Source: Actinomyces provencensis (GTDB lineage Bacteria > Actinomycetota > Actinomycetes > Actinomycetales > Actinomycetaceae). Taken from it: a stretch of DNA of 64,000 bases. A program made the position numbers and the translations under genes. Of this stretch, positions 1-64,000 are shown piece by piece. Numbering within the stretch: position 1 is the first letter of the stretch; the number at the start of each line of letters is the position of its first letter. Where the stretch lies: assembly GCF_900155435.1 (NCBI RefSeq), contig NZ_LT700212.1, positions 2,194,951 through 2,258,950 of the forward strand. Reading direction: 5' to 3'. The notes beneath the pieces were generated by a model. That model saw only the letters and a program-made list of their open reading frames with translations. It was not told the DNA's origin and searched no databases.

Positions 1-636
1 CACCCCACACCGAAACCCCCCACCGCGCTCGCGGTCGACCACGACGCGGAGTTCCTCTCCGACGTGCAGTGGTGGGCGCTGTCGTCCGCGATCGTGGGCG
101 ACCACATTCAGGTCCGAGGTCCCCGTCGCGCGACGAGCGGCATCCTGTGGTCCTCGCCCCGGCTGGTGCCGGGTCGGGACTCGATGATCCTGCGGGCCGA
201 CATCATGACTGCTCCGGGCACGGCCCCCGTCCGGGTGGAGGTTCCCGCCGACGAGGTGGGCCGGTACCACGTAGCTCGGCGCGAGCCGTCTGGGTGGGTG
301 TCGGTGGAGGAGCGGGTGGCGGCGACGCCGGGCCCGCTGGTGGAGCGGGTGGCGGCGACGCCGGGCCCGCTGGTGGAGCGCTTGGCGCGGCGGGTGCGCG
401 CCTGGCGGATCCTCACTTCGGTGCGCAGCGGTGCCGTCTTGTCAATGGTGACGGAGGACCAGGCGGTCACGGGCAAGGTCGATTCGGCGCCGATCCTGTC
501 GGTGGATGACGGGCTGACGTCGGTCCTGATCACCCTGCGCTTGCACACCGGCCGCCTGGACGTCGTCGGGGTGCCGGTGACGCACGCGGAGCGCGTGCTC
601 GCGACTGTCGCGACGGACACCTGGACCGAACGATGA
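1..636 (+). CDS. phage protein of unknown function, 5' partial
   Basis: No stop codon occurs in this frame from the first base of the window, so the gene probably begins upstream and only its 3' part is seen; the first start-like codon inside is a GTG at 64. I do not recognise the protein. A 33-bp in-frame direct repeat (310-375) duplicates an 11-residue Val/Ala/Thr/Pro-Gly-Pro segment. The stop overlaps the start of the next gene (ATGA at 633), as expected in a compact phage operon. Nothing indicates membrane segments or metal binding. Confidence 0.6.
   Translation, partial: HPTPKPPTALAVDHDAEFLSDVQWWALSSAIVGDHIQVRGPRRATSGILWSSPRLVPGRDSMILRADIMTAPGTAPVRVEVPADEVGRYHVARREPSGWVSVEERVAATPGPLVERVAATPGPLVERLARRVRAWRILTSVRSGAVLSMVTEDQAVTGKVDSAPILSVDDGLTSVLITLRLHTGRLDVVGVPVTHAERVLATVATDTWTER
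310..375 (+). repeat. two tandem copies of a 33-bp unit
   Basis: Two identical adjacent 33-bp units (310-342 and 343-375) lie in frame within the first partial gene, and the first three bases of a third copy follow at 376. A simple in-frame duplication by slippage or unequal recombination explains it. Confidence 0.85.
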
Positions 637-1001
637 ACCGCAACGTCTGGCACACAGAGCACGCGGTCTCATTCACCCCGGAGCTTGAGGTCCGCCACCC
701 GGCGTGCCTGGGCACGGCCGTGATCCACGTGGACGAGGTCCGCATCTCGAATCCGACCGACCGGGAGTGGGTGAAGGTCTCCCTCCAGGTGACGGAGTTA
801 GAGGAGGGCCTGCCCTACATCGCCCTGGAGGCGTTGAAGCGCATGCGGTGGAGCGTGGAGCACCGGCGTGTGTTCGTTGAGGACCCGACGCAGGAGGGCG
901 TGTGGACGCCACTGGGGTCCCGCCCTCTGGACCGCGTGGTGGGCGCCCTCGTGGAGGCCGCCCGGGTCTGTGACGCCTCGGTGAGGAGGTCCCTGGCATG
1001 A
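633..1001 (+). CDS. hypothetical phage protein, 122 aa
   Basis: The ATG at 633 overlaps the stop of the upstream gene, and the stop overlaps the next start at 998, so it is translationally coupled on both sides. The protein is a soluble, mixed alpha/beta-looking sequence with a Trp/Tyr-rich middle and an Ala/Val/Arg helix at the C terminus. I recognise no family. Its place in the early gene cluster suggests a role in DNA metabolism or host takeover, which is inference from position only. Confidence 0.6.
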   Translation: MNRNVWHTEHAVSFTPELEVRHPACLGTAVIHVDEVRISNPTDREWVKVSLQVTELEEGLPYIALEALKRMRWSVEHRRVFVEDPTQEGVWTPLGSRPLDRVVGALVEAARVCDASVRRSLA

Positions 1002-1660
1002 GCTCCCGTGTCATTCCCGTGCCGACGTGGATCGTCGTGTCGGGCCTCGTCCTCCTGATCGCGTCCGGGATCCTCCTGGACTCGACCTTGCCCATCTCGG
1101 TGGGTCTCCTGCCCGGAGCCGTGGCCGTAGGCCTGGCGGCCGCCACCTGGGGGTACCTCCCCTACCTCGATCACTCTCCCCGAAAGGCTTTCCCCATGAC
1201 CAGGTACGGCACGCTCCGGTGGGTCGCTCCCGACAATCTCCAGTTCCTTGAGGCCAAGATCTGGCCTGAGTCCGACGAGCCCTTGGACTGGATGGTGGAC
1301 TCGGTGCGGGTACTCTCCGTCCTTGCCCCGGTGGTGGCGTTCGAGAACCGGGTGGGCCAGCTGGTGGTGCTGGATGGTCGCCGCCGGGTGCGTGCTGCGG
1401 CCCTGGCGATGGTGCCCGAGGTCCCCGTGTTCGTGATTGAGGGGCAGACGGCGGAGGGCCAGGCACTCAAGCAGCTGGTCCTCAACATCACGGGCGGGAC
1501 CCCCACACCCCAGCAGGTCCATCGCATGGTGGAGATCCTCGCCATGATGGGTGTCCCAGCGGAGGTGGTCGCGGAGACGACGGGCATCCCGGAGGACGAG
1601 GTGCTCCGCATCAGCGAGGACGCACACCTGATCTACCGCGGCGGGGAGGCCTCCCGGTGA
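998..1660 (+). CDS. ParB-like domain protein with N-terminal membrane segments
   Basis: Residues about 8-50 form two closely spaced hydrophobic segments. From about residue 85 comes a ParB/Srx-like N-terminal domain whose clearest mark is the Gly-Arg-Arg-Arg-Val-Arg box in a GRRRVRAAA stretch, followed by a helical region resembling a ParB HTH segment. ParB-type domains bind DNA or nucleotides and often sit beside phage methyltransferases. The ATG at 998 overlaps the upstream stop. An internal ATG at 1196, preceded by a GAAAGG ribosome site, would give a soluble 154-residue ParB-like protein without the membrane part, so the start is uncertain. Both products may be made. Confidence 0.6.
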   Translation: MSSRVIPVPTWIVVSGLVLLIASGILLDSTLPISVGLLPGAVAVGLAAATWGYLPYLDHSPRKAFPMTRYGTLRWVAPDNLQFLEAKIWPESDEPLDWMVDSVRVLSVLAPVVAFENRVGQLVVLDGRRRVRAAALAMVPEVPVFVIEGQTAEGQALKQLVLNITGGTPTPQQVHRMVEILAMMGVPAEVVAETTGIPEDEVLRISEDAHLIYRGGEASR

Positions 1661-1920
1661 GCGACCTCGACCCCGCGCCCGCCACCATGCCTGCCCCGGG
1701 CGGGGCGCAGACCTTGCGCCAGGCCCTGGGCGATGTGATCGCCCAGCTGGTGCCCGCCGGCAGTGTCGTCACGGAGTTCATCGCAGACGACGAGGACCTG
1801 TGCATCGGGTACTGGGTGCACAACGACGGCGACGTTGCGGCCGCCTCCCACGGGGACATCAGGCAGTCCCACACCATCACTTACCGGCTCGACCGGCCCC
1901 TCTCCGACTACGTGAGGTGA
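1657..1920 (+). CDS. hypothetical phage protein, 87 aa
   Basis: It starts with GTG at 1657, overlapping the stop of the ParB-like gene. It is a small acidic protein with a Pro/Ala-rich N terminus and a central short beta-rich part (Ile-Gly-Tyr-Trp-Val). I recognise no family. It sits in an uninterrupted chain of overlapping early phage genes, which is the main reason to call it real. Confidence 0.55.
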   Translation: MSDLDPAPATMPAPGGAQTLRQALGDVIAQLVPAGSVVTEFIADDEDLCIGYWVHNDGDVAAASHGDIRQSHTITYRLDRPLSDYVR

Positions 1921-1926
1921 CATCCC

Positions 1927-2757
1927 ATGCCCAAGATCAAGGCGACCCTGCCCAAGAACACTGAGACGAACGGCCTCTACGAGCTGGCGCGGCGAGCGGC
2001 AGCTGACCCGACGAAGCTGCACATGGCGATCGTCGTGTGCGACTGCTCGAAGATCGAGGTGGATACCGACACCGGTGCGCGCGACGCCACGGTGAGGATC
2101 CGCCGCATCGAGGAGGTGGCCCCCGGGGACCTGCGGTCCGCGGAGTACCTGCTGAGCCACGGCATCGAGTGGCGCCTCGGCGACAGCCTGCTGCCCTTCG
2201 ACATCGACAAGGAGATGGCGGCGATCTTCCCGCCTGGCACGACGATCGACACGGAGACGGGTGTCATCACCGTGCCGGGGGATGAGTACTCCGACGACGA
2301 GGACGACGAGGGCGGCGCCACGCCAGGCCCTGGCACCGAGCAGGCGGCCGCGCCGGATGAGCCGTTCGACGTGGTTAAGGCCGCGGAGGAAGCGATCCTC
2401 GACCGCATCGCGGAGGCCGCGCCGGCACCCGTCGCGGACCCAGCCATCCCAGCAGAGGACGTGGCGGATGCGGCGCGCATGGTGATCGTCTCCCAGCTGG
2501 GCTCGACGTCGATGATCCAGCGGAAACTGCGTGTCGGCTTCGCGAAGGCGGGCCGCATCATGGACGAGCTCGAAGCATGGGGTGTTGTCGGCCCCGCCCA
2601 GGGAGCGAAAGCCCGCAACGTCCTCGCCAACCCTGAGGACCTCGACACCATCGTGGGCGACATCCTCCACACCGGCACCGACGATGCGCCCGAGGACGCT
2701 CCCGCGCCCGAGATCGTCGCTACCGACGAGGACCTCGACGGCGGTGACGCCGCATGA
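1927..2757 (+). CDS. phage protein with FtsK-gamma-like winged helix
   Basis: The 276-aa protein has an N-terminal domain of about 115 residues I do not recognise, then an acidic Asp/Glu-rich linker (about 120-150). Residues about 178-235 closely resemble the FtsK/SpoIIIE gamma domain: an Arg-Met-Val-hydrophobic helix, [13 protein letters not shown], then Ala-Gly-Arg-Ile-Met-Asp-Glu-Leu-Glu and a Gly-Val-Val-Gly-Pro wing. In FtsK this winged helix reads short polar octamers. No motor ATPase domain is present, so the protein would bind DNA without translocating. It follows the 87-aa gene by six bases and overlaps the next gene at 2754. Confidence 0.7.
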
Positions 2758-3158
2758 GCTCACCGAGCATTTCAGGGTTCACCGCGACCATCCGTCGCAG
2801 CGACGCAGAGTGGGAGACGTGCATGGCCAGGGATGGCATGCTGTTCGTGCCCGAGCGTCTCAACGTCAGCTACGGCGAGGACCAGGGTCCACTCGGCGCG
2901 TGGCTGAGTGTGACGGCAGTCGGCTGGGTGCCGCGCAGTGGGGCACTCACCCTGTTCTCGCTGCCTGTCGACTCTGCCGAAGCGGTCATGCAGGTCTGGG
3001 AGACGTGGGTCGATGGGTTCTACTCGTCGCCCGACACCTACTGGGCTCAGCGCGGTGACCACGCGATCCGGGATCTGCCCACCTGGATCACCTGCGTCCT
3101 CGACGACGCCCTCCCCGACGTCTGGCGCGCAGTGCGCGGTCAGCAGGTGGCCGCATGA
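2754..3158 (+). CDS. hypothetical phage protein, 134 aa
   Basis: The start overlaps the upstream stop, and the stop overlaps the DUF4406 gene at 3155. It is a soluble protein with an unusually high number of Trp residues and a Trp-Glu-Thr-Trp motif near the middle. I do not recognise the family. Its context is the phage early operon. Confidence 0.55.
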
Positions 3159-3457
3159 AAATCTACATCGCAGGCCCCATGACCGGACTGCCCGACTACA
3201 ACCGCCCGTCATTCCACGACGCCGCCGGCGTCCTGCAAGGCCTCGGCCATGAGCCGCTCAACCCGGCAGCCATCGACCTCGGCGGGGACGCCGTCTGGCA
3301 GGACTACATGCGCGCCACCACCCGGCTCCTCACCCAGGCGGACGCCGTGTGCGTCCTCCCCGGATGGGAGAAGTCCCGCGGCGCGTACGTGGAAGTCCTC
3401 TGGGCACGCGGTTGCGGCATCCCCGTCCTTGACCTCGCCACAGGGAGGGCCGTATGA
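3155..3457 (+). CDS. DUF4406-type nucleoside deoxyribosyltransferase-like protein
   Basis: The 100-aa protein begins [16 protein letters not shown], which is the signature of the DUF4406 family related to nucleoside 2-deoxyribosyltransferases. It continues with an Asn-Pro-Ala segment, a Tyr-Met-Arg segment and the hydrophobic Asp-Ala-Val-Cys-Val-Leu-Pro-Gly-Trp strand followed by Ser-x-Gly-Ala, which form the nucleotide pocket in relatives. The family is frequent in phages and may modify nucleotides or nucleic acids; its true substrate is not known. It overlaps both neighbours by four bases. Confidence 0.75.
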   Translation: MKIYIAGPMTGLPDYNRPSFHDAAGVLQGLGHEPLNPAAIDLGGDAVWQDYMRATTRLLTQADAVCVLPGWEKSRGAYVEVLWARGCGIPVLDLATGRAV

Positions 3458-3633
3458 GCACCATCCACCTGACCGACAACGACCTCCGCGAGATCAAGCT
3501 CGAGGTCGACGTCGCCCGCGAAGACATGGGCGCCACCTCCACCAACCCCGCCCTCGACGACTACCTCCTCGGCGTGGCCATCGGCACCACCCTCCGCATC
3601 GTCACAACCCCGATGGAGGCCGACCATGAGTGA
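3454..3633 (+). CDS. small hypothetical phage protein, 59 aa
   Basis: The ATG at 3454 overlaps the stop of the DUF4406 gene after a GGGAGGG ribosome site, and the reading frame runs into the start of the helicase-methyltransferase gene. It therefore fills exactly the gap between two sure genes. The 59 residues are acidic and helical (Asp-Asn-Asp-Leu-Arg-Glu-Ile-Lys) and are followed by a Val-Ala-Ile-Gly-Thr-Thr-Leu segment. No family is recognised. Confidence 0.65.
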   Translation: MSTIHLTDNDLREIKLEVDVAREDMGATSTNPALDDYLLGVAIGTTLRIVTTPMEADHE

Positions 3634-6136
3634 CCTCACCTACGAGGAGTTCGTGGCCGACAAGGCCAACCTCACCGCCGACTACGGCTTCGACGTCCAC
3701 CCCGACCAGATCAACCCAATCCTGTTCCCCCACCAGGCGGACGCTGTGCGATGGGCCTGCAAGGGCGGCCGGCGCGCCCTCTTCGAGGCCTTCGGCCTCG
3801 GCAAGTCCATGCAGCAGCTGGAGATCATCCGCCTCTGCCTCGCTCACGAAGGGGACGGCGCTCGCGGCCTGATCGTCTGCCCGTTGGGTGTGCGCCAAGA
3901 GTTCAAAGCGGACGCCGCGAAGCTCGGCATCGAGATCCGCTTCGTGCGCCGCTCGGATGAGGTCACCGGGCCGGGCATGTACTTGACGAACTACGAGTCG
4001 GTGCGTGACGGGAAGCTGGACCCGGCCATGTTCACCGCGGTGAGCCTGGACGAGGCCAGCATCCTCCGCTCCTTCGGGTCCAAGACGTACCAGACGTTCC
4101 TGACCCTGTTCGACGCGGTGCCCTACCGGTTCGTGGCCACGGCCACCCCGTCTCCGAACCGCTACAAGGAGCTGATCCACTACGCCGGCTACCTCGGTGT
4201 GATGGACACGGGGCAGGCGCTGACCCGGTTCTTCAAGCGGGACTCGACGAAGGCGAACAACCTCACGCTGTACCCGCACAAGGAGACCGAGTTCTGGCTG
4301 TGGCTCCACTCCTGGGCGCTGTTCCTCCTGCGTCCCTCGGACCTCGGCTACTCCGATGAGGGGTACGAGCTGCCCGACCTGGACGTGCGCTGGCACAAGG
4401 TGGAGGTCGACCAGACGAAGGTCACGGTGGACCGGGATGGGCAGGCGCACTTGTTCCGGGATGCGGCGATCGGTGTGGCGGACGCGGCCCGGGAGAAGCG
4501 CACGTCGATTCCGGCGCGCGTGGCCATGGCCCGGGACCTGGTGGAGGCCGCCCCGGATGATCACTTCATCCTCTGGCACGACTTGGAGGACGAGCGTCAC
4601 GCCATCAAGGCGGCCCTGCCTGAGGCTGTGGAGGTCTACGGGTCACAGGACCTGGACGTGCGCGAGCAGCGCATCATCGACTTTTCGGAGGGCCGCTCGA
4701 GGATCCTCGCCACGAAGCCGGTGATCGCCGGGTCCGGGTGCAACTTCCAGCGCCACTGCCACCGCGCGATCTTCGTCGGCGTCGGCTTCCGGTTCAACGA
4801 CTTCATCCAGGCGGTGCACCGCATCCAGCGGTTCCTGCAGACCGAGCGCGTGGTCATCGACATCATCTACGCGGAGTCCGAAGCGAGTGTGGTGGAGGTC
4901 CTCAAGGAGAAGTGGGCCCGCCACGACGAGCTGCAGGCCCGCATGGAGGACCTCGTGCGCCGCTTCGGCCTCTCCGAGACGGGCCTGGAGCAGCTGGTGC
5001 GCTCCTCCCAGGTCACGCGGGTCGCGACCCGAGGTGAGGGCTGGGAGTACGCGAACAATGACTGCGTCGAAGAGACCCGGGACATGCCCGAGAACTCCGT
5101 CGACCTGATCGTCACGAGCATCCCATTCTCCAACCAGTACGAGTACACGCCCAGCTACCTGGACTTCGGGCACACGGACGACAACTCGCACTTCTGGGCC
5201 CAGATGGACTACCTGACCCCGCAGCTGCTGCGCGTCCTGCGCCCGGGCAGGATCTACGCCTGCCACGTGAAGGACCGCATCAACTTCGGTGCCGTCACGG
5301 GCGCCGGCCTGCCGACCGTGAGCCCGTTCCACATGGAGGCCGCCTTCCACGCGATGCGCCACGGCTTCGACTATCTGGGCATGATCACGGTCGTCACCGA
5401 CGTGGTCCGGGAGAACAACCAGACCTACCGCTTGGGCTGGACCGAGGCATGCAAGGACATGACGAAGATGGGCGTCGGCAGCCCGGAGTACGTGCTCTTG
5501 TTCCACAAGCCGCAGTCGGACCGCACCCGCGGCTACGCGGACGTGCCCGTGACCCACTCGAAGGATGAGTACACGCGGGCCCGGTGGCAGGTCGACGCCC
5601 ACGCCTACTGGCGATCTTCCGGGAACCGGCTCCTGACGGCCGAGGAGCTCGCCTCGGTGTCGATGAGTGATCGCATGCGGATGTTCACCGAGGAGTCGGA
5701 GCGCACCGTCTACGACGCTGGCCGGCACGTGGCACTCGCGGAGGACCTCGACGCCCGCGGTGACCTGTCCTCCACGTTCATGAGCCTCGCGCCCGGGTCT
5801 TGGTCGCCGTTCGTGTGGACCGACATCAACCGCATGCTCACCCTCAACACCGCCCAGTCCCAGCGCCGCCAGGCGATGCACGTCTGCCCCCTGCAGTTCG
5901 ACATCGTGGATCGCCTCATCGAGCGCTACTCCAACCCGGGTGACCTCGTGTTCGACCCCTTCGGTGGGCTGGGCACGGTCCCGGTGCGCGCCATGAAGGC
6001 CGGCCGGCGTGGCCGTGGCGTGGAGCTCAACCCCGACTACTACCGCGATGCCCTCGTCTACCTCAGGGAGACGGAGGCCGCCGTCAACTCCCCGGACCTG
6101 TTCTCGGTCCTCGAATCGAATGGAGACGCAGCATGA
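3626..6136 (+). CDS. helicase (SNF2-like) and DNA methyltransferase fusion
   Basis: This 836-aa protein joins two enzymes. Residues 1 to about 450 are a superfamily 2 helicase: a Walker A variant FGLGKS (56-61), DEAS motif II (142-145), an Ala-Thr-Ala-Thr-Pro-Ser motif III, and a C-terminal RecA lobe ending in a His-Arg-Ile-Gln-Arg motif VI. Residues about 465-836 are an amino-methyltransferase of the permuted beta type, with the catalytic motif written as TSIPF (497-501) instead of the usual DPPY, and the AdoMet motif DPFGGLGT at 777. A phage use would be methylating its own DNA against host restriction, or remodelling. No endonuclease domain is visible. Confidence 0.8.
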   Translation: MSDLTYEEFVADKANLTADYGFDVHPDQINPILFPHQADAVRWACKGGRRALFEAFGLGKSMQQLEIIRLCLAHEGDGARGLIVCPLGVRQEFKADAAKLGIEIRFVRRSDEVTGPGMYLTNYESVRDGKLDPAMFTAVSLDEASILRSFGSKTYQTFLTLFDAVPYRFVATATPSPNRYKELIHYAGYLGVMDTGQALTRFFKRDSTKANNLTLYPHKETEFWLWLHSWALFLLRPSDLGYSDEGYELPDLDVRWHKVEVDQTKVTVDRDGQAHLFRDAAIGVADAAREKRTSIPARVAMARDLVEAAPDDHFILWHDLEDERHAIKAALPEAVEVYGSQDLDVREQRIIDFSEGRSRILATKPVIAGSGCNFQRHCHRAIFVGVGFRFNDFIQAVHRIQRFLQTERVVIDIIYAESEASVVEVLKEKWARHDELQARMEDLVRRFGLSETGLEQLVRSSQVTRVATRGEGWEYANNDCVEETRDMPENSVDLIVTSIPFSNQYEYTPSYLDFGHTDDNSHFWAQMDYLTPQLLRVLRPGRIYACHVKDRINFGAVTGAGLPTVSPFHMEAAFHAMRHGFDYLGMITVVTDVVRENNQTYRLGWTEACKDMTKMGVGSPEYVLLFHKPQSDRTRGYADVPVTHSKDEYTRARWQVDAHAYWRSSGNRLLTAEELASVSMSDRMRMFTEESERTVYDAGRHVALAEDLDARGDLSSTFMSLAPGSWSPFVWTDINRMLTLNTAQSQRRQAMHVCPLQFDIVDRLIERYSNPGDLVFDPFGGLGTVPVRAMKAGRRGRGVELNPDYYRDALVYLRETEAAVNSPDLFSVLESNGDAA

Positions 6137-6327
6137 GCAAGATCAGCGACGAACGCGTGGCGGAGCTCCTCTACAACGCGGCCTGGGCGTCTGTCGAGGA
6201 CGAGCCGCCGGTCCAGTGGTGCGACCTGACGGACGAGCGCCAGCTCACGGGGTATCGGGGCCAAGCGGCTGCGTTCATCTCGCTCTTGCGCGTCGGCGGC
6301 CATGAGATCACCGAGGTGGGCGACTGA
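6133..6327 (+). CDS. small hypothetical phage protein, 64 aa
   Basis: It overlaps the helicase-methyltransferase stop by four bases and shares one base with the start of ssb. It is a helical acidic protein beginning [12 protein letters not shown]. It is probably co-translated with its neighbours. I recognise no family. Confidence 0.55.
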
Positions 6328-6824
6328 TGGCCGGGGAGACGATCCTGACCTTGGTCGGGAACCTGACGGCGGACCCGGAGCTGCGGTTCACGCCCTCGGG
6401 TGCGGCGGTCGCGGACTTCACGGTGGCTTCGACGCCGCGGACGTTCGACCGGAACACGAACGAGTGGCGGGACGGCAACACCCTGTTCATGCGCTGCTCG
6501 GTGTGGCGGGAGGCCGCGGAGAACGTGGCGGAGTCCCTGCGCAAGGGCATGCGCGTGATCGTCCAGGGCAGGTTGACGCAGCGCTCGTTCGAGACGCGCG
6601 AGGGCGAGCGGCGCACGGTCGTGGAGCTGCAGGTGGACGAGGTCGGCCCGTCGTTGAAGCGGGCGCGCGCCCAGGTGACTCGCAACCAGCCCCAGCAGCA
6701 GGGGGGTGGCTTCGGGCAGGGCGGGTATGCCCCGGCTCCGGCACGGGGTGCGCCTGCACCTCAACCGCAGGACCCGTGGGACCCGGCCCAGCGCGGTGAC
6801 GTCCCGACTGAGCCGCCGTTCTGA
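6327..6824 (+). CDS. ssb: single-stranded DNA-binding protein
   Basis: The 165-aa protein has a standard OB fold in residues 1 to about 112, starting with Thr-Leu-Val-Gly-Asn-Leu-Thr-x-Asp-Pro-Glu-Leu and containing the Phe-Met-Arg-Cys-Ser-Val-Trp strand and the Gly-Arg-Leu-x-Gln-Arg-Ser-Phe/Tyr element typical of SSB. A Gly/Gln/Pro linker follows. The tail ends in Glu-Pro-Pro-Phe, so the terminal Pro-Phe is kept but the acidic run is short. It coats single-stranded DNA in phage replication and recombination and sits among other early phage genes. Confidence 0.93.
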
Positions 6825-7012
6825 TGCCCACCTACGCGCCGACGCGCACCTGCCCCGAGTGTGGGGAGCCCGTGGGGGCGGGCATCGTGCGCCACCCGGC
6901 CTGCTACGAGCAGCACCAACTACAGGTCTACGGCTTCACGGAGCGCCGATGGATGCTCCGTCACCCGCGAGTCAGATCTAACCCAAGGAGCGAACGTGAG
7001 CCGACGACTTAG
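6824..7012 (+). CDS. small zinc-ribbon-like phage protein, 62 aa
   Basis: The start overlaps the ssb stop. The N terminus has a Cys-x-x-Cys knuckle (CPECGEPVGAG) followed by His-Pro-x-Cys, giving three Cys and one His that could hold a zinc ion. The rest is basic. It is probably a small DNA- or protein-binding factor, which is inference. Confidence 0.55.
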   Translation: MPTYAPTRTCPECGEPVGAGIVRHPACYEQHQLQVYGFTERRWMLRHPRVRSNPRSEREPTT

Positions 7013-7049
7013 GACTTGCATGAGTGAGCTCGACGATTGGGCGATGACT

Positions 7050-7535
7050 TCAAAGAGGTCGATCTCCGAACGACAAGTAGACAGGAGCATCGCGTCCCTC
7101 AATCCCAAGTTCGAGGCCGGCCGTCCAGGGATCTGCGAGAGTCTCTTCAACGAATCCCCGAATGGACTGATGCGCTCGGATCACAGTTCCGACCTCGAGG
7201 CCAACCACAGCATCATCACTGCCGTCGACACTTCTGGACGTCACGATCATCTCGCGTGGGGTGGTGTTCCGAACCGCAAACTGGGACTTTCCGAGCCACG
7301 CGACGGTCAACGGCGGTGCGGTGAGATTCTCGACCAAGGACTCAACGCCGCGAGCCGTTGCCTCGGCCGCGGCAGCCTGTCGAACAGCGGCGTCGAGCTT
7401 CCTCTGCGTCTCGTCCCGAGCGGTCTCTGCCTTCTCCTTTGCTTCGTTCGATCTATGCGCCTTCCACCAGGAGAACCCCGCGCCGCCCATCGACAGCATC
7501 GTCAGTCCGATCTCCACCCAGTCTGCGAGAGCCAT
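7050..7535 (-). CDS. minus-strand membrane protein with coiled coil, moron candidate
   Basis: This 161-aa protein is read against all neighbouring phage genes. It starts with one membrane segment (about residues 6-24), then a charged coiled coil (about 28-65, Lys-Ala-Glu-Thr-Ala-Arg-Asp-Glu repeats), and ends in a roughly 90-residue beta-rich domain facing the cytoplasm or outside. Its sense makes a coherent protein, while the opposing frames are Arg/Ser/Pro junk. A single oppositely oriented gene within an early operon is typical of a moron expressed from the prophage. Function is unknown; superinfection exclusion is a possibility only. No clear ribosome site precedes the ATG. Confidence 0.65.
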   Translation of the reverse strand: MALADWVEIGLTMLSMGGAGFSWWKAHRSNEAKEKAETARDETQRKLDAAVRQAAAAEATARGVESLVENLTAPPLTVAWLGKSQFAVRNTTPREMIVTSRSVDGSDDAVVGLEVGTVIRAHQSIRGFVEETLADPWTAGLELGIEGRDAPVYLSFGDRPL

Positions 7536-7642
7536 GGTCCAACGCTACGTGCCCAGAGAGCGCGAGGGCAGCGATTGAGCCGTGCGCACCCGCATTCACA
7601 TCAATCCTGCAGCTGTGTGAAGAGCAGAAAGGCGAACGAGTG

Positions 7643-8128
7643 ATGGACCCGTTCTCGATCATGATCCCCGTCGAGCAGGATGCTGTTCTGTCCGAGAACG
7701 GGCGCCAGCATCGCATGGTGAAAGCCGCGATCACCAAGGACCTGCGCGGCCGGGGCAAGATGTTCGGCACGAACGTGCGGAACCGGCGCGGCCGCCGCGG
7801 CCAGCTCGAACGCGCCGTCGTCATCGTCTGGGTCGCCCGCCCCCAGGGCACCCTCGGAGACGCCGCCAACTTCACGCCCACCGTGAAGGCACTCTTCGAC
7901 GGCATGGTCGCCGACGCGAAGTTCTTGCCCAACGACAACGACCGCTACGTCCGTGGGCCCTTCATCCTGCCCGCCGACCACCCTGCTAGCGCCCCCGGGC
8001 GCAGCGAGTTCACTTTCGAGTTCTACCCCGCCGACTACTTCCCCACGCAGACCCGCATCCGGGCCGCACTCGCGGACTTCCTGCCCCGACTGACGGGAGG
8101 GGAGGTGATGACGCATGGCGAAGTCTGA
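7643..8128 (+). CDS. RusA-like Holliday junction resolvase
   Basis: I chose the ATG at 7643, which follows an AAAGGCGAA ribosome site; a longer open frame upstream is only the shadow of the minus-strand gene. The 161-aa protein has the layout of RusA endonucleases: Gly-Asp-Ala-Ala-Asn-Phe, then Val-Lys-Ala-Leu-Phe-Asp-Gly-Met, then Asn-Asp-Asn-Asp-Arg-Tyr-Val. These correspond to the acidic metal-binding positions of the family. Such enzymes resolve branched DNA before packaging. The assignment is from memory of the motif and is moderately sure. Confidence 0.6.
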   Translation: MDPFSIMIPVEQDAVLSENGRQHRMVKAAITKDLRGRGKMFGTNVRNRRGRRGQLERAVVIVWVARPQGTLGDAANFTPTVKALFDGMVADAKFLPNDNDRYVRGPFILPADHPASAPGRSEFTFEFYPADYFPTQTRIRAALADFLPRLTGGEVMTHGEV

Positions 8129-8210
8129 AGATCCGCCCGAGGGCAAGTTCTGCCCCTCGTGTGGCGGCTTGATCAACCCTTTCACCGGCGAGTGCCGGTG
8201 CTCTGACTGA
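8115..8210 (+). CDS. tiny zinc-ribbon-like protein, 31 aa
   Basis: A 31-residue frame begins at an ATG inside the last codons of the RusA-like gene, 14 bases before its stop, with a GGGAGGGGAGGTGATG ribosome site just upstream. It contains Cys-Pro-Ser-Cys and Cys-Arg-Cys, a compact four-Cys ribbon. The gap to the HNH gene is 15 bases. Size makes it easy to miss; the ribosome site and the Cys spacing support it. Confidence 0.5.
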   Translation: MAKSEDPPEGKFCPSCGGLINPFTGECRCSD

Positions 8211-8225
8211 CCCGAGAGGAAACCG

Positions 8226-9308
8226 ATGGCCTGGCTGAGATCCGGTGACGAGGCCGCCACCTACCCCAAGCTCATGAGCGTCATGGGCATGCAGGGGGTG
8301 GACTCTCGCACGCTCAACGAGCTCGCGGGGTTCGTGTGGCGGGCGGCCACCATGGGCGCCGCCCACTGGACGGACTACGTCATTGATCTGGGCACCCTGA
8401 TGATGCTGGGCAACGGTCGTCACGAGGAGCTCATCCGTCTGGCCGTGGCCGCGGGCCTCATGGAGTGGATCGAGGTCGACGGGATCCGCAAGGTCAAGAT
8501 CCTGGAGGACACGAGCTTCCTGCACATGCTCTCCAAGGAGAGCAGCGAGTGGGAGCGCCAGCGCGACAACGACAACCGCGATCCGGGCCTCAAGGGGCCC
8601 GTCATCCTGCGAGACGGCGACAACTGCCGATACTGCGGGCGCGAGGTGTACTGGTCGGGGCCCTCGGGCAACCGGAAGGGCACCCTGGACCACCGGGTCC
8701 CCGGCAAGCCGGGAACGGTCGCGACAATGGTCGTCTCATGCACCCTGTGCAACTCCCAGCGCCAAGATGACGAGACCGGGACGTGGGACCGCGACCACCC
8801 GCTCCTCCCCATCCCGCCCATGCCGAAGTACGGCGCCTGGGCGAGACGCTACTTCCTGGACCACGGGATCAGGACCGACCTGACTCCTTCGACGACTGGC
8901 GGGACGTCCGCGGGTCTCCCCCAAGCCTCAGAGACGCCCTCGGTGGGCGATCTCGCGGGCGAGGGCGAGCACCCCGGTCCTGCGAGTCACGAGGTCGAGC
9001 CCGGCGCGCCCGAGGGCATCTCGGAGCAGGTGGACCCCGGCACCCATCAGGGTGCGTCCGCGGGACCCCGCTCCGATGGCCCCGGCGCCGGCGGTCCGCT
9101 CCCGCAGAGTCCGCCCCGAGTCGCAGGCGAGTCTCACGACCAGTCGCAGACTCGGGGCCTCGGAAGTCACGACTTGCCGGGTCGGGTCGGGACGGGACGG
9201 GCAGGTCCGGGAAGGGAAGGTTCGGGCAGGCACGGGAATGGTCGGTCCGGGAAGGGCAGCAAGGCGACTCCCAGGTCTGGGAAGCACAAGCGGAGGAGGA
9301 GACGGTGA
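8226..9308 (+). CDS. HNH endonuclease-domain protein with replication-type N terminus
   Basis: Residues 1 to about 110 resemble the N-terminal helical domain of phage replication-organiser proteins of actinophages. Residues about 130-180 are an HNH domain: Cys134-x-x-Cys137, Asp155-His156, Cys172-x-x-Cys175-Asn. The last 150 residues are low complexity (Gly, Ser, Pro) and end in a very basic Lys-His-Lys-Arg-Arg-Arg tail that could hold DNA. It may act in replication or in processing of DNA ends. Ribosome site GAGAGGAAACC precedes the ATG. Confidence 0.7.
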   Translation: MAWLRSGDEAATYPKLMSVMGMQGVDSRTLNELAGFVWRAATMGAAHWTDYVIDLGTLMMLGNGRHEELIRLAVAAGLMEWIEVDGIRKVKILEDTSFLHMLSKESSEWERQRDNDNRDPGLKGPVILRDGDNCRYCGREVYWSGPSGNRKGTLDHRVPGKPGTVATMVVSCTLCNSQRQDDETGTWDRDHPLLPIPPMPKYGAWARRYFLDHGIRTDLTPSTTGGTSAGLPQASETPSVGDLAGEGEHPGPASHEVEPGAPEGISEQVDPGTHQGASAGPRSDGPGAGGPLPQSPPRVAGESHDQSQTRGLGSHDLPGRVGTGRAGPGREGSGRHGNGRSGKGSKATPRSGKHKRRRRR

Positions 9309-10096
9309 GCAGCTGTGTGTCTGGGTGCGTGATCAGGGGTCAGCATCTGGTGTCCTGTGCGGATGAGGAGTGCAAGGGATGTGTGCCCAGGCCTGCTGAG
9401 GTGGGGCGCTTGTGCCAGTGGTGCTGGCAGTCCCTGGTGGGTGCGGTGGTGGATGTCCCGACCGTGACGGCACACCTGGCGTACCTCGCGAGGCCGGCGC
9501 TGTCGTCCCCGTCGGGCAAGACCGATGGCGGTGGCGGGGCGCCGGGCCCGCGGATCCTGTATCCGCCTGAGCTGGATGCGGCCGACGAGCTGGTCGGTGC
9601 CCTGGGCGTGTGGGTGGAGGAGATCGTGGCCGAGCACCCGGCCCACCTTCTGGGCCCTTCACGGATCGGGTGGCGGTGGTCGAGGCCGGGTGTCCAGATG
9701 CTCCATGGCGAAGAGGTGTCTCCTGATCCCGTGCCGCTGGGTGCGTCCCAAGAGGCGGTCGAGGCGACTCAGCGGTGGATCATGCCGCACCTGCGGTGGG
9801 TCGCTGACCAAGAGTGGGCGGGCGAGATGCGTGCCGAGCTGTCCCGGATGGTGGCGACGATCCGCGCGCGCTGGCCGTGGGAGGAACGCCCGCATGTGGT
9901 GCCGATGCCGTGCCCGTCGTGTGGGTGCTACTCGCTGACCTACCATCCTCCTTCGGTGGAGCGAGCCCCGCAGATGGTCACCTGCGACAGCCCGGAGTGC
10001 GGACGGCAGTGGGTGGATGACACGTGGACCCGCCTGGTGTCCATGGCGATCGAGTCCGGCGACCGGGGGAAGCGAGTGCGACGTGCGTGCGCCTGA
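9305..10096 (+). CDS. Cys-rich phage protein with two zinc-binding regions
   Basis: The GTG at 9305 overlaps the HNH stop (GTGA). The 263-aa protein has a Cys-dense N terminus (about eight Cys in the first 45 residues, including Cys-Gln-Trp-Cys) and a second ribbon near residue 205-230 (Cys-Pro-Ser-Cys-Gly-Cys and Cys-Asp-Ser-Pro-Glu-Cys). Proteins of this layout occur in actinophage early operons; I cannot give a function beyond probable zinc-dependent DNA binding. Confidence 0.65.
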   Translation: MSSCVSGCVIRGQHLVSCADEECKGCVPRPAEVGRLCQWCWQSLVGAVVDVPTVTAHLAYLARPALSSPSGKTDGGGGAPGPRILYPPELDAADELVGALGVWVEEIVAEHPAHLLGPSRIGWRWSRPGVQMLHGEEVSPDPVPLGASQEAVEATQRWIMPHLRWVADQEWAGEMRAELSRMVATIRARWPWEERPHVVPMPCPSCGCYSLTYHPPSVERAPQMVTCDSPECGRQWVDDTWTRLVSMAIESGDRGKRVRRACA

Positions 10097-10292
10097 CGGG
10101 ATCGAGTGGTTGCGGCCAGACGATGTGGCCGACCGGCTGCCGGGTGTGACTCGGGACCTGGTGTGGAAATGGGCGCGACGAGGCAGGGTCCGGACGATGA
10201 AGGTTGGCCGGGAGCTGTGGGTGTGCTGGCCAGACGCGGCGGTGCAGGAACGCACCACACGCCGGTATCGCGATGCTTGCAGAGTGCCCTGA
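10083..10292 (+). CDS. small helix-turn-helix (excisionase-like) protein, 69 aa
   Basis: I start it at the GTG at 10083, overlapping the end of the Cys-rich gene. Residues about 9-55 read as a MerR/excisionase-type winged HTH: Trp-Leu-Arg-Pro-Asp-Asp-Val-Ala-Asp-Arg-Leu, Val-x-Lys-Trp-Ala-Arg-Arg-Gly, then Lys-Val-Gly-Arg-Glu-Leu-Trp. It may be a regulator of early or late genes. A true excisionase role is less likely since it is far from the integrase. Confidence 0.6.
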   Translation: MRAPDGIEWLRPDDVADRLPGVTRDLVWKWARRGRVRTMKVGRELWVCWPDAAVQERTTRRYRDACRVP

Positions 10293-10338
10293 CCTCGGGT
10301 GTACAGTGGGTGCCAGCGGACGAGGTATGTCCACGGTG

Positions 10339-10368
10339 ACCCGGGAGCGCATGACGCCCCGGGTTTCG
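10339..10368 (+). terminator. hairpin ending the early operon
   Basis: ACCCGGG (10339-10345) pairs with CCCGGGT (10358-10364); an inner GCG/CGC pairs around a CATGA loop. The following bases are only modestly T-rich (TTCGTCGTC), so it may be a weak or attenuating terminator. It lies in the 99-bp gap between the HTH gene and the HNH gene of the packaging module. Confidence 0.45.
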
Positions 10369-10391
10369 TCGTCTCGGAGTGAGGTGATCCT

Positions 10392-10784
10392 GTGGCCGAT
10401 CCCCGTTCACACCGCCGGTACAAGAAGCTCCATGGCGAGTTCCACGCCCTGTGCATCGAGGCGGATGCGCCGTGCTGGATCTGCGGGCAGGCCATTGACT
10501 ACGACGCTGAGCTCAGCGATGAGACCAACCGGTCCCGCTTCCAGCTCGATCACTACTACCCCGTGGCCGACTATCCAGAGCTGGCGCTCGACCCGGCGAA
10601 CTTCCGGGCATCCCACGCGGGCTGCAACAACGCGCGGTCGAACGACGCTCCACACCCGGGCGTCGGCAGACTCAGTCGCGACTGGACGGTCCCGCTGTTC
10701 GCGGCGACTGACGATGACGAGGAGGACGACGATGCCGAAGACTCCCGACATGCACGCGTCCATCAGCCTGCCCCTGTTCACTGA
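10392..10784 (+). CDS. HNH endonuclease of the packaging module
   Basis: The 130-aa protein has Cys28-x-x-Cys31, Asp53-His54 and Cys78-Asn79, the three parts of an HNH nuclease with structural zinc. The C terminus is an acidic Asp/Glu run. In HK97-type siphoviruses an HNH protein encoded beside the terminase is needed with the large subunit for cutting at cos sites; its place here, upstream of terminase, fits that. The start is a GTG at 10392. Confidence 0.78.
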   Translation: MADPRSHRRYKKLHGEFHALCIEADAPCWICGQAIDYDAELSDETNRSRFQLDHYYPVADYPELALDPANFRASHAGCNNARSNDAPHPGVGRLSRDWTVPLFAATDDDEEDDDAEDSRHARVHQPAPVH

Positions 10785-10962
10785 GCTGGGCAGCGAGCGC
10801 GTGGACCTGGGCACCTTGGAGGTGCCGCTGCGCGTCTCGGTCGACGCGATCCGGCCCTCGACCACCCGATCGGCGCGAGTCGGCACTGGCTTCGTGAAGA
10901 TCGACCCGTCGTCAGGGGGTAGGGGGGGGTTCAGATCACGGCTGACCTCAAGGTCGGCCTAG
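10732..10962 (+). CDS. small hypothetical protein with G-tract near its 3' end, 76 aa
   Basis: It starts with an ATG at 10732 after a GGAGGACGACG ribosome site inside the acidic tail codons of the HNH gene. The first 60 residues look like a genuine small beta-rich protein (Leu-Gly-Thr-Leu-Glu-Val-Pro-Leu-Arg-Val-Ser-Val). The frame then passes through a run of eight G (10922-10929) and ends in a Ser/Arg-rich stretch that reads poorly. A one-base change in the run would give a different, longer end, so the C terminus here is doubtful. Confidence 0.45.
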   Translation: MPKTPDMHASISLPLFTELGSERVDLGTLEVPLRVSVDAIRPSTTRSARVGTGFVKIDPSSGGRGGFRSRLTSRSA

Positions 10963-11117
10963 GCCCCGCCCGGCCAGAGTCCTCTCTCTCCCCCGTACCC
11001 CACCCCCATGGGCGGAAAAACGGGCGAAAACGCGCATGCGCGCACGGGCAGAAACTACCCCCCCCCCCGCTAAAACTGCACGTCAGGTAGAGTTTCGACC
11101 GCTGATCGGAGGTCCTC
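10963..11117 (+). other. possible cos-type region upstream of the terminase genes
   Basis: This 155-bp gap between the HNH-associated gene and the ParB-methyltransferase is unlike the rest of the phage. It has a perfect 12-bp palindrome CGCGCATGCGCG (11031-11042), two A-runs within a GGCGGAAAAACGGGCGAAAA stretch, and a run of eleven C (11058-11068). CTACCCCC at 11055 is the inverse of GGGGGTAG at 10916. A terminase recognition or cohesive-end site is a reasonable guess from position; nothing here proves it. Confidence 0.35.
11058..11068 (+). repeat. C11 homopolymer tract upstream of methyltransferase gene
   Basis: Eleven consecutive C begin 60 bases before the ATG of the ParB-methyltransferase gene. 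Such tracts slip during replication; in a promoter region a length change can alter expression. Whether this one lies in a promoter cannot be decided from sequence alone. Confidence 0.8.
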
Positions 11118-12428
11118 GTGATCGCTGATCTGGCCATCGAGTACGTGCCGATCGACGCCGTCCGGACCCACCCGCGCAACGCTCGCCGCGGCGCGGTCGG
11201 GGCAATCCGGGACTCCATCCGAACCAACGGCGTCTACCGACCCCTCATCGTCCAGCGCTCCACCGGGTACGTCCTCGCCGGGAACCACACTCACAAGGCC
11301 CTGGCCGCTGAGGGCGCGACCGCAGTGCCCGTGACCTACGTCGACGTCGACGATGACGGCGCGGCCCGCATCATGGTGGCCGACAACCGGACTGCCGACC
11401 TCGGGGACTACGACGAGAAGCTGCTCTCCGAGGTCCTCTCATCACTGCCGGACCTGTCCGGCACGGGGTATGACGAGGGCGCGCTCGCAGACCTGCTCGA
11501 CGCGATCATGGCGCCGGGCGAAGTGCGAGGCGACCCTGACAATGCGCCCGAGGCCCCCGACTCGCCGGTCTCCCGGGAAGGTGACCTCTGGCTGCTGGGC
11601 GACCATCGCGTGATCTGCGGAGACTCCTGCCGACCTGAGACCTACAGGGAACTCCTCGACGGGGCCGTGGCCGAGGCGATGTGGACGGATCCGCCCTACG
11701 GCGTCGAGTACGTCGGCGGCACCGGCGACCGGATGACGATTCGCAACGACAGTGCCGAAGGCGCCCGTCAGGTCGTGGAGGCGTTCCTCCCGGCGGCCCG
11801 GCCCTTCATCCGGCCCGGCGGCGCGGTCTACGTCTGCCACGCAGAGTCGCAGCGCAGCTATCTCGAAGGCGCGCTCGCGGCGTCGGGGTATGTCCTGCGC
11901 CAGGCGTTGGTGTGGGTGAAGGATCGGTTCGTCCTGGGGCACTCGGACTATCAGAACGGCCACGAGCCGATCCTTTCCGCCGAGGTGCCAGAGAAGGAGT
12001 TCCAGCACATCGCCTACGGGTTCGCCGAGGGCGGCAGTGGGCGTCTCGGCCGGGGTGGCCCGCATTGGCACGGCGACAACCGATCCTCGACGGTGTTCGA
12101 GGTCGGGAAGCCCAAGGCGTCGGCGCTGCATCCGACGATGAAGCCGGTCGAACTGATCCGTCCCATGGTGCGCAACTCGGTCGTTCGTGGCGGTCTCGTC
12201 CTCGATGCCTTCGGCGGGTCCGGGTCAACGGTGATCGCGGCTCACATGGAGGGTCGTCGCGCAGCGCTCGTGGAGCTGGATCCGCGCTACGTGGACGTCA
12301 TCTGTCGGAGGTTCGAGGATGCGACGGGCGTCGTCCCGGTCCGAGCGTCGACCGGGGAGCCGGTCTCATTCGTAGGGGGCGAGCATGACTCAGAATCGGT
12401 CCCCTCACCCTCGGCGCGACAAGCGTGA
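11118..12428 (+). CDS. ParB-domain DNA methyltransferase
   Basis: Residues 1 to about 95 are a ParB/Srx-like domain (Ile-Asp-Ala-Val-Arg-Thr-His-Pro-Arg-Asn-Ala, then Val-Leu-Ala-Gly-Asn-His-Thr). Residues about 150-405 are an adenine or N4-cytosine methyltransferase: DPPYG at 191-195 as the catalytic motif, and the AdoMet-binding DAFGGSGST at 363. Motif order (IV before I) marks the beta class. This two-domain form is common next to phage terminase genes and probably modifies phage DNA before packaging. The first codon choice (11118) follows a GGAGGTCCTC ribosome site; the end overlaps the small terminase gene by 44 bases. Confidence 0.88.
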   Translation: MIADLAIEYVPIDAVRTHPRNARRGAVGAIRDSIRTNGVYRPLIVQRSTGYVLAGNHTHKALAAEGATAVPVTYVDVDDDGAARIMVADNRTADLGDYDEKLLSEVLSSLPDLSGTGYDEGALADLLDAIMAPGEVRGDPDNAPEAPDSPVSREGDLWLLGDHRVICGDSCRPETYRELLDGAVAEAMWTDPPYGVEYVGGTGDRMTIRNDSAEGARQVVEAFLPAARPFIRPGGAVYVCHAESQRSYLEGALAASGYVLRQALVWVKDRFVLGHSDYQNGHEPILSAEVPEKEFQHIAYGFAEGGSGRLGRGGPHWHGDNRSSTVFEVGKPKASALHPTMKPVELIRPMVRNSVVRGGLVLDAFGGSGSTVIAAHMEGRRAALVELDPRYVDVICRRFEDATGVVPVRASTGEPVSFVGGEHDSESVPSPSARQA

Positions 12429-13029
12429 TGCACAGGCACTGGAGCTGTGGCGGGCCGGCACATCATTCGACCTGATCGCGGGGCAGCTGAACTTCAGAGA
12501 TGCCGAAGCCGCGGAGGCCGCGGCAGTCCGGGAGATGGAGCGATCCCCGCAACCCAATCCGGCGGATCTGCACCGCCTGGAGCTGCACCGTCTCGATGTC
12601 CTGCAGATGGCCATGTGGCCGAAGGCGAGGCGTGGGGACAAGGCGGCGGTGGCCGCTGTACTCGACATCCAGCGGCAGCGTCAGCGACTCCAGTCGCCCT
12701 CGTCGGCTGGTGACATCTCCCTGCTGGATGCGGTCAACGAGACAGTCGCGGCGACCACTGAGCTGGATGCCTCCCGGGATGCGGCGCTGATCGCTTCGGC
12801 GCAGAAGATCGCGGCTCACGTCGACGAAGCAACCAAGGACGGGAAGGTCGAGGTCGCCGTGAAGGCGCTGTACATGATCCCTCACCTGAACAACATCCTC
12901 CAGCAGATGCTCGCGACCCCAGCGGCTCGCCGTGCTGTGGAGGATGCGGCGAAGGGGGAGGCTCATGGCAGTCGCCTCGTCAACTTCCAAGAGGAAGCCC
13001 GCAAGCGGCGCGGCGAAGCAACGGCGTAG
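12385..13029 (+). CDS. terS: terminase small subunit
   Basis: The 214-aa protein begins with a basic DNA-binding part containing a helix-turn-helix-like segment (Ala-Gly-Thr-Ser-Phe-Asp-Leu-Ile-Ala-x-Gln-Leu). A long helical region follows, with Asp-Leu-His-Arg-Leu-Glu-Leu-His-Arg-Leu-Asp and Asp-Ile-Gln-Arg-Gln-Arg-Gln-Arg, typical of actinophage small terminases. It would recognise the packaging site and hand DNA to the large subunit. It overlaps the methyltransferase by 44 bases and the large subunit start by 65 bases. Confidence 0.75.
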   Translation: MTQNRSPHPRRDKRDAQALELWRAGTSFDLIAGQLNFRDAEAAEAAAVREMERSPQPNPADLHRLELHRLDVLQMAMWPKARRGDKAAVAAVLDIQRQRQRLQSPSSAGDISLLDAVNETVAATTELDASRDAALIASAQKIAAHVDEATKDGKVEVAVKALYMIPHLNNILQQMLATPAARRAVEDAAKGEAHGSRLVNFQEEARKRRGEATA

Positions 13030-14620
13030 TCCTACCCGGAAGCGCCGGCCGAAGGGCCGCCCCGGAGCGTCCGCCCCGATTCACTATTCGGATCCGAGGG
13101 CCCGCGAGGTCATGGGGTGCATGGCGCCCCGCATCTGGACGAAGCCGCTGCGCGAGCTCACCGAGGAGACGACGCTCGGCTTCGAAGTGATCCGCTTCGC
13201 GGAGGAGATGCTCCATCTCCACCTGATGCCCTGGCAGAAGTGGCTGCTGGTCCACCTCTTCGAACTGCGCCCCGATGGGAAGCTGCGGTTCCGGACCGTT
13301 GTCATCGAGGTCGCTCGCCAGAACGGGAAAAGCCTGGTCGCTCAGGTCATCTGCCTGTACCGGCTCCTCGTGGACGATACGCGTCTCGTGCTCGGCACGG
13401 CCCAGAATCTGGACGTCGCCCGCGAGGTGTGGGCCGACGCCGTGCAGCTGCTGGAGTCCTCCCCGGAGCTCGATGACGTCTTCCGGGACGTCAAGACGGG
13501 CAACGGCAAGGAACAGCTCCTCGTCAAGGTCAATCGTCAGGTCCGCCGTTGGAAGGTCGCTGCGGCCACCCGCAAGGGCGGTCGCGGGATGTCGGTCGAC
13601 ACGGTCCTCATGGACGAGCTGCGCGAGCAGGAGACCTGGGCCGCGTGGTCGGCCATCAAGAACACGACGATGGCCCGCGACAACGGGCTGGTCATCGGGA
13701 TCTCGAATGCGGGGGACGCGTCGTCGGTCGTCCTGGCGGAACGTCGGAAGATCGGCATCGCCGAGGTCGACGAGGGCACGGACAATGCGATCTTCGAGTG
13801 GTCGGCCCCCGAGGACTGCGACCTCGACGACGTCACCGCGTGGGCCCAAGCGAACCCGGCCCTCGGCTACACGATGGGCCTGGATGCGCTCATCAACGCT
13901 CGCTCCGACCCGGAGGCGACGTTCCGCACCGAGAACCTGTGCCAGTGGGTGACGGCCATGGTCGAGACCTACGTCAACCCCGACGAGTGGCGGGCCCTCT
14001 CCGATGTCGCCTCTCAGATCGACCCGGACTCGGACGTGAAGATCGCGGTCGACGTGTCAGCCGACCGCAAGTGGTCGTCGGTGTCGGTGGCTGGGTGGCG
14101 GTCGGATGGGCGGGCGCACGTCGAGACGATCGCCTGCCGCGAGAACGTCTTCTGGGTGCTCCCGTTCCTGCGCACCGTGTGCGACGCGCTCGGCATCAAC
14201 GAGGTCGTCCTGCAGGCCCGCGGCTGCGCGGCCTCGGAAATGGCTCAGCCGCTGGAGCGGGAAGGGTTCGAAGTCAGGGCGCTGCAGGGCTCTGAGCTCG
14301 GCTTCGCCACTGGCCAGTTCCACGACCGGGTCCGGGACCGCTCGATGCGTCACATCTCCCAGCCCGCGATGGACGTGGCCATTGAGGGTGCGGTGACGAA
14401 GAAGCTCGGCGAGGCGCAGGTCTGGGACCGCAACGCCTCCATGACGGACATCTCTCCACTGGTGGCCGCCTCGTGGGCGCTCTACGCCCTCGCCAACCTC
14501 CCCCTGGAGGAGGACGAGCAGACGTCGGCCTACGGGCAGATGGACGAGTGGTGGCGCAAGCCGGGCACAGACCCGACGCTCACCGCGGTGGGCGAAGAGG
14601 TGGACAAGTGGTGGCTCTGA
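12965..14620 (+). CDS. terL: terminase large subunit
   Basis: I choose the ATG at 12965, which follows a GGGGGAGG ribosome site, giving 551 aa. The ATPase has Walker A ARQNGKS (117-123) and Walker B LMDE with Asp217-Glu218; the C-terminal nuclease has Asp363 and Asp367 in a Val-Asp-Val-Ser-Ala-Asp-Arg-Lys strand. This is the packaging motor that pumps and cuts DNA at the portal. The N-terminal 40 residues are very basic. Confidence 0.95.
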   Translation: MAVASSTSKRKPASGAAKQRRSPTRKRRPKGRPGASAPIHYSDPRAREVMGCMAPRIWTKPLRELTEETTLGFEVIRFAEEMLHLHLMPWQKWLLVHLFELRPDGKLRFRTVVIEVARQNGKSLVAQVICLYRLLVDDTRLVLGTAQNLDVAREVWADAVQLLESSPELDDVFRDVKTGNGKEQLLVKVNRQVRRWKVAAATRKGGRGMSVDTVLMDELREQETWAAWSAIKNTTMARDNGLVIGISNAGDASSVVLAERRKIGIAEVDEGTDNAIFEWSAPEDCDLDDVTAWAQANPALGYTMGLDALINARSDPEATFRTENLCQWVTAMVETYVNPDEWRALSDVASQIDPDSDVKIAVDVSADRKWSSVSVAGWRSDGRAHVETIACRENVFWVLPFLRTVCDALGINEVVLQARGCAASEMAQPLEREGFEVRALQGSELGFATGQFHDRVRDRSMRHISQPAMDVAIEGAVTKKLGEAQVWDRNASMTDISPLVAASWALYALANLPLEEDEQTSAYGQMDEWWRKPGTDPTLTAVGEEVDKWWL

Positions 14621-14638
14621 TCCGGAGGGGAGGTGCTC

Positions 14639-16198
14639 ATGGCGGTCGACCAGACCCTGAGGGCGTTCACTCGCCTGGTGCGTAGCGGCGTGGCCGGCGT
14701 CATCAACGGCTTCGACACGAACCGCAACCGGCCCGTCCAACTGACGATGACGAGCTACCCGGCATCCCCCGGGGACCCCGAGCGCATGTCCCCGGACGAC
14801 ATCTACCGGACCCAGCCGCACCTGCGCACCGTCGTCGGCTTCATCGCCACCAACGTCGCTCAGCTCGGCCTCCACGCCTTCAAGCGAGAGGGCGAGGAGC
14901 GCTCGCGGGTGCGTGACGGTGAGGTGTCCGAATGGCTGCGGAAGCCGAACTCGGAGCAGACGATGTACGAGTTCGTGGAGCAGCTCGTCGGTGAGCTCGC
15001 CCTCTATGACGCGGCCTACGTGTGGGTCTTTCAGGGCCCGGACCACATGGAGTCCAAGGTCATCCCCACGAAGTGGGTGACGACCACGGAGAACGCGTTC
15101 GGCATGGTCAAGACGTTCTCGTTCGTGGACCCCACGGACGATACGAACCACGCGTGGATCGACCCCTCGGAGATCTGCCGTTTCGTGTCGTGGTCGCCCG
15201 GGTCCTCATCGGGTGGGTCCTCGAAGGTCGACACCCTGCGTCTGATCATCTCCGAGCAGGCCGCAGCGTGGAAGGAACGTGCCCAGGTCGCCAAGCGGAA
15301 GGGCAGGGTGGGAGGGTTCTTCAGCCGTCCAGCCGATGCACCGAAGGACGGCTGGGACAACGGGGCGAGGAAGCGGTTCATGGACATGGTCCACGACTTC
15401 ACGGGGGACCATGGTGCCCGCGCTGGGGAGGACATGCTCCTGGAGGACGGGATCACCTACTCGCGAGGGTCTCGCACCCCGCAGGAGTCGCAGTGGGCGG
15501 ACTCCGTGAAGCTCTCGCTGGTGACGTGCGCGCAGGTCTACCACGTGAACCCGACGATGGTCGGCGTCCTGGACAACGCGAACTACTCGAACGTGAAGGA
15601 GTTCAACCGCTCCCTCTACACGGACTCCCTCGGCCCGATCATCAAGCAGCTCGAGGACCGTCTCAACGCGTTCCTCATGCCGATGCTCGGCGTCGATGCG
15701 GACGTGTTCGTGGAATTCAACGTGGAGGCGAAGCTGCGCGGGTCCTTCGAGGAGCGCGCTGCGGTGATCTCCAAGGCCACGGGTGGCCCGTGGTGGACTC
15801 GCAACGAGGCCCGCAAGCTCGACAACATGCCGCCGGTGGACGGGGGCGACGAGCTGATCGTCCCGAAGAACGTCTCCGAGGGTGGTCTCGCCTCCCCGGA
15901 GGATGGCGGCGATGGGCGCCCCGAGGAGGCGAAGTCCCGTGAGGAGGTCGAGACGATCGTGCGCCCGTGGATCGAGCGGATGAACCGATCGGTGTCCGCC
16001 AAGCGCAAGGCAGGCAACGGCCCGTGGTGGGACCCGATGCGCTGGCAGCGTGAACTTGAGACCGACCTCGTGAAGGCCGACGTCGACCCCGCTGACGCGC
16101 TGTGGCTCGCCGCCCGCCTGACCGAGGAAGCGGGCCACGCATTCCAGGCCGGCGGCCAGCCGGACTCGGCGATCGCAATGCTGGAGGCGGCGGCATGA
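14639..16198 (+). CDS. portal protein
   Basis: The ATG at 14639 follows a GGAGGGGAGG ribosome site and gives 519 aa. The sequence has the HK97-type portal layout: an N-terminal Tyr-Arg-Thr-Gln-Pro-His-Leu-Arg-Thr-Val-Val-Gly-Phe-Ile-Ala region, a central Trp-Leu-Arg-Lys-Pro-Asn segment, and Leu-Glu-Asp-Arg-Leu-Asn-Ala-Phe-Leu near the stem region. Twelve copies form the DNA channel at one head vertex. It is located directly after the large terminase. Confidence 0.9.
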   Translation: MAVDQTLRAFTRLVRSGVAGVINGFDTNRNRPVQLTMTSYPASPGDPERMSPDDIYRTQPHLRTVVGFIATNVAQLGLHAFKREGEERSRVRDGEVSEWLRKPNSEQTMYEFVEQLVGELALYDAAYVWVFQGPDHMESKVIPTKWVTTTENAFGMVKTFSFVDPTDDTNHAWIDPSEICRFVSWSPGSSSGGSSKVDTLRLIISEQAAAWKERAQVAKRKGRVGGFFSRPADAPKDGWDNGARKRFMDMVHDFTGDHGARAGEDMLLEDGITYSRGSRTPQESQWADSVKLSLVTCAQVYHVNPTMVGVLDNANYSNVKEFNRSLYTDSLGPIIKQLEDRLNAFLMPMLGVDADVFVEFNVEAKLRGSFEERAAVISKATGGPWWTRNEARKLDNMPPVDGGDELIVPKNVSEGGLASPEDGGDGRPEEAKSREEVETIVRPWIERMNRSVSAKRKAGNGPWWDPMRWQRELETDLVKADVDPADALWLAARLTEEAGHAFQAGGQPDSAIAMLEAAA

Positions 16199-17361
16199 CC
16201 ATCCACATCGTGATGGGCCCGCCGTGCGCGGGCAAGACCACGTGGATTGCTGAGCAGCGATCCGAGGATGAGCCGGTCGTGGACTACGACGCCCTGGCAC
16301 ACGCCCTGGGGTCCAGCGAGCACCACGACCCGCCCGAAGCGATCGGGCAGGCAGCATTCGCGGCTCGCGTCGCGGCCGTCGCCCGGATCTTCGACGGGGT
16401 CGAAGCCGACGCCTGGGTCATCCAGTCCACGGCCACCGCCGAAAAGATCGACGCCTGGCACGACCAGGGATGCATGTTCCACCTTCTCGACCCGGGCCTG
16501 GACGAGTGCCTCCGCCGTGCTGAGGACGACGACAGGCCCGAGGGCACCGAGGACCGGATCCGCGCCTGGTACGACGACCCGCCCGACGTACCGGACGACG
16601 CCGAGATCATCACCGACCCACCAGAGGAAAAGGGGGCCCCCGTGACCCAGTTCAAGACGAAGGCCTTCAACGTCAAGGCCGCCAGCGAAGAGGACGCGGC
16701 CGCCGGCATCTTCGAGGGGTACGCCGCGGTCTTCGGGAACAAGGACAGCTACGGGGAGATCATCCTCCCCGGCGCTTTCGCTGACTCCCTGGCCACCTAC
16801 GGCAAGGACGGCGCCGGCGTCCCCTGCTACTGGTCCCACCAGGTCAGCGACCCGATGAAGAACATCGGCGTCACCCTGAGCGCCATCGAGGATGACCACG
16901 GGCTGCGCGTGCGCGTCCAGCTCGACCTCGACAACCCGAACGGCGCCTACGTCCACAAGCTCCTCAAGGAGGGGCGCGTCACGCAGATGAGCTTCATGTT
17001 CACCGTCGTGGAGGGCGCGTGGGTGGACAAGGCCGCCGACGAGGGCGGCTCCTACTACGAGCTGCGCAAGCTCAACCTCTGGGAGGTCTCCGTGGTGGCC
17101 CTGGGCGCCAACCAGGAGACCGAGATCATCTCCGTCAAGACGGCCCTCGACCTCGTCGAGGACGACACCGACGGTCACAAGCCACCCGAGGACGCCAAGG
17201 GCGCTCGCGGGTCTGGAGAAGCAGGCGACACCGGTGAGGAACCGAAGTCGGCCAACGCGGAGGAGCCGGGGACGGCCAACGCGGAGGAGCCGGAAGAGGT
17301 CAAGCAGGGATCTGTCGAGTCTGCTCGCGCCATCATCACTGCCCTGGAGATCGGGGCCTGA
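16195..17361 (+). CDS. P-loop kinase-like domain fused to HK97-type prohead protease
   Basis: The ATG at 16195 overlaps the portal stop. Residues 1 to about 149 are a small P-loop domain (Walker A GPPCAGKTTW at 8-17, an Asp-Tyr-Asp-Ala-Leu strand, and a lid Arg region) like polynucleotide-kinase or zeta-type ATPases. From residue 150 comes a U35/HK97 prohead protease: Gly-Tyr-Ala-Ala-Val-Phe-Gly-Asn, catalytic His215 in YWSHQ and Ser266 in Gln-Met-Ser-Phe-Met-Phe. An in-frame GTG at 16642 after an AGGAAAAGGGGG site could make the protease alone. The C terminus is an acidic repetitive tail with Asn-Ala-Glu-Glu-Pro repeats, possibly a scaffold. Confidence 0.82.
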   Translation: MTIHIVMGPPCAGKTTWIAEQRSEDEPVVDYDALAHALGSSEHHDPPEAIGQAAFAARVAAVARIFDGVEADAWVIQSTATAEKIDAWHDQGCMFHLLDPGLDECLRRAEDDDRPEGTEDRIRAWYDDPPDVPDDAEIITDPPEEKGAPVTQFKTKAFNVKAASEEDAAAGIFEGYAAVFGNKDSYGEIILPGAFADSLATYGKDGAGVPCYWSHQVSDPMKNIGVTLSAIEDDHGLRVRVQLDLDNPNGAYVHKLLKEGRVTQMSFMFTVVEGAWVDKAADEGGSYYELRKLNLWEVSVVALGANQETEIISVKTALDLVEDDTDGHKPPEDAKGARGSGEAGDTGEEPKSANAEEPGTANAEEPEEVKQGSVESARAIITALEIGA

Positions 17362-17384
17362 TTCTCCGGAAGGGAGACATCACA

Positions 17385-18608
17385 ATGGGCAACTCGCTCA
17401 TGGAGCAGAGGGATCTGCTCATCAAGGAAGCGAAGGGGATCCTGGACGCCGCGAAGTCGGCGGCCCGGGATCTCGACACCAGCGAGGTCAAGCGCATCGA
17501 CGAGATCGCGTCCTCGGTGAAGGAGATGAACGCGAAGGTCGAGGCACACTCCAAGGCTCAGTCGCTCATCGACTCCTTCGGTGTGAAGGACACCGAGGAG
17601 TTCCGCAAGAAGAACGCCTTCGGCATGACGCTGGGCGAGCACTTCAAGGATGCTGTCGACCTGTCCCACCTGAAGTCGAACATGACCTCTCAGGCGGCGG
17701 TCGTCTCGGCGCCCGAGTACAAGGCGGCCACGGACACCCACCAGGTGCCGACGTCGCCCGCACACCTGATCCTGCCCGACATCGACCGCAACATCGTGCG
17801 CCCCTTCCAGGAGCGCCTGTGGGTGTCGGACTGGCTGCTGGCCGGGACCATCGCCTCGAACGCGCTGATCTACTTCGTCGAGAAGATCACCGGTGCCGTC
17901 GAGGGTGACTTCGCGACCGTCGCGGAGGAGGGGAAGATTCCCCAGCTCCACTTCGGTGGGTACGACGAGGTCACTGAGGTCCTGCGCAAGGTCGCGGGCC
18001 TCATCAAGGTCACCCGGGAGATGCTCGACGACGCCGACTTCGTCGTCACGGAGATCAACTCCCGGCTCCTGCGTCGCCTCGCCATCCGCGAGGAAGCGCT
18101 GCTGCTCAACGGTGACGGCACCGGCACCAACCCGCTGGGCCTCCTGAACCGTCCGGGTCTGCAGACCATGACCACCACGAGCGCCGCCCTGGCCGACAAC
18201 CTGTACAAGGCCATCGACCAGGTCGAGCTGGTCACGGGGTTCACCGCTGACGCGGTGGTCATCAACCCGAGCGACTACCAGAAGCTGCGCCTCGCCAAGG
18301 ATGGGAACGGTCAGTACATCGCTGGCGGCCCTTTCCAGGGTCAGTACGGCAACGGCGCGGTCCTCATCGAACCGCCCATCTGGGGCAAGACGGTCATCAA
18401 GACCTCGGCGGTGCCCGCGGGCACGATCCTCACGGGCGCATCCGATGCGGCCACCGTCTACCGCAAGGGCGGCATCGAGGTCGAGACGTCGTTCGAGAAC
18501 AGCGACGACTTCGAGCACGACCGCGTGTCCATCAAGGCGCGTGAGCGTCTCGCCATGGCGGTGCGCGTGCCGGCCGCCTTCGTCAAGGTCACCGTCGACG
18601 ACGCCTGA
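17385..18608 (+). CDS. major capsid protein (HK97 fold)
   Basis: The 407-aa protein has an N-terminal helical delta domain of about 100 residues, likely removed by the upstream protease, then the HK97 fold core: Ile-Val-Arg-Pro-Phe-Gln-Glu-Arg-Leu-Trp-Val, Glu-x-Thr-Glu-Val-Leu-Arg-Lys-Val-Ala-Gly-Leu-Ile-Lys-Val-Thr, and Leu-Leu-Asn-Gly-Asp-Gly-Thr-Gly. It comes after an AAGGGAGACATCACAATG start. It forms the icosahedral head. Confidence 0.93.
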   Translation: MGNSLMEQRDLLIKEAKGILDAAKSAARDLDTSEVKRIDEIASSVKEMNAKVEAHSKAQSLIDSFGVKDTEEFRKKNAFGMTLGEHFKDAVDLSHLKSNMTSQAAVVSAPEYKAATDTHQVPTSPAHLILPDIDRNIVRPFQERLWVSDWLLAGTIASNALIYFVEKITGAVEGDFATVAEEGKIPQLHFGGYDEVTEVLRKVAGLIKVTREMLDDADFVVTEINSRLLRRLAIREEALLLNGDGTGTNPLGLLNRPGLQTMTTTSAALADNLYKAIDQVELVTGFTADAVVINPSDYQKLRLAKDGNGQYIAGGPFQGQYGNGAVLIEPPIWGKTVIKTSAVPAGTILTGASDAATVYRKGGIEVETSFENSDDFEHDRVSIKARERLAMAVRVPAAFVKVTVDDA

Positions 18609-18708
18609 CCTACCTGGCGGTGTCGGGCATTCCAGGGGCTCTCCGTCGAGGGTTCCTTCCTCGTGCCCGGCACCGCCTTCGGTACCCCTGCCCTGAAAGG
18701 AGCAGATC

Positions 18709-19020
18709 GTGGCACAGAAGCTTGTCCAGGCGACGCGCATGGTGCATGGCGTCGTCTCAACGTTCCAGGTGACCCAGGCGACCTACGACGAGTGGGAGGC
18801 TGCGGGCCTCCTGTATCCCGGCGTGGTCAAGACCGAGGTTCCGGAGGAACCGCCGGCCGATCCGCCGGCCGACCCCGAGGACCCGCCCGCTGACCCGTCG
18901 GCCGACCCCGAGGACCCGCCCGCCGATCCGCCCGCCGACCCGGCGCCGGCACCCAAGAAGCGGGCCACACGCAAGAAGGCATCCGATGACGACGCCACCA
19001 CCGATCCTGCAGAAGCCTGA
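18709..19020 (+). CDS. small protein with Pro-Ala-Asp-Pro repeats
   Basis: The GTG at 18709 follows an AAAGGAGC ribosome site. The first 45 residues form a short folded part (Ala-Thr-Arg-Met-Val-His-Gly, then Tyr-Asp-Glu-Trp-Glu-Ala-Ala-Gly-Leu). From about residue 46 to 82 it is a repetitive Asp-Pro-Pro-Ala-Asp-Pro linker, followed by a Lys/Arg patch. Encoded between capsid and connector, it may be a minor head or decoration protein; I do not recognise it. The stop lies inside the next gene. Confidence 0.55.
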   Translation: MAQKLVQATRMVHGVVSTFQVTQATYDEWEAAGLLYPGVVKTEVPEEPPADPPADPEDPPADPSADPEDPPADPPADPAPAPKKRATRKKASDDDATTDPAEA

Positions 19021-19519
19021 CCTCAAGGCGGACCAGGACAGTGCCCTCGCAGCAGCGCATGGAGCGATCCGCCGCTACTGCGGGTGGCACGTCGCCCCCT
19101 CCATCACCGAGACTCTCACCCTCAACGGCAACGGTGGGAGCACGATCCTCCTCCCCTCCAAGCACGTCACCGCCGTCACCGAGGTCCTCATCGAGGATCA
19201 GGACGCCACGGCGCTCGCGGACTGGGGTGAGGAGGGGACGCTGGAGCTGCTCGGCCGACGTCGGTTCCCGCGTCGGCGCCGATCGGTGAAGGTCACCATG
19301 ACCCACGGATACCCATCGGACGAGGTCCCGGAGATCGCGGATCTGATCCGCACCCTGGCGGCCCGGTCGATCGTCCCGGCGTCGGACAAGGTGCAGCGCG
19401 CGGCGGGCCCATTCTCTGAGCGTCGGCAGGCCCGATCGGACGGCCTCCTCGGCGGTCTCGGCCTGTTCGAGTCGGAGAAGGAGCAGCTCGCTCCCTACCG
19501 CCTCAACTGGGGGGTGTGA
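18986..19519 (+). CDS. head-tail connector protein
   Basis: The 177-aa protein has the shape of gp6-type adaptors of HK97-like phages: an N-terminal helical part with Ala-Ile-Arg-Arg-Tyr-Cys-Gly-Trp-His-Val, then a beta segment (Gly-Gly-Ser-Thr-Ile-Leu-Leu-Pro), a Met-Thr-His-Gly-Tyr-Pro strand typical of the family and a helical end. It would bind the portal. It overlaps the upstream gene by 35 bases. Confidence 0.75.
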   Translation: MTTPPPILQKPDLKADQDSALAAAHGAIRRYCGWHVAPSITETLTLNGNGGSTILLPSKHVTAVTEVLIEDQDATALADWGEEGTLELLGRRRFPRRRRSVKVTMTHGYPSDEVPEIADLIRTLAARSIVPASDKVQRAAGPFSERRQARSDGLLGGLGLFESEKEQLAPYRLNWGV

Positions 19520-19522
19520 GTC

Positions 19523-19885
19523 GTGGAGTTCGAGTTCCCAGCGACACTGGTCCGCCTGCGCCGTACGTTCGTCAGGTCGCCCAACGGCAACGCTCAGCGT
19601 CGTGCCGACTGGGACGATCCAGCGTGGCCACCCGAAGAGGTGGCCATTGAAGGTGGGGCGATCGGACCGTCCAGCTCCCAGCGGGTGGTGACGATCGGCC
19701 GCGAGCAGGTCACCACGTCGGTCTCACTCCTCACTGAGGTCGACCCGCCCATCCAGGTGGGGGACCGGATCCGGGAGCCATCCGGCGCCCTGTGGGATGT
19801 CGTCGGCCAGCCGCTCTCCTACCGGAGCCCGTTCGACGGGTGGGCGGCCGGCGCGGAGACGCCACTCGTCGAGACCAGGGGGTGA
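19523..19885 (+). CDS. head closure or head-tail joining protein
   Basis: The 120-aa beta-rich protein starts with GTG and contains Val-Gly-Asp-Arg-Ile-Arg-Glu-Pro-Ser-Gly-Ala-Leu-Trp-Asp-Val-Val-Gly, like the stopper proteins (SPP1 gp16 class). Its place in the usual neck gene order (connector, stopper, gp10-like, terminator) supports the call more than the sequence does. Confidence 0.65.
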   Translation: MEFEFPATLVRLRRTFVRSPNGNAQRRADWDDPAWPPEEVAIEGGAIGPSSSQRVVTIGREQVTTSVSLLTEVDPPIQVGDRIREPSGALWDVVGQPLSYRSPFDGWAAGAETPLVETRG

Positions 19886-19889
19886 TCCC

Positions 19890-20192
19890 ATGCCAAGGGG
19901 AACCGCTTCCGTGAAGGTCGACCTCTCCGGCATGGAGTCGTTCCTGGACGATGTCGGCCACTCTGGCGCGGTCGAGATGCTCGTGGACTCCGTTGCCCGC
20001 GACGTGATGGCTGAAGCGAAGCTCTCCGCGCCGGTCAAGACCGGCGACTACCAGCGTTCGATCCACGTCGAGACCGTCAGAACCCGGCACCGCACCGTCG
20101 CGAAGGTCGTCGCTGACGTGCCTCATGCGCTCGTGGTGGAGGCCCGGACCGGGAACCTGGCGCGGGCCCTGAAGAGGGCGAAGCGCCGATGA
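19890..20192 (+). CDS. HK97 gp10-like neck protein, 100 aa
   Basis: I start it at the ATG at 19890. It contains Val-Lys-Thr-Gly-Asp-Tyr-Gln-Arg-Ser-Ile, matching the Thr-Gly-x-Leu/Tyr-Arg-x-Ser-Ile element of HK97 gp10 tail-component proteins, then a His-Ala-Leu-Val-Val-Glu strand and a basic end. It sits between the stopper and the tail terminator. The upstream open frame is not needed. Confidence 0.7.
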   Translation: MPRGTASVKVDLSGMESFLDDVGHSGAVEMLVDSVARDVMAEAKLSAPVKTGDYQRSIHVETVRTRHRTVAKVVADVPHALVVEARTGNLARALKRAKRR

Positions 20193-20587
20193 ACCAGACG
20201 GGATCGACGTTCGGTGACACCGCTGGTTGGCTGGCGGACTACCTGGCCGCCCTCGTCCCCGACGTCGCTGTGGACACGCGTTTCCCCGACGTGGAGTCGC
20301 CGCCCGCCCGATGGGTAGCGGTGCGTGACGACGGCACGACGAGGGCGTCTGTGGCGACCGGGATCTTCTCTGGTGGCCTCACCTGTCGGGGCCGCACGGA
20401 GGACGACACGAAGGCGCTCGCCAAGGAGGTCGCTGAGGTCATCGAGGCGGCTCCGCTCGACCCGACCACGCCCGTGGTCGCTGTGCCGGACATGCAGTGG
20501 CCCTGGCCTCTGCAGGACGACACCTACGGGGTCCTGGGGTACATGCCCCTGAGCCTCACCATCATCGCTCAACAGATCACCCCATGA
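20189..20587 (+). CDS. tail terminator-like protein
   Basis: The start overlaps the previous stop. The 132-aa protein has an alpha/beta layout with Trp-Leu-Ala-Asp-Tyr-Leu, a Val-Ala-Val-Asp-Thr-Arg-Phe-Pro strand and a Val-Leu-Gly-Tyr-Met-Pro-Leu-Ser-Leu-Thr-Ile final strand, as in tail completion proteins. Its position immediately before the major tail gene is typical. Confidence 0.65.
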   Translation: MNQTGSTFGDTAGWLADYLAALVPDVAVDTRFPDVESPPARWVAVRDDGTTRASVATGIFSGGLTCRGRTEDDTKALAKEVAEVIEAAPLDPTTPVVAVPDMQWPWPLQDDTYGVLGYMPLSLTIIAQQITP

Positions 20588-20609
20588 CGGGTGAGGAGAG
20601 GAAGCAATC

Positions 20610-21197
20610 ATGGCTGCAGATGCTGCAGGCAACGACCTCGGTGCCGTCTTCATTCCGGTCACGGGGAACATCGCGATCGCGCCGTTCGGGACGGCAGTGC
20701 CGTCACCGGCGGATGGCGCGAAGGCGACGGTGACGCTCGCTGAGGTCTTCGAGAAGCTGGGCCTGTTCGCTGAGGACGGCGGCTTCGAGTGGACGGAGGA
20801 GGCGTCGGGTGACCCGATCGTGTTCTTCCAGCAGGGGTACTCGATCCCGTCCGGCGAGGCGAACGTCCAGGTGGTCGTCAAGCTCGCCGAGACGTCTCGC
20901 AAGAACCTGGAGACGGTGCGCGGCACGAAGTTCGACGCGAACAACCACACGATCGTGGACGCGTCGGGCAACCCGCTCCAGTATGTGGTGTGGACTGAGG
21001 AGATCGCGAAGAACGGCAACATCCGCCGCCGTGCCTGCGAGAACGCGACCGTGGCCTCCTGGAAGGAGGACAAGGACGAGCGTGGCACCGTCAAGGGCAT
21101 CGAGGTGACCTGGACGTTCAAGGAGGCCGCGGGGCATCCCAGTGGCCAGTTCCACGAGTGGTTCCTGACCCCCGCGGACCTCACCCCCGCTCCCTGA
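20610..21197 (+). CDS. major tail protein
   Basis: The 195-aa beta-rich protein (Val-Lys-Leu-Ala-Glu-Thr-Ser and Lys-Gly-Ile-Glu-Val-Thr-Trp-Thr-Phe-Lys) ahead of the frameshift-linked chaperones and tape measure is the tail tube subunit by position and size. A GAGGAGAGGAAG ribosome site lies before the ATG, strong as expected for an abundant protein. A 14-bp perfect hairpin directly follows the gene. Confidence 0.82.
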   Translation: MAADAAGNDLGAVFIPVTGNIAIAPFGTAVPSPADGAKATVTLAEVFEKLGLFAEDGGFEWTEEASGDPIVFFQQGYSIPSGEANVQVVVKLAETSRKNLETVRGTKFDANNHTIVDASGNPLQYVVWTEEIAKNGNIRRRACENATVASWKEDKDERGTVKGIEVTWTFKEAAGHPSGQFHEWFLTPADLTPAP

Positions 21198-21206
21198 CCC
21201 ATGGTC

Positions 21207-21245
21207 GTCGCCCCCGCCCGAGCGGTCCTCCCGGGCGGGGGCGAC
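21207..21245 (+). terminator. strong hairpin after major tail gene
   Basis: GTCGCCCCCGCCCG (21207-21220) pairs perfectly with CGGGCGGGGGCGAC (21232-21245) around an 11-base loop. There is no T-run, so it may act as an mRNA stabiliser or partial terminator that raises the ratio of tail tube protein over downstream tail genes. It lies ten bases after the major tail stop codon. Confidence 0.6.
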
Positions 21246-21297
21246 TCACATCCGGAGGACCGCCACTCATCCATCTCTCGATCATGGAGGACCAACC

Positions 21298-21657
21298 ATG
21301 GCCACCACCCGTAAGCCCACCACTACCCGCCGCCCAGCCGCTCGCACGAAGCCAAAGGCCGCACCGAAGCCGAAGACATTCGTCACCGCCGATGACGTCC
21401 TCCACTGGACGGCGTCCGACGGCACGGAAGTCGCCATCAGCTTGCGATGCAAGACGAAGGTGTTCCGCGAACTGGAGAACCTCAACGACCTCGGTGCCTT
21501 CTTCCGATTCCTCGACGCGATCGGGGATGAGAAGACCGCCGCCCAGGTGGACGAGCTCGACATCCTCGACACCACGCAGCTGGTCGAAGAGTGGGGCGAC
21601 GCCCTCGCCGAGCGCGTGAGCCGAGCGATCGGGCAGCCGGTCACCGCGGGGGAATGA
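21298..21657 (+). CDS. tail assembly chaperone, upstream frame
   Basis: The 119-aa protein begins with a basic Thr/Lys/Pro/Ala stretch and continues as a helical domain with Cys-Lys-Thr-Lys-Val-Phe-Arg-Glu-Leu and Gln-Leu-Val-Glu-Glu-Trp-Gly-Asp, as in lambda gpG-type chaperones of siphoviruses. Its last codons contain GGGGGAA (21648-21654), a likely slippery site leading into the next frame. It lies directly before the tape measure locus. Confidence 0.82.
   Translation: MATTRKPTTTRRPAARTKPKAAPKPKTFVTADDVLHWTASDGTEVAISLRCKTKVFRELENLNDLGAFFRFLDAIGDEKTAAQVDELDILDTTQLVEEWGDALAERVSRAIGQPVTAGE
21648..21654 (+). promoter_or_regulatory. putative -1 ribosomal frameshift site GGGGGAA
   Basis: The heptamer is read as GCG-GGG-GAA-TGA in the upstream frame. 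A -1 slip keeps perfect pairing at GGG and changes GAA to GGA, and then runs into the second chaperone frame. Location at the very end of the gpG-like gene, as in most siphoviruses, is the main support. An alternative is plain ATGA restart at 21654. Confidence 0.5.
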
Positions 21658-22073
21658 GGGGCGAGCTCCAGCTCGCCTTCACACATGAGACCCAGCTCGC
21701 TCTCGACCTCCGCGCGATCTTCCGAATGGAGACCGCGGACCTCCTCCGCGCGGACGTGACGACGGGTGTCGTCGTCGTCCACCGCCTGCTCTGGGACACC
21801 GGGACCATGCTCGGCGCCCGAGTGGCGGGATACTCGCAGCCTCTCTCGCAGGGTGACGTCTTCGCCCTCGCGGCCCACGCGGCAGCAATCAACGACGGCA
21901 GGCCGAAGAACTCGAAGCCCGTCATCCCGATGTGGCCATGGCCTGACCCGGACGAGAAGAAGCGGACCAAGCCTGCCCAGGACGTGACGCCCGAAGAGCG
22001 GCGTCGCCTCCGCGAGCAGCTCGACAGGTACTCGGCAATCCCGGGTGCACAGGAGGACGGAGGCGAGTCCTGA
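21654..22073 (+). CDS. tail assembly chaperone, second frame (gpT-like)
   Basis: This 139-residue frame lies at -1 relative to the upstream chaperone and ends at the tape measure start (TGATG at 22072). It is probably made as the C-terminal part of a frameshift product; the ATG at 21654, overlapping the upstream stop as ATGA, would also allow independent translation. It is helical and contains Asp-Val-Phe-Ala-Leu-Ala-Ala-His and a basic C terminus rich in Arg, fitting gpGT-type proteins. Confidence 0.7.
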   Translation: MRGELQLAFTHETQLALDLRAIFRMETADLLRADVTTGVVVVHRLLWDTGTMLGARVAGYSQPLSQGDVFALAAHAAAINDGRPKNSKPVIPMWPWPDPDEKKRTKPAQDVTPEERRRLREQLDRYSAIPGAQEDGGES

Positions 22074-25000
22074 TGGCAGATCGAATTGTCGGCACCGCGG
22101 CCGTGAGCGTGTTCCCCACCTTCAAGGGCGTTCGTGCGAACACCCAGAAGGAGGCCACGGCCGCGGGCCGGCAGTTCGGTGAGCGGTTCACCAAGAGCGC
22201 CGGGAACTCCTCGAAGTCACTCTCAGAGAAGGTCCTCACCCCCTTCAAGTCCGGCGTCTCCAAGGCCGCCAAGGCACTCTCCGACGCTCGCCTGAAGCAG
22301 GCTGACGCCGCGGGCAAGGTGGCTGTCGCAGAGCAGAAGCTCGTCGAAGTCACCGCCCGCTACGGGGAGGGGTCCTCCCAGCAGCTGCGAGCCACCCAGC
22401 AGCTGGAGAAGGCCCAGCGGGACCTCGCGACCGCTGAGTCGAACACCCAAGTCGCTTCCTCCCGACTCTCCGAGGCGCAGGAGCGCCTCAAGGTCGCCAC
22501 CCTCGAAACGCAGTCCGCAACGAGCCGCCTCGCCTCGAAGGTCAAGGCAGCCGGTCGTGACTTCAAGTCAGGGTTCAACAGCCTCGACGCCGGGAAGGAT
22601 GCTGCCACCGGGCTGTCGGGGGCGTTCGGGAGCCTCGTCGGATCGGTCTCTCGCGCTGCGCGGGGTATCCCGACTGAGATCGGCAAGACCTTCGCCCAGG
22701 TCGCCTCCGGGGTCGGCACCGAGCTCGGTCGCCTAGGCACCCAGGTCATGTCCTGGGGCGCTCAGGTCGCCGCCAAGACGGCGCTGGCCCTCATGCCGAT
22801 CAGGATGCGAGTCGCCTCCATGGCGACCTCCGTCGGCCAGACTCTCGGCCGCATCGGGGCGACCATCGCGAAACCCTTCGTCGCGGCCAGCGAGCGCGTC
22901 GGCAAGGTCGCCCAGACGATCGGCTCCTCCGTGGCCGGCGGACTCCGCTCTGCCCGAGCTCACGTCTCCGACTTCGCGACGTCCGTCGGTGACACCATGT
23001 CCCGGGCCGCCTCGAGGGCGACCGATCCCTTCGTGCGCTTCGGCAAGCAGGTCGGCGACGTCCTCGGCCGCGCCCGCACCAAGGCCACGGACACCGCATC
23101 CTCCATCGGAACGACATTCGCCCGGCTCGGCACCCGACTGGCCAGCCCGTTCGTCAGCTTCGGACGCAAGGTCGGAGGCTTCCTCTCACCGGCCGTCGCT
23201 GCCGTCTCATCCCGAGTCAGCTCCATGGCCACCGCCGCGGCCCTAGGTGCCGAGCGCATGGGCCAGGCCATCACCAAGCCCTTCCAGGGACTCGGCTCCC
23301 GCATCGGCGCACACCTCGGCCCCGTCGGCACAGCCGTCGGCGCGCTCGCGGGCAAGCTCGGCCCCGCGGTCGGGTCTGGCGTGTCCTCCATGGTGGGCCG
23401 CTTCGCGTCGGGCATGTCGTCCATGGTGCAGGCCGCGGGGCGTGGGGTCGCCTCGGTCACCTCCGCTCTTGCCAATGGCCTGTCGGGCCCGGCAACAGCA
23501 GTCGTGTCAGCAGCGGCTGCAGGGATCGGGGTGGCCCTCACCAAGGGCTTCTCCCGGCTGACGTCACTGGACACGGCTCAGGCGAAGCTGCGTGGTCTCG
23601 GCAACGACGCGTCCACGGTCGACAAGATCATGGCGTCGGCCCAGAAGTCCGTGAAGGGGACAGCCTTCGGGCTGGACGAGGCTGCGACCACCGCGGCGGG
23701 CGCTGTGGCGGCCGGTATCAAGCCTGGGGAGGCCCTGGACAAGGTCCTCTCGACCGTCGCGAACTCGGCGGCAGCAACGGGTCGGCCAATGTCGGAGATG
23801 GGTGCGATCTTCAACAAGGTCGCCACCTCCGGCAAGGCCTACACCGACGACATCCGCCAGGTCGCCGATTCTGGTCTCCCGATCTGGCAGAAGCTTGCCG
23901 ACGCCATGGGGGTCACGACCGACGAGGCCCAGAAGATGGCCTCGGAAGGGAAGATCAGCTTCGAGCAATTCCGGGCGGCTGCGGAGTCCGCCGCGGGCAC
24001 GGTGGCGACCGAGATGGGCACTACGGTGCCCGGGGCCTTCAAGAACACGATGGCCTCCCTCGGACGCATCGGGGCGAACCTCCTGTCGGGGATCTACCCG
24101 AAGATTGCTCCTCTCCTGCAGGCCATCATGACGGCCCTGGGGCCCGTCGAAGACAAGGCGAAGGCTCTCGGCGAGGTCATCGGGGCGAAGCTGGGCCCGG
24201 TGCTCGACCGGATCACGACGTCGATCTCGAAGCTGGGCGAGGGCTCCGGCGGGCTGGTCTCCAAGCTGTCCGGGCTCACGGGTGGTATCGCACCCCTGGC
24301 GGGTGCGTTCATCGCGCTGGGCACAGGTGGCCTGTCGGGAGTGCTCGCAAAGCTTGGTCCCCTGGCGAAGCTCCTGCCCGGGGTCGGTTCGGCGGCGAAG
24401 CTCCTCTCGGGCCCGATCGGTCTCTTGGTCGGAGCTTTCGCTGGACTCGTGGCTACAAGCCCCGAGCTGCAGGGCGCGCTGGGTGGCCTCGTGTCTGGAG
24501 TGTTCTCGACTCTGGGGACCATCGTTCAGTCCCTGCAGCCAGTGTTCTCTCAGCTGATGACGTCCCTCACGGGTGTCGGGTCCGTGATCGCCGGGGTCCT
24601 GGCCCAGTCGATCATGCAGCTCACGCCAGTCCTGACGATGGTCCTCTCCGTCGTGGGGAGCCTCGTCGCGCAGATCCTGCCGATGCTGCTACCGGTGCTG
24701 GGCCAGATCGCCATGGTGATCGCCCAGGTCCTGCCGATCCTCGTGCAGGTCGTGCTGGCGATCCTCCCGCCACTCATGGCCGTGGTGCAGGCCCTCATCC
24801 CCGTGATCATGCAGGTGGTGGCGGCGGTCCTCCAGATCATCTCCGCGATCCTGCCCCTCCTACCGCCGATCGCGCAGCTGATCGGCGCGCTCCTGCCGCC
24901 CCTGGTGGCGCTGTTCGCGGCGGTCTTGCCGCCCGTGATCGCTCTGGCCTCGGCGATCATCTCCAACCTCATGCCCGTCATCATGGGGCTGCTGAACATC

Positions 25001-25630
25001 CTGACGGGCCTGATCAATTTCGTCACCGGCGTGTTCACCGGGAACTGGAGCCAGGCGTGGAATGGGGTCAAGCAGATCTTCTCTGGGTTCGTGGACACCA
25101 TCAAGGGCCTGATCTCCGGGACCCTCAAGACGGTGTTCCAGGACATCCCGCGGATGATCATGGGCGTGTTCTCCGGCGCCGGACGCTGGCTCTGGGACAT
25201 CGGCAAGTCGATCATCGACGGCCTGGTCGACGGACTGAAAAGCGCCTTCGGCAAGGTCAAGGACACCCTCGGGAACCTCACCTCGATGCTACCGGACTGG
25301 AAGGGGCCCGCCTCCCTGGATCGGCGGATTCTGCGCCCGTCGGGTCAGATGGTCATCGAGGGGTTCGAGGACGGACTGGAGGACCGCTTCGCCAGCGTGC
25401 GACGCAACCTCCAGACCTTCACCTCGACCCTCGCAACCACACCCCCGACCAATACATCCACCGCTACCAGCACACAAGCAGATGCGCTCGCGGCGCTGGC
25501 GTCAGGGGCAGGAACGGTGCGTCTGGATCTGGGCGGGATCACCGTGGTGGATCGGAAGGGGCAGATCATCGCGGTCTTGGAGACGGTCGCTGAGGATGTG
25601 GCGATCGACGTCGTAAACAGCAGGGGGTGA
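22073..25630 (+). CDS. tape measure protein
   Basis: At 1185 aa this is the longest phage gene. Residues about 60-165 form coiled coil (Leu-Val-Glu-Val, Gln-Gln-Leu-Glu-Lys-Ala-Gln repeats). Residues about 165-490 are degenerate Ala/Ser/Gly repeats with Phe/Val at fixed spacing. Residues about 495-680 hold the conserved tape measure core (Gly-Thr-Ala-Phe-Gly-Leu-Asp-Glu-Ala and Met-Gly-Thr-Thr-Val-Pro-Gly-Ala-Phe-Lys-Asn). From about 740 to 985 come many hydrophobic membrane-like segments. By the usual 1.5 A per residue the tail would be roughly 175 nm. No lysozyme or peptidase domain is seen. Confidence 0.93.
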   Translation: MADRIVGTAAVSVFPTFKGVRANTQKEATAAGRQFGERFTKSAGNSSKSLSEKVLTPFKSGVSKAAKALSDARLKQADAAGKVAVAEQKLVEVTARYGEGSSQQLRATQQLEKAQRDLATAESNTQVASSRLSEAQERLKVATLETQSATSRLASKVKAAGRDFKSGFNSLDAGKDAATGLSGAFGSLVGSVSRAARGIPTEIGKTFAQVASGVGTELGRLGTQVMSWGAQVAAKTALALMPIRMRVASMATSVGQTLGRIGATIAKPFVAASERVGKVAQTIGSSVAGGLRSARAHVSDFATSVGDTMSRAASRATDPFVRFGKQVGDVLGRARTKATDTASSIGTTFARLGTRLASPFVSFGRKVGGFLSPAVAAVSSRVSSMATAAALGAERMGQAITKPFQGLGSRIGAHLGPVGTAVGALAGKLGPAVGSGVSSMVGRFASGMSSMVQAAGRGVASVTSALANGLSGPATAVVSAAAAGIGVALTKGFSRLTSLDTAQAKLRGLGNDASTVDKIMASAQKSVKGTAFGLDEAATTAAGAVAAGIKPGEALDKVLSTVANSAAATGRPMSEMGAIFNKVATSGKAYTDDIRQVADSGLPIWQKLADAMGVTTDEAQKMASEGKISFEQFRAAAESAAGTVATEMGTTVPGAFKNTMASLGRIGANLLSGIYPKIAPLLQAIMTALGPVEDKAKALGEVIGAKLGPVLDRITTSISKLGEGSGGLVSKLSGLTGGIAPLAGAFIALGTGGLSGVLAKLGPLAKLLPGVGSAAKLLSGPIGLLVGAFAGLVATSPELQGALGGLVSGVFSTLGTIVQSLQPVFSQLMTSLTGVGSVIAGVLAQSIMQLTPVLTMVLSVVGSLVAQILPMLLPVLGQIAMVIAQVLPILVQVVLAILPPLMAVVQALIPVIMQVVAAVLQIISAILPLLPPIAQLIGALLPPLVALFAAVLPPVIALASAIISNLMPVIMGLLNILTGLINFVTGVFTGNWSQAWNGVKQIFSGFVDTIKGLISGTLKTVFQDIPRMIMGVFSGAGRWLWDIGKSIIDGLVDGLKSAFGKVKDTLGNLTSMLPDWKGPASLDRRILRPSGQMVIEGFEDGLEDRFASVRRNLQTFTSTLATTPPTNTSTATSTQADALAALASGAGTVRLDLGGITVVDRKGQIIAVLETVAEDVAIDVVNSRG

Positions 25631-25634
25631 CGTT

Positions 25635-26318
25635 ATGGCAATCGTCGGCTGGGTGGCGACTCACACGGGCCTGCCGAGCCTGCACGTGACAGGGCCCGCC
25701 CTCGTCACGGTTGGGGAGCGCACGCTGTGCGTCGTCGGTGCGGGGTCGGAACGCCTGGTGTCCGATGCGCTGGCAGTTCCCGGCGTGGCCGCCACCTACG
25801 TGGACGGGTCACAGAGCGTGACCCTGACGCGGCGGCCATCGCCGGGCCTGGATGTCGTTTCGAACATCTGGGGGCGGGCGATTCCCATGTTGCGCTGGGA
25901 GCGTGACGAGGGGAAGCGTGAGTGGAACTCCGACGTGGTCCTCTATCCGGGTGGTGGCTCTCGTCGGCCTGAGGTCCTCCCCGCCCGCACGGGGTCCGGG
26001 CGTTTCGTCCTGATGGACCCAGCGCTGGAGGACGAAGCGTGGCGGGTCCTGCAGTCCACGGATTCTCTGATCATTGCGCCAGGTCTACCCGTCCCAGGGC
26101 TCCCGCCACTGATCGCGGTAGATGTCCAGACCGTCGCCCGCTCGATCGCGAGGTGGCGTGATGGGATGCTGCGATTCGAGGTGTCCTGGACGGAGGCGGT
26201 CGGGCAGTCGGGCGCAGCGGAAGTGGTCACCTGGGGCGAATGGCAGGAGTATGACCATGGGTGGAAGAACCGCACGATGTTGGACCTGGCGCGCCTGATC
26301 GCGGGGATGCCGTCATGA
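25635..26318 (+). CDS. distal tail protein
   Basis: The 227-aa protein directly follows the tape measure gene and so is the likely distal tail (Dit-type) ring protein. It has beta-rich N-terminal half (Val-Thr-Leu-Thr-Arg-Arg-Pro-Ser-Pro-Gly) and a C-terminal part with two Trp-rich segments ending in a Asp-Leu-Ala-Arg-Leu helix. Sequence alone would not tell; position does. Confidence 0.65.
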   Translation: MAIVGWVATHTGLPSLHVTGPALVTVGERTLCVVGAGSERLVSDALAVPGVAATYVDGSQSVTLTRRPSPGLDVVSNIWGRAIPMLRWERDEGKREWNSDVVLYPGGGSRRPEVLPARTGSGRFVLMDPALEDEAWRVLQSTDSLIIAPGLPVPGLPPLIAVDVQTVARSIARWRDGMLRFEVSWTEAVGQSGAAEVVTWGEWQEYDHGWKNRTMLDLARLIAGMPS

Positions 26319-27394
26319 GGCCGGGACCTCCCACGGATCTCCTGGCGGACAGTGTGGTGGTGGGGTGTGACCTGTCGGTGGTGCGCGGCCGTGAGGTCCT
26401 CGCTCCTGGCGGTGTGCCCGCGTGGAATGTGGAGCTCGACGAGACCGACGATCGGGTGGTCCCCGGCCAGTTGACGTTCATGGCACCCAGATCGTGGGTC
26501 CCGACCCACCCCCTCGCACCATTGGCGAACTTCGGGCAGCGCGTCCACGTCACCCAGACCCTCACGGCGGGCACTCGGCCGTGGAAGGTGGGGATCGGCT
26601 GGTTCAAGATCGACTCGTGGGAGGAGCAGGACGAGGGCGTGCAGGTCACTGCCCTGGACCTCCTGTCCATCCCGGATGAGGACCCGCTGGTGTGGCCCTC
26701 CAGTCCGCCGGCGGGTGCCACGCTCCTCTCGGAGTTGCGTCGCATGGCCGCCCCCCTCCCGGTGGTCCTGGATGATCCCTCGAACCCGGCGGTCCCGAGG
26801 AACACGCAGTACGCGACGAGCCGGACGGAGAACATCCGTGACCTGTGCTCGAGCTACGGGAAGGACTACGCGGTCCAGGACGACGGGTACCTGCACGTGT
26901 GGGCCCGACGGGATGGTAGGGATCCGGTGGCGACCTACGGCGGCGTGAAGGACCTGGGGACGCCGGGTGCCCGCCCGGGGCGTCTCCTGTCATCCCCGAG
27001 GAAGAGCCTGCCCCGGCGGGCGAACCGATTCACGGTGGTCGGCACCCAGGGCAGTGGCGAGGATGAGCAGCGGTGGAGTGCGACTGTCAGCGCCACCCAG
27101 CCGCCCTACGACCCTGAGGCGTATGGGGTCAAGCATGAGCGCCACGAGATGAACATGGCCACCAGCCAGTCCCAAGTCACTGCAGCGGCGAACACCTACA
27201 TGCGCAACGCAATGATCGCCACGGAGGTCCGCAGCCTGGAGATGCCCTCGGATTCTCGCCTGCAGCGCGGGGATGTCATCAGCGTGCACACGGAGGCTGG
27301 GGAGTTCTTCACGGGGAGGGCCCGGCAGATCTACCTCCCGGTGTCGGATCACAAGAAGAACATGCGAGTGGATGCGGAGGTCCTCCTGTGGTGA
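26315..27394 (+). CDS. baseplate/minor tail protein (gp27-like)
   Basis: I start it at the ATG at 26315, overlapping the upstream stop. The 359-aa protein looks like the tail-hub class: Val-Pro-Gly-Gln-Leu-Thr-Phe-Met-Ala-Pro, Val-Gly-Ile-Gly-Trp-Phe-Lys-Ile-Asp-Ser-Trp, and a later Asn-Arg-Phe-Thr-Val-Val-Gly strand. In actinophages such proteins sit second after the tape measure and bind the fibre. There is no visible enzyme domain. Confidence 0.65.
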   Translation: MRPGPPTDLLADSVVVGCDLSVVRGREVLAPGGVPAWNVELDETDDRVVPGQLTFMAPRSWVPTHPLAPLANFGQRVHVTQTLTAGTRPWKVGIGWFKIDSWEEQDEGVQVTALDLLSIPDEDPLVWPSSPPAGATLLSELRRMAAPLPVVLDDPSNPAVPRNTQYATSRTENIRDLCSSYGKDYAVQDDGYLHVWARRDGRDPVATYGGVKDLGTPGARPGRLLSSPRKSLPRRANRFTVVGTQGSGEDEQRWSATVSATQPPYDPEAYGVKHERHEMNMATSQSQVTAAANTYMRNAMIATEVRSLEMPSDSRLQRGDVISVHTEAGEFFTGRARQIYLPVSDHKKNMRVDAEVLLW

Positions 27395-28197
27395 CGAAAC
27401 GACGGTTCCTGGACGTCAAGCCCGACGATGCGGCCGCGACCGCGGGGCAGCTGTCGCAGCGGGATTCCTGGGTGTCGGCCACCATCACCGAGCAGGTCGA
27501 CCAGACGAACGTCGCGATCCGTATCGACGGAACCCCCGACGATCTCCCTGACGTGGTGGCGCCCTCGGAGTCCGGTGTCAGTGCCGTGGGCGCGTCGGTG
27601 CGGGCCCTGCGGGACTCGACGGGACGGGTGACGAAGGTCAGCATCCCCGACCGGATCCCTGAGGGCGCGGTGACCTTCTCGGTGGGTGTGACGGGTGAGC
27701 GTCTCGTGCAGCTGGATGCGACCACCGCAGCGCAGGGTGCCCAGCTGGACGCCGCGCAGGTGGCTCTCGACGAGGCGCGCGCCAAGCTGGAGGATCCCGA
27801 GACGGGACTGGATGCCGCCCAGACGAAGGCTGATGCCGCCGTGAGGGACGCGGTCGAGGCTCTCTCGGCCGCGAGCCAGGCCGTGGAGGACGCTTCCTCT
27901 GCTGTGGTCCTGCGAGTGGATTCTTCCAGGGGCTTGGTGTTCAAGAACAGCATGGTGTCCACCGTGCTGTCGGTGAGTGTGTTCGCGAAGGGGCGCACGA
28001 TCACGGACATCGTGGACCTGCATGACGTGTTCGGTGCGGGCGCTTTCCTGGAGTGGCAGTGGCGTCGCCTGGACGATTCAGATTTCGGTGTGATCTCCAG
28101 TGAGGACACGCGCATCGGAGCAGGAGGCTTCACTCTCACGGTGAGCCCGGCGGATGTGGACACGAAGACCGTGTTCATGTGTGTCTTGAAGACCTGA
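27388..28197 (+). CDS. minor tail protein with coiled coil
   Basis: The 269-aa protein starts with GTG and overlaps the hub gene. A central coiled coil (about residues 110-165, Ala/Gln/Asp repeats) joins an N-terminal region to a C-terminal beta domain that begins Ser-Ser-Arg-Gly-Leu-Val-Phe-Lys-Asn-Ser. The same motif recurs as Ser-Ser-Asn-Gly-Phe-Ile-Phe-Lys-Asn-Ser in the next gene, so the two proteins share a module. It is likely a fibre-shaft protein. Confidence 0.65.
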   Translation: MVTKRRFLDVKPDDAAATAGQLSQRDSWVSATITEQVDQTNVAIRIDGTPDDLPDVVAPSESGVSAVGASVRALRDSTGRVTKVSIPDRIPEGAVTFSVGVTGERLVQLDATTAAQGAQLDAAQVALDEARAKLEDPETGLDAAQTKADAAVRDAVEALSAASQAVEDASSAVVLRVDSSRGLVFKNSMVSTVLSVSVFAKGRTITDIVDLHDVFGAGAFLEWQWRRLDDSDFGVISSEDTRIGAGGFTLTVSPADVDTKTVFMCVLKT

Positions 28198-28259
28198 CCC
28201 GCCTCACGCACCCCTCAACCCGCATGTAGCACCCCCCTCTTCCGGAAGGCAGGACAGTC

Positions 28260-29291
28260 ATGGCTCAGAAAGCCGCAGATCAAGTCACCATCGTCGATGT
28301 CACCGACGCGTACAGCGTGATCCTCACCAGCGAGGCGTATACGTTCCCCGGCACTACGTCGGCCGCGAAGGCGGGTTCCACGACTACGCAGGTCGTGGCG
28401 ATGCTGGGGGCGGATCAGGTGGCCGCCACGGTGACACTGTCTGAGATCACGGCGCCCAGTGGGGTGACGGTGACAAAGGACACGGACGCGACAGCGCCCA
28501 CCCTGACTATCACGGTGAGCACGTCGGTGACCGCACCGGGCAACGTGAAAATCCCGGTGCACATCGGGGACGTGACCATCGTGAAGTCCTTCTCGTTCGC
28601 GATTGCGTTCACGGGTGCTGGTGGCAACGCGGGCAAGGGTATCTCGTCCACGAAGGTGGAGTATCAGGCCGGATCGAGTGGCACAAGCGCACCAACCGGC
28701 GCGTGGTCCACTTCGATCCCCTCCGTGGGCGCCGGCCAGTTCCTGTGGACCAGGACGACCTACACATACACGGACACCTCCACGGTCACGTCCTACGCGG
28801 TCGGCATGATGGGCCAGAAGGGGGACCCAGGCAGCGCCGGTAAGGGCGTGAAGCAGGCGGACGTGACCTACCAGGTGGGGAACAGTGGGAGTACTCCTCC
28901 AACCGGCACGTGGGCGGTGTCGATCCCGACCACTCCCCAGGGACAGTTCTTGTGGACCCGGACAGTGACGACCTACACCGACAATGCGATCAGCACCACG
29001 TACAGCGTGGCTCGCGCTGGCGTGGACGGTTCGGACGGTGCGGACGCCATCACCCTCGTCGTCACCTCCAGCAACGGGTTCATCTTCAAGAACAGTGCCA
29101 TCGCGACGGTGCTCACCGCCCACGTCTACAAGGCAGGCGTGGAAGTCACCGGGGCAGAGCTGACGGCGCTGGGGACCATCAAGTGGTACAAGGACGGGTC
29201 CAGCACGGCTGCTGCCACTGGTGCCACGCTGACGATTGACGCGGGCCAGGTGTCTGGGAAGGCGTCCTACACGGCCCAGTTGGAGGGATGA
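28260..29291 (+). CDS. tail fibre protein with tandem beta repeats and collagen-like insert
   Basis: The 343-aa protein contains two copies of a roughly 65-residue module (Lys-Gly-Ile/Val... Val-Glu/Thr-Tyr-Gln ... Pro-Thr-Gly-x-Trp ... Gln-Phe-Leu-Trp-Thr-Arg-Thr). A short collagen-like Gly-Asp-Pro-Gly insert lies between them. The C terminus has the Phe-Lys-Asn-Ser beta domain seen in the upstream gene. Such repeats make extended tail tips that meet the cell surface. Its ATG follows a GGAAGGCAGG ribosome site. Confidence 0.75.
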   Translation: MAQKAADQVTIVDVTDAYSVILTSEAYTFPGTTSAAKAGSTTTQVVAMLGADQVAATVTLSEITAPSGVTVTKDTDATAPTLTITVSTSVTAPGNVKIPVHIGDVTIVKSFSFAIAFTGAGGNAGKGISSTKVEYQAGSSGTSAPTGAWSTSIPSVGAGQFLWTRTTYTYTDTSTVTSYAVGMMGQKGDPGSAGKGVKQADVTYQVGNSGSTPPTGTWAVSIPTTPQGQFLWTRTVTTYTDNAISTTYSVARAGVDGSDGADAITLVVTSSNGFIFKNSAIATVLTAHVYKAGVEVTGAELTALGTIKWYKDGSSTAAATGATLTIDAGQVSGKASYTAQLEG

Positions 29292-29292
29292 C

Positions 29293-29619
29293 ATGGCCAC
29301 GAACCTCTGGCCCAACCAGTGGTGCGAGGCGTCCGGGCCTGTCATCGGTTCGGTCGCGGCCGATGTTGACGCCCCGGAGCATGGGGGCGTGTTCACGCTG
29401 GCGGGCAGGGACCATCGTCCACCGGAGCCGTTCCGGAGCCTGCCGGTGGTTGAAGGTGAGCGACAGCTCGTCCAGTTCGCCGCCCGCCGAGTGTCTGGAA
29501 CCAAGTCCCTGAATGTCGGAACGTGGGGCACGTCGGGAACTAACACGGGACCCCGCGACTACGTGTCTGCCACGAAGATTGCGGACCTCCCCGGCGGGGG
29601 GGGGGTGGGCGCTCTATGA
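29293..29619 (+). CDS. tail tip protein, N-terminal fragment ended by G-tract frameshift
   Basis: The ATG at 29293 follows a GGAGGG ribosome site right after the fibre gene. It reads as a good protein (Asn-Leu-Trp-Pro-Asn-Gln-Trp-Cys-Glu-Ala) for about 100 codons, enters a run of ten G (29596-29605), and stops at 29619 after 108 residues. With nine G the frame would continue as Trp-Ala-Leu-Tyr-Glu-Arg-Glu into the 524 residues read in the next frame, giving about 628 aa. The fragment would not make a working fibre by itself. Confidence 0.75.
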   Translation: MATNLWPNQWCEASGPVIGSVAADVDAPEHGGVFTLAGRDHRPPEPFRSLPVVEGERQLVQFAARRVSGTKSLNVGTWGTSGTNTGPRDYVSATKIADLPGGGGVGAL

Positions 29620-31180
29620 GCGTGAGATTCAGTACCAGTCCGGCGTCACGGCGGGAGGATTCTTCTTCCAGATCGAACAGGCCACATCGGGTGGGGACAC
29701 GATGTGGCAGGTTGCGGGGCCGCTCATGTGGAAGCGGGTGGCCGACATGGCTGTGAAAGCCCGCGATGACGTCACGCTCGCCGCCCTTACTGACGTTGCC
29801 AACGTGCGCCGCTACTACCTACTCCAGTCCTCGACCCTCAACCCGCCCGCAGCGCCCACCTCGAACCCCGCGCCCTCCCCGTGGGTGACGGCGGAGCCGA
29901 CCTACACGGAGGGCTCCACCACCAGCCTCTACACGGTCGACCTCACGGTCTTCACCGACGGCACCTTCGACTACTCGGCCGTGTCGAAATCCTCCAGCTA
30001 CGAGGCGGCGAAGAGCGCTTTCAACAAGGCGGTCGCGGCGACCAACGTGGCGAACGCGGCCCTCGCCGCCGTCCCCCCGTTCGTGCAGCAGGCCACCCCG
30101 AGTGCCACGGTGGTGGGTCAGTTGTGGTTCCCCCTGGACGCCTCCGGCCGCATGATCGGCATGAAGCGCGCCTCCAAGACGGGCACCAGCGGGTGGGTGG
30201 ACTACCTGTGGATGGCAGGGCGGATCCTCGTCCCCGGCAGCGTCGGCACGACCGAGATCGGCCCTGACGGTGTGCTTGCGGCCAACATCAAGGCCAGCAA
30301 CGAACTGTGGGCCAAGCTCGCGAGCTTCGCGAAGGTCACCACCGGCATGCTCATCGCAGGCAACGCCACCATCACCGAGGACCTCCTGGCCAACGTAATC
30401 ACGGGCATCATCATCCGTGGCGGCCTGTTTGAGGCGGGCGGCGGCTCGCTTCCCATGGTGCGTATCGGGCCCCTGTCCGGGCAGGTCGGTGTGGGTGACA
30501 CCTATGGGGTGCAGATCACTACACCCAACAACAGTGAAAACGGCAGCGCAGTCCTCGGAGTGGACCCAACTGGCCCCTACATGGAGTTCTACGACGGGAC
30601 AGGCAAGCAGGTCCTGGCTACGGACAAGACCGGCGTGCGTGTCGTGAATCAGATCAGCGGCGGAATGGTTGATATCTCGCTCCTAGCCGCGAACACAATG
30701 AGCTGGTCGATCACTGACACGTTCGACATGAAATTCTGGGAGGCCGGGGCAGGAACAACCCCATGGTGGGGGCCCTACTTCTTCCGCACCGCCGATGGCG
30801 CCTACGTGTCCAAGGACATCGGTGCCGTCGGCTCGTTCACCACGCCCACAGGAAAGGTCATGATCCAGGGCGGAGTTGACATCGGCAGTGCGCCCACCTA
30901 CCAGATCGGCGCGTCCGTCCAGTGGGGCATCTACACATCTGACCCCACGTCCTACGGGCGCGGTGACACGATGAAGACCATCGTCGGCGGGAGAGGCAGG
31001 GCTGAATGCGCGCGGCATATCGGGGGGGTCGGACAGCTCATGAACGGCAGCGAAGTTGTCACGGGCCTCACTCCCGGACAGAAGTACTGGATCGCCCCGT
31101 TCTACTGGTGCTACAGCATGGGAGCGCTCATCTCGAAGCCAATCAAGAGTCTATGGGTATCCGTCTCCCCCATCACGTGA
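29513..31180 (+). CDS. tail tip protein, C-terminal part in shifted frame
   Basis: Real coding in this frame begins at about 29606, just after the G tract, and runs for about 524 residues; the earlier 30 codons are out-of-frame noise. It includes a beta domain (Tyr-Thr-Glu-Gly-Ser-Thr-Thr), a prophage tail-like region (Gly-Thr-Thr-Glu-Ile-Gly-Pro-Asp-Gly-Val-Leu-Ala-Ala-Asn-Ile) typical of fibre-tip proteins, and a long beta-rich end, probably the receptor-facing part. It has no good start of its own, so in this state it is probably silent. Confidence 0.75.
   Translation: MSERGARRELTRDPATTCLPRRLRTSPAGGGWALYEREIQYQSGVTAGGFFFQIEQATSGGDTMWQVAGPLMWKRVADMAVKARDDVTLAALTDVANVRRYYLLQSSTLNPPAAPTSNPAPSPWVTAEPTYTEGSTTSLYTVDLTVFTDGTFDYSAVSKSSSYEAAKSAFNKAVAATNVANAALAAVPPFVQQATPSATVVGQLWFPLDASGRMIGMKRASKTGTSGWVDYLWMAGRILVPGSVGTTEIGPDGVLAANIKASNELWAKLASFAKVTTGMLIAGNATITEDLLANVITGIIIRGGLFEAGGGSLPMVRIGPLSGQVGVGDTYGVQITTPNNSENGSAVLGVDPTGPYMEFYDGTGKQVLATDKTGVRVVNQISGGMVDISLLAANTMSWSITDTFDMKFWEAGAGTTPWWGPYFFRTADGAYVSKDIGAVGSFTTPTGKVMIQGGVDIGSAPTYQIGASVQWGIYTSDPTSYGRGDTMKTIVGGRGRAECARHIGGVGQLMNGSEVVTGLTPGQKYWIAPFYWCYSMGALISKPIKSLWVSVSPIT
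29596..29605 (+). repeat. G10 homopolymer tract at frameshift point
   Basis: Ten consecutive G lie exactly where the two halves of the tail tip gene change frame. Removal of one G (or addition of two) restores a single frame. Such a tract is a classic slipped-strand phase-variation switch, but is also where sequencing or assembly errs most. Confidence 0.85.
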
Positions 31181-31193
31181 AAGAGAAGTTGCC

Positions 31194-31397
31194 ATGGATG
31201 AACAGCAGATACGAGAGATAAGCGACACCGACCTGGCAGACCAGGCCAGCGTCTATGCGGCCGAGCAGTCACGCCGCCAACTTCTGGCCGACACCATCAA
31301 TACCAGGATCATCCCAGCTGCCCGAGATTATCTCGCAGCAGGCGGAACGTGCGACGCCATACGCGCCGCACTCACAACTCTTGAGGAGGACCAGTGA
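31194..31397 (+). CDS. small helical phage protein, 67 aa
   Basis: I start it at the ATG at 31194 after an AAGAGAAG ribosome site. The protein is almost all helix (Ala-Asp-Gln-Ala-Ser-Val-Tyr-Ala-Ala-Glu-Gln) with an acidic C-terminal end. It lies between the tail tip gene and another tail gene and overlaps the latter by four bases. It could be a fibre chaperone; no family recognised. Confidence 0.55.
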   Translation: MDEQQIREISDTDLADQASVYAAEQSRRQLLADTINTRIIPAARDYLAAGGTCDAIRAALTTLEEDQ

Positions 31398-32032
31398 GCA
31401 CGCAGCACAGGAAGGGCGTCGTAATTCCCAGCGCGGGAGATGACCTGCTCGACGCGTGGGTCGTCGCGGTTGACACTGCTGGCATCATCACCCACGCCTC
31501 CAGCGTCGCAAGCGCTCGCGTTGCCCTCACCCAGTGGGAGACCGCCGGAGCGGCCCCCACGACCGACCACCCCGCCTACTTCGACGTCAATGGCATCTTC
31601 TACAAGGCCGACGGAACGAAGAATCACACCACCTGGGTCCTTAAGCCGTGGAATGAGAAGGAGTTCGTGGAGCAGGCGATCGGGTCTGGTGCCACGGTCT
31701 CGGTCGGGAACGGCGAGTTCAAGGGCATTCTGAAGTCCACTCTTCCTGTGCGCCCGTACGACAGGATGGTCACCGCGCACGGCCTCGTCTGGGGTGTCGC
31801 GACGGGCAGTCTCGGCGTCGATATGCGTATCGGTGACGATCATGTTGCTGCGCAGTTCTGGGCGGGCGGTAACTCGCAGTTCGCAATCAACACCGGCAAG
31901 GTTCCTGCTGGCGTCGCGCCGGACATCGAGGTGGGCGTGATCGGCTTTAGTGGTGGTGGGAGTCTTCGCGTGTCTGTTGATGACAAGTGGGTGCGACTCG
32001 TCGTGACGGCGGACCCCATCACCATGGCCTGA
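31394..32032 (+). CDS. tail-associated protein, 212 aa
   Basis: GTG start at 31394 overlaps the upstream stop. The N-terminal half carries a Trp-Val-Val-Ala-Val-Asp strand and Tyr-Phe-Asp-Val-Asn-Gly-Ile-Phe-Tyr-Lys-Ala-Asp-Gly-Thr; the C-terminal half is a beta-rich domain with many Gly/Val. It is the last gene before the terminator that precedes the lysis genes, so probably a further minor tail or tip protein. Family not recognised. Confidence 0.6.
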   Translation: MSTQHRKGVVIPSAGDDLLDAWVVAVDTAGIITHASSVASARVALTQWETAGAAPTTDHPAYFDVNGIFYKADGTKNHTTWVLKPWNEKEFVEQAIGSGATVSVGNGEFKGILKSTLPVRPYDRMVTAHGLVWGVATGSLGVDMRIGDDHVAAQFWAGGNSQFAINTGKVPAGVAPDIEVGVIGFSGGGSLRVSVDDKWVRLVVTADPITMA

Positions 32033-32049
32033 CCTCACTCTCGAACCCC

Positions 32050-32082
32050 ACGCCCCTCGCCACACGGCAGGGGCGTTTCTCA
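32050..32082 (+). terminator. rho-independent terminator between tail and lysis genes
   Basis: ACGCCCCT (32050-32057) pairs with AGGGGCGT (32069-32076), an 8-bp stem with an 11-base loop, followed by TTTCTC. It lies 18 bases beyond the last tail gene. Confidence 0.7.
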
Positions 32083-32111
32083 TGCCCACCAGTCCCCGAG
32101 GAGGACGCATC

Positions 32112-32990
32112 ATGACCGCACAGGCAGCACTTGACATCGCAGCAGCTGACATCGGGTACTACGCTCCCGACGACCCAGAGCCCGGCTCGGCGGCCGGACG
32201 TTGGCTCGCCGACAAGCTCAACCAACCGTGGCTGCGGGGCCCATCCACGCGGATCTGGTGGTGCATGGCCGCCGTCAGCATGTGGGTTTACAAGTCTGGC
32301 GGACGGATGCCGGGTGGCCCCCAGTTCAACACGGACGCCGCCGTGGCCGCCGCGCGGCGGGAGAACCGCCTCGTCGACAAGAACGACACGCAGGTTGGCG
32401 ACGTCCTGATCTATGACTGGAACTACGGGACCATGGCAACCGACCACACGGGCCTGTGCCTGGACCCGTCCAGCGATTCGGTCGTCATCGCCATTGAGGG
32501 CAACACGTCCTCGGGCAACGCTGGCAGCCAGTCAGCAGGCAATGGCGTGTACCGCCGCACCCGCGACTGGGATGACGTGCGCTACGTGATCCGCCCCTAC
32601 TACGACGGATCTCCCACCACAAACTCCGCAACCTCGGCCCCCAACCTCAAGGTTGACGGCTGGTGGGGCGAGGAGACGAGCTACTGGCTGCAGATCGCCC
32701 TGGGGACGCCCGCAGACAAGATCGTCTCCAGCCAGGACGTCTACTGGGAGTCCCGCAATCCGGGCCTGGGCACCGGCTGGGAGTGGGTGAACTCCGAGGA
32801 TGCCGAGGGGTCCCAGCTCATCGAGGCCATCCAGCGCAAGGTTGGAGCCCCGCCTGACCGTCTCATCGGCCCCGACACGATCCGCCACATCCAGGACCAC
32901 AAGGGCACTCCGGTCGACGGGCGGATCGACGAGTACAGCCAGTGCGTCATGCGGATCCAGAAGGACCTCAATGCGGGCCTTGGATTCTGA
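32112..32990 (+). CDS. lysA: endolysin with CHAP domain
   Basis: ATG at 32112 is preceded by GAGGAGG about ten bases away. The 292-aa protein starts with a CHAP amidase/peptidase: Cys51 in Trp-Trp-Cys-Met-Ala-Ala, His112 in Asp-His-Thr-Gly, and Glu129/Asn131 in Glu-Gly-Asn-Thr. Residues about 175-292 resemble a double peptidoglycan-binding module (Val-Asp-Gly-Trp-Trp-Gly, and Val-Asp-Gly-Arg-Ile-Asp near the end). It would cut the host wall at the end of infection. No signal peptide, so release depends on the holin. Confidence 0.88.
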   Translation: MTAQAALDIAAADIGYYAPDDPEPGSAAGRWLADKLNQPWLRGPSTRIWWCMAAVSMWVYKSGGRMPGGPQFNTDAAVAAARRENRLVDKNDTQVGDVLIYDWNYGTMATDHTGLCLDPSSDSVVIAIEGNTSSGNAGSQSAGNGVYRRTRDWDDVRYVIRPYYDGSPTTNSATSAPNLKVDGWWGEETSYWLQIALGTPADKIVSSQDVYWESRNPGLGTGWEWVNSEDAEGSQLIEAIQRKVGAPPDRLIGPDTIRHIQDHKGTPVDGRIDEYSQCVMRIQKDLNAGLGF

Positions 32991-33147
32991 CCCAGCCCGT
33001 GAGGCTCTCACCGTCACCCTGGCCGCTGTCGTGGCGGGCGTGGCGGTGGGAGCCCTCACGTGGGGCGTGATCATCACGATCCAGCTCACCCGCCTCCTCC
33101 ACGTCTTGACCCTCCTGGCCGAGGCGCTCGCCAACCAACCGCTCTGA
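32971..33147 (+). CDS. small membrane protein, holin candidate, 58 aa
   Basis: The ATG at 32971 lies inside the endolysin end. The 58-residue protein has a single membrane segment of about 25 residues (Val-Thr-Leu-Ala-Ala-Val-Val-Ala-Gly-Val-Ala-Val-Gly) preceded by a charged N terminus and followed by a short amphipathic end. Overlap with lysA and the neighbouring second holin candidate support a lysis role. Confidence 0.6.
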   Translation: MRALDSDPAREALTVTLAAVVAGVAVGALTWGVIITIQLTRLLHVLTLLAEALANQPL

Positions 33148-33160
33148 AAGGAGCACACGC

Positions 33161-33616
33161 ATGCTTCCCCAGCTTGACCTCTCGTTCGACCCGCTCGGGT
33201 GGGCCGTCATCGTCGGCCTGATCTGGCCCACCATCCAGGCCGCCCTCGACCGGCCCACATGGACCAGGAGCCGCCGTCTCGCCCTCGTGATCATCGCGGG
33301 CATCGTCTTGTCCCTGGCCCTGTGGTGGGCTGGTGCCTACCCCCTGACCGCCCAGCTCGTGTGGAGTCAGGCCTCGGTCATCATCGCCACCGCCACCGCA
33401 GCATTCGCCCTCCTGAAGAAGCTCGGCGTCATCGACTGGATCGGGCGCGTCACCCCCGGCGGAGAGACTCGCGTCGTTGGGGGTGCCAGCACTGTCACGG
33501 ACGAGACGCCCTCCGTCACGCCTCCGGCGCTGACTGTCACGGATGCGGGCGGCGTGACCGCCGTACCCAACGTCGAGGCCACCTCCCAGGGCGAGGGAGA
33601 GGCACCTCAGGCATGA
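33161..33616 (+). CDS. holin-like membrane protein, 151 aa
   Basis: GAAAGGAGC precedes the ATG at 33161. There are three hydrophobic segments in the first 95 residues (around 14-26, 40-58 and 70-87) and an exposed Thr/Val/Ala-rich tail of about 55 residues. Size and position after the endolysin are like actinophage holins with three membrane segments. The stop overlaps the next start. Confidence 0.7.
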   Translation: MLPQLDLSFDPLGWAVIVGLIWPTIQAALDRPTWTRSRRLALVIIAGIVLSLALWWAGAYPLTAQLVWSQASVIIATATAAFALLKKLGVIDWIGRVTPGGETRVVGGASTVTDETPSVTPPALTVTDAGGVTAVPNVEATSQGEGEAPQA

Positions 33617-34152
33617 ACCTGGACGACCTAGTCGGCCTCACCGGCGCGCTCGCGGTCCTCATCACCGCAGTGGTCGGGGTCGCCTCCTACCGGTGGGGTC
33701 GCGGCAAGACCAGGGCGGAAGAGGATCTCACGAAGGCCACGGCCCGCAAAGTCGAGGCCGAGGCGCGAGCAGCCGAAGCGGAAGCCCGGGCCTCGGAGTC
33801 CCGCGCATCCCTGGAGGAGATCGCCGGAGGCATCACCGACCGCTTCGACCAGCTCACCACCAGGCTCGACCGGGTCGTCCACGAGGTCACCCCGAACCAC
33901 GGCGGCTCCATGAAAGACGCGCTGCGCCGCGTGGAGCAGTCCCAAGCACGCCTCGCCAAGGACCAGGCCCACGACCGAGACGAGCACCGGGAGTGGCGCC
34001 GCTCCCTGGGCCACCAGGTAGGTGAGATCAAGGACCAGCTCGCCAACGAAGCCGAGGACCGCCGCGAGGTCGGCAAACGCCTCGACGAGCTCGACCGCCA
34101 CGCGGACCAGGAGCACAAGGACATCCGCGAGGAGATCCGCAAGCTCCGCTGA
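33613..34152 (+). CDS. membrane-anchored coiled-coil protein (DUF2746-like)
   Basis: The ATG at 33613 overlaps the holin stop. One N-terminal membrane segment (about 8-26) is followed by a long coiled coil of charged heptads to the C terminus of 179 residues (Ala-Arg-Ala-Ala-Glu-Ala, then Glu-Glu-Ile-Ala, Asp-Gln-Leu-Thr-Thr-Arg-Leu-Asp-Arg-Val). Such proteins follow holins in several actinophages; they may act as spanin-like or antiholin factors, which is not shown. Confidence 0.65.
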   Translation: MNLDDLVGLTGALAVLITAVVGVASYRWGRGKTRAEEDLTKATARKVEAEARAAEAEARASESRASLEEIAGGITDRFDQLTTRLDRVVHEVTPNHGGSMKDALRRVEQSQARLAKDQAHDRDEHREWRRSLGHQVGEIKDQLANEAEDRREVGKRLDELDRHADQEHKDIREEIRKLR

Positions 34153-34168
34153 CACCTCAAGCCAAGCC

Positions 34169-34202
34169 GCCCCCGGCTCACCTTCACGGGTGGGCCGGGG
34201 GC
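34169..34202 (+). terminator. terminator closing the late operon
   Basis: GCCCCCGGCTCACC (34169-34182) pairs with the reverse GGTGGGCCGGGGGC region ending at 34202, with one wobble pair and a five-base loop. It lies 17 bases after the last lysis gene. The tail has few T, but the stem is very strong. Confidence 0.6.
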
Positions 34203-34315
34203 AGTCTCGTCACATCTATCGCGAGTCCGTGGGTACGAAACCGACATCGAGCTTGTTCGGGGTCAGTTACTCTGGGCTGCGTTGAGGACCCACTAGTGAG
34301 AGCCGGAAACGACCA

Positions 34316-34891
34316 ATGTCTATCCCTGTGCTGGATGCCGCAGGCATGCTTCCTCCGGGTCGATTTCTCACAACACTGGATGAGGTTGAGGACCGCTTTG
34401 TTGCGAATGCCACGTTCGGCGGTTCGGCTACACGAAGGACCATCTGGGGCGGGTTCCTGGAGTACATCGGAGCTTGGAGGGCTGCCGAGGAATCTACCGC
34501 CGCTCCAGGCCGGGCGCTCCTCGGAGTGTGGCTGGCGGGATCGTTCATCAGCGCCAAGATCGACCCAAGCGACCTCGATTGCACCCCCGTGCTAGACGTG
34601 AAGGTCATGGAAGCGACGAAGGGACGCCCCGGTCATGGAGACATGAAGAAGCTCGTGAGACATCGTGATGGAGTTAGGTCGATGTTCCACGTTGAGGTCT
34701 TCCCATACAAGTGGACCCCTGTGCGCTCCAGCCTGTTCCCCGCGACATGTAGCCAATCCGAACGTGACTCATTGTGTGCACGAGGTGCACTGGATGCTTG
34801 GTGGCAGAGGGTCCGCCCGCCTGGTCCAGAACGGGCGCCGGAACCGTCTCCGCCCTACCCTGAGCGTGGCTACTTGGAGGTGATCCTATGA
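34316..34891 (+). CDS. DUF6932-like nucleotidyltransferase-fold protein
   Basis: The 191-aa protein begins like the DUF6932 family (hydrophobic Leu-Asp-Ala-Ala-Gly-Met-Leu-Pro-Pro-Gly) and has the polymerase-beta-type nucleotidyltransferase mark: Leu-Ala-Gly75-Ser76-Phe, then Asp86-x-Asp88 as paired acidic residues. The usual partner strand with Val-Glu-Val-Phe-Pro lies at about residue 125-132. Such folds are found in toxin-antitoxin and abortive-infection systems and transfer nucleotides onto RNA or protein. A following gene overlaps by ATGA, implying a two-part system. Codon choice is less GC-rich than in adjoining phage genes, a hint of separate origin. Family name is from memory. Confidence 0.65.
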   Translation: MSIPVLDAAGMLPPGRFLTTLDEVEDRFVANATFGGSATRRTIWGGFLEYIGAWRAAEESTAAPGRALLGVWLAGSFISAKIDPSDLDCTPVLDVKVMEATKGRPGHGDMKKLVRHRDGVRSMFHVEVFPYKWTPVRSSLFPATCSQSERDSLCARGALDAWWQRVRPPGPERAPEPSPPYPERGYLEVIL

Positions 34892-35808
34892 CCACCAGTG
34901 ACGAGTCGAGGGCGCGTCCAGAGCTCTCAGAGCGAGCGAAGCGCTTCTTCGCACAATACGACGAACCGAATGGCGACATTGCCGACATCCTCGACGCTTC
35001 GGCATACGAGGCTGCGCTCAGCGCCGATCCGACTTTGGCAATCCGTTCGCGACTCAACGTTCGATTGCGTAGCACGACCGACGAAGGGGTGCCCGGATGG
35101 GTTCCTGAGAGGGTCCAGGAGAGAGTTGCAGCACCGCTGTGTCGTCAGTTCGCTGTCGCTCTCGATAGACCACAGGAGAGTCTGGAACTTGGGCTCGTTG
35201 GGGTAAGCGAGGGCAGCGTAATCCTTCACTTCGAGCCGCGAGCTAGAGCTGAGCATGAAGATGGAAGGCTCATATCGCTCAGCTCCTTGGATCTCGCAGT
35301 AGAGAAGATCGCTCAGCTCAACAGCCTTCTTGAAGAAGAAGCTCCACTTGGGGAGATCGCGGCGAAGTTTGGAACTGCACGCAAGTTGTTAAAGGCCACG
35401 CGTGCGGTAATGGACGGGCTGGACCAATGTGATCTCGACATGGGGGTTACGTGGTACGGATCCAGTGGAAGTGTGCGGACATCCGAAGTAACCTCGCGGG
35501 CCCGAGGACACGCTCGATCCATGTTTCGTCGGTTGGAAAGGGAACAGCCTGCGACTGTCGACGGCTACATCGGCGCTGTCGACCTCAGTGGTTCGATCGC
35601 GTTGGTTGATGCGCTTCCCGCGGGGAGGCACCGAAAGACCGTCAAGGTCGCTCCGGAAGAGATGGGCAGGTTCATGCGGCGCGTCGGCGAGTGGGTCGTG
35701 CTCTCAGTTGAAGAGAAGAACGAAGTCGACAGCGTGGGTTTGCGCAGCAAGACCTCTTGGCACTTCATCTCAGAGACCCCAACGGACCAGCCATTGTTTG
35801 AAGAGTGA
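34888..35808 (+). CDS. unrecognised 306-aa partner of the DUF6932-like gene
   Basis: Translation is coupled to the upstream gene (overlap of four bases). The protein has an N-terminal helical region of about 90 residues (Glu-Arg-Ala-Lys-Arg-Phe-Phe-Ala-Gln-Tyr-Asp), a middle of mixed helices, and a C-terminal beta-rich domain (about 215-300) with Gly-Tyr-Ile-Gly-Ala-Val-Asp-Leu-Ser-Gly-Ser and a Val-Lys-Val-Ala-Pro strand. I do not recognise it. Base composition and use of codons such as TTA, GTA and AAT differ from the neighbouring phage genes. It is likely the other half of an accessory pair, either a target-sensing or a neutralising protein. Confidence 0.65.
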   Translation: MTTSDESRARPELSERAKRFFAQYDEPNGDIADILDASAYEAALSADPTLAIRSRLNVRLRSTTDEGVPGWVPERVQERVAAPLCRQFAVALDRPQESLELGLVGVSEGSVILHFEPRARAEHEDGRLISLSSLDLAVEKIAQLNSLLEEEAPLGEIAAKFGTARKLLKATRAVMDGLDQCDLDMGVTWYGSSGSVRTSEVTSRARGHARSMFRRLEREQPATVDGYIGAVDLSGSIALVDALPAGRHRKTVKVAPEEMGRFMRRVGEWVVLSVEEKNEVDSVGLRSKTSWHFISETPTDQPLFEE

Positions 35809-35819
35809 GTTCTCTTGAC

Positions 35820-35861
35820 AGCCGCCCAGCTTGGATCAGTCCAGGCGGGGCGGCTTCTTCA
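35820..35861 (+). terminator. strong terminator after the accessory cassette
   Basis: AGCCGCCC (35820-35827) pairs with GGGCGGCT (35848-35855) and an inner TTGGA/TCCAG stem further closes the loop around TCAG; TCTTC follows. It comes 12 bases after the second cassette gene and insulates it from the facing integrase operon. Confidence 0.7.
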
Positions 35862-36079
35862 TGTGTGGGGTGCTTCGTCGAGATAGTTGGCAAGACGAGA
35901 TGATGCGTTGCGGCGGATGGAGGCGTGGGCGACCCGTCGCCGTGGCGCCCTTCTACGCAGACTCCCCTGGCCTTGTGACTGACCTGGGGGAGCCTGCGGG
36001 TCAGGAGCAAGCTCAACACCGACCCACCCGTTGAGGCTACGGCCACGGTCCGGTCGACACGCCGGGACTCGTGAGATGA

Positions 36080-36117
36080 CTGTTCCCCCCGGCCGAGGCG
36101 GCGGCCGAGGGGAACAG
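36080..36117 (-). terminator. hairpin downstream of the integrase operon
   Basis: CTGTTCCCC (36080-36088) is the exact inverse of GGGGAACAG (36109-36117), with an additional GGCC/GGCC inner pairing. On the minus strand it comes 39 bases after the 44-aa gene. The sequence beyond has no T-run on either strand, so it may be a weak terminator for both directions. Confidence 0.5.
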
Positions 36118-36155
36118 GTGCGAGCCGATTCGACGTCGTTGTCGCACGTCAACGA

Positions 36156-36290
36156 CTATAGCGGCTCGCTGCGGGCGACAAGTGTGTCTGGTGAGTCCGG
36201 GCAACGTTCATTCCATCCGTGACGCGCACACCGCAGACACAGCTCAATCCCACCACACTCCGGGCACCGCTCGGGATCCGCATCGCTCAC
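36156..36290 (-). CDS. 44-aa Cys-rich protein ending the integrase operon
   Basis: Read on the minus strand, a GTG at 36290 overlaps the stop of the 76-aa gene (GTGA) and opens a 44-codon frame. It contains Cys9-x-x-Cys12, Cys18-x-x-Cys21 and Cys30, with His24, a clear zinc-ribbon arrangement, and an acidic N terminus. Overlap, Cys spacing and lack of another gene here support it. It is too short for most gene callers. Function unknown, possibly a DNA- or protein-binding accessory factor. Confidence 0.6.
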   Translation of the reverse strand: MSDADPERCPECGGIELCLRCARHGWNERCPDSPDTLVARSEPL

Positions 36291-36517
36291 AGGCCCCCGC
36301 CCGCCTGCCGTAGCTTCTCCATGAGCTCGGGCCCCTGGGCCGAGAGCACACGCCGGGCCATGTAGGCCGACACCCCCAGCTTCGCCGGGAACTCTTCTTC
36401 CACCGCCTCCAGGGAGTGCTTGCGTGACACGAGCAGGACGCCCGACATCCGCAGCGCCACCGACAGGGCGAACGCTTCCGCCTTCGTCAGGTGCAGGGTC
36501 ACCGTTTCGTCATCCAT
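36287..36517 (-). CDS. small hypothetical protein, 76 aa, in the integrase operon
   Basis: I start it at the ATG at 36517, 44 bases after the HTH gene. The protein is helical and acidic in its first third (Asp-Asp-Glu-Thr-Val-Thr-Leu-His-Leu-Thr-Lys-Ala-Glu-Ala), with a later Pro-Ala-Lys-Leu-Gly-Val-Ser segment like a short HTH and an Ala-Arg-Arg-Val-Leu helix. No clear ribosome site lies ahead of this ATG; a longer in-frame region upstream is less likely. Family not recognised. Confidence 0.5.
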   Translation of the reverse strand: MDDETVTLHLTKAEAFALSVALRMSGVLLVSRKHSLEAVEEEFPAKLGVSAYMARRVLSAQGPELMEKLRQAGGGL

Positions 36518-36561
36518 GCCGAGAGCGTAGGTGCCGACATGCGCACCAGCGCGCTCGCGGG

Positions 36562-36948
36562 TCACTTCTCGCTGTACTCGACTGCCAGGTCGCGGATCTG
36601 GCGCTGGAGGCGTCCAGCGGTGGCGAGCCACCATCCGGCGGGGAGCCGTCGGGCTTCGGGGTCTCGCCCGGCGTCGGCGTCACTGCGCCAGACGGTGAGT
36701 GTGGGACTCTCGTCCTGGGTGAGACGTTCCGCCAGCTGCGTCTCGGCCGCGAGGGTGATCTGCACGAGCTTGTCGATCGCTTCTGCTTGGCGGTAGGTGA
36801 CGACGTCCTTACCGCGTTCCATGCGGGAGATGTCGTTGTCGCTCTGGCCGAGGTACTGCCCGAGCCATGCTCTCGTGACGCCGAGCCAGGTGCGGGTGGC
36901 GGCGAGTTCGGCGCCGGTCATGACGATGTCCCACTGATGGTCGCTCAT
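36562..36948 (-). CDS. HTH protein, YdiL/Aca2-like, 128 aa
   Basis: The start overlaps the integrase stop (ATGA). Residues about 10-55 read Met-Thr-Gly-Ala-Glu-Leu-Ala-Ala-Thr-Arg-Thr-Trp-Leu-Gly-Val-Thr followed by Gly-Gln-Tyr-Leu-Gly and Ile-Ser-Arg-Met-Glu-Arg-Gly-Lys, an XRE-type helix-turn-helix like YdiL and the Aca2 regulators that sit beside anti-CRISPR genes. The C-terminal half is a helical region of unknown role with a Trp-Trp pair. It is the only repressor-like gene on the right side of the prophage and may control integrase and itself, or lysogeny. Confidence 0.7.
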   Translation of the reverse strand: MSDHQWDIVMTGAELAATRTWLGVTRAWLGQYLGQSDNDISRMERGKDVVTYRQAEAIDKLVQITLAAETQLAERLTQDESPTLTVWRSDADAGRDPEARRLPAGWWLATAGRLQRQIRDLAVEYSEK

Positions 36949-38153
36949 GATGCCTGTGCCTTCCCGTGACCCAACTTCTTTCCGAGTCCGAGGGTAGTGG
37001 CAGCGGCTTCGAGGGCGGCGACCATCTGTGGGTCGGATGTGTGGAGGTAGGGCTGGGAGGACCCGGCGGAGGCGTGGCCGACGATGGCGATGCGCGTCGC
37101 TTCGGGGACCTTGAGGGCGTCGAGGACGGAGACGACGGTGTGGCGGATCTCGTGGAGCTCGTAGGGATCACCGTCGGGGCTGACGACGCCTGCCCGGGCT
37201 TGGATCTCGTACCACTCGCGCCGGTCGTAGATGGAGTTGCGTGGGTGCCCGTTGTCCCGGGGCCAGACGAGGTCATGGGGACTGGAGGGTGCGATCTTGC
37301 GCCATGCGCGGAGTTCGTCGGCGAGGTCGTCGATGAGGGGGAGCTCGCGTTCGGTGGCGTCGGTCTTGACCTCCATGAGGTGGAGTCCGCCGTAGAGCTG
37401 GCGGGCGCGCACGTGGTCGGGAATGTCGAAGGTTCCGGCCTTCCTGTCGGCGTACTTGATGCGCTGGAGTTCCCAGTCGATGCGGAGGTGGCCGTGCTCG
37501 AGGTCGACACATCCCCAGGTGAGTCCGAGGGTCTCACCCTGGCGGAGTCCGTAGCTGAGGGCGGTGAGCCAGCGGGAGCGGTCGGGCTGGGCCTGGACGA
37601 CTTCGAGGATGGCGGCGAGTTCTTCGGGGGCGATGGCGGTGCGCGTGGATTTCGCGGCCTTGGGTGACTGGGTCAGGAGGGCGGCGTCGGGGACGTAGAG
37701 TCCTTCGCGCTTGGCGGCACGCAGCATGTTCTTGAGGACGCGGTGCGCGTTCTTGGCGCTGGTGGTGGACAGGCGCGCCTGGGCGATCGCATCGGCGACG
37801 CGGCGGATGTCACCGGGGTTGAGCTCGCTGAGCTTGCGCCGCCCGATGGTGGGGATGATCCAGAGGCGGAGCTTGCTCTCGTAGTCCTCTCGGACCCGGG
37901 GCTTGAGGCTACCGAAGTGGATCTTCTCCCAGCGCGCCGCCCAGGCGGCGACGGTGACGTTGCGGCCGGCAAGCGCTTGTTGCCCGCCCTCGCGGTACTT
38001 GCGCAGGAGCTCACGTGCCCGTCGCTTCGCCTCAGCCTCGGTGCGCGCGACAGCCGACGGCCGAAGTCTCGTGCCACGTGGTGTCCAGCCGGCCTCGATG
38101 CGAGCCACCCAGTACCCGTCCGACCGCCGGTACGTCTGAATGCCCGTGTTCAT
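36945..38153 (-). CDS. int: tyrosine-type integrase of the prophage
   Basis: The ATG at 38153 follows a GAAGGGA ribosome site and gives 402 aa. An N-terminal arm-binding part and a core-binding SAM-like domain precede the catalytic region: Arg204 in Tyr-Gly-Leu-Arg-Gln-Gly-Glu, His334-x-x-Arg337, His360 in Ile-Val-Gly-His, and the nucleophile Tyr369 in Gln-Pro-Tyr-Leu-His. This is the classical tyrosine recombinase set. It is next to the tRNA-Gly gene, its likely target. It heads a four-gene minus-strand operon with an overlapping HTH gene. Confidence 0.95.
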   Translation of the reverse strand: MNTGIQTYRRSDGYWVARIEAGWTPRGTRLRPSAVARTEAEAKRRARELLRKYREGGQQALAGRNVTVAAWAARWEKIHFGSLKPRVREDYESKLRLWIIPTIGRRKLSELNPGDIRRVADAIAQARLSTTSAKNAHRVLKNMLRAAKREGLYVPDAALLTQSPKAAKSTRTAIAPEELAAILEVVQAQPDRSRWLTALSYGLRQGETLGLTWGCVDLEHGHLRIDWELQRIKYADRKAGTFDIPDHVRARQLYGGLHLMEVKTDATERELPLIDDLADELRAWRKIAPSSPHDLVWPRDNGHPRNSIYDRREWYEIQARAGVVSPDGDPYELHEIRHTVVSVLDALKVPEATRIAIVGHASAGSSQPYLHTSDPQMVAALEAAATTLGLGKKLGHGKAQAS

Positions 38154-38211
38154 GCCGTCCCTTCGCCCGCTCACGACACCCTCCCGGAGGGGTCGAGAAT
38201 CCAAGCCACTA

Positions 38212-38233
38212 TGGCGCCCATTTTGGCGCCCAT
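38212..38233 (+). repeat. direct repeat of TGGCGCCCAT, probable arm-type sites
   Basis: TGGCGCCCAT occurs at 38212-38221 and 38224-38233, 12 bases apart, just upstream of the integrase gene; each has a GGCGCC palindrome core. Such closely spaced repeats near int are typical of integrase arm-binding sites, or operators for the HTH protein. No further copies were noticed between here and the tRNA. Confidence 0.5.
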
Positions 38234-38320
38234 TTCTAGTGCGTTCGAGGGTAGATGGGGGCGTGTGCAGCTCCGCCCGCAACTCCGGGGGTGGAGGCCG
38301 GAAACGGCGGAATGATGCGG

Positions 38321-38343
38321 AAAACCCCCGCCGTGGCGAGGGC
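38321..38343 (-). terminator. terminator of tRNA-Gly
   Basis: On the minus strand, CCCTCGCC pairs with GGCGGGGG and is followed by TTTTCC. It comes about ten bases after the tRNA 3' end. If the attachment core is inside the tRNA, this terminator was brought by the phage. Confidence 0.6.
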
Positions 38344-38352
38344 TCCTGGTGG

Positions 38353-38423
38353 AGCGGGCGACGGGAATCGAACCCGCGCTACCAGCTTGGGAAGCTGGAG
38401 TTCTACCATTGAACTACGCCCGC
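38353..38423 (-). tRNA. glyT: tRNA-Gly (anticodon CCC), likely prophage attachment site
   Basis: The minus strand folds as a normal 71-base tRNA: acceptor GCGGGCG with CGCCCGC, D-arm with AATGGTAG, anticodon stem CCAGC/GCTGG with loop TTCCCAA, and T-arm GGTTCGATTCC. The loop gives anticodon CCC. Its 5' end and promoter lie on the chromosome side and its 3' end faces the integrase, so the phage most likely integrated in its 3' half and rebuilt it. No CCA is encoded. Confidence 0.93.
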
Positions 38424-38455
38424 ATCGTCGCCCCTGTGTGCGGCGCGACCAGACG

Positions 38456-38485
38456 ATGATACCCATTCGAAGCCCCTTCGTCCAA
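38456..38485 (-). promoter_or_regulatory. promoter of tRNA-Gly
   Basis: On the minus strand TTGGAC (38485-38480) and TATCAT (38461-38456) are separated by 18 bases, and the tRNA begins about 33 bases beyond the -10 box. This is a good sigma-70-type promoter on the chromosomal side of the tRNA. Confidence 0.6.
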
Positions 38486-38642
38486 GCGGAGCCCCGGTGC
38501 TGAGGCTCCGCACCCGCAACCGATCCGCGTCGCCCTCGTCGATCCCCTGAGCAACGGGACAGGAGCCGACCGCAGCACCCGCACACGGCAGGAGCCGGCC
38601 CGCAGCACCCCGCACCCCGCACCCCGCACCTATCATGACCGG

Positions 38643-39077
38643 GTGACCAAGCGCCCCGTCGTCGCTGCGGCGATCCTCGACTCCCTGGACCACCCCACCC
38701 GGTTGCTGTGCGCGGCGCGCGCCTACCCCGAGGAACTGGCGGGACGTTTCGAGCTCCCCGGCGGCAAGGTCGAGGACGGCGAGACCCCGCTGGAAGCGCT
38801 CGGCCGTGAGATCGCGGAGGAACTGCGCACCACCCTCAGCATCGGGAACCGAGTCCCGGGTCCTGACGACGGGTGGTGGCCGATCCTCCAGGGCAGGCGC
38901 ATGGGCGTGTGGCTGGCACAGGTCCGCCCCGGTTCCCCCGCACCGCACCTCGGCACCAGCCACGTCGAGCTGCGATGGGTCCCCCTGGACGAGGTCGCGA
39001 CGCTGGACTGGATCGGCCACGACCTCCCCATTGCGCGCGCCGCTGTCTCGAACGCACGTCGGCACGCCGCCGCCTGA
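38643..39077 (+). CDS. NUDIX hydrolase (MutT-like)
   Basis: The 144-aa protein has a complete NUDIX box starting at Gly41 (Gly-Lys-Val-Glu-Asp-Gly-Glu, then Arg-Glu-Ile-Ala-Glu-Glu). It hydrolyses nucleoside diphosphates linked to another group, in MutT relatives the oxidised 8-oxo-dGTP. Start is GTG at 38643. It is the first chromosomal protein gene after the tRNA. Specific substrate cannot be read from the sequence. Confidence 0.9.
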
Positions 39078-39460
39078 GGGGCAGCGATCCGGCGGGCACA
39101 CACCCAGCGATCCGACGGGCCGCGCATCCATGTGTTGTCTCGACGGAGTTTTGCCCCCGATCCGGCACGAAATGGCAACGAGACCACACCTGAATGCACG
39201 GGCTCGTGGATCCGGGCCCAGAGGTCCAGGCCAGTCGGCCCAGTGGGCCCAGTCGGCCCAGTGGGCCCAGTCGGCCCAGTGGGCCCAGTCGTCCCGGTCG
39301 GCCCAAGCGAGCTCAGCGGGCCCAACAGATCCAGCGGATCCACCAGGCCCGGTCGATCCAGCCTGCCCCGGCCCACCCCTCCAGGCCCCGTCCCGGCGTC
39401 CGCGAGATGTCACTCCCCCACGCTTGACGACACAGAGGGGGCAGATGTCAGAATGATGCC
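39078..39460 (+). other. 383-bp gene-free spacer with tandem repeats
   Basis: Between the NUDIX and TetR genes I see no convincing gene. It holds the 18-bp tandem repeat at 39231-39302. On the minus strand this repeat reads Gly-Pro-Thr triplets like collagen, but that frame runs into and through the NUDIX gene and has no good start. The promoter of the TetR gene must lie in the last 100 bases; no clear boxes are seen. Confidence 0.5.
39231..39302 (+). repeat. 18-bp tandem repeat, three exact copies and one degenerate
   Basis: Three identical adjacent copies (39231-39248, 39249-39266, 39267-39284) of CCAGTCGGCCCAGTGGGC are followed by one decayed copy. Each holds two GGCCCA-like elements. No spacers, so not a CRISPR. 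Its length is likely variable between strains. Confidence 0.85.
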
Positions 39461-40162
39461 ATGCCGAAGATCATCGGGGCGACGCTGGCCGACCATCGCG
39501 AACTGACCCGCCAGAAGCTCTTCGATGCGCTGGGGGAGCTCCTGGCCGAAGAGTCATTCGACTCGATCACCATGTCGCAGATCGCGCAGCGCGCCGATGT
39601 CGGCCGCACCGCGGTCTACAACCACTTCGCCGACAAGGAGTCCCTGCTCCTGGCCTTCATGCGTCACGCCACTTCCGGATTCGCCGACGCACTCACCCAG
39701 GCGCTGGCGGACGAGGACGACGTCATCGAGCAGCTGCGCATCTACATCCGGGCCCATCTGGAACTGCGTGGCCGCTTCCACCTGGCCTCCCGCCTGGACC
39801 TGCGCTCCATGGTCTCCTCCTCCAGCGCCGATCACCTGCGCGACCATGCCGGCATCGTCGAGCACATCCTCTTCCACATCCTCGAGGAGGCCATGGTCCA
39901 GGAGCGCATCCCGCGGCAGAACTCCCTGGCACTGGTCTCGTTGGTGCTGTCCAGCCTGGCGGGCCAGGTGCTCCCCTCCGACCCCACCGAACGCGAGGCC
40001 GCGATCCGCGTGGTCCAGGCGTTCGTCCTGCGCGGCATCGGGGTGCCCGAGGAGGTCTGCCCCCTGCCGCCGGTCCCCGTGCAGACCCCGGTCGCCGACC
40101 CCGCCGGCGACCTGCCGGCCGGGCCCCAGGCCTTCCTGCGTTGCCCCGTCAGCAGGTCCTGA
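39461..40162 (+). CDS. TetR-family transcriptional regulator
   Basis: Residues about 15-62 form a TetR HTH (Ile-Thr-Met-Ser-Gln-Ile-Ala-Gln-Arg-Ala-Asp-Val-Gly-Arg-Thr-Ala-Val-Tyr-Asn-His-Phe, shown here in parts: SQIAQRADVG and YNHFADKESLL). A helical ligand domain follows, and the last 45 residues are a Pro-rich tail. The target gene is not evident; it is alone between NUDIX and thioredoxin genes on the same strand. Confidence 0.9.
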   Translation: MPKIIGATLADHRELTRQKLFDALGELLAEESFDSITMSQIAQRADVGRTAVYNHFADKESLLLAFMRHATSGFADALTQALADEDDVIEQLRIYIRAHLELRGRFHLASRLDLRSMVSSSSADHLRDHAGIVEHILFHILEEAMVQERIPRQNSLALVSLVLSSLAGQVLPSDPTEREAAIRVVQAFVLRGIGVPEEVCPLPPVPVQTPVADPAGDLPAGPQAFLRCPVSRS

Positions 40163-40424
40163 GACCGGGACGCGCTCCCCTCCCGGGGCCAACACGACCC
40201 GAACACGTGGCCGGACCCGGATGCGGCACCACTCGGCCGTCCCGACCCGCCCCGCCCCGCTGCCGCCCGCTCGCTGTCACACGCAACCTCCCGGCTGTCC
40301 TGCTGTCCTCCTGCCGTCCTCCTGCCGGCCCCCACTCGTGGAATAGTCCTGGATGGGGCATCGTTGAGACACGAAGGAGCCGCGGAACCACCGACGGCTG
40401 TGACTACCACCGGAGGCCTCATCC

Positions 40425-40820
40425 ATGAGCACCGTCGAACTGACGACTGACAACTTCCAGCAGACGATCACGGGCAACGACATCGTCCTGGTCGACTTCT
40501 GGGCGACCTGGTGCGGTCCGTGCCGCCAGTTCGGACCCATCTTCGAGGCCTCCTCGGAGAAGCACTCCGACATCGTCTTCGCGAAGCTCGACACCGACGC
40601 CCAGCAGGAGATCGCCACGGCTGCGCAGATCAGCTCGATCCCGACGCTGATGGCCTTCCGCGACGGCATCGCCATCTTTCGCCAGTCCGGCGCCCTGCCC
40701 GCCCCCGCCCTGGAGGACGTGATCGGTCAGATCCGTGACCTGGACATGGACAAGGTCCGTGCCGAGATCGCCGCGGAGGATGCCAAGGCCACGGCCGCCG
40801 AGGACGATCCCCAGGCCTGA
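40425..40820 (+). CDS. trxA: thioredoxin
   Basis: The 131-aa protein has the thioredoxin fold with WCGPC active site (Cys30 and Cys33), the preceding Val-Asp-Phe-Trp-Ala strand, and the cis-proline Ser-Ser-Ile-Pro-Thr-Leu. It reduces protein disulfides in the cytoplasm. About 25 residues beyond the fold form an acidic Ala-rich tail. GGAGGCC precedes the ATG. The gene is alone. Confidence 0.93.
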   Translation: MSTVELTTDNFQQTITGNDIVLVDFWATWCGPCRQFGPIFEASSEKHSDIVFAKLDTDAQQEIATAAQISSIPTLMAFRDGIAIFRQSGALPAPALEDVIGQIRDLDMDKVRAEIAAEDAKATAAEDDPQA

Positions 40821-40935
40821 ACAGCCACCCCTGACCCCCGAGAGGGGACTGCTCAGGGATCCGACCGCGCACACCTCACCTCGGGTGTCGGGACTGCCCC
40901 GCCACCGGCTGGGCCATCATCGGGACGACCCCGTT

Positions 40936-41017
40936 CCCGGCTGGGCCCGTGTGGGCACTCCCCCGCTCCCGGGCTGGGCCCGTGTGGGCACTCCCCCGCT
41001 CCCGGCCGGGCCCGTGT
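40936..41017 (+). repeat. 33-bp tandem repeat in thioredoxin-asd spacer
   Basis: Two and a half copies of a 32-33-bp unit containing GGGCCCGTGTGGGCACTCCC occur at about 40936-40967, 40968-41000 and 41001-41017. They fill much of the 286-bp gap. No coding function is apparent. Confidence 0.75.
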
Positions 41018-41036
41018 GGGGAGGACTGACGAGGAC

Positions 41037-41072
41037 GGAGCCGCCCCGGACCCTTCGGTCCGGGGCGGCTCC
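41037..41072. terminator. perfect bidirectional hairpin
   Basis: GGAGCCGCCCCGGACC (41037-41052) is perfectly inverted at 41057-41072, with a CTTC tetraloop. It lies 34 bases beyond the asd stop on the minus strand and after trxA on the plus strand, so it can end both transcripts. No T-run. Confidence 0.65.
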
Positions 41073-41106
41073 AGGTCCGTCGCGCTCGTGTGTGGGTGTC
41101 GTGCTC

Positions 41107-43484
<2,378 letters not shown>

Positions 43485-43652
43485 GGGTCCTCCCCCCGAC
43501 CCCGCCGGGTGCGCGGGTCGCGGTCAATCCTAGGGAGTTGCGCGGCGAGGGAGCGTGGTGACCGCGATACGGGCGTGCATGACGCAACCCACGCGCCCTC
43601 GCCCGCCCCGACGGGCCCCACGCCCCCGGGAGCACCTGTCCCCGCGGGCCAC

Positions 43653-45341
43653 TCATCCCTGCGGATCGTCGCTCCCCTGGGTCCCCGTCCCCGACCCACC
43701 GACGCGGGGCAGGAACACCCTGAACCTCGTCCCCTCCTCCGAGGTGTCCATCTCGACGCGCCCTCCCAGTGCGGTGGTGATGGTGGAGACGATGGAGAGC
43801 CCCAGTCCTGAACTGCCCGCACCGCTGCGCGTGCGCGAGCGGTCACCCCGCACGAAGCGGTCGAAGACGGTGGCACGCAGGTCCTCGGGGATCCCCGGTC
43901 CGTCATCGGCCACGAAGACGCACACCTCGGCCGCGGAGAGGGCGTGCACACCGACCACGACCCGGGTGCCGGCGGGGGTGTGGACACGGGCGTTGTTGAT
44001 GAGGTTGGCCAGGACCTGGCGCAGGGCGTACTCGTCCCCGAGCACCAGGCAGTTGGCGGGCACCTCGTCGATGTCGAGGGACCACACGTGGTCGGGCCCG
44101 GCGGCGTGGGCGTCGGAGACCGCGTCCACGACCAGGGGCACCGGGTCCACGGGGACGGACTCCAGTTCTCGTCCGGCGTCCAGGCGGGCGAGCAGGAGCA
44201 TGTCCTCGACCAGGGCGGACATCCTCCGCGACTCCGACCCGATCCGGGACAGTGCCGACTCGGGGTCGACGGAACCGCGCTGGAGGAGTTGGGCGTAGCC
44301 CTGGATGGAGGCCAGGGGTGTGCGCAGCTCGTGGGAGGCATCGGCGACGAACTGCCGCAGGCGCTGCTCGGAGAGCATGCGCTCGCGCAGGGCGGACTCG
44401 ACGTTGTCGATCATGGTGTCCAGGGCCAGGCCGACGTCACCCACCTCGGTCCCGAGCTCGACCGAGTCCGGGTCCACCCTCTCGAAGGGCTCGAGGCGTG
44501 CGTTGCTCAGGTCCAGGGAACCGATGCGTCTGGCGGTGGCGGCGACCCGCCCGAGGGGGGCGATCTCCCGGCTGAGCCAACGACGACCTGCCAGCGCCGC
44601 GAGCCCGGCGATGAGCAACGCCAGCAGCGCCCCGACCCAGACCAGCGTGGCAATGGTGTTGTCCGTCCGGGCCAGCGACTGCCCGATGACCACCTGCCCC
44701 GAGTCCGTCTCGGCGGCGACCACCCGGAAACGTCCCTCACCCGACAGGGAGACGGTGTGTCCGCGCCCGTCGGTGGGGACCTGCAGGAGGATCGCCTGGT
44801 CGCCCTCGTCCAGTGTCAGCACGGCGAAGTCCTGGACGATGCCGGAGGTCGTCACCCCGTCGCGCCGGATCAGTTGGAGTGATCCCTCGTCGGAGCCCGG
44901 ACCGTCGAGGCCCGGGGGGACACCGGGCAGGTCCCCCTGGGACGGGGAGCCGACGCCGGACTGCTGTCCGGGTCGCCCGACCCCGGGTGCCTGGGACTGC
45001 ACTCCCCCCTCCGCACCGGTGGTCGTGGGTCCTGCGGACTCCCCCGACTGCGCGCCTGAGACGCCGGACTGCGGACCCGATCCCCAGTCCCCCTGCGCCG
45101 GACCTCCGGTCTGGGAGGTGGCACGCCGCAGGCGGTCCTGCAGGTCGGTGTCGGTCTGGGAGACCATCCACTGCCGCATGGCCAGACCCGATGCGGCGAC
45201 CATGATGAAGAGGGCGACGGTCACGACCAGTGCGACGAAGAGGCTCACGCGCCACGAGAGGGACCGCCGACGCCGGGGTTGGCCCACCCGGGCGTCCCCA
45301 CGCGGCGCCGATCGACCCTCCCCACGCGGCGCCCCGGACAT
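43653..45341 (-). CDS. two-component sensor histidine kinase
   Basis: I use the ATG at 45341 (GTG at 45344 also possible), giving 562 aa and overlapping the regulator stop. Membrane segments at about 32-53 and 230-252 flank an extracytoplasmic sensor of about 175 residues, half of which is an unusual Gly/Gln/Ser/Pro linker. A HAMP segment, HisKA with His337 (Asp-Ala-Ser-His-Glu-Leu-Arg) and a HATPase domain (Asn-Ala-Arg-Val-His, Asp-Asp-Gly-Pro-Gly-Ile-Pro, Gly-Leu-Gly-Leu-Ser-Ile) follow. Signal unknown. Confidence 0.93.
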   Translation of the reverse strand: MSGAPRGEGRSAPRGDARVGQPRRRRSLSWRVSLFVALVVTVALFIMVAASGLAMRQWMVSQTDTDLQDRLRRATSQTGGPAQGDWGSGPQSGVSGAQSGESAGPTTTGAEGGVQSQAPGVGRPGQQSGVGSPSQGDLPGVPPGLDGPGSDEGSLQLIRRDGVTTSGIVQDFAVLTLDEGDQAILLQVPTDGRGHTVSLSGEGRFRVVAAETDSGQVVIGQSLARTDNTIATLVWVGALLALLIAGLAALAGRRWLSREIAPLGRVAATARRIGSLDLSNARLEPFERVDPDSVELGTEVGDVGLALDTMIDNVESALRERMLSEQRLRQFVADASHELRTPLASIQGYAQLLQRGSVDPESALSRIGSESRRMSALVEDMLLLARLDAGRELESVPVDPVPLVVDAVSDAHAAGPDHVWSLDIDEVPANCLVLGDEYALRQVLANLINNARVHTPAGTRVVVGVHALSAAEVCVFVADDGPGIPEDLRATVFDRFVRGDRSRTRSGAGSSGLGLSIVSTITTALGGRVEMDTSEEGTRFRVFLPRVGGSGTGTQGSDDPQG

Positions 45342-46081
45342 CACCGGGCGTCCTCCCCGGGGCGCAGGATGTAGCCCGCGCCCCGCACCGTGTGGATCAT
45401 CGGGGTGCGGTCGACCTCGATCTTCTTGCGCAGGTAGGAGATGTAGAGCTCCACCACGTTCGCCTGTCCACCGAAGTCGTAGGACCACACCCGGTCCAGG
45501 ATCTGCGACTTGGAGAGGACCGTGTTCGGGTTCTCCATCAGGTAGCGCAGGACCTCGAACTCGGTGTTGGTCAGGGGGATCAGGGTCCCCGCCCGGCTCA
45601 CGTCGTGGGAGTCCTCGTCCAGTTCCAGGTCGCCGACGGTCAGGACGTGCGACACGCTGCGCGCACTCATCCCGGAACGGCGCAGCAGGGAGTCCAGGCG
45701 CGCGATGACCTCGTCGAGGTCGAAGGGTTTGGTCACGTAGTCGTCGGCACCCGCCCGCAGCCCGGCGACCCGGTCGGAGACGGCGTCACGGGCCGTGAGG
45801 AAGAGGACCGGCAGGCGGGGATCCGTCTTGCGCAGGCGTTCCAGGGTCTGGATGCCGTCCAGCCCCGGCATCTGGATGTCGAGGACCACGACGTCGGGGT
45901 CGAAGTCGCGCGCGGCGTCCAGTGCCTGCCAACCGTTGGCAGCGGTGCAGACCTCCCAGCCGTGGTGGCGCAGTGTCGCGGCGAGGAGTTCCGCGAGGAC
46001 CTCCTCGTCGTCGACGACCAGGACGTGGGCGGGGGAGCCGTCCTCTCGGACGAAGGTGGAATCGGCGTCAGTCACGCTCAC
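45341..46081 (-). CDS. OmpR-type response regulator
   Basis: The 246-aa protein has a receiver with acidic Asp-Asp-Glu pocket, phosphorylated Asp68 (Val-Val-Val-Leu-Asp-Ile-Gln) and Lys118 in Val-Thr-Lys-Pro-Phe, then a winged-helix DNA-binding domain (Leu-Thr-Asn-Thr-Glu-Phe-Glu-Val-Leu and Tyr-Ile-Ser-Tyr-Leu-Arg-Lys-Lys-Ile). It pairs with the overlapping kinase gene downstream. Closest in look to the MprA/TcrA group of actinobacteria. Target genes not visible. Confidence 0.94.
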   Translation of the reverse strand: MSVTDADSTFVREDGSPAHVLVVDDEEVLAELLAATLRHHGWEVCTAANGWQALDAARDFDPDVVVLDIQMPGLDGIQTLERLRKTDPRLPVLFLTARDAVSDRVAGLRAGADDYVTKPFDLDEVIARLDSLLRRSGMSARSVSHVLTVGDLELDEDSHDVSRAGTLIPLTNTEFEVLRYLMENPNTVLSKSQILDRVWSYDFGGQANVVELYISYLRKKIEVDRTPMIHTVRGAGYILRPGEDAR

Positions 46082-46141
46082 ATTGTCCCATCGTGGGTGT
46101 GCGCGCGGCTGTGGAGTTGCTGTGTGTGCACGGCGGATGCC

Positions 46142-46822
46142 TCAGCCGAGGATCCGCATCCCCATCTGGGTCGCCAGGTCCCGGGCCATGTCCAGGACCT
46201 GGTCACCGGACACCCAGGCTCCGCGCATCCCCTCGGCGTCGTGGACCCGGCCGATCGAGAGTCCCCGCAGGTCCACGTCGCGCATCCGTGCGCGCCCGAC
46301 CCTCAGGGTGCCGACCGTGCACCCCTCGAAGGCGATCCGCTCCAGGGTCGCACCCTCCAGGTCGAGTTCGCCCAGATGACAACCCCGCACGAGGACGTCG
46401 CGCATCCTGGTACCGCGCAGGTTGACCCAGTCGAGGCGGCAGTCCTCCACCGTCAGACCGTGGATCTCGCTCTCGTGGAGGTCCAGCGCCCCGACACGGG
46501 ACGCCACGAGGCTGACCGCAGTGGTCCCTGACCGGGGTGCCGACCAGGCGGCGACCTCGATGCGCTCCAACCGGACCTCGCTCAGGTGCGAGCCGGGCAT
46601 CGCCACCTCTCCCGAACGCACGGAGACGATCTCGCACCCGGTGAGGCCCACGCCCTCCAGGTCCGATCCCCCGAGGTCGACGCCGCGCAGCGAGAGTCCC
46701 TCCACGTCCTCCCAGGGTGCGAGGTCACTGGCGTCCCCGGGGGTCAGTCCCCGCAGGTCCGGTGCCCAGACCCTGGGTGGTCGAGGCTCCTCCTGTGTCA
46801 CCACGGCCCCCTCCTCCGTCAT
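46142..46822 (-). CDS. pentapeptide-repeat protein
   Basis: Starting from the ATG at 46822 it is 226 aa. From about residue 40 the sequence has degenerate five-residue repeats with Leu/Val at the centre (Leu-Arg-Gly-Val-Asp-Leu-Gly-Gly-Ser-Asp-Leu-Glu-Gly and so on), which build a right-handed square beta helix. Some relatives mimic DNA and protect gyrase; others have no known role. It sits between recR and the two-component genes and has about 50 bases to recR. Exact start is uncertain. Confidence 0.78.
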   Translation of the reverse strand: MTEEGAVVTQEEPRPPRVWAPDLRGLTPGDASDLAPWEDVEGLSLRGVDLGGSDLEGVGLTGCEIVSVRSGEVAMPGSHLSEVRLERIEVAAWSAPRSGTTAVSLVASRVGALDLHESEIHGLTVEDCRLDWVNLRGTRMRDVLVRGCHLGELDLEGATLERIAFEGCTVGTLRVGRARMRDVDLRGLSIGRVHDAEGMRGAWVSGDQVLDMARDLATQMGMRILG

Positions 46823-46871
46823 CGGAACGCGCACGCCGACCGGACGTGCGGATGCTGCTGGACCGACGGTG

Positions 46872-47468
46872 TCACGCCATGGTGCGACGCCCCTCCAGGG
46901 CACGCCCCAGTGTCACGGAGTCGGCGTACTCGAGGTCCCCGCCCACGGGCAGACCCATGGCCAGTCGCGAGGTCTCGATCCCGATGGTGCCCAGGGTGCG
47001 TGCCAGGTAGGAGGCGGTGGCCTCGCCCTCGATGTTCGGGTTGGTGGCGATGATGATCTCGGTGACCTGTCCGTCACTGAGGCGTGTGAGCAGCTGGCGG
47101 ATGCGCAACTGGTCGGGCCCGATGCCGTGGATCGGGTCGATCGCGCCACCCAGCACGTGGTAGCGCCCTCGGAAGACGCGGGCGTTCTCCACGGACTGGA
47201 TGTCCTTGGCGTCCTCGACCACACAGATCACCGACGGGTCACGCGAGGCGTCCCGGCAGATCGAGCAGGTCTCTGACTCGGTGAGGTTCCCGCACACCTC
47301 GCAGTGGTGGACGCGCACGCGCACCGCCTGGATCGCCTCGACCAGGCGCGTGACGTCCTCGGGCTCGGACGCCTGCAGGTGCAGGGCCATGCGCTGGGCG
47401 GACTTCGGACCGACGCCGGGCAGGGCACCGAGTTCGTCGATGAGGTTCTGCAGGGCTCCCTCGAACAC
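46872..47468 (-). CDS. recR: recombination protein RecR
   Basis: The GTG at 47468 two bases after the dnaX stop gives 198 aa. It has the N-terminal Leu-Pro-Gly-Val-Gly-Pro-Lys-Ser-Ala helix-hairpin-helix, a zinc site with Cys-Glu-Val-Cys and Cys-Ser-Ile-Cys, and a Toprim domain (Val-Val-Glu-Asp, [11 protein letters not shown]). It loads RecA with RecF/RecO in gap repair. dnaX-recR is the usual order. Confidence 0.96.
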
Positions 47469-47470
47469 GC

Positions 47471-50400
47471 CTACCAATCCTTCCCGTCATCGGCGATCTC
47501 CTCGATGACCGTGCCACCGAGGATCTCCAGGACTGCTGGCAGTCCGGCACTGGTGGTGGTCTCCATGTCCGCGTCGTCGACGCTCGCGGTGTCGTCCAGC
47601 GAGGCCGCGACCGCGGGGTGGGCACCGGCAACCGGTTCGAGGGACTCCTCCGGCGCACCATCGTCGTTGTCGTCCGCGCCGGCCTCCCGTTCGGGAGGAG
47701 TGGGCGTGTTCCCGCGGTCGGTGCGTTCCTGCCACCTGCCGGACGAGGGCGGACCGCCCCGGTCCCGTCCTCCGTGTGTGGGCGGGGTGGGCCCGGGGGA
47801 GTCGTCCTCGAAGGCGGGTTCGGTGATGCCGCCGGGAATGGCGGCGACCGCCTCGGACCAGCCGGTGTCGTCACGGTCCTCGATGGGATCCGGTTCCACC
47901 ACCGGCCCCTCAAGGTCGTCCTCAAAGGCGGGCACCTGCGGGGATGTACCGGGGACCGGCGTCACGGCCTCCACGTCGGTCTGCCGGGTGGGAGCAGGAC
48001 GTGACGGGGAGGAGGCGGCACCGGAGGGGGTGGAGGCCGACGACGCCGCGACCGGTGGGGTCGCGCCGGATGCGGACGTGGGCGCACGCAGGGCAGCGTC
48101 CACCGCCCCGGGGGCCGGGCTGGACGCCGGGACGGAACCTGCGGGGGATCCCGGCCCGGGAGCGGACGGGGACCCCGACACCGATGAGGACCCCGCGGCA
48201 TCCGTGGGTGGGGTGTCCGTCGAACCGGCGCCGGTGGGCGTGGACCGGGGTCCGGCGTCATGCTCCAGTGCCCGGCGGTCCCCGGGTGCTGTCCCCGGGG
48301 CACCCGGGGTCGCCACAGGTCCCCAGCCGTCACTCGCCGGGGGGACATCTGCCGCCGGGAGGGAGTCGGACGGGGGGACGGACGGAACCGGTTCGGACGA
48401 GGAGGTGGACGGAGCCTGTGCGGACGGAGCCTGTGCGGACGGAACCGGTGCGGAGTCCTGCACCAGCGCGGAGTCCGGGCCGGGTCCGGCGTCCCGCCCG
48501 TGGCTGCGTGACCCCTCGGAAGTTCCGGAGGTGTCGGTGGACCCGCCTGCGTCCCGACCGCGACCGTCGCGCCCGTCGTCCCCGGTGCGTTCCCGGGCGG
48601 GAGCCGCCGGTCCGGCAGGGGGAGCTGCTGCGACGGCTCCCGGCGTGGTGACGCTGGGGCCTCCGCCGGCCTGGCCGACCTCGGCCCGCACCGAGAGGTC
48701 CAGACCGGTGGCCTCGTGGATGGCCTTCTCCACATCGGCGGAGCGGTTGCCGTGCGTGAAGGCGCCGAGCAGGCCGTCGGTCGGGAAGAGGATGACGGCG
48801 ACGGACCCGTCGACGCCCCCCAGTTGCCCGTTGTTCTGCACGAGGGACCAGGTGGCGCGACTGATCGAGGAGAGTCTCTCGACGACCTCAGACCACCGCT
48901 GGCGCAGCATGTCCGCGTCACGCGCGGCATCGCCCGGGCCACCTGCGCCCGTGGGCCGCGCCGCGGCGTCGTCCCCCGGGGACACGGAGACCTGGGCTCC
49001 GGTCGGACCCGTGGGAGGAGTCGCAGCGGACTGCCCGGTCACGGACTGCCCACGGTCGCCCCGTACGTCCGCGCGCTGCCCGGGCGCACCGACGCCTGCA
49101 GGACTCTGGTCGTGCACGACCTCGGTGGGCGCGTCCTGCTCCGTCGTGCGCGGGGTCTGCTGGCCCGCGGCGCCGCCGATGGGGGCGACCTCCTCGGCCC
49201 AGCCGTGCTCCTGCGCGGACGGGCCGACAGGCGTCCTCCGGTCCGCGCGCTGCTGTGCCTCCGCCCGACCGGGACCCTGCTGGTCAGGTCGCTGCTGGCC
49301 GGGGCGCTGTGCCTGCGGTTGCTGCCGGGGGGACGTCTGCTGCCCACTCCCCTGCCGTGAGGCCGCACTGTCCTGGCGGTGGTCGGAGCGCCGAGGGTCG
49401 TCCTCCTGGGAACCGACACCTCCCGGGGAGGCCGCGCCCTCGTGCTGATCGGCGTTGGAGGACTTCCTCCGTCTGAACTCGGCCTTCGCCTGGGCGGCAC
49501 CGTATCCCGCTCCGCCGCCGCTCCCACCCCCCTGCACGGCGGTGCGCTGGCCCTGATCCCGCGGTGCCCCGCCTCCCACCATGCCGACGGTGCCGGGCAC
49601 GGGCCCGTCCGCCGGCGCGGCCACCGTGGCCGGGGGCACCAGGATGCGCCCGAGCAGGAGCTCCAGCTGCAGGCGCGGGGAGGTCGCCCCTGTCATGGCG
49701 CGCAGCGCGCGATCGGTCAGGTCGGCTGCCCGGGAGAGTTGCCGGGGTCCCCAGTTGCGGGCCTGGACCTGCATGCGCTCCAACTGGTCCGTGGGCGTCC
49801 CGGAGAGGACGTCCACCGCTCCGTCCCCGGCGACCGCGATGATGAGGAGGTCACGGAGACGCTGGAGCAGGTCCTCCACGAAGCGACGGGGATCGTGTCC
49901 GGACTCCACCATGCGTTCCACGACCCGGTAGACGGCTGCGCCGTCCCCGCCCGCCAGGGCATCCACCGTCTGGTCCAGCAGCGCGGAGTCCGTGTACCCC
50001 AGCAGCGCCACCGCCCGGTGGTAGTCGAGGTTCCCGTCGGGGGAGCCCGCCATGAGCTGGTCGAGGACCGAGAGGGTGTCACGCACCGACCCGCCACCGG
50101 CCCTCACGACGAGTCCGAGCACGCCGTCCCCGACCGTGATCGACTCCTCGTCGCAGAGCTTCTGGAGGTAGGGCTCCAGGACGTCCGGGGGGACGAGGCG
50201 GAAGGGGTAGTGGTGGGTGCGGGAACGGATCGTCCCGATGACGCGCTCCGGCTCGGTGGTGGCGAAGATGAACTTCACGTGCTCGGGCGGCTCCTCCACC
50301 AACTTCAGCAGGGCGTTGAAGCCCTGGGTGGTCACCATGTGGGCCTCGTCGATGATGAAGACCTTGTACCGGTCGCGCACCGGGGCGAAGGTGGCACGCT

Positions 50401-50728
50401 CGCGCAGGTCGCGCGCATCGTCGACGCCGCCGTGCGAGGCGGCGTCGATCTCGACGACGTCCAGCGACCCCGACCCGCCGGTGGCCAACTCACGGCAGGA
50501 GTCGCAGTGCCCGCACGGGGTGTCGGTGGGGCCCTCCGCGCAGTTGAGGCAGCGCGCCAGGATGCGCGCCGAAGTGGTCTTCCCGCAGCCCCGCGGACCG
50601 GAGAAGAGGTAGGCATGGGTGACCCGGTTCGCCCGCAGCGCCGCACGCAGGGGCTCGGTCACGTGGTCCTGCCCGATCACCTCGTCGAAGGTGTCGGGTC
50701 GGTACCTGCGGTAGAGAGCTGTCGTCAC
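47471..50728 (-). CDS. dnaX: DNA polymerase III subunits gamma and tau
   Basis: At 1085 aa this clamp-loader ATPase is long for its family. Residues 1 to about 370 are the AAA+ part: Walker [10 protein letters not shown] (44-52), a zinc module with four Cys (Cys-Leu-Asn-Cys, Cys-Gly-His-Cys), Asp-Glu-Ala-His and the arginine-finger region. From about 380 it is mostly Gly/Ala/Pro/Gln low complexity with a predicted folded island at about 595-680, which is probably the tau domain touching the polymerase. Whether programmed frameshifting makes gamma here is not clear. Confidence 0.95.
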
Positions 50729-50800
50729 ACTCGAACCTTACGGGCACCCGTGGGCATTTGCACCGCCCCGACGCTCCGTCCACAACCGGCTGAATTGGAG

Positions 50801-50887
50801 GATCCTCCGCGCACCCGGCAGAGCGACCTTATCCTTGCTGCCTTCCGGCCCTGGGGAGGTTCGGACGATACCGTCACGCGGAGGATC
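50801..50887 (-). ncRNA. ffs: signal recognition particle RNA, small bacterial type
   Basis: On the minus strand the core GGCCGGAAGGCAGCAAGG is the conserved SRP54-binding hairpin of 4.5S-type RNA. The ends GATCCTCCGCG and CGCGGAGGATC pair perfectly over 11 bp, which sets the limits at 50887 and 50801, 87 bases. A TAGACT -10 box lies eight bases before the start. Upstream of dnaX is the usual location in actinobacteria. It works with Ffh in targeting membrane and secreted proteins. Confidence 0.93.
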
Positions 50888-50894
50888 GGCCACC

Positions 50895-50900
50895 AGTCTA
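50895..50900 (-). promoter_or_regulatory. -10 box of the SRP RNA
   Basis: TAGACT on the minus strand sits seven bases ahead of the RNA 5' end, in the gap after the lacI-type gene. I see no clear -35 box at normal spacing. Confidence 0.4.
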
Positions 50901-50946
50901 CACGTCCACGAGGACGTCCGAGAGGCGCCCCGGAAGGCCCGGGGGG

Positions 50947-51966
50947 TCACCCCGAGACGCGCGGTACCAGCTTCGCGGGCAGCAGGACCGGTCCCTCCAC
51001 GCCTCCCCCGGCCAGACGCTCGCGCAGCATCCGCGCGGCCTCCCAGCCCATCCGGTCCACAGGGTTCGTCACCGAGGTGAGCGCCGGGTCCGCCAGGGCC
51101 CCGGCCTCCAGGTCGTCGAAGGACACCACGGCCACGTCCTCGGGGACCCGGATGCCCTCCCTGCCCCACACGCCCATCGCACCCAGCGCCATGAGGTCGG
51201 AGCTCGCGAAGACCGCGTCCACGGATCCGTCCCGGATCAGGGGCGTCAACTCGACACCGGCGCGGGCACCCGAGTCCTGGGTGAAGGAACCGTGGATGAC
51301 CCGGGGGACGATCCCATGGGTCTCCATCTCCTGGGAGAACCCCTCCAACCGGTCCTGGGCGGCGACCATGTCGAGGGTGCCGGTGATGATGGCAGGCGCG
51401 CGCGAGCCCCGCTCGAGCAGTCGACGCGCGACGATGCGCCCGCCCTCCCGGTTGTCGACGTCCACCCAAGCCAGGGACGAGGTCGACTGGGCGGGTCTCC
51501 CGATGAACACCACCGGGATGGGGGCGCGCATGAAGGTCTCGATCTGGCCGGGGATCTGGTGGTGGGAGGCGACGATCGCCCCGTCCACGTGCCCGTCGTG
51601 CAGGAAGGAACGGAGGCGTTGGTGGCTGCCCGCCCGGTCCGCGAAGGCCATGACCAACTGGATGTCGGTGTCCTCCAACGCCTGGGAGACCGCTTGGACG
51701 GTGACGGCGAAGAACGGATCGGAGAAGATCCGCTGGTCCGGCTCCGGGACCACCAGCGCCACGGTGTCGGTGCGTCGGGTGACCAGGGAGCGTGCGGCCC
51801 GGTTGGGGACGTAGCCCAATGAGGACACCGCGCTGCGGACCGCCCTTGCCCGCTCCTCGGAGACCCCGTGGTCACCGCGCACCACACGCGACGCTGTCGC
51901 GCGCGACACCCCCGCCACACGGGCGACGTCCTCGAGCGTGACAGAAGGTCCGGGTTCCACCGACAT
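50947..51966 (-). CDS. LacI-family transcriptional regulator
   Basis: The ATG at 51966 follows GGAGGCGGAC and gives 339 aa. The N-terminal HTH reads Val-Thr-Leu-Glu-Asp-Val-Ala-Arg-Val-Ala-Gly-Val-Ser-Arg-Ala-Thr-Ala-Ser, and the hinge and periplasmic-binding-like ligand domain follow (Thr-Asp-Thr-Val-Ala-Leu-Val-Val; Val-Asp-Val-Asp-Asn). It lies directly downstream of the GH1 gene on the same strand and most likely represses the sugar operon through the palindrome at 57072. Inducer is probably a beta-glucoside or its product. Confidence 0.93.
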   Translation of the reverse strand: MSVEPGPSVTLEDVARVAGVSRATASRVVRGDHGVSEERARAVRSAVSSLGYVPNRAARSLVTRRTDTVALVVPEPDQRIFSDPFFAVTVQAVSQALEDTDIQLVMAFADRAGSHQRLRSFLHDGHVDGAIVASHHQIPGQIETFMRAPIPVVFIGRPAQSTSSLAWVDVDNREGGRIVARRLLERGSRAPAIITGTLDMVAAQDRLEGFSQEMETHGIVPRVIHGSFTQDSGARAGVELTPLIRDGSVDAVFASSDLMALGAMGVWGREGIRVPEDVAVVSFDDLEAGALADPALTSVTNPVDRMGWEAARMLRERLAGGGVEGPVLLPAKLVPRVSG

Positions 51967-52115
51967 GTCCGCCTCCATCCACGAGCCTGGTCGACCCACG
52001 ATACCGATGTCCCGCCAGCGGGTCCCACCTCGTCCCGGCGCCCCACCGTCCGCACAGCGTGCCTCACGGGTCCGGGGAGGCGTGCCTCAGGGGTCGTGGG
52101 CGTCCCGGTGCTCCC

Positions 52116-53552
52116 TCAGTCCACCTCCACCGCATTGGCGAGGGCGACGTCGCGGTACCACAGCGCGGAGGCCTTCGGCGTGCGCTGCTGCGTCGTGAAG
52201 TCCACCCGGACGATCCCGAAGCGCCTGGTGTAGCCCCAGGCCCACTCGAAGTTGTCCGTCAGGGACCACACGAGGTAGCCACGGACGTCCGCCCCTTCCT
52301 GGATGGCGGCGTGGACCGCAGCCAGGTGGTCGCGCACGTAGGCCAGGCGGTCGGCGGAATCGTCCACGAAGCCCGCGGCGTCCGGGTGGTCCTCGTAGGC
52401 CGCCCCGTTCTCCGTGATGACCAGCGGGACGCCCACGGGCCCCGTGTACTCCCGGTGCAGTCGGACGAGCAGCAGACGCAGGTCCTCGGCGTCCACCTCC
52501 CAGCCCATTGCCGTGTGGGGAAGGTCGCGGGGCACCATGCGCACCCCCTCGGAGCCCACGTTGGGGGAGCGTCGCAGCAGGCCCGCGCCGTTGCGCCACT
52601 CCACGGCCGGTGCTTCCCCCGGCACGGGGGCCGCCACCTGCTGCCCGTTGTAGAAGTTCACGCCGAGCACGTCGATCGGTGAGCTGATGACCTCCAGGTC
52701 CCCCGGCTCCACCGAGGCCAGGATGTCGGCCTCGGCGCGCATGTCCTCCACGACGTCCGCTGGGTACTCACCGCGGAAGATCGGGTCGAGGAACAGCCGG
52801 TTCGCGAGGCCGTCGATGCGGCGCGCCGCATCGAGATCGCCCTCGTCGGTGGGGTCGCACGCGTGGACGGTGGAGAAGTTCAGCGTGATCCCCACACGGG
52901 GCTGCTCGCTGCGTGCCTGTGCCTCCTCGCGGATGGCGCGCACGGCCAGGCCGTGGGCCAGGAGCAGGTGGTGGACGGCGGCGACCGCCTCCTCCGGGCT
53001 GGTGTGCCCGGGGGCGTGCTCGCCGCACGCGTAGGACAGCAGGGAGGAACACCACGGTTCGTTCAGCGTCGTCCAGGTGTCCACCTTCGCCCCCAGGCGC
53101 CGGTAGACCGTCCGGGCGTACTCGGCGAAGGCCTGTGCGGTGGCGCGCTCCGTCCACCCGCCCCTGTCCTGGAGGGGTTGGGGCAGGTCCCAGTGGTACA
53201 GCGTCAGCCAGGGGCGGATCCCAGCTGCCAGCAGCTGGTCAACGAGGGACTCGTAGAAGTCCAGGCCCTCGGGGTTGAGGGTGTGCCCGTCGGGCATGAC
53301 CCGCGCCCAGGACACCGAGAAGCGGTAGGTGCCCAGAGCGAGGTCCTGCATGAGGGCCACGTCCTGGGGAACCCGGTGGTAGTGGTCGCAGGCGACCTCG
53401 ATGTCGGACCCGTCGATGATCGTGCCGGGCTCACGGCAGAAGGTGTCCCAGATGGAGTCACCCTTCCCGCCCTCGTGCCCCGCGCCCTCGATCTGGGCGG
53501 CGGCGGTGGCAGCACCCCAGCGGAATCCCTCGGGGAAGGTCAGTGTGGTCAT
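52116..53552 (-). CDS. bgl: GH1 family beta-glucosidase
   Basis: The 478-aa cytoplasmic enzyme has the family pattern: N-terminal Phe-Pro-Glu-Gly-Phe-Arg-Trp-Gly-Ala-Ala-Thr, acid/base Glu165 in TLNEPW, and nucleophile Glu381 in ITENGA. It splits beta-glucosides or phospho-free disaccharides such as cellobiose taken up by the adjacent transporter; a Gal or aryl substrate is equally possible. The start overlaps the upstream permease stop, showing operon membership. Length is normal. Confidence 0.95.
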   Translation of the reverse strand: MTTLTFPEGFRWGAATAAAQIEGAGHEGGKGDSIWDTFCREPGTIIDGSDIEVACDHYHRVPQDVALMQDLALGTYRFSVSWARVMPDGHTLNPEGLDFYESLVDQLLAAGIRPWLTLYHWDLPQPLQDRGGWTERATAQAFAEYARTVYRRLGAKVDTWTTLNEPWCSSLLSYACGEHAPGHTSPEEAVAAVHHLLLAHGLAVRAIREEAQARSEQPRVGITLNFSTVHACDPTDEGDLDAARRIDGLANRLFLDPIFRGEYPADVVEDMRAEADILASVEPGDLEVISSPIDVLGVNFYNGQQVAAPVPGEAPAVEWRNGAGLLRRSPNVGSEGVRMVPRDLPHTAMGWEVDAEDLRLLLVRLHREYTGPVGVPLVITENGAAYEDHPDAAGFVDDSADRLAYVRDHLAAVHAAIQEGADVRGYLVWSLTDNFEWAWGYTRRFGIVRVDFTTQQRTPKASALWYRDVALANAVEVD

Positions 53553-54511
53553 CCCTTGACAGCTCCTTGCATGATGCCCGACACCAGGTGGCGTCCGGCG
53601 AGGACGAAGAGGGCCAGCAGCGGCACGGTCGCCACCACCACGCCCGCCATGATCAGCGAGTAGTCCTTGAAGTAGGAGGCCTGCAGCAACTGCAGGGCCA
53701 CGGGCAGGGTCGGGTTCTTGGCACCCAGCACGATGAAGGGCCAGAAGAAGTTGGTCCAGGAACCCACGAAGGTGAACAGCGCGAGCATCGCGGCCGCAGG
53801 CCTCGCCGAGGGCAGGGCCACCGACCAGAACGTGCGGAACATGGAGGCCCCGTCCACACGCGCCGCCTCGATGAGTTCGGTGGGCAGCGCGTCGCGGATG
53901 TACTGGGTCATCCAGAACACCCCGAAGGCGGAGACCATGCCGGGCACGATGACCGAGACCAGCTCACCGGTCCACCCCAGTTTCGCCATGACGATGAACA
54001 GGGGCACCACGCCCAGCTGGGCGGGCACCGCCATGGTGGCGATGACGAAGGTCAGCAGTCCGTCGCGACCCCGGAAGCGCAGCTTCGAGAAGGCGTAGCC
54101 GGCGAGGGTGGAGAAGAACACCACCGACAGGGACACCACGGTGGAGACGATGACGGAGTTGACGAACGCCCCGAGGAAGTCGATGTCGGAGTTGAGCACG
54201 CGCTGGATGTTCTCCACCAGGTGCCCCTGCAGGAACAGTGGGGGGATCGGGTTGCGCGCGATGTCGGCCGCCGTGGAGGAGGCCAGCTGGAGGGCGAACC
54301 ACAGCGGGTAGGCGGAGACCAGCAGGGCCACGGTGAGGATCACGTAGGTGACCCACCCGGGCCGACGGTTGACGCCGAAGGAGCGGTGCTCCACGCGGGC
54401 CGAACGACGCCGGTTGTCCCGCTCGAGCCTGCGTCGGGCGGCACGCGCCGCGCCCTTGCCGGCGCGCTGCTCGGTCATGGCCACCGAGGGGGAGTTGGTG
54501 GTGGTGCTCAT
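53549..54511 (-). CDS. sugar ABC transporter permease, MalG type
   Basis: The 320-aa inner-membrane protein has about six membrane segments after a basic cytoplasmic N terminus of 50 residues. The EAA loop reads Glu-Ala-Ala-Arg-Val-Asp-Gly-Ala-Ser, followed by Leu-Pro-Ser-Ala-Arg-Pro. It pairs with the MalF-type gene whose stop it overlaps. No ATPase gene is in the operon, so a shared MsiK-type ATPase elsewhere probably energises it, as is usual in actinobacteria. Confidence 0.92.
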   Translation of the reverse strand: MSTTTNSPSVAMTEQRAGKGAARAARRRLERDNRRRSARVEHRSFGVNRRPGWVTYVILTVALLVSAYPLWFALQLASSTAADIARNPIPPLFLQGHLVENIQRVLNSDIDFLGAFVNSVIVSTVVSLSVVFFSTLAGYAFSKLRFRGRDGLLTFVIATMAVPAQLGVVPLFIVMAKLGWTGELVSVIVPGMVSAFGVFWMTQYIRDALPTELIEAARVDGASMFRTFWSVALPSARPAAAMLALFTFVGSWTNFFWPFIVLGAKNPTLPVALQLLQASYFKDYSLIMAGVVVATVPLLALFVLAGRHLVSGIMQGAVKG

Positions 54512-55599
54512 CGCTGTTCCTTCCCGTCATCGACGAGGACGGCGCCGGGGGTGACGTCCAGTCCCGTCTGCGGGGCCGGCGTCGGCAGGGGCGTGGAGCC
54601 CTCACCTGCGGAGGAGCCGCCCCGCCCCCGTCCGCGTCCCCCACGCCCACGCCCACGACGCCGGTCCCCGCCGGAGGTGGCGATGCGCTGCGTGATCGCG
54701 AAGTTGATCATCCCGATGAGGATGATGATGAGGAAGAGGATCCAGGCGATGGCCGCGGCCCGCCCGAAGCTCTTCTGGGGCCCCCAGCCCAGTTGGTAGA
54801 GGTACATGGTCAGGGTCAACCACTGCTTGTCCGCGCCGCCGTTGCCCATGGTGTCGAACATGCGGGGCTCGTCGAAGATCTGCAGGCCACCGATGGTGGA
54901 GGTGATGACGACGAAGATGATGGTGGAGCGCAGCTGCGGGATGGTCACCGAGAAGAACTGGCGCAGTCGGCCCGCGCCGTCCACGGTGGCGGCCTCGTAG
55001 AGTTCCTGGGGGATCGCCTGCATGGCTGCCAGGAGGATCAGGGCGTTGTAGCCCGTCCAGCGGAAGTTCACCATGTTCGCGATCGCGATGTGGGAGGCGA
55101 AGGCGTTCGCGTGCCAGCCGATGGGGTCGACACCGATCATCCCGAGCAGGGTGTTCGCCATGCCGGACTGGTCGGCGAAGACCTTCGTGAAGATCATCGA
55201 CACCGCCACGGGGGCGACGACGTAGGGCAGCAGGACACCCATGCGCCAGAAGGTCTTGGCCCGCAGGTTGGAGTCGAGGATCCAGGCGATGAACACCGCC
55301 ACGATGATCTGGGGCACCGAGGAGAGCAGGAAGATCGAGAAGGTGTTGCGCAGGGCGATCCAGAAGGTCGGCTGCTGGACCACGTCGACGTAGTTCTGCA
55401 TCCCGACGAATCCCTGCTCACCGCCGATCAGGTGCCACTTGTGCAGCGACACCCAGGCCGTGTAGAGGAGGGGGTAGAGCCCGGTGATCGCGAAGACCAC
55501 GAAGAACGGGGCGATGTAGAGGTAGGGGGACCAGCGGTACTCGGCGCGTCCCAACCTGTCCTTCCAGGTGGGCTGCGCGGCAGCGGTCGTGGTGGTCAT
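54508..55599 (-). CDS. sugar ABC transporter permease, MalF type
   Basis: I start it at the ATG at 55599 after GAAGGACC; the longer frame upstream is unlikely. The 363-aa protein has six membrane segments and an EAA loop (Glu-Ala-Ala-Thr-Val-Asp-Gly-Ala-Gly). The C terminus carries an unusual Arg/Gly-rich run of about 20 residues and then a Pro-rich tail. It sits between the binding-protein gene and the MalG-type gene. Confidence 0.92.
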   Translation of the reverse strand: MTTTTAAAQPTWKDRLGRAEYRWSPYLYIAPFFVVFAITGLYPLLYTAWVSLHKWHLIGGEQGFVGMQNYVDVVQQPTFWIALRNTFSIFLLSSVPQIIVAVFIAWILDSNLRAKTFWRMGVLLPYVVAPVAVSMIFTKVFADQSGMANTLLGMIGVDPIGWHANAFASHIAIANMVNFRWTGYNALILLAAMQAIPQELYEAATVDGAGRLRQFFSVTIPQLRSTIIFVVITSTIGGLQIFDEPRMFDTMGNGGADKQWLTLTMYLYQLGWGPQKSFGRAAAIAWILFLIIILIGMINFAITQRIATSGGDRRRGRGRGGRGRGRGGSSAGEGSTPLPTPAPQTGLDVTPGAVLVDDGKEQR

Positions 55600-55696
55600 G
55601 GTGTGTGGTCCTTCGGTGTCCGGTCTCCCGGTGTGGCAGTGCTGACGAGGGCGGATCCGGTGGGCCGGGACCTCGCGGTCCCGGCCCACCGTGGTC

Positions 55697-56995
55697 TCAC
55701 TCGAGGCCGAGCTGGTCGAACTCGGTGAGGGCCTTGTCCCACGAGGAGGCGGCGTCATCCGTCTTGTCGACGTCGACACGCGTCATCGCGTCCGTCACGA
55801 TCGTCGTGATCGCGAAGAAGTTCGGGCCCTTGTGCGGCTGGACCGTCACTGCCTTGGCGCGCTCGGAGTAGATCTTCCCGACGGGGGCGTTGTTGAAGAA
55901 CTCATTCGTGTAGTCGAGGAGCTCCGGATCGTCCAGGGCCTCCACCTGCGAGGGGAAGGTGCCCTTGGTCTTGAAGGCCTTGATCTGCTGCTCGGGAGCG
56001 GTCAGCCATGCGGCCAGCTCCTTGGCCTCCTCCGGGTGGTCGCCCTGTGCGGGCACCGTCAGGTAGGAGCCACCCCAGTTGCCGCCACCACCGGGGAAGA
56101 CCGGGGCGACGTCCCAGCCGGTGACGCCGGCGGCGTTGCCCTCGATGACGCCGAGCATCCACGGCGGGCAGAGCATGGTCGCGAAGCCGTCCTTCTGGAA
56201 GGCGTTGACCCAGTCCTCGGACCACTGGGAGAGGTGGGCGGAGAGGTTGTCGTCGACGGAAGCCGTCAGGACGTCGTCGTAGACGCCCTTGATCTCGGTG
56301 TTGTCCTTGAGCGGGATGACCGTGTTGTCGTCCTGCTCGAAGGGGTTCTTCACCTGGTTGATCATGCCCTGGTAGGTGGCCGTGGCCCCGTCGTACCAGG
56401 GGATGTCGGTCTTGGACACGAAGTCCTTGCCGACCTCGAAGTACTTGTCCCATCCACCATCGAGGAGGGAGGCGACCTCGTCGCGGTCTGTGGGCAGCCC
56501 GGCCTTCTCGAAGAGGTCGGCGCGGTAGCAGATGGCCTCGGGCCCGATGTCGGTGCCGTACCCGATGAGCTTGCCGTCGACGGTGGCGGCCTCCGTCTTC
56601 CAGTCGAGCCAGCGGCCGTTCGTCTCGTCGGAGGTCAGGTCCGTGAACTCGTCCGGGTACTGCGCGAGCTCGGGCAGCCAGTCGACCTCGATGGCCTCGA
56701 TGTCGGAGAGGCCGGAACCCGCGGCCAGGCGGGTGTTCATGTTGTCGCGGGCCTCGTTGGAGGTGGCGGCCTTCTTCTCGACGACCTTGATGCCCGGGTG
56801 GGAGTCCATGTACTCCTGGTAGAGGTCGTCGTAGCCGAACTCGTTGAAGGTGGCGACGGTCAGGGTGATGTCTCCGTCGGCCGATCCCGACTCCCCCGAC
56901 TCGCCGGACTGGGCGGAGCCGGACGAGCAGGCTCCGAGCACCAGGGCGCTGACGGCGGCGATGCCGACGGTGCCCATGATCGTTCTGGTTTTCAC
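55697..56995 (-). CDS. sugar ABC transporter substrate-binding lipoprotein
   Basis: The GTG at 56995 follows CGAAGGAGC and gives 432 aa. A signal peptide ends in the lipobox Val-Leu-Gly-Ala-Cys23, so it is anchored to the outer face of the membrane. A Ser/Gly linker and a cluster-B solute-binding fold follow (Phe-Asn-Glu-Phe-Gly-Tyr, Trp-Leu-Pro-Glu-Leu, Pro-Trp-Met-Leu-Gly). It captures the sugar for the two permeases. It is the first gene of the operon. Confidence 0.93.
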   Translation of the reverse strand: MKTRTIMGTVGIAAVSALVLGACSSGSAQSGESGESGSADGDITLTVATFNEFGYDDLYQEYMDSHPGIKVVEKKAATSNEARDNMNTRLAAGSGLSDIEAIEVDWLPELAQYPDEFTDLTSDETNGRWLDWKTEAATVDGKLIGYGTDIGPEAICYRADLFEKAGLPTDRDEVASLLDGGWDKYFEVGKDFVSKTDIPWYDGATATYQGMINQVKNPFEQDDNTVIPLKDNTEIKGVYDDVLTASVDDNLSAHLSQWSEDWVNAFQKDGFATMLCPPWMLGVIEGNAAGVTGWDVAPVFPGGGGNWGGSYLTVPAQGDHPEEAKELAAWLTAPEQQIKAFKTKGTFPSQVEALDDPELLDYTNEFFNNAPVGKIYSERAKAVTVQPHKGPNFFAITTIVTDAMTRVDVDKTDDAASSWDKALTEFDQLGLE

Positions 56996-57030
56996 AACTG
57001 CTCCTTCGTGTGTGGGATCGCTGGGCGGGA

Positions 57031-57050
57031 GGTCCGCGACCTCGCGGACC
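57031..57050. promoter_or_regulatory. inverted repeat in the 5' leader of the sugar operon
   Basis: GGTCCGCG (57031-57038) and CGCGGACC (57043-57050) form an 8-bp stem with a four-base loop, between the promoter and the start codon at 56995. It could be a second operator or an mRNA hairpin. Confidence 0.45.
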
Positions 57051-57069
57051 ACTCGTGCAGAACCCGGAT

Positions 57070-57098
57070 GCGAGAGCGCTCTCAGCGGGTTGAGTCAA
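57070..57098 (-). promoter_or_regulatory. promoter of the sugar operon
   Basis: On the minus strand TTGACT (57098-57093) is a near-consensus -35 box. A weak -10 region falls in or next to the palindrome at about 57072-57076. The leader to the GTG at 56995 is about 65 bases. Confidence 0.45.
57072..57083. promoter_or_regulatory. LacI-type operator GAGAGCGCTCTC
   Basis: A perfect 12-bp palindrome with the central CG typical of LacI-family operators lies ten bases downstream of the -35 box of the sugar operon, so a bound repressor would block RNA polymerase. The lacI-type gene at 50947 is the natural partner. Confidence 0.7.
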
Positions 57099-57162
57099 TG
57101 GTGCCACACTCACCCGCTGGACGTCACATTCGCAGGGACACGATTCGGTAACACCCCCTCCG

Positions 57163-57277
57163 CGAAGTCCGCTCTGTTCTGGGGTCGAAGTCCGCTCCGT
57201 TCCCGGGTCGAAGTCCGCCCTGTTCTGGGGTCGAGGTCCGCTCCGTTCCCGGGTCGAGGTCCGCTCCGTTCTGGGCA
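57163..57277 (+). repeat. five 23-bp tandem repeats of two alternating types
   Basis: Five adjacent 23-bp units start at 57163, 57186, 57209, 57232 and 57255. They alternate between a form with GTTCTGGGG and a form with GTTCCCGGG. They occupy the spacer between the sugar operon promoter and the YbaK gene. Read as protein they give only arginine/proline-rich repeats. No spacers exist, so not CRISPR. The rest of the 666-bp gap (56996-57661) holds the promoter elements listed and no gene I can support. Confidence 0.8.
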
Positions 57278-57661
57278 CGAGGATGCTCCGCCCTGCTCCG
57301 AGCCTGAGCTCCGCTCAGTTGCCACCTCGAAGTCCGCCCTCCCCGATCCCACCGCCCCGTGGGGACCGGGTTCGCCCTCGTGCGGGATGCCCCACCCGAC
57401 TCCACCCCACGCCGGGTGCGGGACTGCGACCGGTCCGGACACAGGGTGACCACACTGTGGCCCACACCCCGGGACACCCTCTCCCCTCCGTCTAGCGTGG
57501 GAGCGGACCGGCAGGACGGACCAGGTCCGGCCGGCGACCTTCGGGGGGCGCACCCCGTTCCGGGGCCCCACTCCGGCGTCCCGGAGCACTCGCCCCGTCG
57601 GCCGGACCGGTCCCCCCGGTCGTGACAACCGAGCAGCGAACACCGCCCACAGGAGGAACCC

Positions 57662-58237
57662 ATGTCCCAGTCCGACCCCGAGATCCCCGGCATCGGTCAC
57701 CTCGAGACCCTCCCCGCGCTGGACCACCTCGACCTGGTCGCACGGCCCGTGGCGGACGCGCTGAAGGCCCTGGCCGGTCACGACCCGGCCCTGGTCGACC
57801 TCGCGCGCGTGGTGCCCATCGACCCGTCCCTGGCCGACACCGAGGTCATGACCGAGACCTACGGCATGGACCTCGCACTCTCCTCCAACTGCATCCTCGT
57901 GGCGGGCAAGCGCGCCGGGGAGGAACGGGTCGCGGCCTGCGTGGTGCGCGCAACCACCAACGCCGACGTCAACCACGTCGTGAAGAAGACCCTCGACGTG
58001 CGCAAGGCCTCCTTCTGGCCGCAGGAGCACGCCGTGGAGGCCTCAGGCATGGAGTACGGCGGCATCACGCCGGTCGGCGTACCCGCCGAGTGGCGCCTCC
58101 TCATCGACGAGCGTGTCGCGGTGGGGTGGTCCTGCATCGGATCGGGCCTGCGGCGGTCCAAGCTCTTCGTCACCGGTGACCTCCTCGTGGCACTGCCCGG
58201 CGCGGAGGTGGTGGAGGGCCTGGCCGTCCCGGCCTGA
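57662..58237 (+). CDS. YbaK/EbsC-type aminoacyl-tRNA deacylase
   Basis: The 191-aa protein has the YbaK core in its second half: Lys-Lys-Thr-Leu-Asp-Val-Arg-Lys-Ala-Ser-Phe, a Gly-Met-Glu-Tyr-Gly-Gly-Ile-Thr-Pro-Val-Gly stretch, and a terminal Ser-Gly-Leu-Arg. Members remove wrongly attached amino acids (for example Cys or Ala from tRNA-Pro). The first 50 residues are an extra helical part. ATG after AGGAGGAACCC. Confidence 0.85.
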   Translation: MSQSDPEIPGIGHLETLPALDHLDLVARPVADALKALAGHDPALVDLARVVPIDPSLADTEVMTETYGMDLALSSNCILVAGKRAGEERVAACVVRATTNADVNHVVKKTLDVRKASFWPQEHAVEASGMEYGGITPVGVPAEWRLLIDERVAVGWSCIGSGLRRSKLFVTGDLLVALPGAEVVEGLAVPA

Positions 58238-58395
58238 ACGACCGACATCCGCCACCCTGCAGTCAGCAGCCGACGTCAGACGGCCGGTGGCCGGCGGCAG
58301 GCAATCTGCGGACCACACCCGCGCGACACCGTCGACGACTGCCTGTGACCTGCCGAAACTCCATCGCGTCGGACGCGGGGTAATGACCGGGACAC

Positions 58396-59166
58396 TCAGT
58401 GCTCCAGCGGCAGGAACTTCCTCACCCACTCCAGCGACAGGTCCGAGAGTGCCCGCGGGTTCTCCCCCGCACCGAAGCGTGCCCCCTGGACCACCTCCAC
58501 ACGTGAGCCGACGGGCAGGCGCTGGAAGTTCTCCTGGGTCATCTCCACCAGACCGACCTGCTCGTCATCGGCGTCGTGGATGATGAGCACCGGTGTCTCC
58601 AGACCGTCGAGGACCTGATGGGTGTCGACCATGGAGAGGTCCACCAGCGTCTGCTTGGAGATGGTGAAGTTGCGGCGCGGGCCCGGGGAGTCGTCGGGGA
58701 TGGTCGTGACGCCGTGCTCCTCCAACTCGTCGAGCTGGACCGGGGAGAAGATCGACTCCCAGTCGAAGGAGAGGGGACCGGTGACAGCTCCCGAGAGGAT
58801 CATGGTCCGGGCTGCGCGCGGGCGCGCCAGGAGTGCGGTCACCGCCCCGAAGGAGTGACCGTGGACGGCCTGACGCGGGAACCCCTGGTCCACCAACCAA
58901 CCGGATGCCGCCCGCAGGTCCTCCACCTGGTGTTCGGAGGTGACGATGTCGTCATCGGAGTCACCGTGCCCCGAGTAGTCGAACTCCAGGGTCGCGTAGC
59001 CTGCGGCGCGGTAGACCCGGGCCAAGCGGTCGAAGTGCTCCCCCGAGTGGCGGTTCGCCAGGAAGGAATGGGAGAAGAGCACGGCGGCATCCAGGGCGTC
59101 GACGGGGTTGATGAAGGTCCCCGCGAGCGTCAGCCCGCGGGGGGTCTGGATCCGGACCTCACTCAC
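58396..59166 (-). CDS. alpha/beta hydrolase
   Basis: The 256-aa protein starts with GTG at 59166 and has the nucleophile elbow Gly103-His-Ser105-Phe-Gly and an acidic residue in Ile-His-Asp-Ala-Asp-Asp. An oxyanion-like Ser-His-Ser-Phe follows the first strands. It lacks a signal peptide. Esterase or peptidase-like function possible; substrate unknown. Alone on the minus strand among plus-strand genes. Confidence 0.85.
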   Translation of the reverse strand: MSEVRIQTPRGLTLAGTFINPVDALDAAVLFSHSFLANRHSGEHFDRLARVYRAAGYATLEFDYSGHGDSDDDIVTSEHQVEDLRAASGWLVDQGFPRQAVHGHSFGAVTALLARPRAARTMILSGAVTGPLSFDWESIFSPVQLDELEEHGVTTIPDDSPGPRRNFTISKQTLVDLSMVDTHQVLDGLETPVLIIHDADDEQVGLVEMTQENFQRLPVGSRVEVVQGARFGAGENPRALSDLSLEWVRKFLPLEH

Positions 59167-59471
59167 GCATCCAACCTAGTGGCTGGGGGCCCACAACGGC
59201 AGGGGGAGTCCCGGTGTGTGCACGAAGGTGAACTGCCCGTGGGAGCCCCGCCATCCCCGTTCCGAGGACCCCGTGGACCCGTGCGGGGGAGGCGCGTGTC
59301 CGCAGTGCCGACGGCCCGGGTGCCCACGGGAGGACCGGGCAGGGCACCGCAGGAGGGAACGAGGGCGGGCCGCCGCAGGAGGGAACGAGGGCGGGCCGCC
59401 GCAGCACCCACAGGAGCACCCGCGCACCGCGACCTCGGGACAGGCTGCGCGACCCGCGCCACAATGGGGTC
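59167..59471 (+). other. 305-bp gene-free spacer with a 26-bp direct repeat
   Basis: The divergent gap between the hydrolase and ASCH genes contains two exact 26-bp copies at 59349-59374 and 59375-59400, each holding GGAGGGAACGAGGGCGGGCC. No gene or clear promoter boxes are recognised. Confidence 0.5.
59349..59400 (+). repeat. two tandem copies of a 26-bp unit
   Basis: The 26-bp unit is perfectly duplicated. It lies 70-120 bases upstream of the ASCH gene start and may be part of its leader or promoter region. Confidence 0.8.
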
Positions 59472-60149
59472 ATGGACACCGACTCCCCCGCAGCGAACAC
59501 GCCCGATGACTCCACCCCCCTTCCGGGCTCCTCGCCGGATGCGGGTGTGGACGCAGAACTCCACGAGGAGGAGATCGCCTACTCCGGCGGCGACGCAGTG
59601 GCACCCGACGAGCACGCCGTGGAGCTGTTCTGGCAGGAGGCGAGCAAGGCGACGGGCCTCACGCGCCTGGACGTGGTCATCGGATCGAACCCGGAGGCCC
59701 TCGTCCAACCACCGGCCTGGCAGTTCGGCTGGACCGCGGACCAGGCGACCCACCTCCTCGACCTGGTCCTCTCCGGTGCCAAGACCGCCACCGCCGGCCC
59801 GCTCTCCGACTACGAGGACGAGGGCGAACCCCTCCCCGAGGTCGGAGAACTCGGCATCGTCTGTGACGGCGCGGGCAACCCGCGCGCCCTGGTGCGCACC
59901 GACGCAGTGGCCGTCGTCCCCTTCGACGAGGTCGACGAACTCCACGCCGCGGCCGAGGGCGAGGGCGACCTCTCCCTCGACTTCTGGCGACGCGCGCACG
60001 TCCGGATGCTCCCCGGTCACGAGGGACGCGACATCGACGAGCCCTGGCCCGAGGACACACCCTGGCCAACTGACGACATGGTCCTGGAGCGGATCTCCTG
60101 CGTGCACCCCCGCCCGCGTCGGTCCTTCCGCGAGGTCCTGGGCGTCTGA
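59472..60149 (+). CDS. ASCH-domain protein
   Basis: The 225-aa protein has an acidic N-terminal extension of about 45 residues and then the ASCH core: Phe-Trp-Gln-Glu-Ala, Ser-Gly-Ala-Lys-Thr-Ala-Thr-Ala-Gly, Gly-Glu-Pro-Leu-Pro-Glu-Val-Gly-Glu, and Phe-Trp-Arg-Arg-Ala-His near the end. ASCH domains bind RNA or modified nucleosides; some members are amidohydrolases of acetylcytidine. Role in the cell unknown. Confidence 0.85.
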   Translation: MDTDSPAANTPDDSTPLPGSSPDAGVDAELHEEEIAYSGGDAVAPDEHAVELFWQEASKATGLTRLDVVIGSNPEALVQPPAWQFGWTADQATHLLDLVLSGAKTATAGPLSDYEDEGEPLPEVGELGIVCDGAGNPRALVRTDAVAVVPFDEVDELHAAAEGEGDLSLDFWRRAHVRMLPGHEGRDIDEPWPEDTPWPTDDMVLERISCVHPRPRRSFREVLGV

Positions 60150-60288
60150 GTCCCGCGCGCAGGACGGGCACAGGAGGACCGGCCCACAGGGCGGGCAGCA
60201 GGGAAGGACACCAGGACCGTCCCGCGGGACCGGGCGTCGGACACACGCGCCCGGTAGTCTGGGGCGGACGACTGGGAGGCATCACATC

Positions 60289-60600
60289 ATGGGCATGAAG
60301 ACCGGCATCATCCTGGGACTGGGCGTCGGCTACGTCCTGGGCACCCGCGCGGGCCGCGAGCGCTACGAGTCGATCCGCTCGGCAGCGACACGGATCCGCA
60401 GCACCCCCCTGGTGGCCCGACCCCTCGACTCCATCGGTGACCGCGTCTCCGACGCCGTGCGCGTCCAGGGCGAGAGGGTCACCGACCGTGTCGCCGACGT
60501 CGTCAAGGAACGACTCTTCGGGGGTTCCCCCTCCCGTGGTGAGTACGTCGACGTCGAGGTCGAGGTCGAGGACCCCTGGGCCCACTCGGACACGCACTGA
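60289..60600 (+). CDS. small membrane protein, YtxH-like, 103 aa
   Basis: GGGAGGC precedes the ATG at 60289. One glycine-rich membrane segment (Met-Gly-Met-Lys-Thr-Gly-Ile-Ile-Leu-Gly) leads into Gly-Thr-Arg-Ala-Gly-Arg-Glu-Arg-Tyr-Glu, the usual YtxH-type junction, and a charged amphipathic helix with a strongly acidic end. Common in actinobacteria; function unknown, possibly envelope stress. Confidence 0.75.
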   Translation: MGMKTGIILGLGVGYVLGTRAGRERYESIRSAATRIRSTPLVARPLDSIGDRVSDAVRVQGERVTDRVADVVKERLFGGSPSRGEYVDVEVEVEDPWAHSDTH

Positions 60601-60755
60601 CCCCTCGGCAGTCCTCGGGCGGTCACAGATTCGTCACATGCGGGAGCGCCCTCGTACGCCCGGGCCGCACCGTGCCGCGAGGTTGCGGCCCCCCGAAACC
60701 GTTCCTTCGGGACGGCTCGTGGACACCCCCGGGACCCGGTGCCACGGTGGGCACC

Positions 60756-62021
60756 GTGTCCGAGAACGACGTGCCCTCCTCCGCCCCACCCGGCCCCTCC
60801 CCCGACCCGGCGGGGGCCCGCTCCCCTTCTGCCGACCCGACGAGGGCGCGGTCCCACCCCGTGGGCGACCCGACGGGGTCGCCCGGCCAGTCCCCCGCCG
60901 ACCCGCCGGTCGCACTCCCCGACCCCTCCCCCGCCCAGATCAAGAAGTGGCGACACCACCTGGCCGAGGAACGGATGGAGGCGGAGACCTACCGGCGGCT
61001 CGCGGACCGACGCAGCGGCGAGGACCGCGCGGTCCTGCTCGCCCTGGCGGACGCCGAGGGCCGGCACGAGGCCCACTGGCTCAAGCTCCTGGGTCCCCAC
61101 TCCGAGCCCGCCCCACGCCCCTCGATCTCCGCACGCATCCATGCCCGTCTGGCGAGCGTCTTCGGCACCGTCTTCGTCCTGGCCATGGCGCAGCGCGCCG
61201 AGCAGCGCACGACCTACGACCACGACTCCGACGCCACCGCGCAGATGGCCGCCGACGAGCACATCCACGGCGAGGTCATCCGCGGCCTCACCGCACGCTC
61301 CCGTCAGGCACTGGCCGGGTCCTTCCGCGCCGCGGTCTTCGGCGCCAACGACGGTCTCGTCTCCAACCTCGCGTTGATCCTCGGTGTCGCGGCCACCGGC
61401 ATGACCCCCCACCTGGTGCTGGCCACCGGCGTCGCGGGACTCCTGGCGGGCGCGCTGTCGATGGCTGCGGGTGAGTGGGTGAGCATCTCCAGCCAACGCG
61501 AACTCCTGGACGCCTCCGTGCCGGACCCCCAGGCACACCGCTCCGTCCCCGCGTTGGACGTGGACGCCAATGAGCTCGCCCTGGTCTTCCGGGCCCGCGG
61601 CGAGGACGAGGCCGAGGCCCGGGCCCATGCCACCGCGGTCTTCGGCCAGATCAGACAACCCCGTACCGAGCAGTCCGGGTCGATCGCGGTGCGGGCCGCC
61701 CTGGGCGACACGGAGTCCGCCACGCACGGGGCCGGGCAGGAGATCGGCACACCGCTGCGCGCAGGCCTGAGCTCCTTCTGCTTCTTCGCCGTGGGCGCCG
61801 CGATCCCCCTGATCCCCTACGTGCTGGGACTCACCGGATACGTCGCCATCGCGGTGGCGGCCGTCATCGTCGGCCTCGCCCTGCTCGCCACCGGAGGGGT
61901 CGTGGGAGTCCTGTCGGGACAGTCACCCTGGCCACGTGCCCTGCGCCAACTGGTGATCGGCTACGGCGCGGCCTCGATCACCTATGCCCTGGGGCTGCTC
62001 TTCGACGCCACCCTGGGCTGA
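60756..62021 (+). CDS. VIT1/CCC1-type transporter with N-terminal ferritin-like domain
   Basis: Assumed start is the GTG at 60756, giving 421 aa; the first 60 residues are Pro/Ser-rich and the true start may lie nearby. Residues about 62-115 are a ferritin-like four-helix segment (Glu-Ala-Glu-Thr-Tyr-Arg, then Ala-Glu-Gly-Arg-His-Glu-Ala-His). Then comes the VIT1 family (Gly-Ala-Asn-Asp-Gly-Leu-Val-Ser-Asn, Ala-Ala-Gly-Glu-Trp-Val-Ser) with about five membrane segments. These move iron or manganese out of the cytoplasm. Ferritin-like fusions of this type are known in bacteria. Confidence 0.85.
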   Translation: MSENDVPSSAPPGPSPDPAGARSPSADPTRARSHPVGDPTGSPGQSPADPPVALPDPSPAQIKKWRHHLAEERMEAETYRRLADRRSGEDRAVLLALADAEGRHEAHWLKLLGPHSEPAPRPSISARIHARLASVFGTVFVLAMAQRAEQRTTYDHDSDATAQMAADEHIHGEVIRGLTARSRQALAGSFRAAVFGANDGLVSNLALILGVAATGMTPHLVLATGVAGLLAGALSMAAGEWVSISSQRELLDASVPDPQAHRSVPALDVDANELALVFRARGEDEAEARAHATAVFGQIRQPRTEQSGSIAVRAALGDTESATHGAGQEIGTPLRAGLSSFCFFAVGAAIPLIPYVLGLTGYVAIAVAAVIVGLALLATGGVVGVLSGQSPWPRALRQLVIGYGAASITYALGLLFDATLG

Positions 62022-62115
62022 GCAGGGCCCCGCCGCCCGCGCCCGCCACGCAGTGGGCGAAGCCACGCCGGGCACCGGGGAGCCGGGATGCGGCTGCGGC
62101 CGCCCCTCGCGGACA

Positions 62116-62985
62116 ATGTCCCCCGTGCTGGAACCCCTCAACACCGCTCTCCCGGACCTCTTCCGCGTCATCGACCTCATCGGCGTGCTCCTCAACGGCG
62201 TCCTCGGGGGGAGGCTGGCACGCACCAAGCACTTCGACGCGGTGGGTTTCTCGGTGCTCGCCGTCATCTCGGCGCTGGGCGGGGGGATGGTGCGCGACGT
62301 CCTCCTGCAGGTGGGACCGCCGGTGGCACTCACCGATCCCTGGTACCTCGCCACCGCCCTGGTGGGTGCGGGGATCGCGATGCTCTGGAAGCTGGACTCC
62401 AGACCCTGGCGCATCGCCCTCGTCATCGCCGACGGCACGGTGCTGGGCTGCTGGGCGGCAACAGGGGCCCTCAAGACGCTCTCCGCAGGTTTCGGCATCA
62501 TGCCGGCGCTGCTGCTGGGCATCATGACGGCGGTCGGGGGCGGCATGATCAGGGACGTGGCCGCCGGGAACGTCCCCCAGGTGTTCGGTGGCAACAACCT
62601 CTACGCCACACCCGCCCTGGTCTCCGCGGCCGTCATGGTCACCTTCTCCCAGGCGGGCCTCGACATGGTCGGCATGCTGGCCGCCACGGTCGTGGGATCC
62701 GGTTTCACCGTGGTCGCCCACCGTCGCCGCTGGCAGCTCCCGCAGAACCCCGAGTGGACGCTCTCGCTCACCTCCTCCCAGGTGCGCCAGCTCCTCGCCG
62801 ATCACGGGACGGGGTGGACCGTCCGTCGCCGCGACGTCACCCCGCGTGGCGGGCGAGCGGACAGGCGCGGCGCGAGGGGCGCAGGACACGGGAGGGACGC
62901 GGACGAGGGCGGCCCCGGCGGAGCCGGACGGGTCACCAATCCTCCCCAGGACCCCGGGCCCTTCGGGGGTCACGGACGGCCCTGA
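62116..62985 (+). CDS. TRIC/YicG family membrane protein
   Basis: From the ATG at 62116 it has 289 aa. Two homologous halves of three membrane segments carry the family motifs Ala-Leu-Gly-Gly-Gly-Met-Val-Arg-Asp and Ala-Val-Gly-Gly-Gly-Met-Ile-Arg-Asp. These are trimeric cation channels in bacteria. The last 90 residues are a basic Gly/Arg-rich tail without membrane segments. It is 94 bases downstream of the VIT1 gene. Confidence 0.88.
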   Translation: MSPVLEPLNTALPDLFRVIDLIGVLLNGVLGGRLARTKHFDAVGFSVLAVISALGGGMVRDVLLQVGPPVALTDPWYLATALVGAGIAMLWKLDSRPWRIALVIADGTVLGCWAATGALKTLSAGFGIMPALLLGIMTAVGGGMIRDVAAGNVPQVFGGNNLYATPALVSAAVMVTFSQAGLDMVGMLAATVVGSGFTVVAHRRRWQLPQNPEWTLSLTSSQVRQLLADHGTGWTVRRRDVTPRGGRADRRGARGAGHGRDADEGGPGGAGRVTNPPQDPGPFGGHGRP

Positions 62986-63353
62986 GGACAGTCGTTCACG
63001 AATTGCAACAATTCACACACGCCTGCCCGGACCCGACCTCCCGGAGGCTCGGGACCAAGGTCCCAACCGCCTCCCACCTGCGCTCCTGCCCCCGAAGGTC
63101 CGGACCGTGACGCAGCCCGACCCGACCCCGACCCGGCCCGCCGGTGCCCGAGGGGCGAGATACCGCTTCCACCCACAGCGTCCACCATGCCTACCCTCGC
63201 ACCAGTACCGGGAACACCTCCAGGCGGGGAGGGCCCGGGGATGACCGATGACGGCCACGGCGGGGGCCGCGAGCCTCGGTCGTGGTGCGGAGTCGAACGA
63301 TGTCGGCAGATCACTGCCCATCTCCCCTCCGAACCTCCCTGGAGGTCCCGCCG
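62986..63353 (+). other. 368-bp spacer with AT-rich inverted repeat
   Basis: The only distinct element is GAATTG-CAA-CAATTC at 63000-63014 (arms of six bases), 15 bases after the TRIC stop; in this GC-rich setting it may be an operator. No supported gene. Promoter boxes for the glycosyltransferase gene are not obvious. Confidence 0.45.
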
Positions 63354-64000
63354 ATGAACACCCCACCCGACTCTCCTTCCCCCCTGCCCCCACCCGAGCG
63401 CGGGAGCACCCTCGAGGACTTCGAGAAGCTCCTGGCCACGACCGCACGCCAGACCCCGGGCCCGGGCACCGGAACCTTTGCCCACGACCATCCCGGTGAC
63501 GCCCTCGCCGCCGTCGTGGACGGGGGCGACCTCACCGGACGCCACGAGGAGACGACACGCACCCGGGGCCCCTCGCCCTCGCTCATGGCGCTCGTGCTGC
63601 TGGCCACGATGGGCGTGATCGCATATGCGGCCTTCCTGCTCAACCCCGCCCACCGGGGGGACATGCTCCCCTACCTCCTCATCGTCGTGGCCGAGGCGGT
63701 CGTGATCCTCAACGCCCTGCTGGCGATGTGGACCATCCTGTCCTCCGGCTACGACCCGCACGACAGCTCCTTCCACCACGCCTCGAACCACCTCTTCGAC
63801 CCCGAGGAGATCGTGCGGGAGGGCATCCAGGACCGGCCGGAGCTCTGGCCGATGCACCTGGGTGGGCGCCCCGTCACCGTCGAGGTCTTCATCACGACCT
63901 ACGGCGAACCGGTGGACGTCCTGAGGCGCACGGTCGTGGCCGCCCTGGCCATGAAGGGCGCCCACCGCACGTGGATCCTGGACGACGGCCGCAGCGACGA
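63354..64000 (+). CDS. BcsA-like family 2 glycosyltransferase, 3' cut by window end
   Basis: An ATG at 63354 follows GGAGGTCCC. The frame is open to the last base, at least 215 residues. After a Pro-rich N terminus come two membrane segments (Leu-Met-Ala-Leu-Val-Leu-Leu and Tyr-Leu-Leu-Ile-Val-Val), and then the start of a glycosyltransferase A fold: Val-Glu-Val-Phe-Ile-Thr-Thr-Tyr-Gly-Glu-Pro and Trp-Ile-Leu-Asp-Asp-Gly, the nucleotide-sugar binding Asp pair of cellulose synthase relatives. It likely makes an exopolysaccharide. Confidence 0.85.
   Translation, partial: MNTPPDSPSPLPPPERGSTLEDFEKLLATTARQTPGPGTGTFAHDHPGDALAAVVDGGDLTGRHEETTRTRGPSPSLMALVLLATMGVIAYAAFLLNPAHRGDMLPYLLIVVAEAVVILNALLAMWTILSSGYDPHDSSFHHASNHLFDPEEIVREGIQDRPELWPMHLGGRPVTVEVFITTYGEPVDVLRRTVVAALAMKGAHRTWILDDGRSD

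Follow-up and report, generated by a model that had tools for sequence, protein, structure and literature searches.

A DUF6932 gene pair in an Actinomyces provencensis prophage, a candidate toxin–antitoxin-like cassette related to PDC-M63AB

Phage lambda holds rexA and rexB in the slot after its repressor, and these two are exclusion genes. Two further systems bear on the gene pair reported here: PDC-M63AB, to which it is related in sequence, and PD-T4-10, to which it is linked through kin of the PD-T4-10B protein. As laid out in the accessible part of Vassallo et al. 2022 (PMC9519451), PD-T4-10 is a validated toxin–antitoxin (TA) defence system whose PD-T4-10B protein is toxic, is neutralised by PD-T4-10A and is required for resistance to T4, and the same part lists DUF6575 among the domains new to defence. 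PDC-M63AB is a candidate system of the PADLOC library; in the available portion of PMC12409345, its deletion in E. coli NILS69 revealed no contribution against 10 phages, the phage collection being, according to the authors, one of virulent dsDNA phages. This deletion is the only published test of PDC-M63 that we found, and our literature search returned nothing on DUF6932 and, judging by titles and abstract openings, no further work on the pair.

The locus lies within a window of 64,000 nucleotides of the A. provencensis contig NZ_LT700212.1 (positions 2,194,951 to 2,258,950). As an earlier sequence-only reading had proposed, it consists of two genes, hereafter A and B, that overlap by ATGA at exactly the boundaries given there. 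The features are the following (window coordinates):

34166-34205, + strand: hairpin with a 15-bp main stem at the boundary between lysis-like genes and the pair (-38.8 kcal/mol, z -6.05, with 34158-34225 folded)
34316-34891, + strand: gene A, DUF6932 protein of 191 aa, nucleotidyltransferase-like
34538-34543, + strand: Gly75-Ser76 of A, nucleotidyltransferase-like signature (A alignment)
34571-34579, + strand: Asp86-x-Asp88 of A (A alignment)
34694-34696, + strand: Glu127 of A, putative third catalytic acid (A alignment)
34888-34891, + strand: ATGA shared between the end of A and the start of B, read from the sequence
34888-35808, + strand: gene B, partner of 306 aa, divergent PDC-M63B relative
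35050-35535, + strand: B core, alpha/beta, residues about 55-216 (predicted structure and hhalign)
35536-35799, + strand: predicted C-terminal OB fold of B, SSB-like, residues 217-304
about 35820-35855, + strand: terminator-like hairpin 3' of B (-30.2 kcal/mol, z -4.2; short U tract)
36945-38282, - strand: prophage tyrosine integrase (PF00589, E 1.6e-11)
38235-38395, no strand: attachment-site-like repeat, right copy, 161 bp, over the tRNA-Gly end
38350-38423: tRNA-Gly

The 161-bp repeat has a second copy at genome positions 2190072-2190232 (93.8 % identity), about 43 kb to the left, which delimits a prophage of about 43 kb. Within it, the pair sits between lysis-like genes, identified by eye, and the integrase, identified by PF00589, in line with the original placement. 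Its GC content is 59.3 % compared with 65.3 % for the phage stretch 28001-34155, and GC3 reaches 64 % in A and 63 % in B compared with 78, 84 and 85 % in three upstream phage genes and 83 % in the integrase, which bears out the proposal that its codons are less GC-biased than those of the phage around it. The strong terminator said to close the pair fared less well: the stem downstream of B is real, whereas its function is unproven, as its tail is only UUCUUC and a consensus scan of 33500-36500 returned neither promoter nor terminator. The hairpin upstream of A, absent from the sequence-only reading, is the stronger of the two and carries no T run; it probably isolates the pair from late transcription. 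On the basis of composition, flanking hairpins and prophage landmarks, the pair resembles a transcription unit of its own, close to the integrase end. An HTH-like gene (36562-36948, - strand, by eye), possibly a prophage regulator, has its start in the final four bases of the integrase gene.

Gene A encodes a DUF6932 protein (PF22014, E 2e-17, 64.4 bits against a Pfam cut-off of 27), turning the suggested DUF6932-like start into a family assignment, and no other Pfam family matched at E <= 1. It also matches the PADLOC model PDC-M63A (PDLC04744, E 1.4e-7) and PHROG 9194 (E 2.9e-7), and its structure was predicted with a pLDDT of 82.3. In nucleotidyltransferase folds, Gly-Ser, Asp-x-Asp and a third acid form the typical pattern; the corresponding Gly-Ser...Asp-x-Asp motif noticed at first reading is present, and window A keeps G75, S76, D86, D88 and E127. 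The expected conservation of this motif was found only in part. Among 25 A proteins, G75 and D88 are invariant and S76 is kept in 23 (Gly in the other two), while D86 is found in 19 and replaced by Asn in six; position 127 is acidic in 19 and Ser in the same six, so that all three acids are retained in 19/25 and two are lost in the others. These six N86/S127 proteins form one actinobacterial clade (100/99). Using a simple script, dN/dS values of 0.05-0.16 were obtained in the 6/16 comparisons with unsaturated dS (the 10 with saturated dS being set aside), indicative of purifying selection; for L022-L025, members of the N86/S127 clade, the values were 0.11 for A and 0.05 for B. Since two acids were lost in this clade while A and B stayed under purifying selection, catalysis cannot explain everything there. 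Window A is also long, with 191 aa compared with 119-159 aa in lambdoid A proteins, and ends in RGYLEV followed by two residues.

For B, no match was obtained in Pfam, NCBIfam, PHROGs or PADLOC (Pfam and PADLOC at E <= 1). Searches with B alone gave nothing in phages or plasmids by tblastn and nothing in genome contigs, and found only its own genome among 296 same-phylum genomes and one IMG/VR locus, which belongs to the same prophage; the B family was therefore reached only through A. A plasmid search with a Streptomyces B (L022) returned nothing. The seven other B proteins closest to window B were combined in a profile that left window B out; window B scores 114 bits against it, and none of 1000 shuffles exceeded about 8 bits. 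Its predicted structure (m3aab2647de7f; mean pLDDT 75.6, pTM 0.61) displays the alpha/beta core and the SSB-like OB fold listed above. No significant match came from profile searches of PDB sequences; the B of an E. coli phage showed an odd match to an LPXTG protein (E 0.0026), with no single stretch passing. Neither HEPN nor any other recognised enzyme family appeared among the Pfam matches of 14 B proteins, and no enzyme family was recognised in window B. B shows no sign of being a structural protein of the phage, an identity that would have spoken against the sequence-only reading.

Searches led by A yielded loci in a plasmid, a viral contig and 12 named genomes; five plasmid records carried A, two of which were inspected, and tblastn found no A in phages. 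A B gene of 297-367 aa adjoins A at all 12 loci of named genomes. Across the 25 A–B pairs tabulated, A precedes B in every case, the genes overlap in 24 and the overlap is exactly 4 bases in 17, the B starts of L034, L036 and L047 having been chosen by script as those nearest to the A stop. Distances among A and among B proteins are correlated (rho 0.51; reached by 0/5000 permutations, the highest being 0.32), to which host kinship could contribute, and the window groups with Allokutzneria (L020) and the L021-L026 clade in the A tree as well as in the B tree. Unrelated bacteria also carry the pair, on their chromosomes and on a plasmid, and its recurrence in other bacteria and phages indicates that A and B are associated by more than chance; their conservation as a two-gene cassette, often on mobile elements, supports the sequence-only reading. 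A neighbourhood of known defence genes, also looked for at the suggestion of the sequence-only reading, did not emerge: no known defence family was seen near 12 relatives and the four window genes among the best 25 of 98 Pfam families, in a flank scan of 88/117 listed ORFs that left out L031. Recombinases were noticed by eye near two loci (L024 and L028).

The relationship to PDC-M63AB is uneven between the two genes. PDLC04744 (PDC-M63A) matches 14/14 A proteins of the set at E <= 0.01, and another A model, PDLC04745, gave 0 matches in 6 genomes. Window B has no PDC-M63B match at E <= 1, while among its homologues a single PDC-M63B model matched up to 8/14 B proteins (best E 4e-62), and matches were likewise obtained with the B proteins tested from the lambdoid records and from Aeromonas (best E about 1e-167, Aeromonas). 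Because A matches PDC-M63A and B is homologous to proteins matching PDC-M63B, the pair is a divergent variant of PDC-M63AB; it is not a member by the library rule, since window B matches none of the PDC-M63B models, and searches with these models would accordingly miss its second gene. The designation of the pair as previously uncharacterised has to be withdrawn, as the family is already listed as a PADLOC candidate and, in the available portion of PMC12409345, its deletion in E. coli had no anti-phage phenotype. Separately, the B proteins of L049 (5806-6738), L050/L051 (5809-6741) and L052 (5821-6750) show weak PADLOC matches to PDC-M32A or PDC-M02B (E 3e-5 to 0.03), a hint that other candidate systems, too, make use of the B core.

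These observations suggest a model, to which we assign a probability of roughly 0.42, in which A and B constitute a lysogen-expressed TA-like exclusion cassette, a divergent actinobacterial PDC-M63AB variant with A as effector and B as antitoxin and sensor. B would bind the nucleotidyltransferase-like A and keep it inactive, and the SSB-like OB fold at the C-terminus of B would be the likely sensor of a phage product, either a nucleic acid or a nucleic-acid-binding protein that an incoming phage makes. Once B is engaged or removed, A would transfer nucleotides to a host molecule, perhaps tRNA, after which phage growth would no longer be supported by the cell; MenT- and AbiEii-type enzymes provide the analogy for such a transfer. 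This model is favoured by the active-site residues kept in window A, the purifying selection noted above, the conserved pairing, the logic of the XRE and PIN partners, the rex slot and the kinship to DUF6575 proteins, the latter three being described below. It is opposed by the six of 25 A proteins, one clade, that lack two of the three putative catalytic acids, and the deletion in NILS69 (PMC12409345), which gave no defence phenotype, speaks against a defence role.

The partners of A and B outside the pair bear on their roles. In 396 Actinomycetota genomes, the A profile found 15 places in 14 genomes, of which six carry B, three a shorter B-core and four an XRE-type HTH gene, the usual antitoxin type, with the remaining two (G236, G386) at or near contig ends. 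The B of L036, one of the six, is weak (E 2e-5) and was missed by the B profile; one of the four XRE partners has an ImmA/IrrE-like peptidase part, both XRE and peptidase being read by eye. The combination of DUF6932 with XRE, also read by eye, is a second, classical TA-like arrangement of the DUF6932 family. Short DUF6932 genes followed by an XRE-type HTH gene were seen by eye at L006 (4998-5956), L007 (1339-2522), L010 (1351-2489) and L046 (729-1764), and the short proteins often start with MIKND or similar. At L008 (reverse complement, 1492-3365), the gene after DUF6932 encodes an XRE protein of 480 aa in which an ImmA/IrrE-like HEIGH motif was recognised by eye, a layout resembling PD-lambda-2 as described in the accessible part of PMC9519451.

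In the same 396 genomes, the B profile found 7 places in 6 genomes, 5/7 beside A. At one place (L064, 1468-2720), the B-like gene overlaps a FitB-like PIN gene (PIN match E 2.5e-5) by 4 bases, and its product matches the B family with a probability of 95.6 % (E 1.2e-8); it thus occupies the antitoxin position beside a PIN gene, whose frame looks short at its end. At another (L063), the upstream gene is possibly a restriction endonuclease by eye (PDB E 0.077). From another B-profile search, a match in G188 (L019, E 3e-4) was dropped, the ORFs there being unrelated metabolic genes by eye. A DUF6932 domain fused to a B-core, seemingly lacking the OB fold, was found at L040 (1495-2634) and suggests contact between A and B. 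Three B relatives (L009, L038 and L040) seem to lack the OB part; their joint profile matches the B family with a probability of 94 % (E 1.5e-7, 161 columns), L009 alone with 76 % (E 2.3e-5), and L040 alone, at 3.9 %, not significantly.

The predicted fold of window B has a counterpart in a DUF6575 protein of viral origin (E 5.1e-13, TMq 0.54), and hhalign of 19 B proteins against four DUF6575 proteins gave a probability of 98.7 % (E 2.2e-16, 258 columns), the common part being the B core and OB fold on one side and the C-terminal region after DUF6575 on the other. Three of the four DUF6575 proteins match PD-T4-10_B, via about their first 130 residues, and two match both PDC-M63B and PD-T4-10_B; that of L055 matches neither. 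From the PADLOC match, DUF6575 would sit in PD-T4-10B. The gene upstream of DUF6575 matches PD-T4-10_A in L055 (9.3e-5), and no such match was seen for those in L048 and L054. Window B itself carries no DUF6575 (no Pfam match at E <= 1) and matches no PD-T4-10_B model. The DUF6575 family (PF20215) was found in 0/5 genomes and in 1/296 genomes; the DUF6575 protein of L048 gave nothing in phages and five plasmid records, and an E. coli relative, sought from Pantoea genes, was not found. A stand-alone DUF6575 protein of 134 aa is encoded on a Mycobacteroides plasmid (L057, 2465-2869), among small genes with no assigned function.

The toxicity of PD-T4-10B, the second protein of this kin system, speaks for a reversed polarity, with B as the toxin and A as an antitoxin that would act by nucleotide transfer onto B, in the way MNT acts as a nucleotide transferase on HEPN, or, in the acid-less clade, by binding alone. 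We consider this rather unlikely: A also pairs with XRE genes where B is missing, a PIN toxin has a B-like protein as its partner, and B contains no recognised enzyme family; furthermore, DUF6575, the extra domain of PD-T4-10B, is missing from B and also stands alone (L057).

A Curvibacter B matched 8 phage and plasmid records, five of which were inspected; by name, the remaining three are mEpX1 (twice) and vB_EhrS_59 (once), both represented among the five. In 4/4 annotated lambdoid records inspected, namely the E. coli phages mEpX1 and PhiR30_1, the Erwinia phage vB_EhrS_59 and a Klebsiella prophage, a CI-type repressor is the annotated feature immediately before the pair, on the same strand (in the Klebsiella record, the repressor is an S24 peptidase), and the fifth relative, from Aeromonas, lies in a record lacking annotation and is outside this count. 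The TA-like organisation initially proposed for the pair is supported, as is, in several phages, its position as lysogen cargo, and the slot after the repressor is the best evidence that the pair may be expressed in the lysogen. PhiR30_1-type pairs occur in 97/5426 and mEpX1-type pairs in 18/5426 E. coli genomes, counts that may overlap.

A place behind the repressor would also suit lysogeny control, and the cassette could be a prophage addiction or lysogeny-regulation module unrelated to other phages, an improbable reading given that unrelated bacteria carry the same pair on chromosomes and a plasmid and that the lambda slot houses exclusion genes. In its favour are the flanks, where no defence families were seen among the matches listed, and the outcome in NILS69, for which the available portion of PMC12409345 reports no defence. 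Least probable of all is a constitutive A–B enzyme complex that acts directly on phage nucleic acid through an OB-fold targeting subunit, with no TA logic, which would fit the OB/SSB-like domain of B, the 4-base overlaps suggesting matched amounts and the A–B-core fusion, and which is opposed by the three B relatives seemingly devoid of the OB part, the A clade lacking catalytic acids and the occurrence of A with other partners.

Returning to the model of A as effector and B as antitoxin and sensor, a tentative generalisation is possible: the B core and OB fold may form a reusable antitoxin and phage-sensor module swapped among effectors, i.e. DUF6932, PIN in L064, DUF6575 by fusion in PD-T4-10B kin and perhaps the PDC-M32 effectors. 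In temperate phages it would occupy the rexAB slot and serve as a second exclusion system, and one actinobacterial clade would represent a pseudo-enzyme, presumably working by binding, given the loss of the nucleotidyltransferase acids there.

Taken together, the pair is a genuine, conserved and mobile TA-like unit that is already listed as a candidate; as far as the literature found shows, the divergent variant, the rex slot, the link to DUF6575 and PD-T4-10B, the PIN pairing and the pseudo-enzyme clade are new. A listed, unexplained defence candidate is thereby tied through a common module to a proven TA defence system, and is found to occupy the rexAB slot in phages of E. coli that are amenable to work in K-12. 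An orphan prophage cassette thus leads to the questions of which of the two proteins is toxic, what is sensed by the OB fold and whether catalysis is needed, the last being a fair question in light of a natural clade devoid of the catalytic acids.

Among known systems, the pair resembles MNT-HEPN, MenAT and AbiEi/AbiEii in that one of the two genes of the operon bears a signature of nucleotidyltransferase type, whereas window A is DUF6932 only in Pfam (E <= 1) and no HEPN family was seen among the Pfam matches of 14 B proteins. With lambda rexAB, the lambdoid pairs share the slot, two genes after a CI-type repressor; RexA has no homology to the B family (hhalign probability 0.3 %), so that B as a RexA relative was rejected, and the pair of the window prophage lies elsewhere, near the integrase. 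PD-T4-10 also comprises two genes, overlapping according to the accessible part of PMC9519451, but B of the present pair lacks DUF6575 and its first gene encodes a DUF6932 protein; the link to PD-T4-10B joins the B family to the C-terminal part of DUF6575 kin rather than to the C-terminal region of the E. coli protein that was validated. Relative to PDC-M63, window B differs in lacking a model match and window A in being longer than lambdoid A proteins, whereas the layout is the same, with two adjacent same-strand genes of which the first is a PDC-M63A match.
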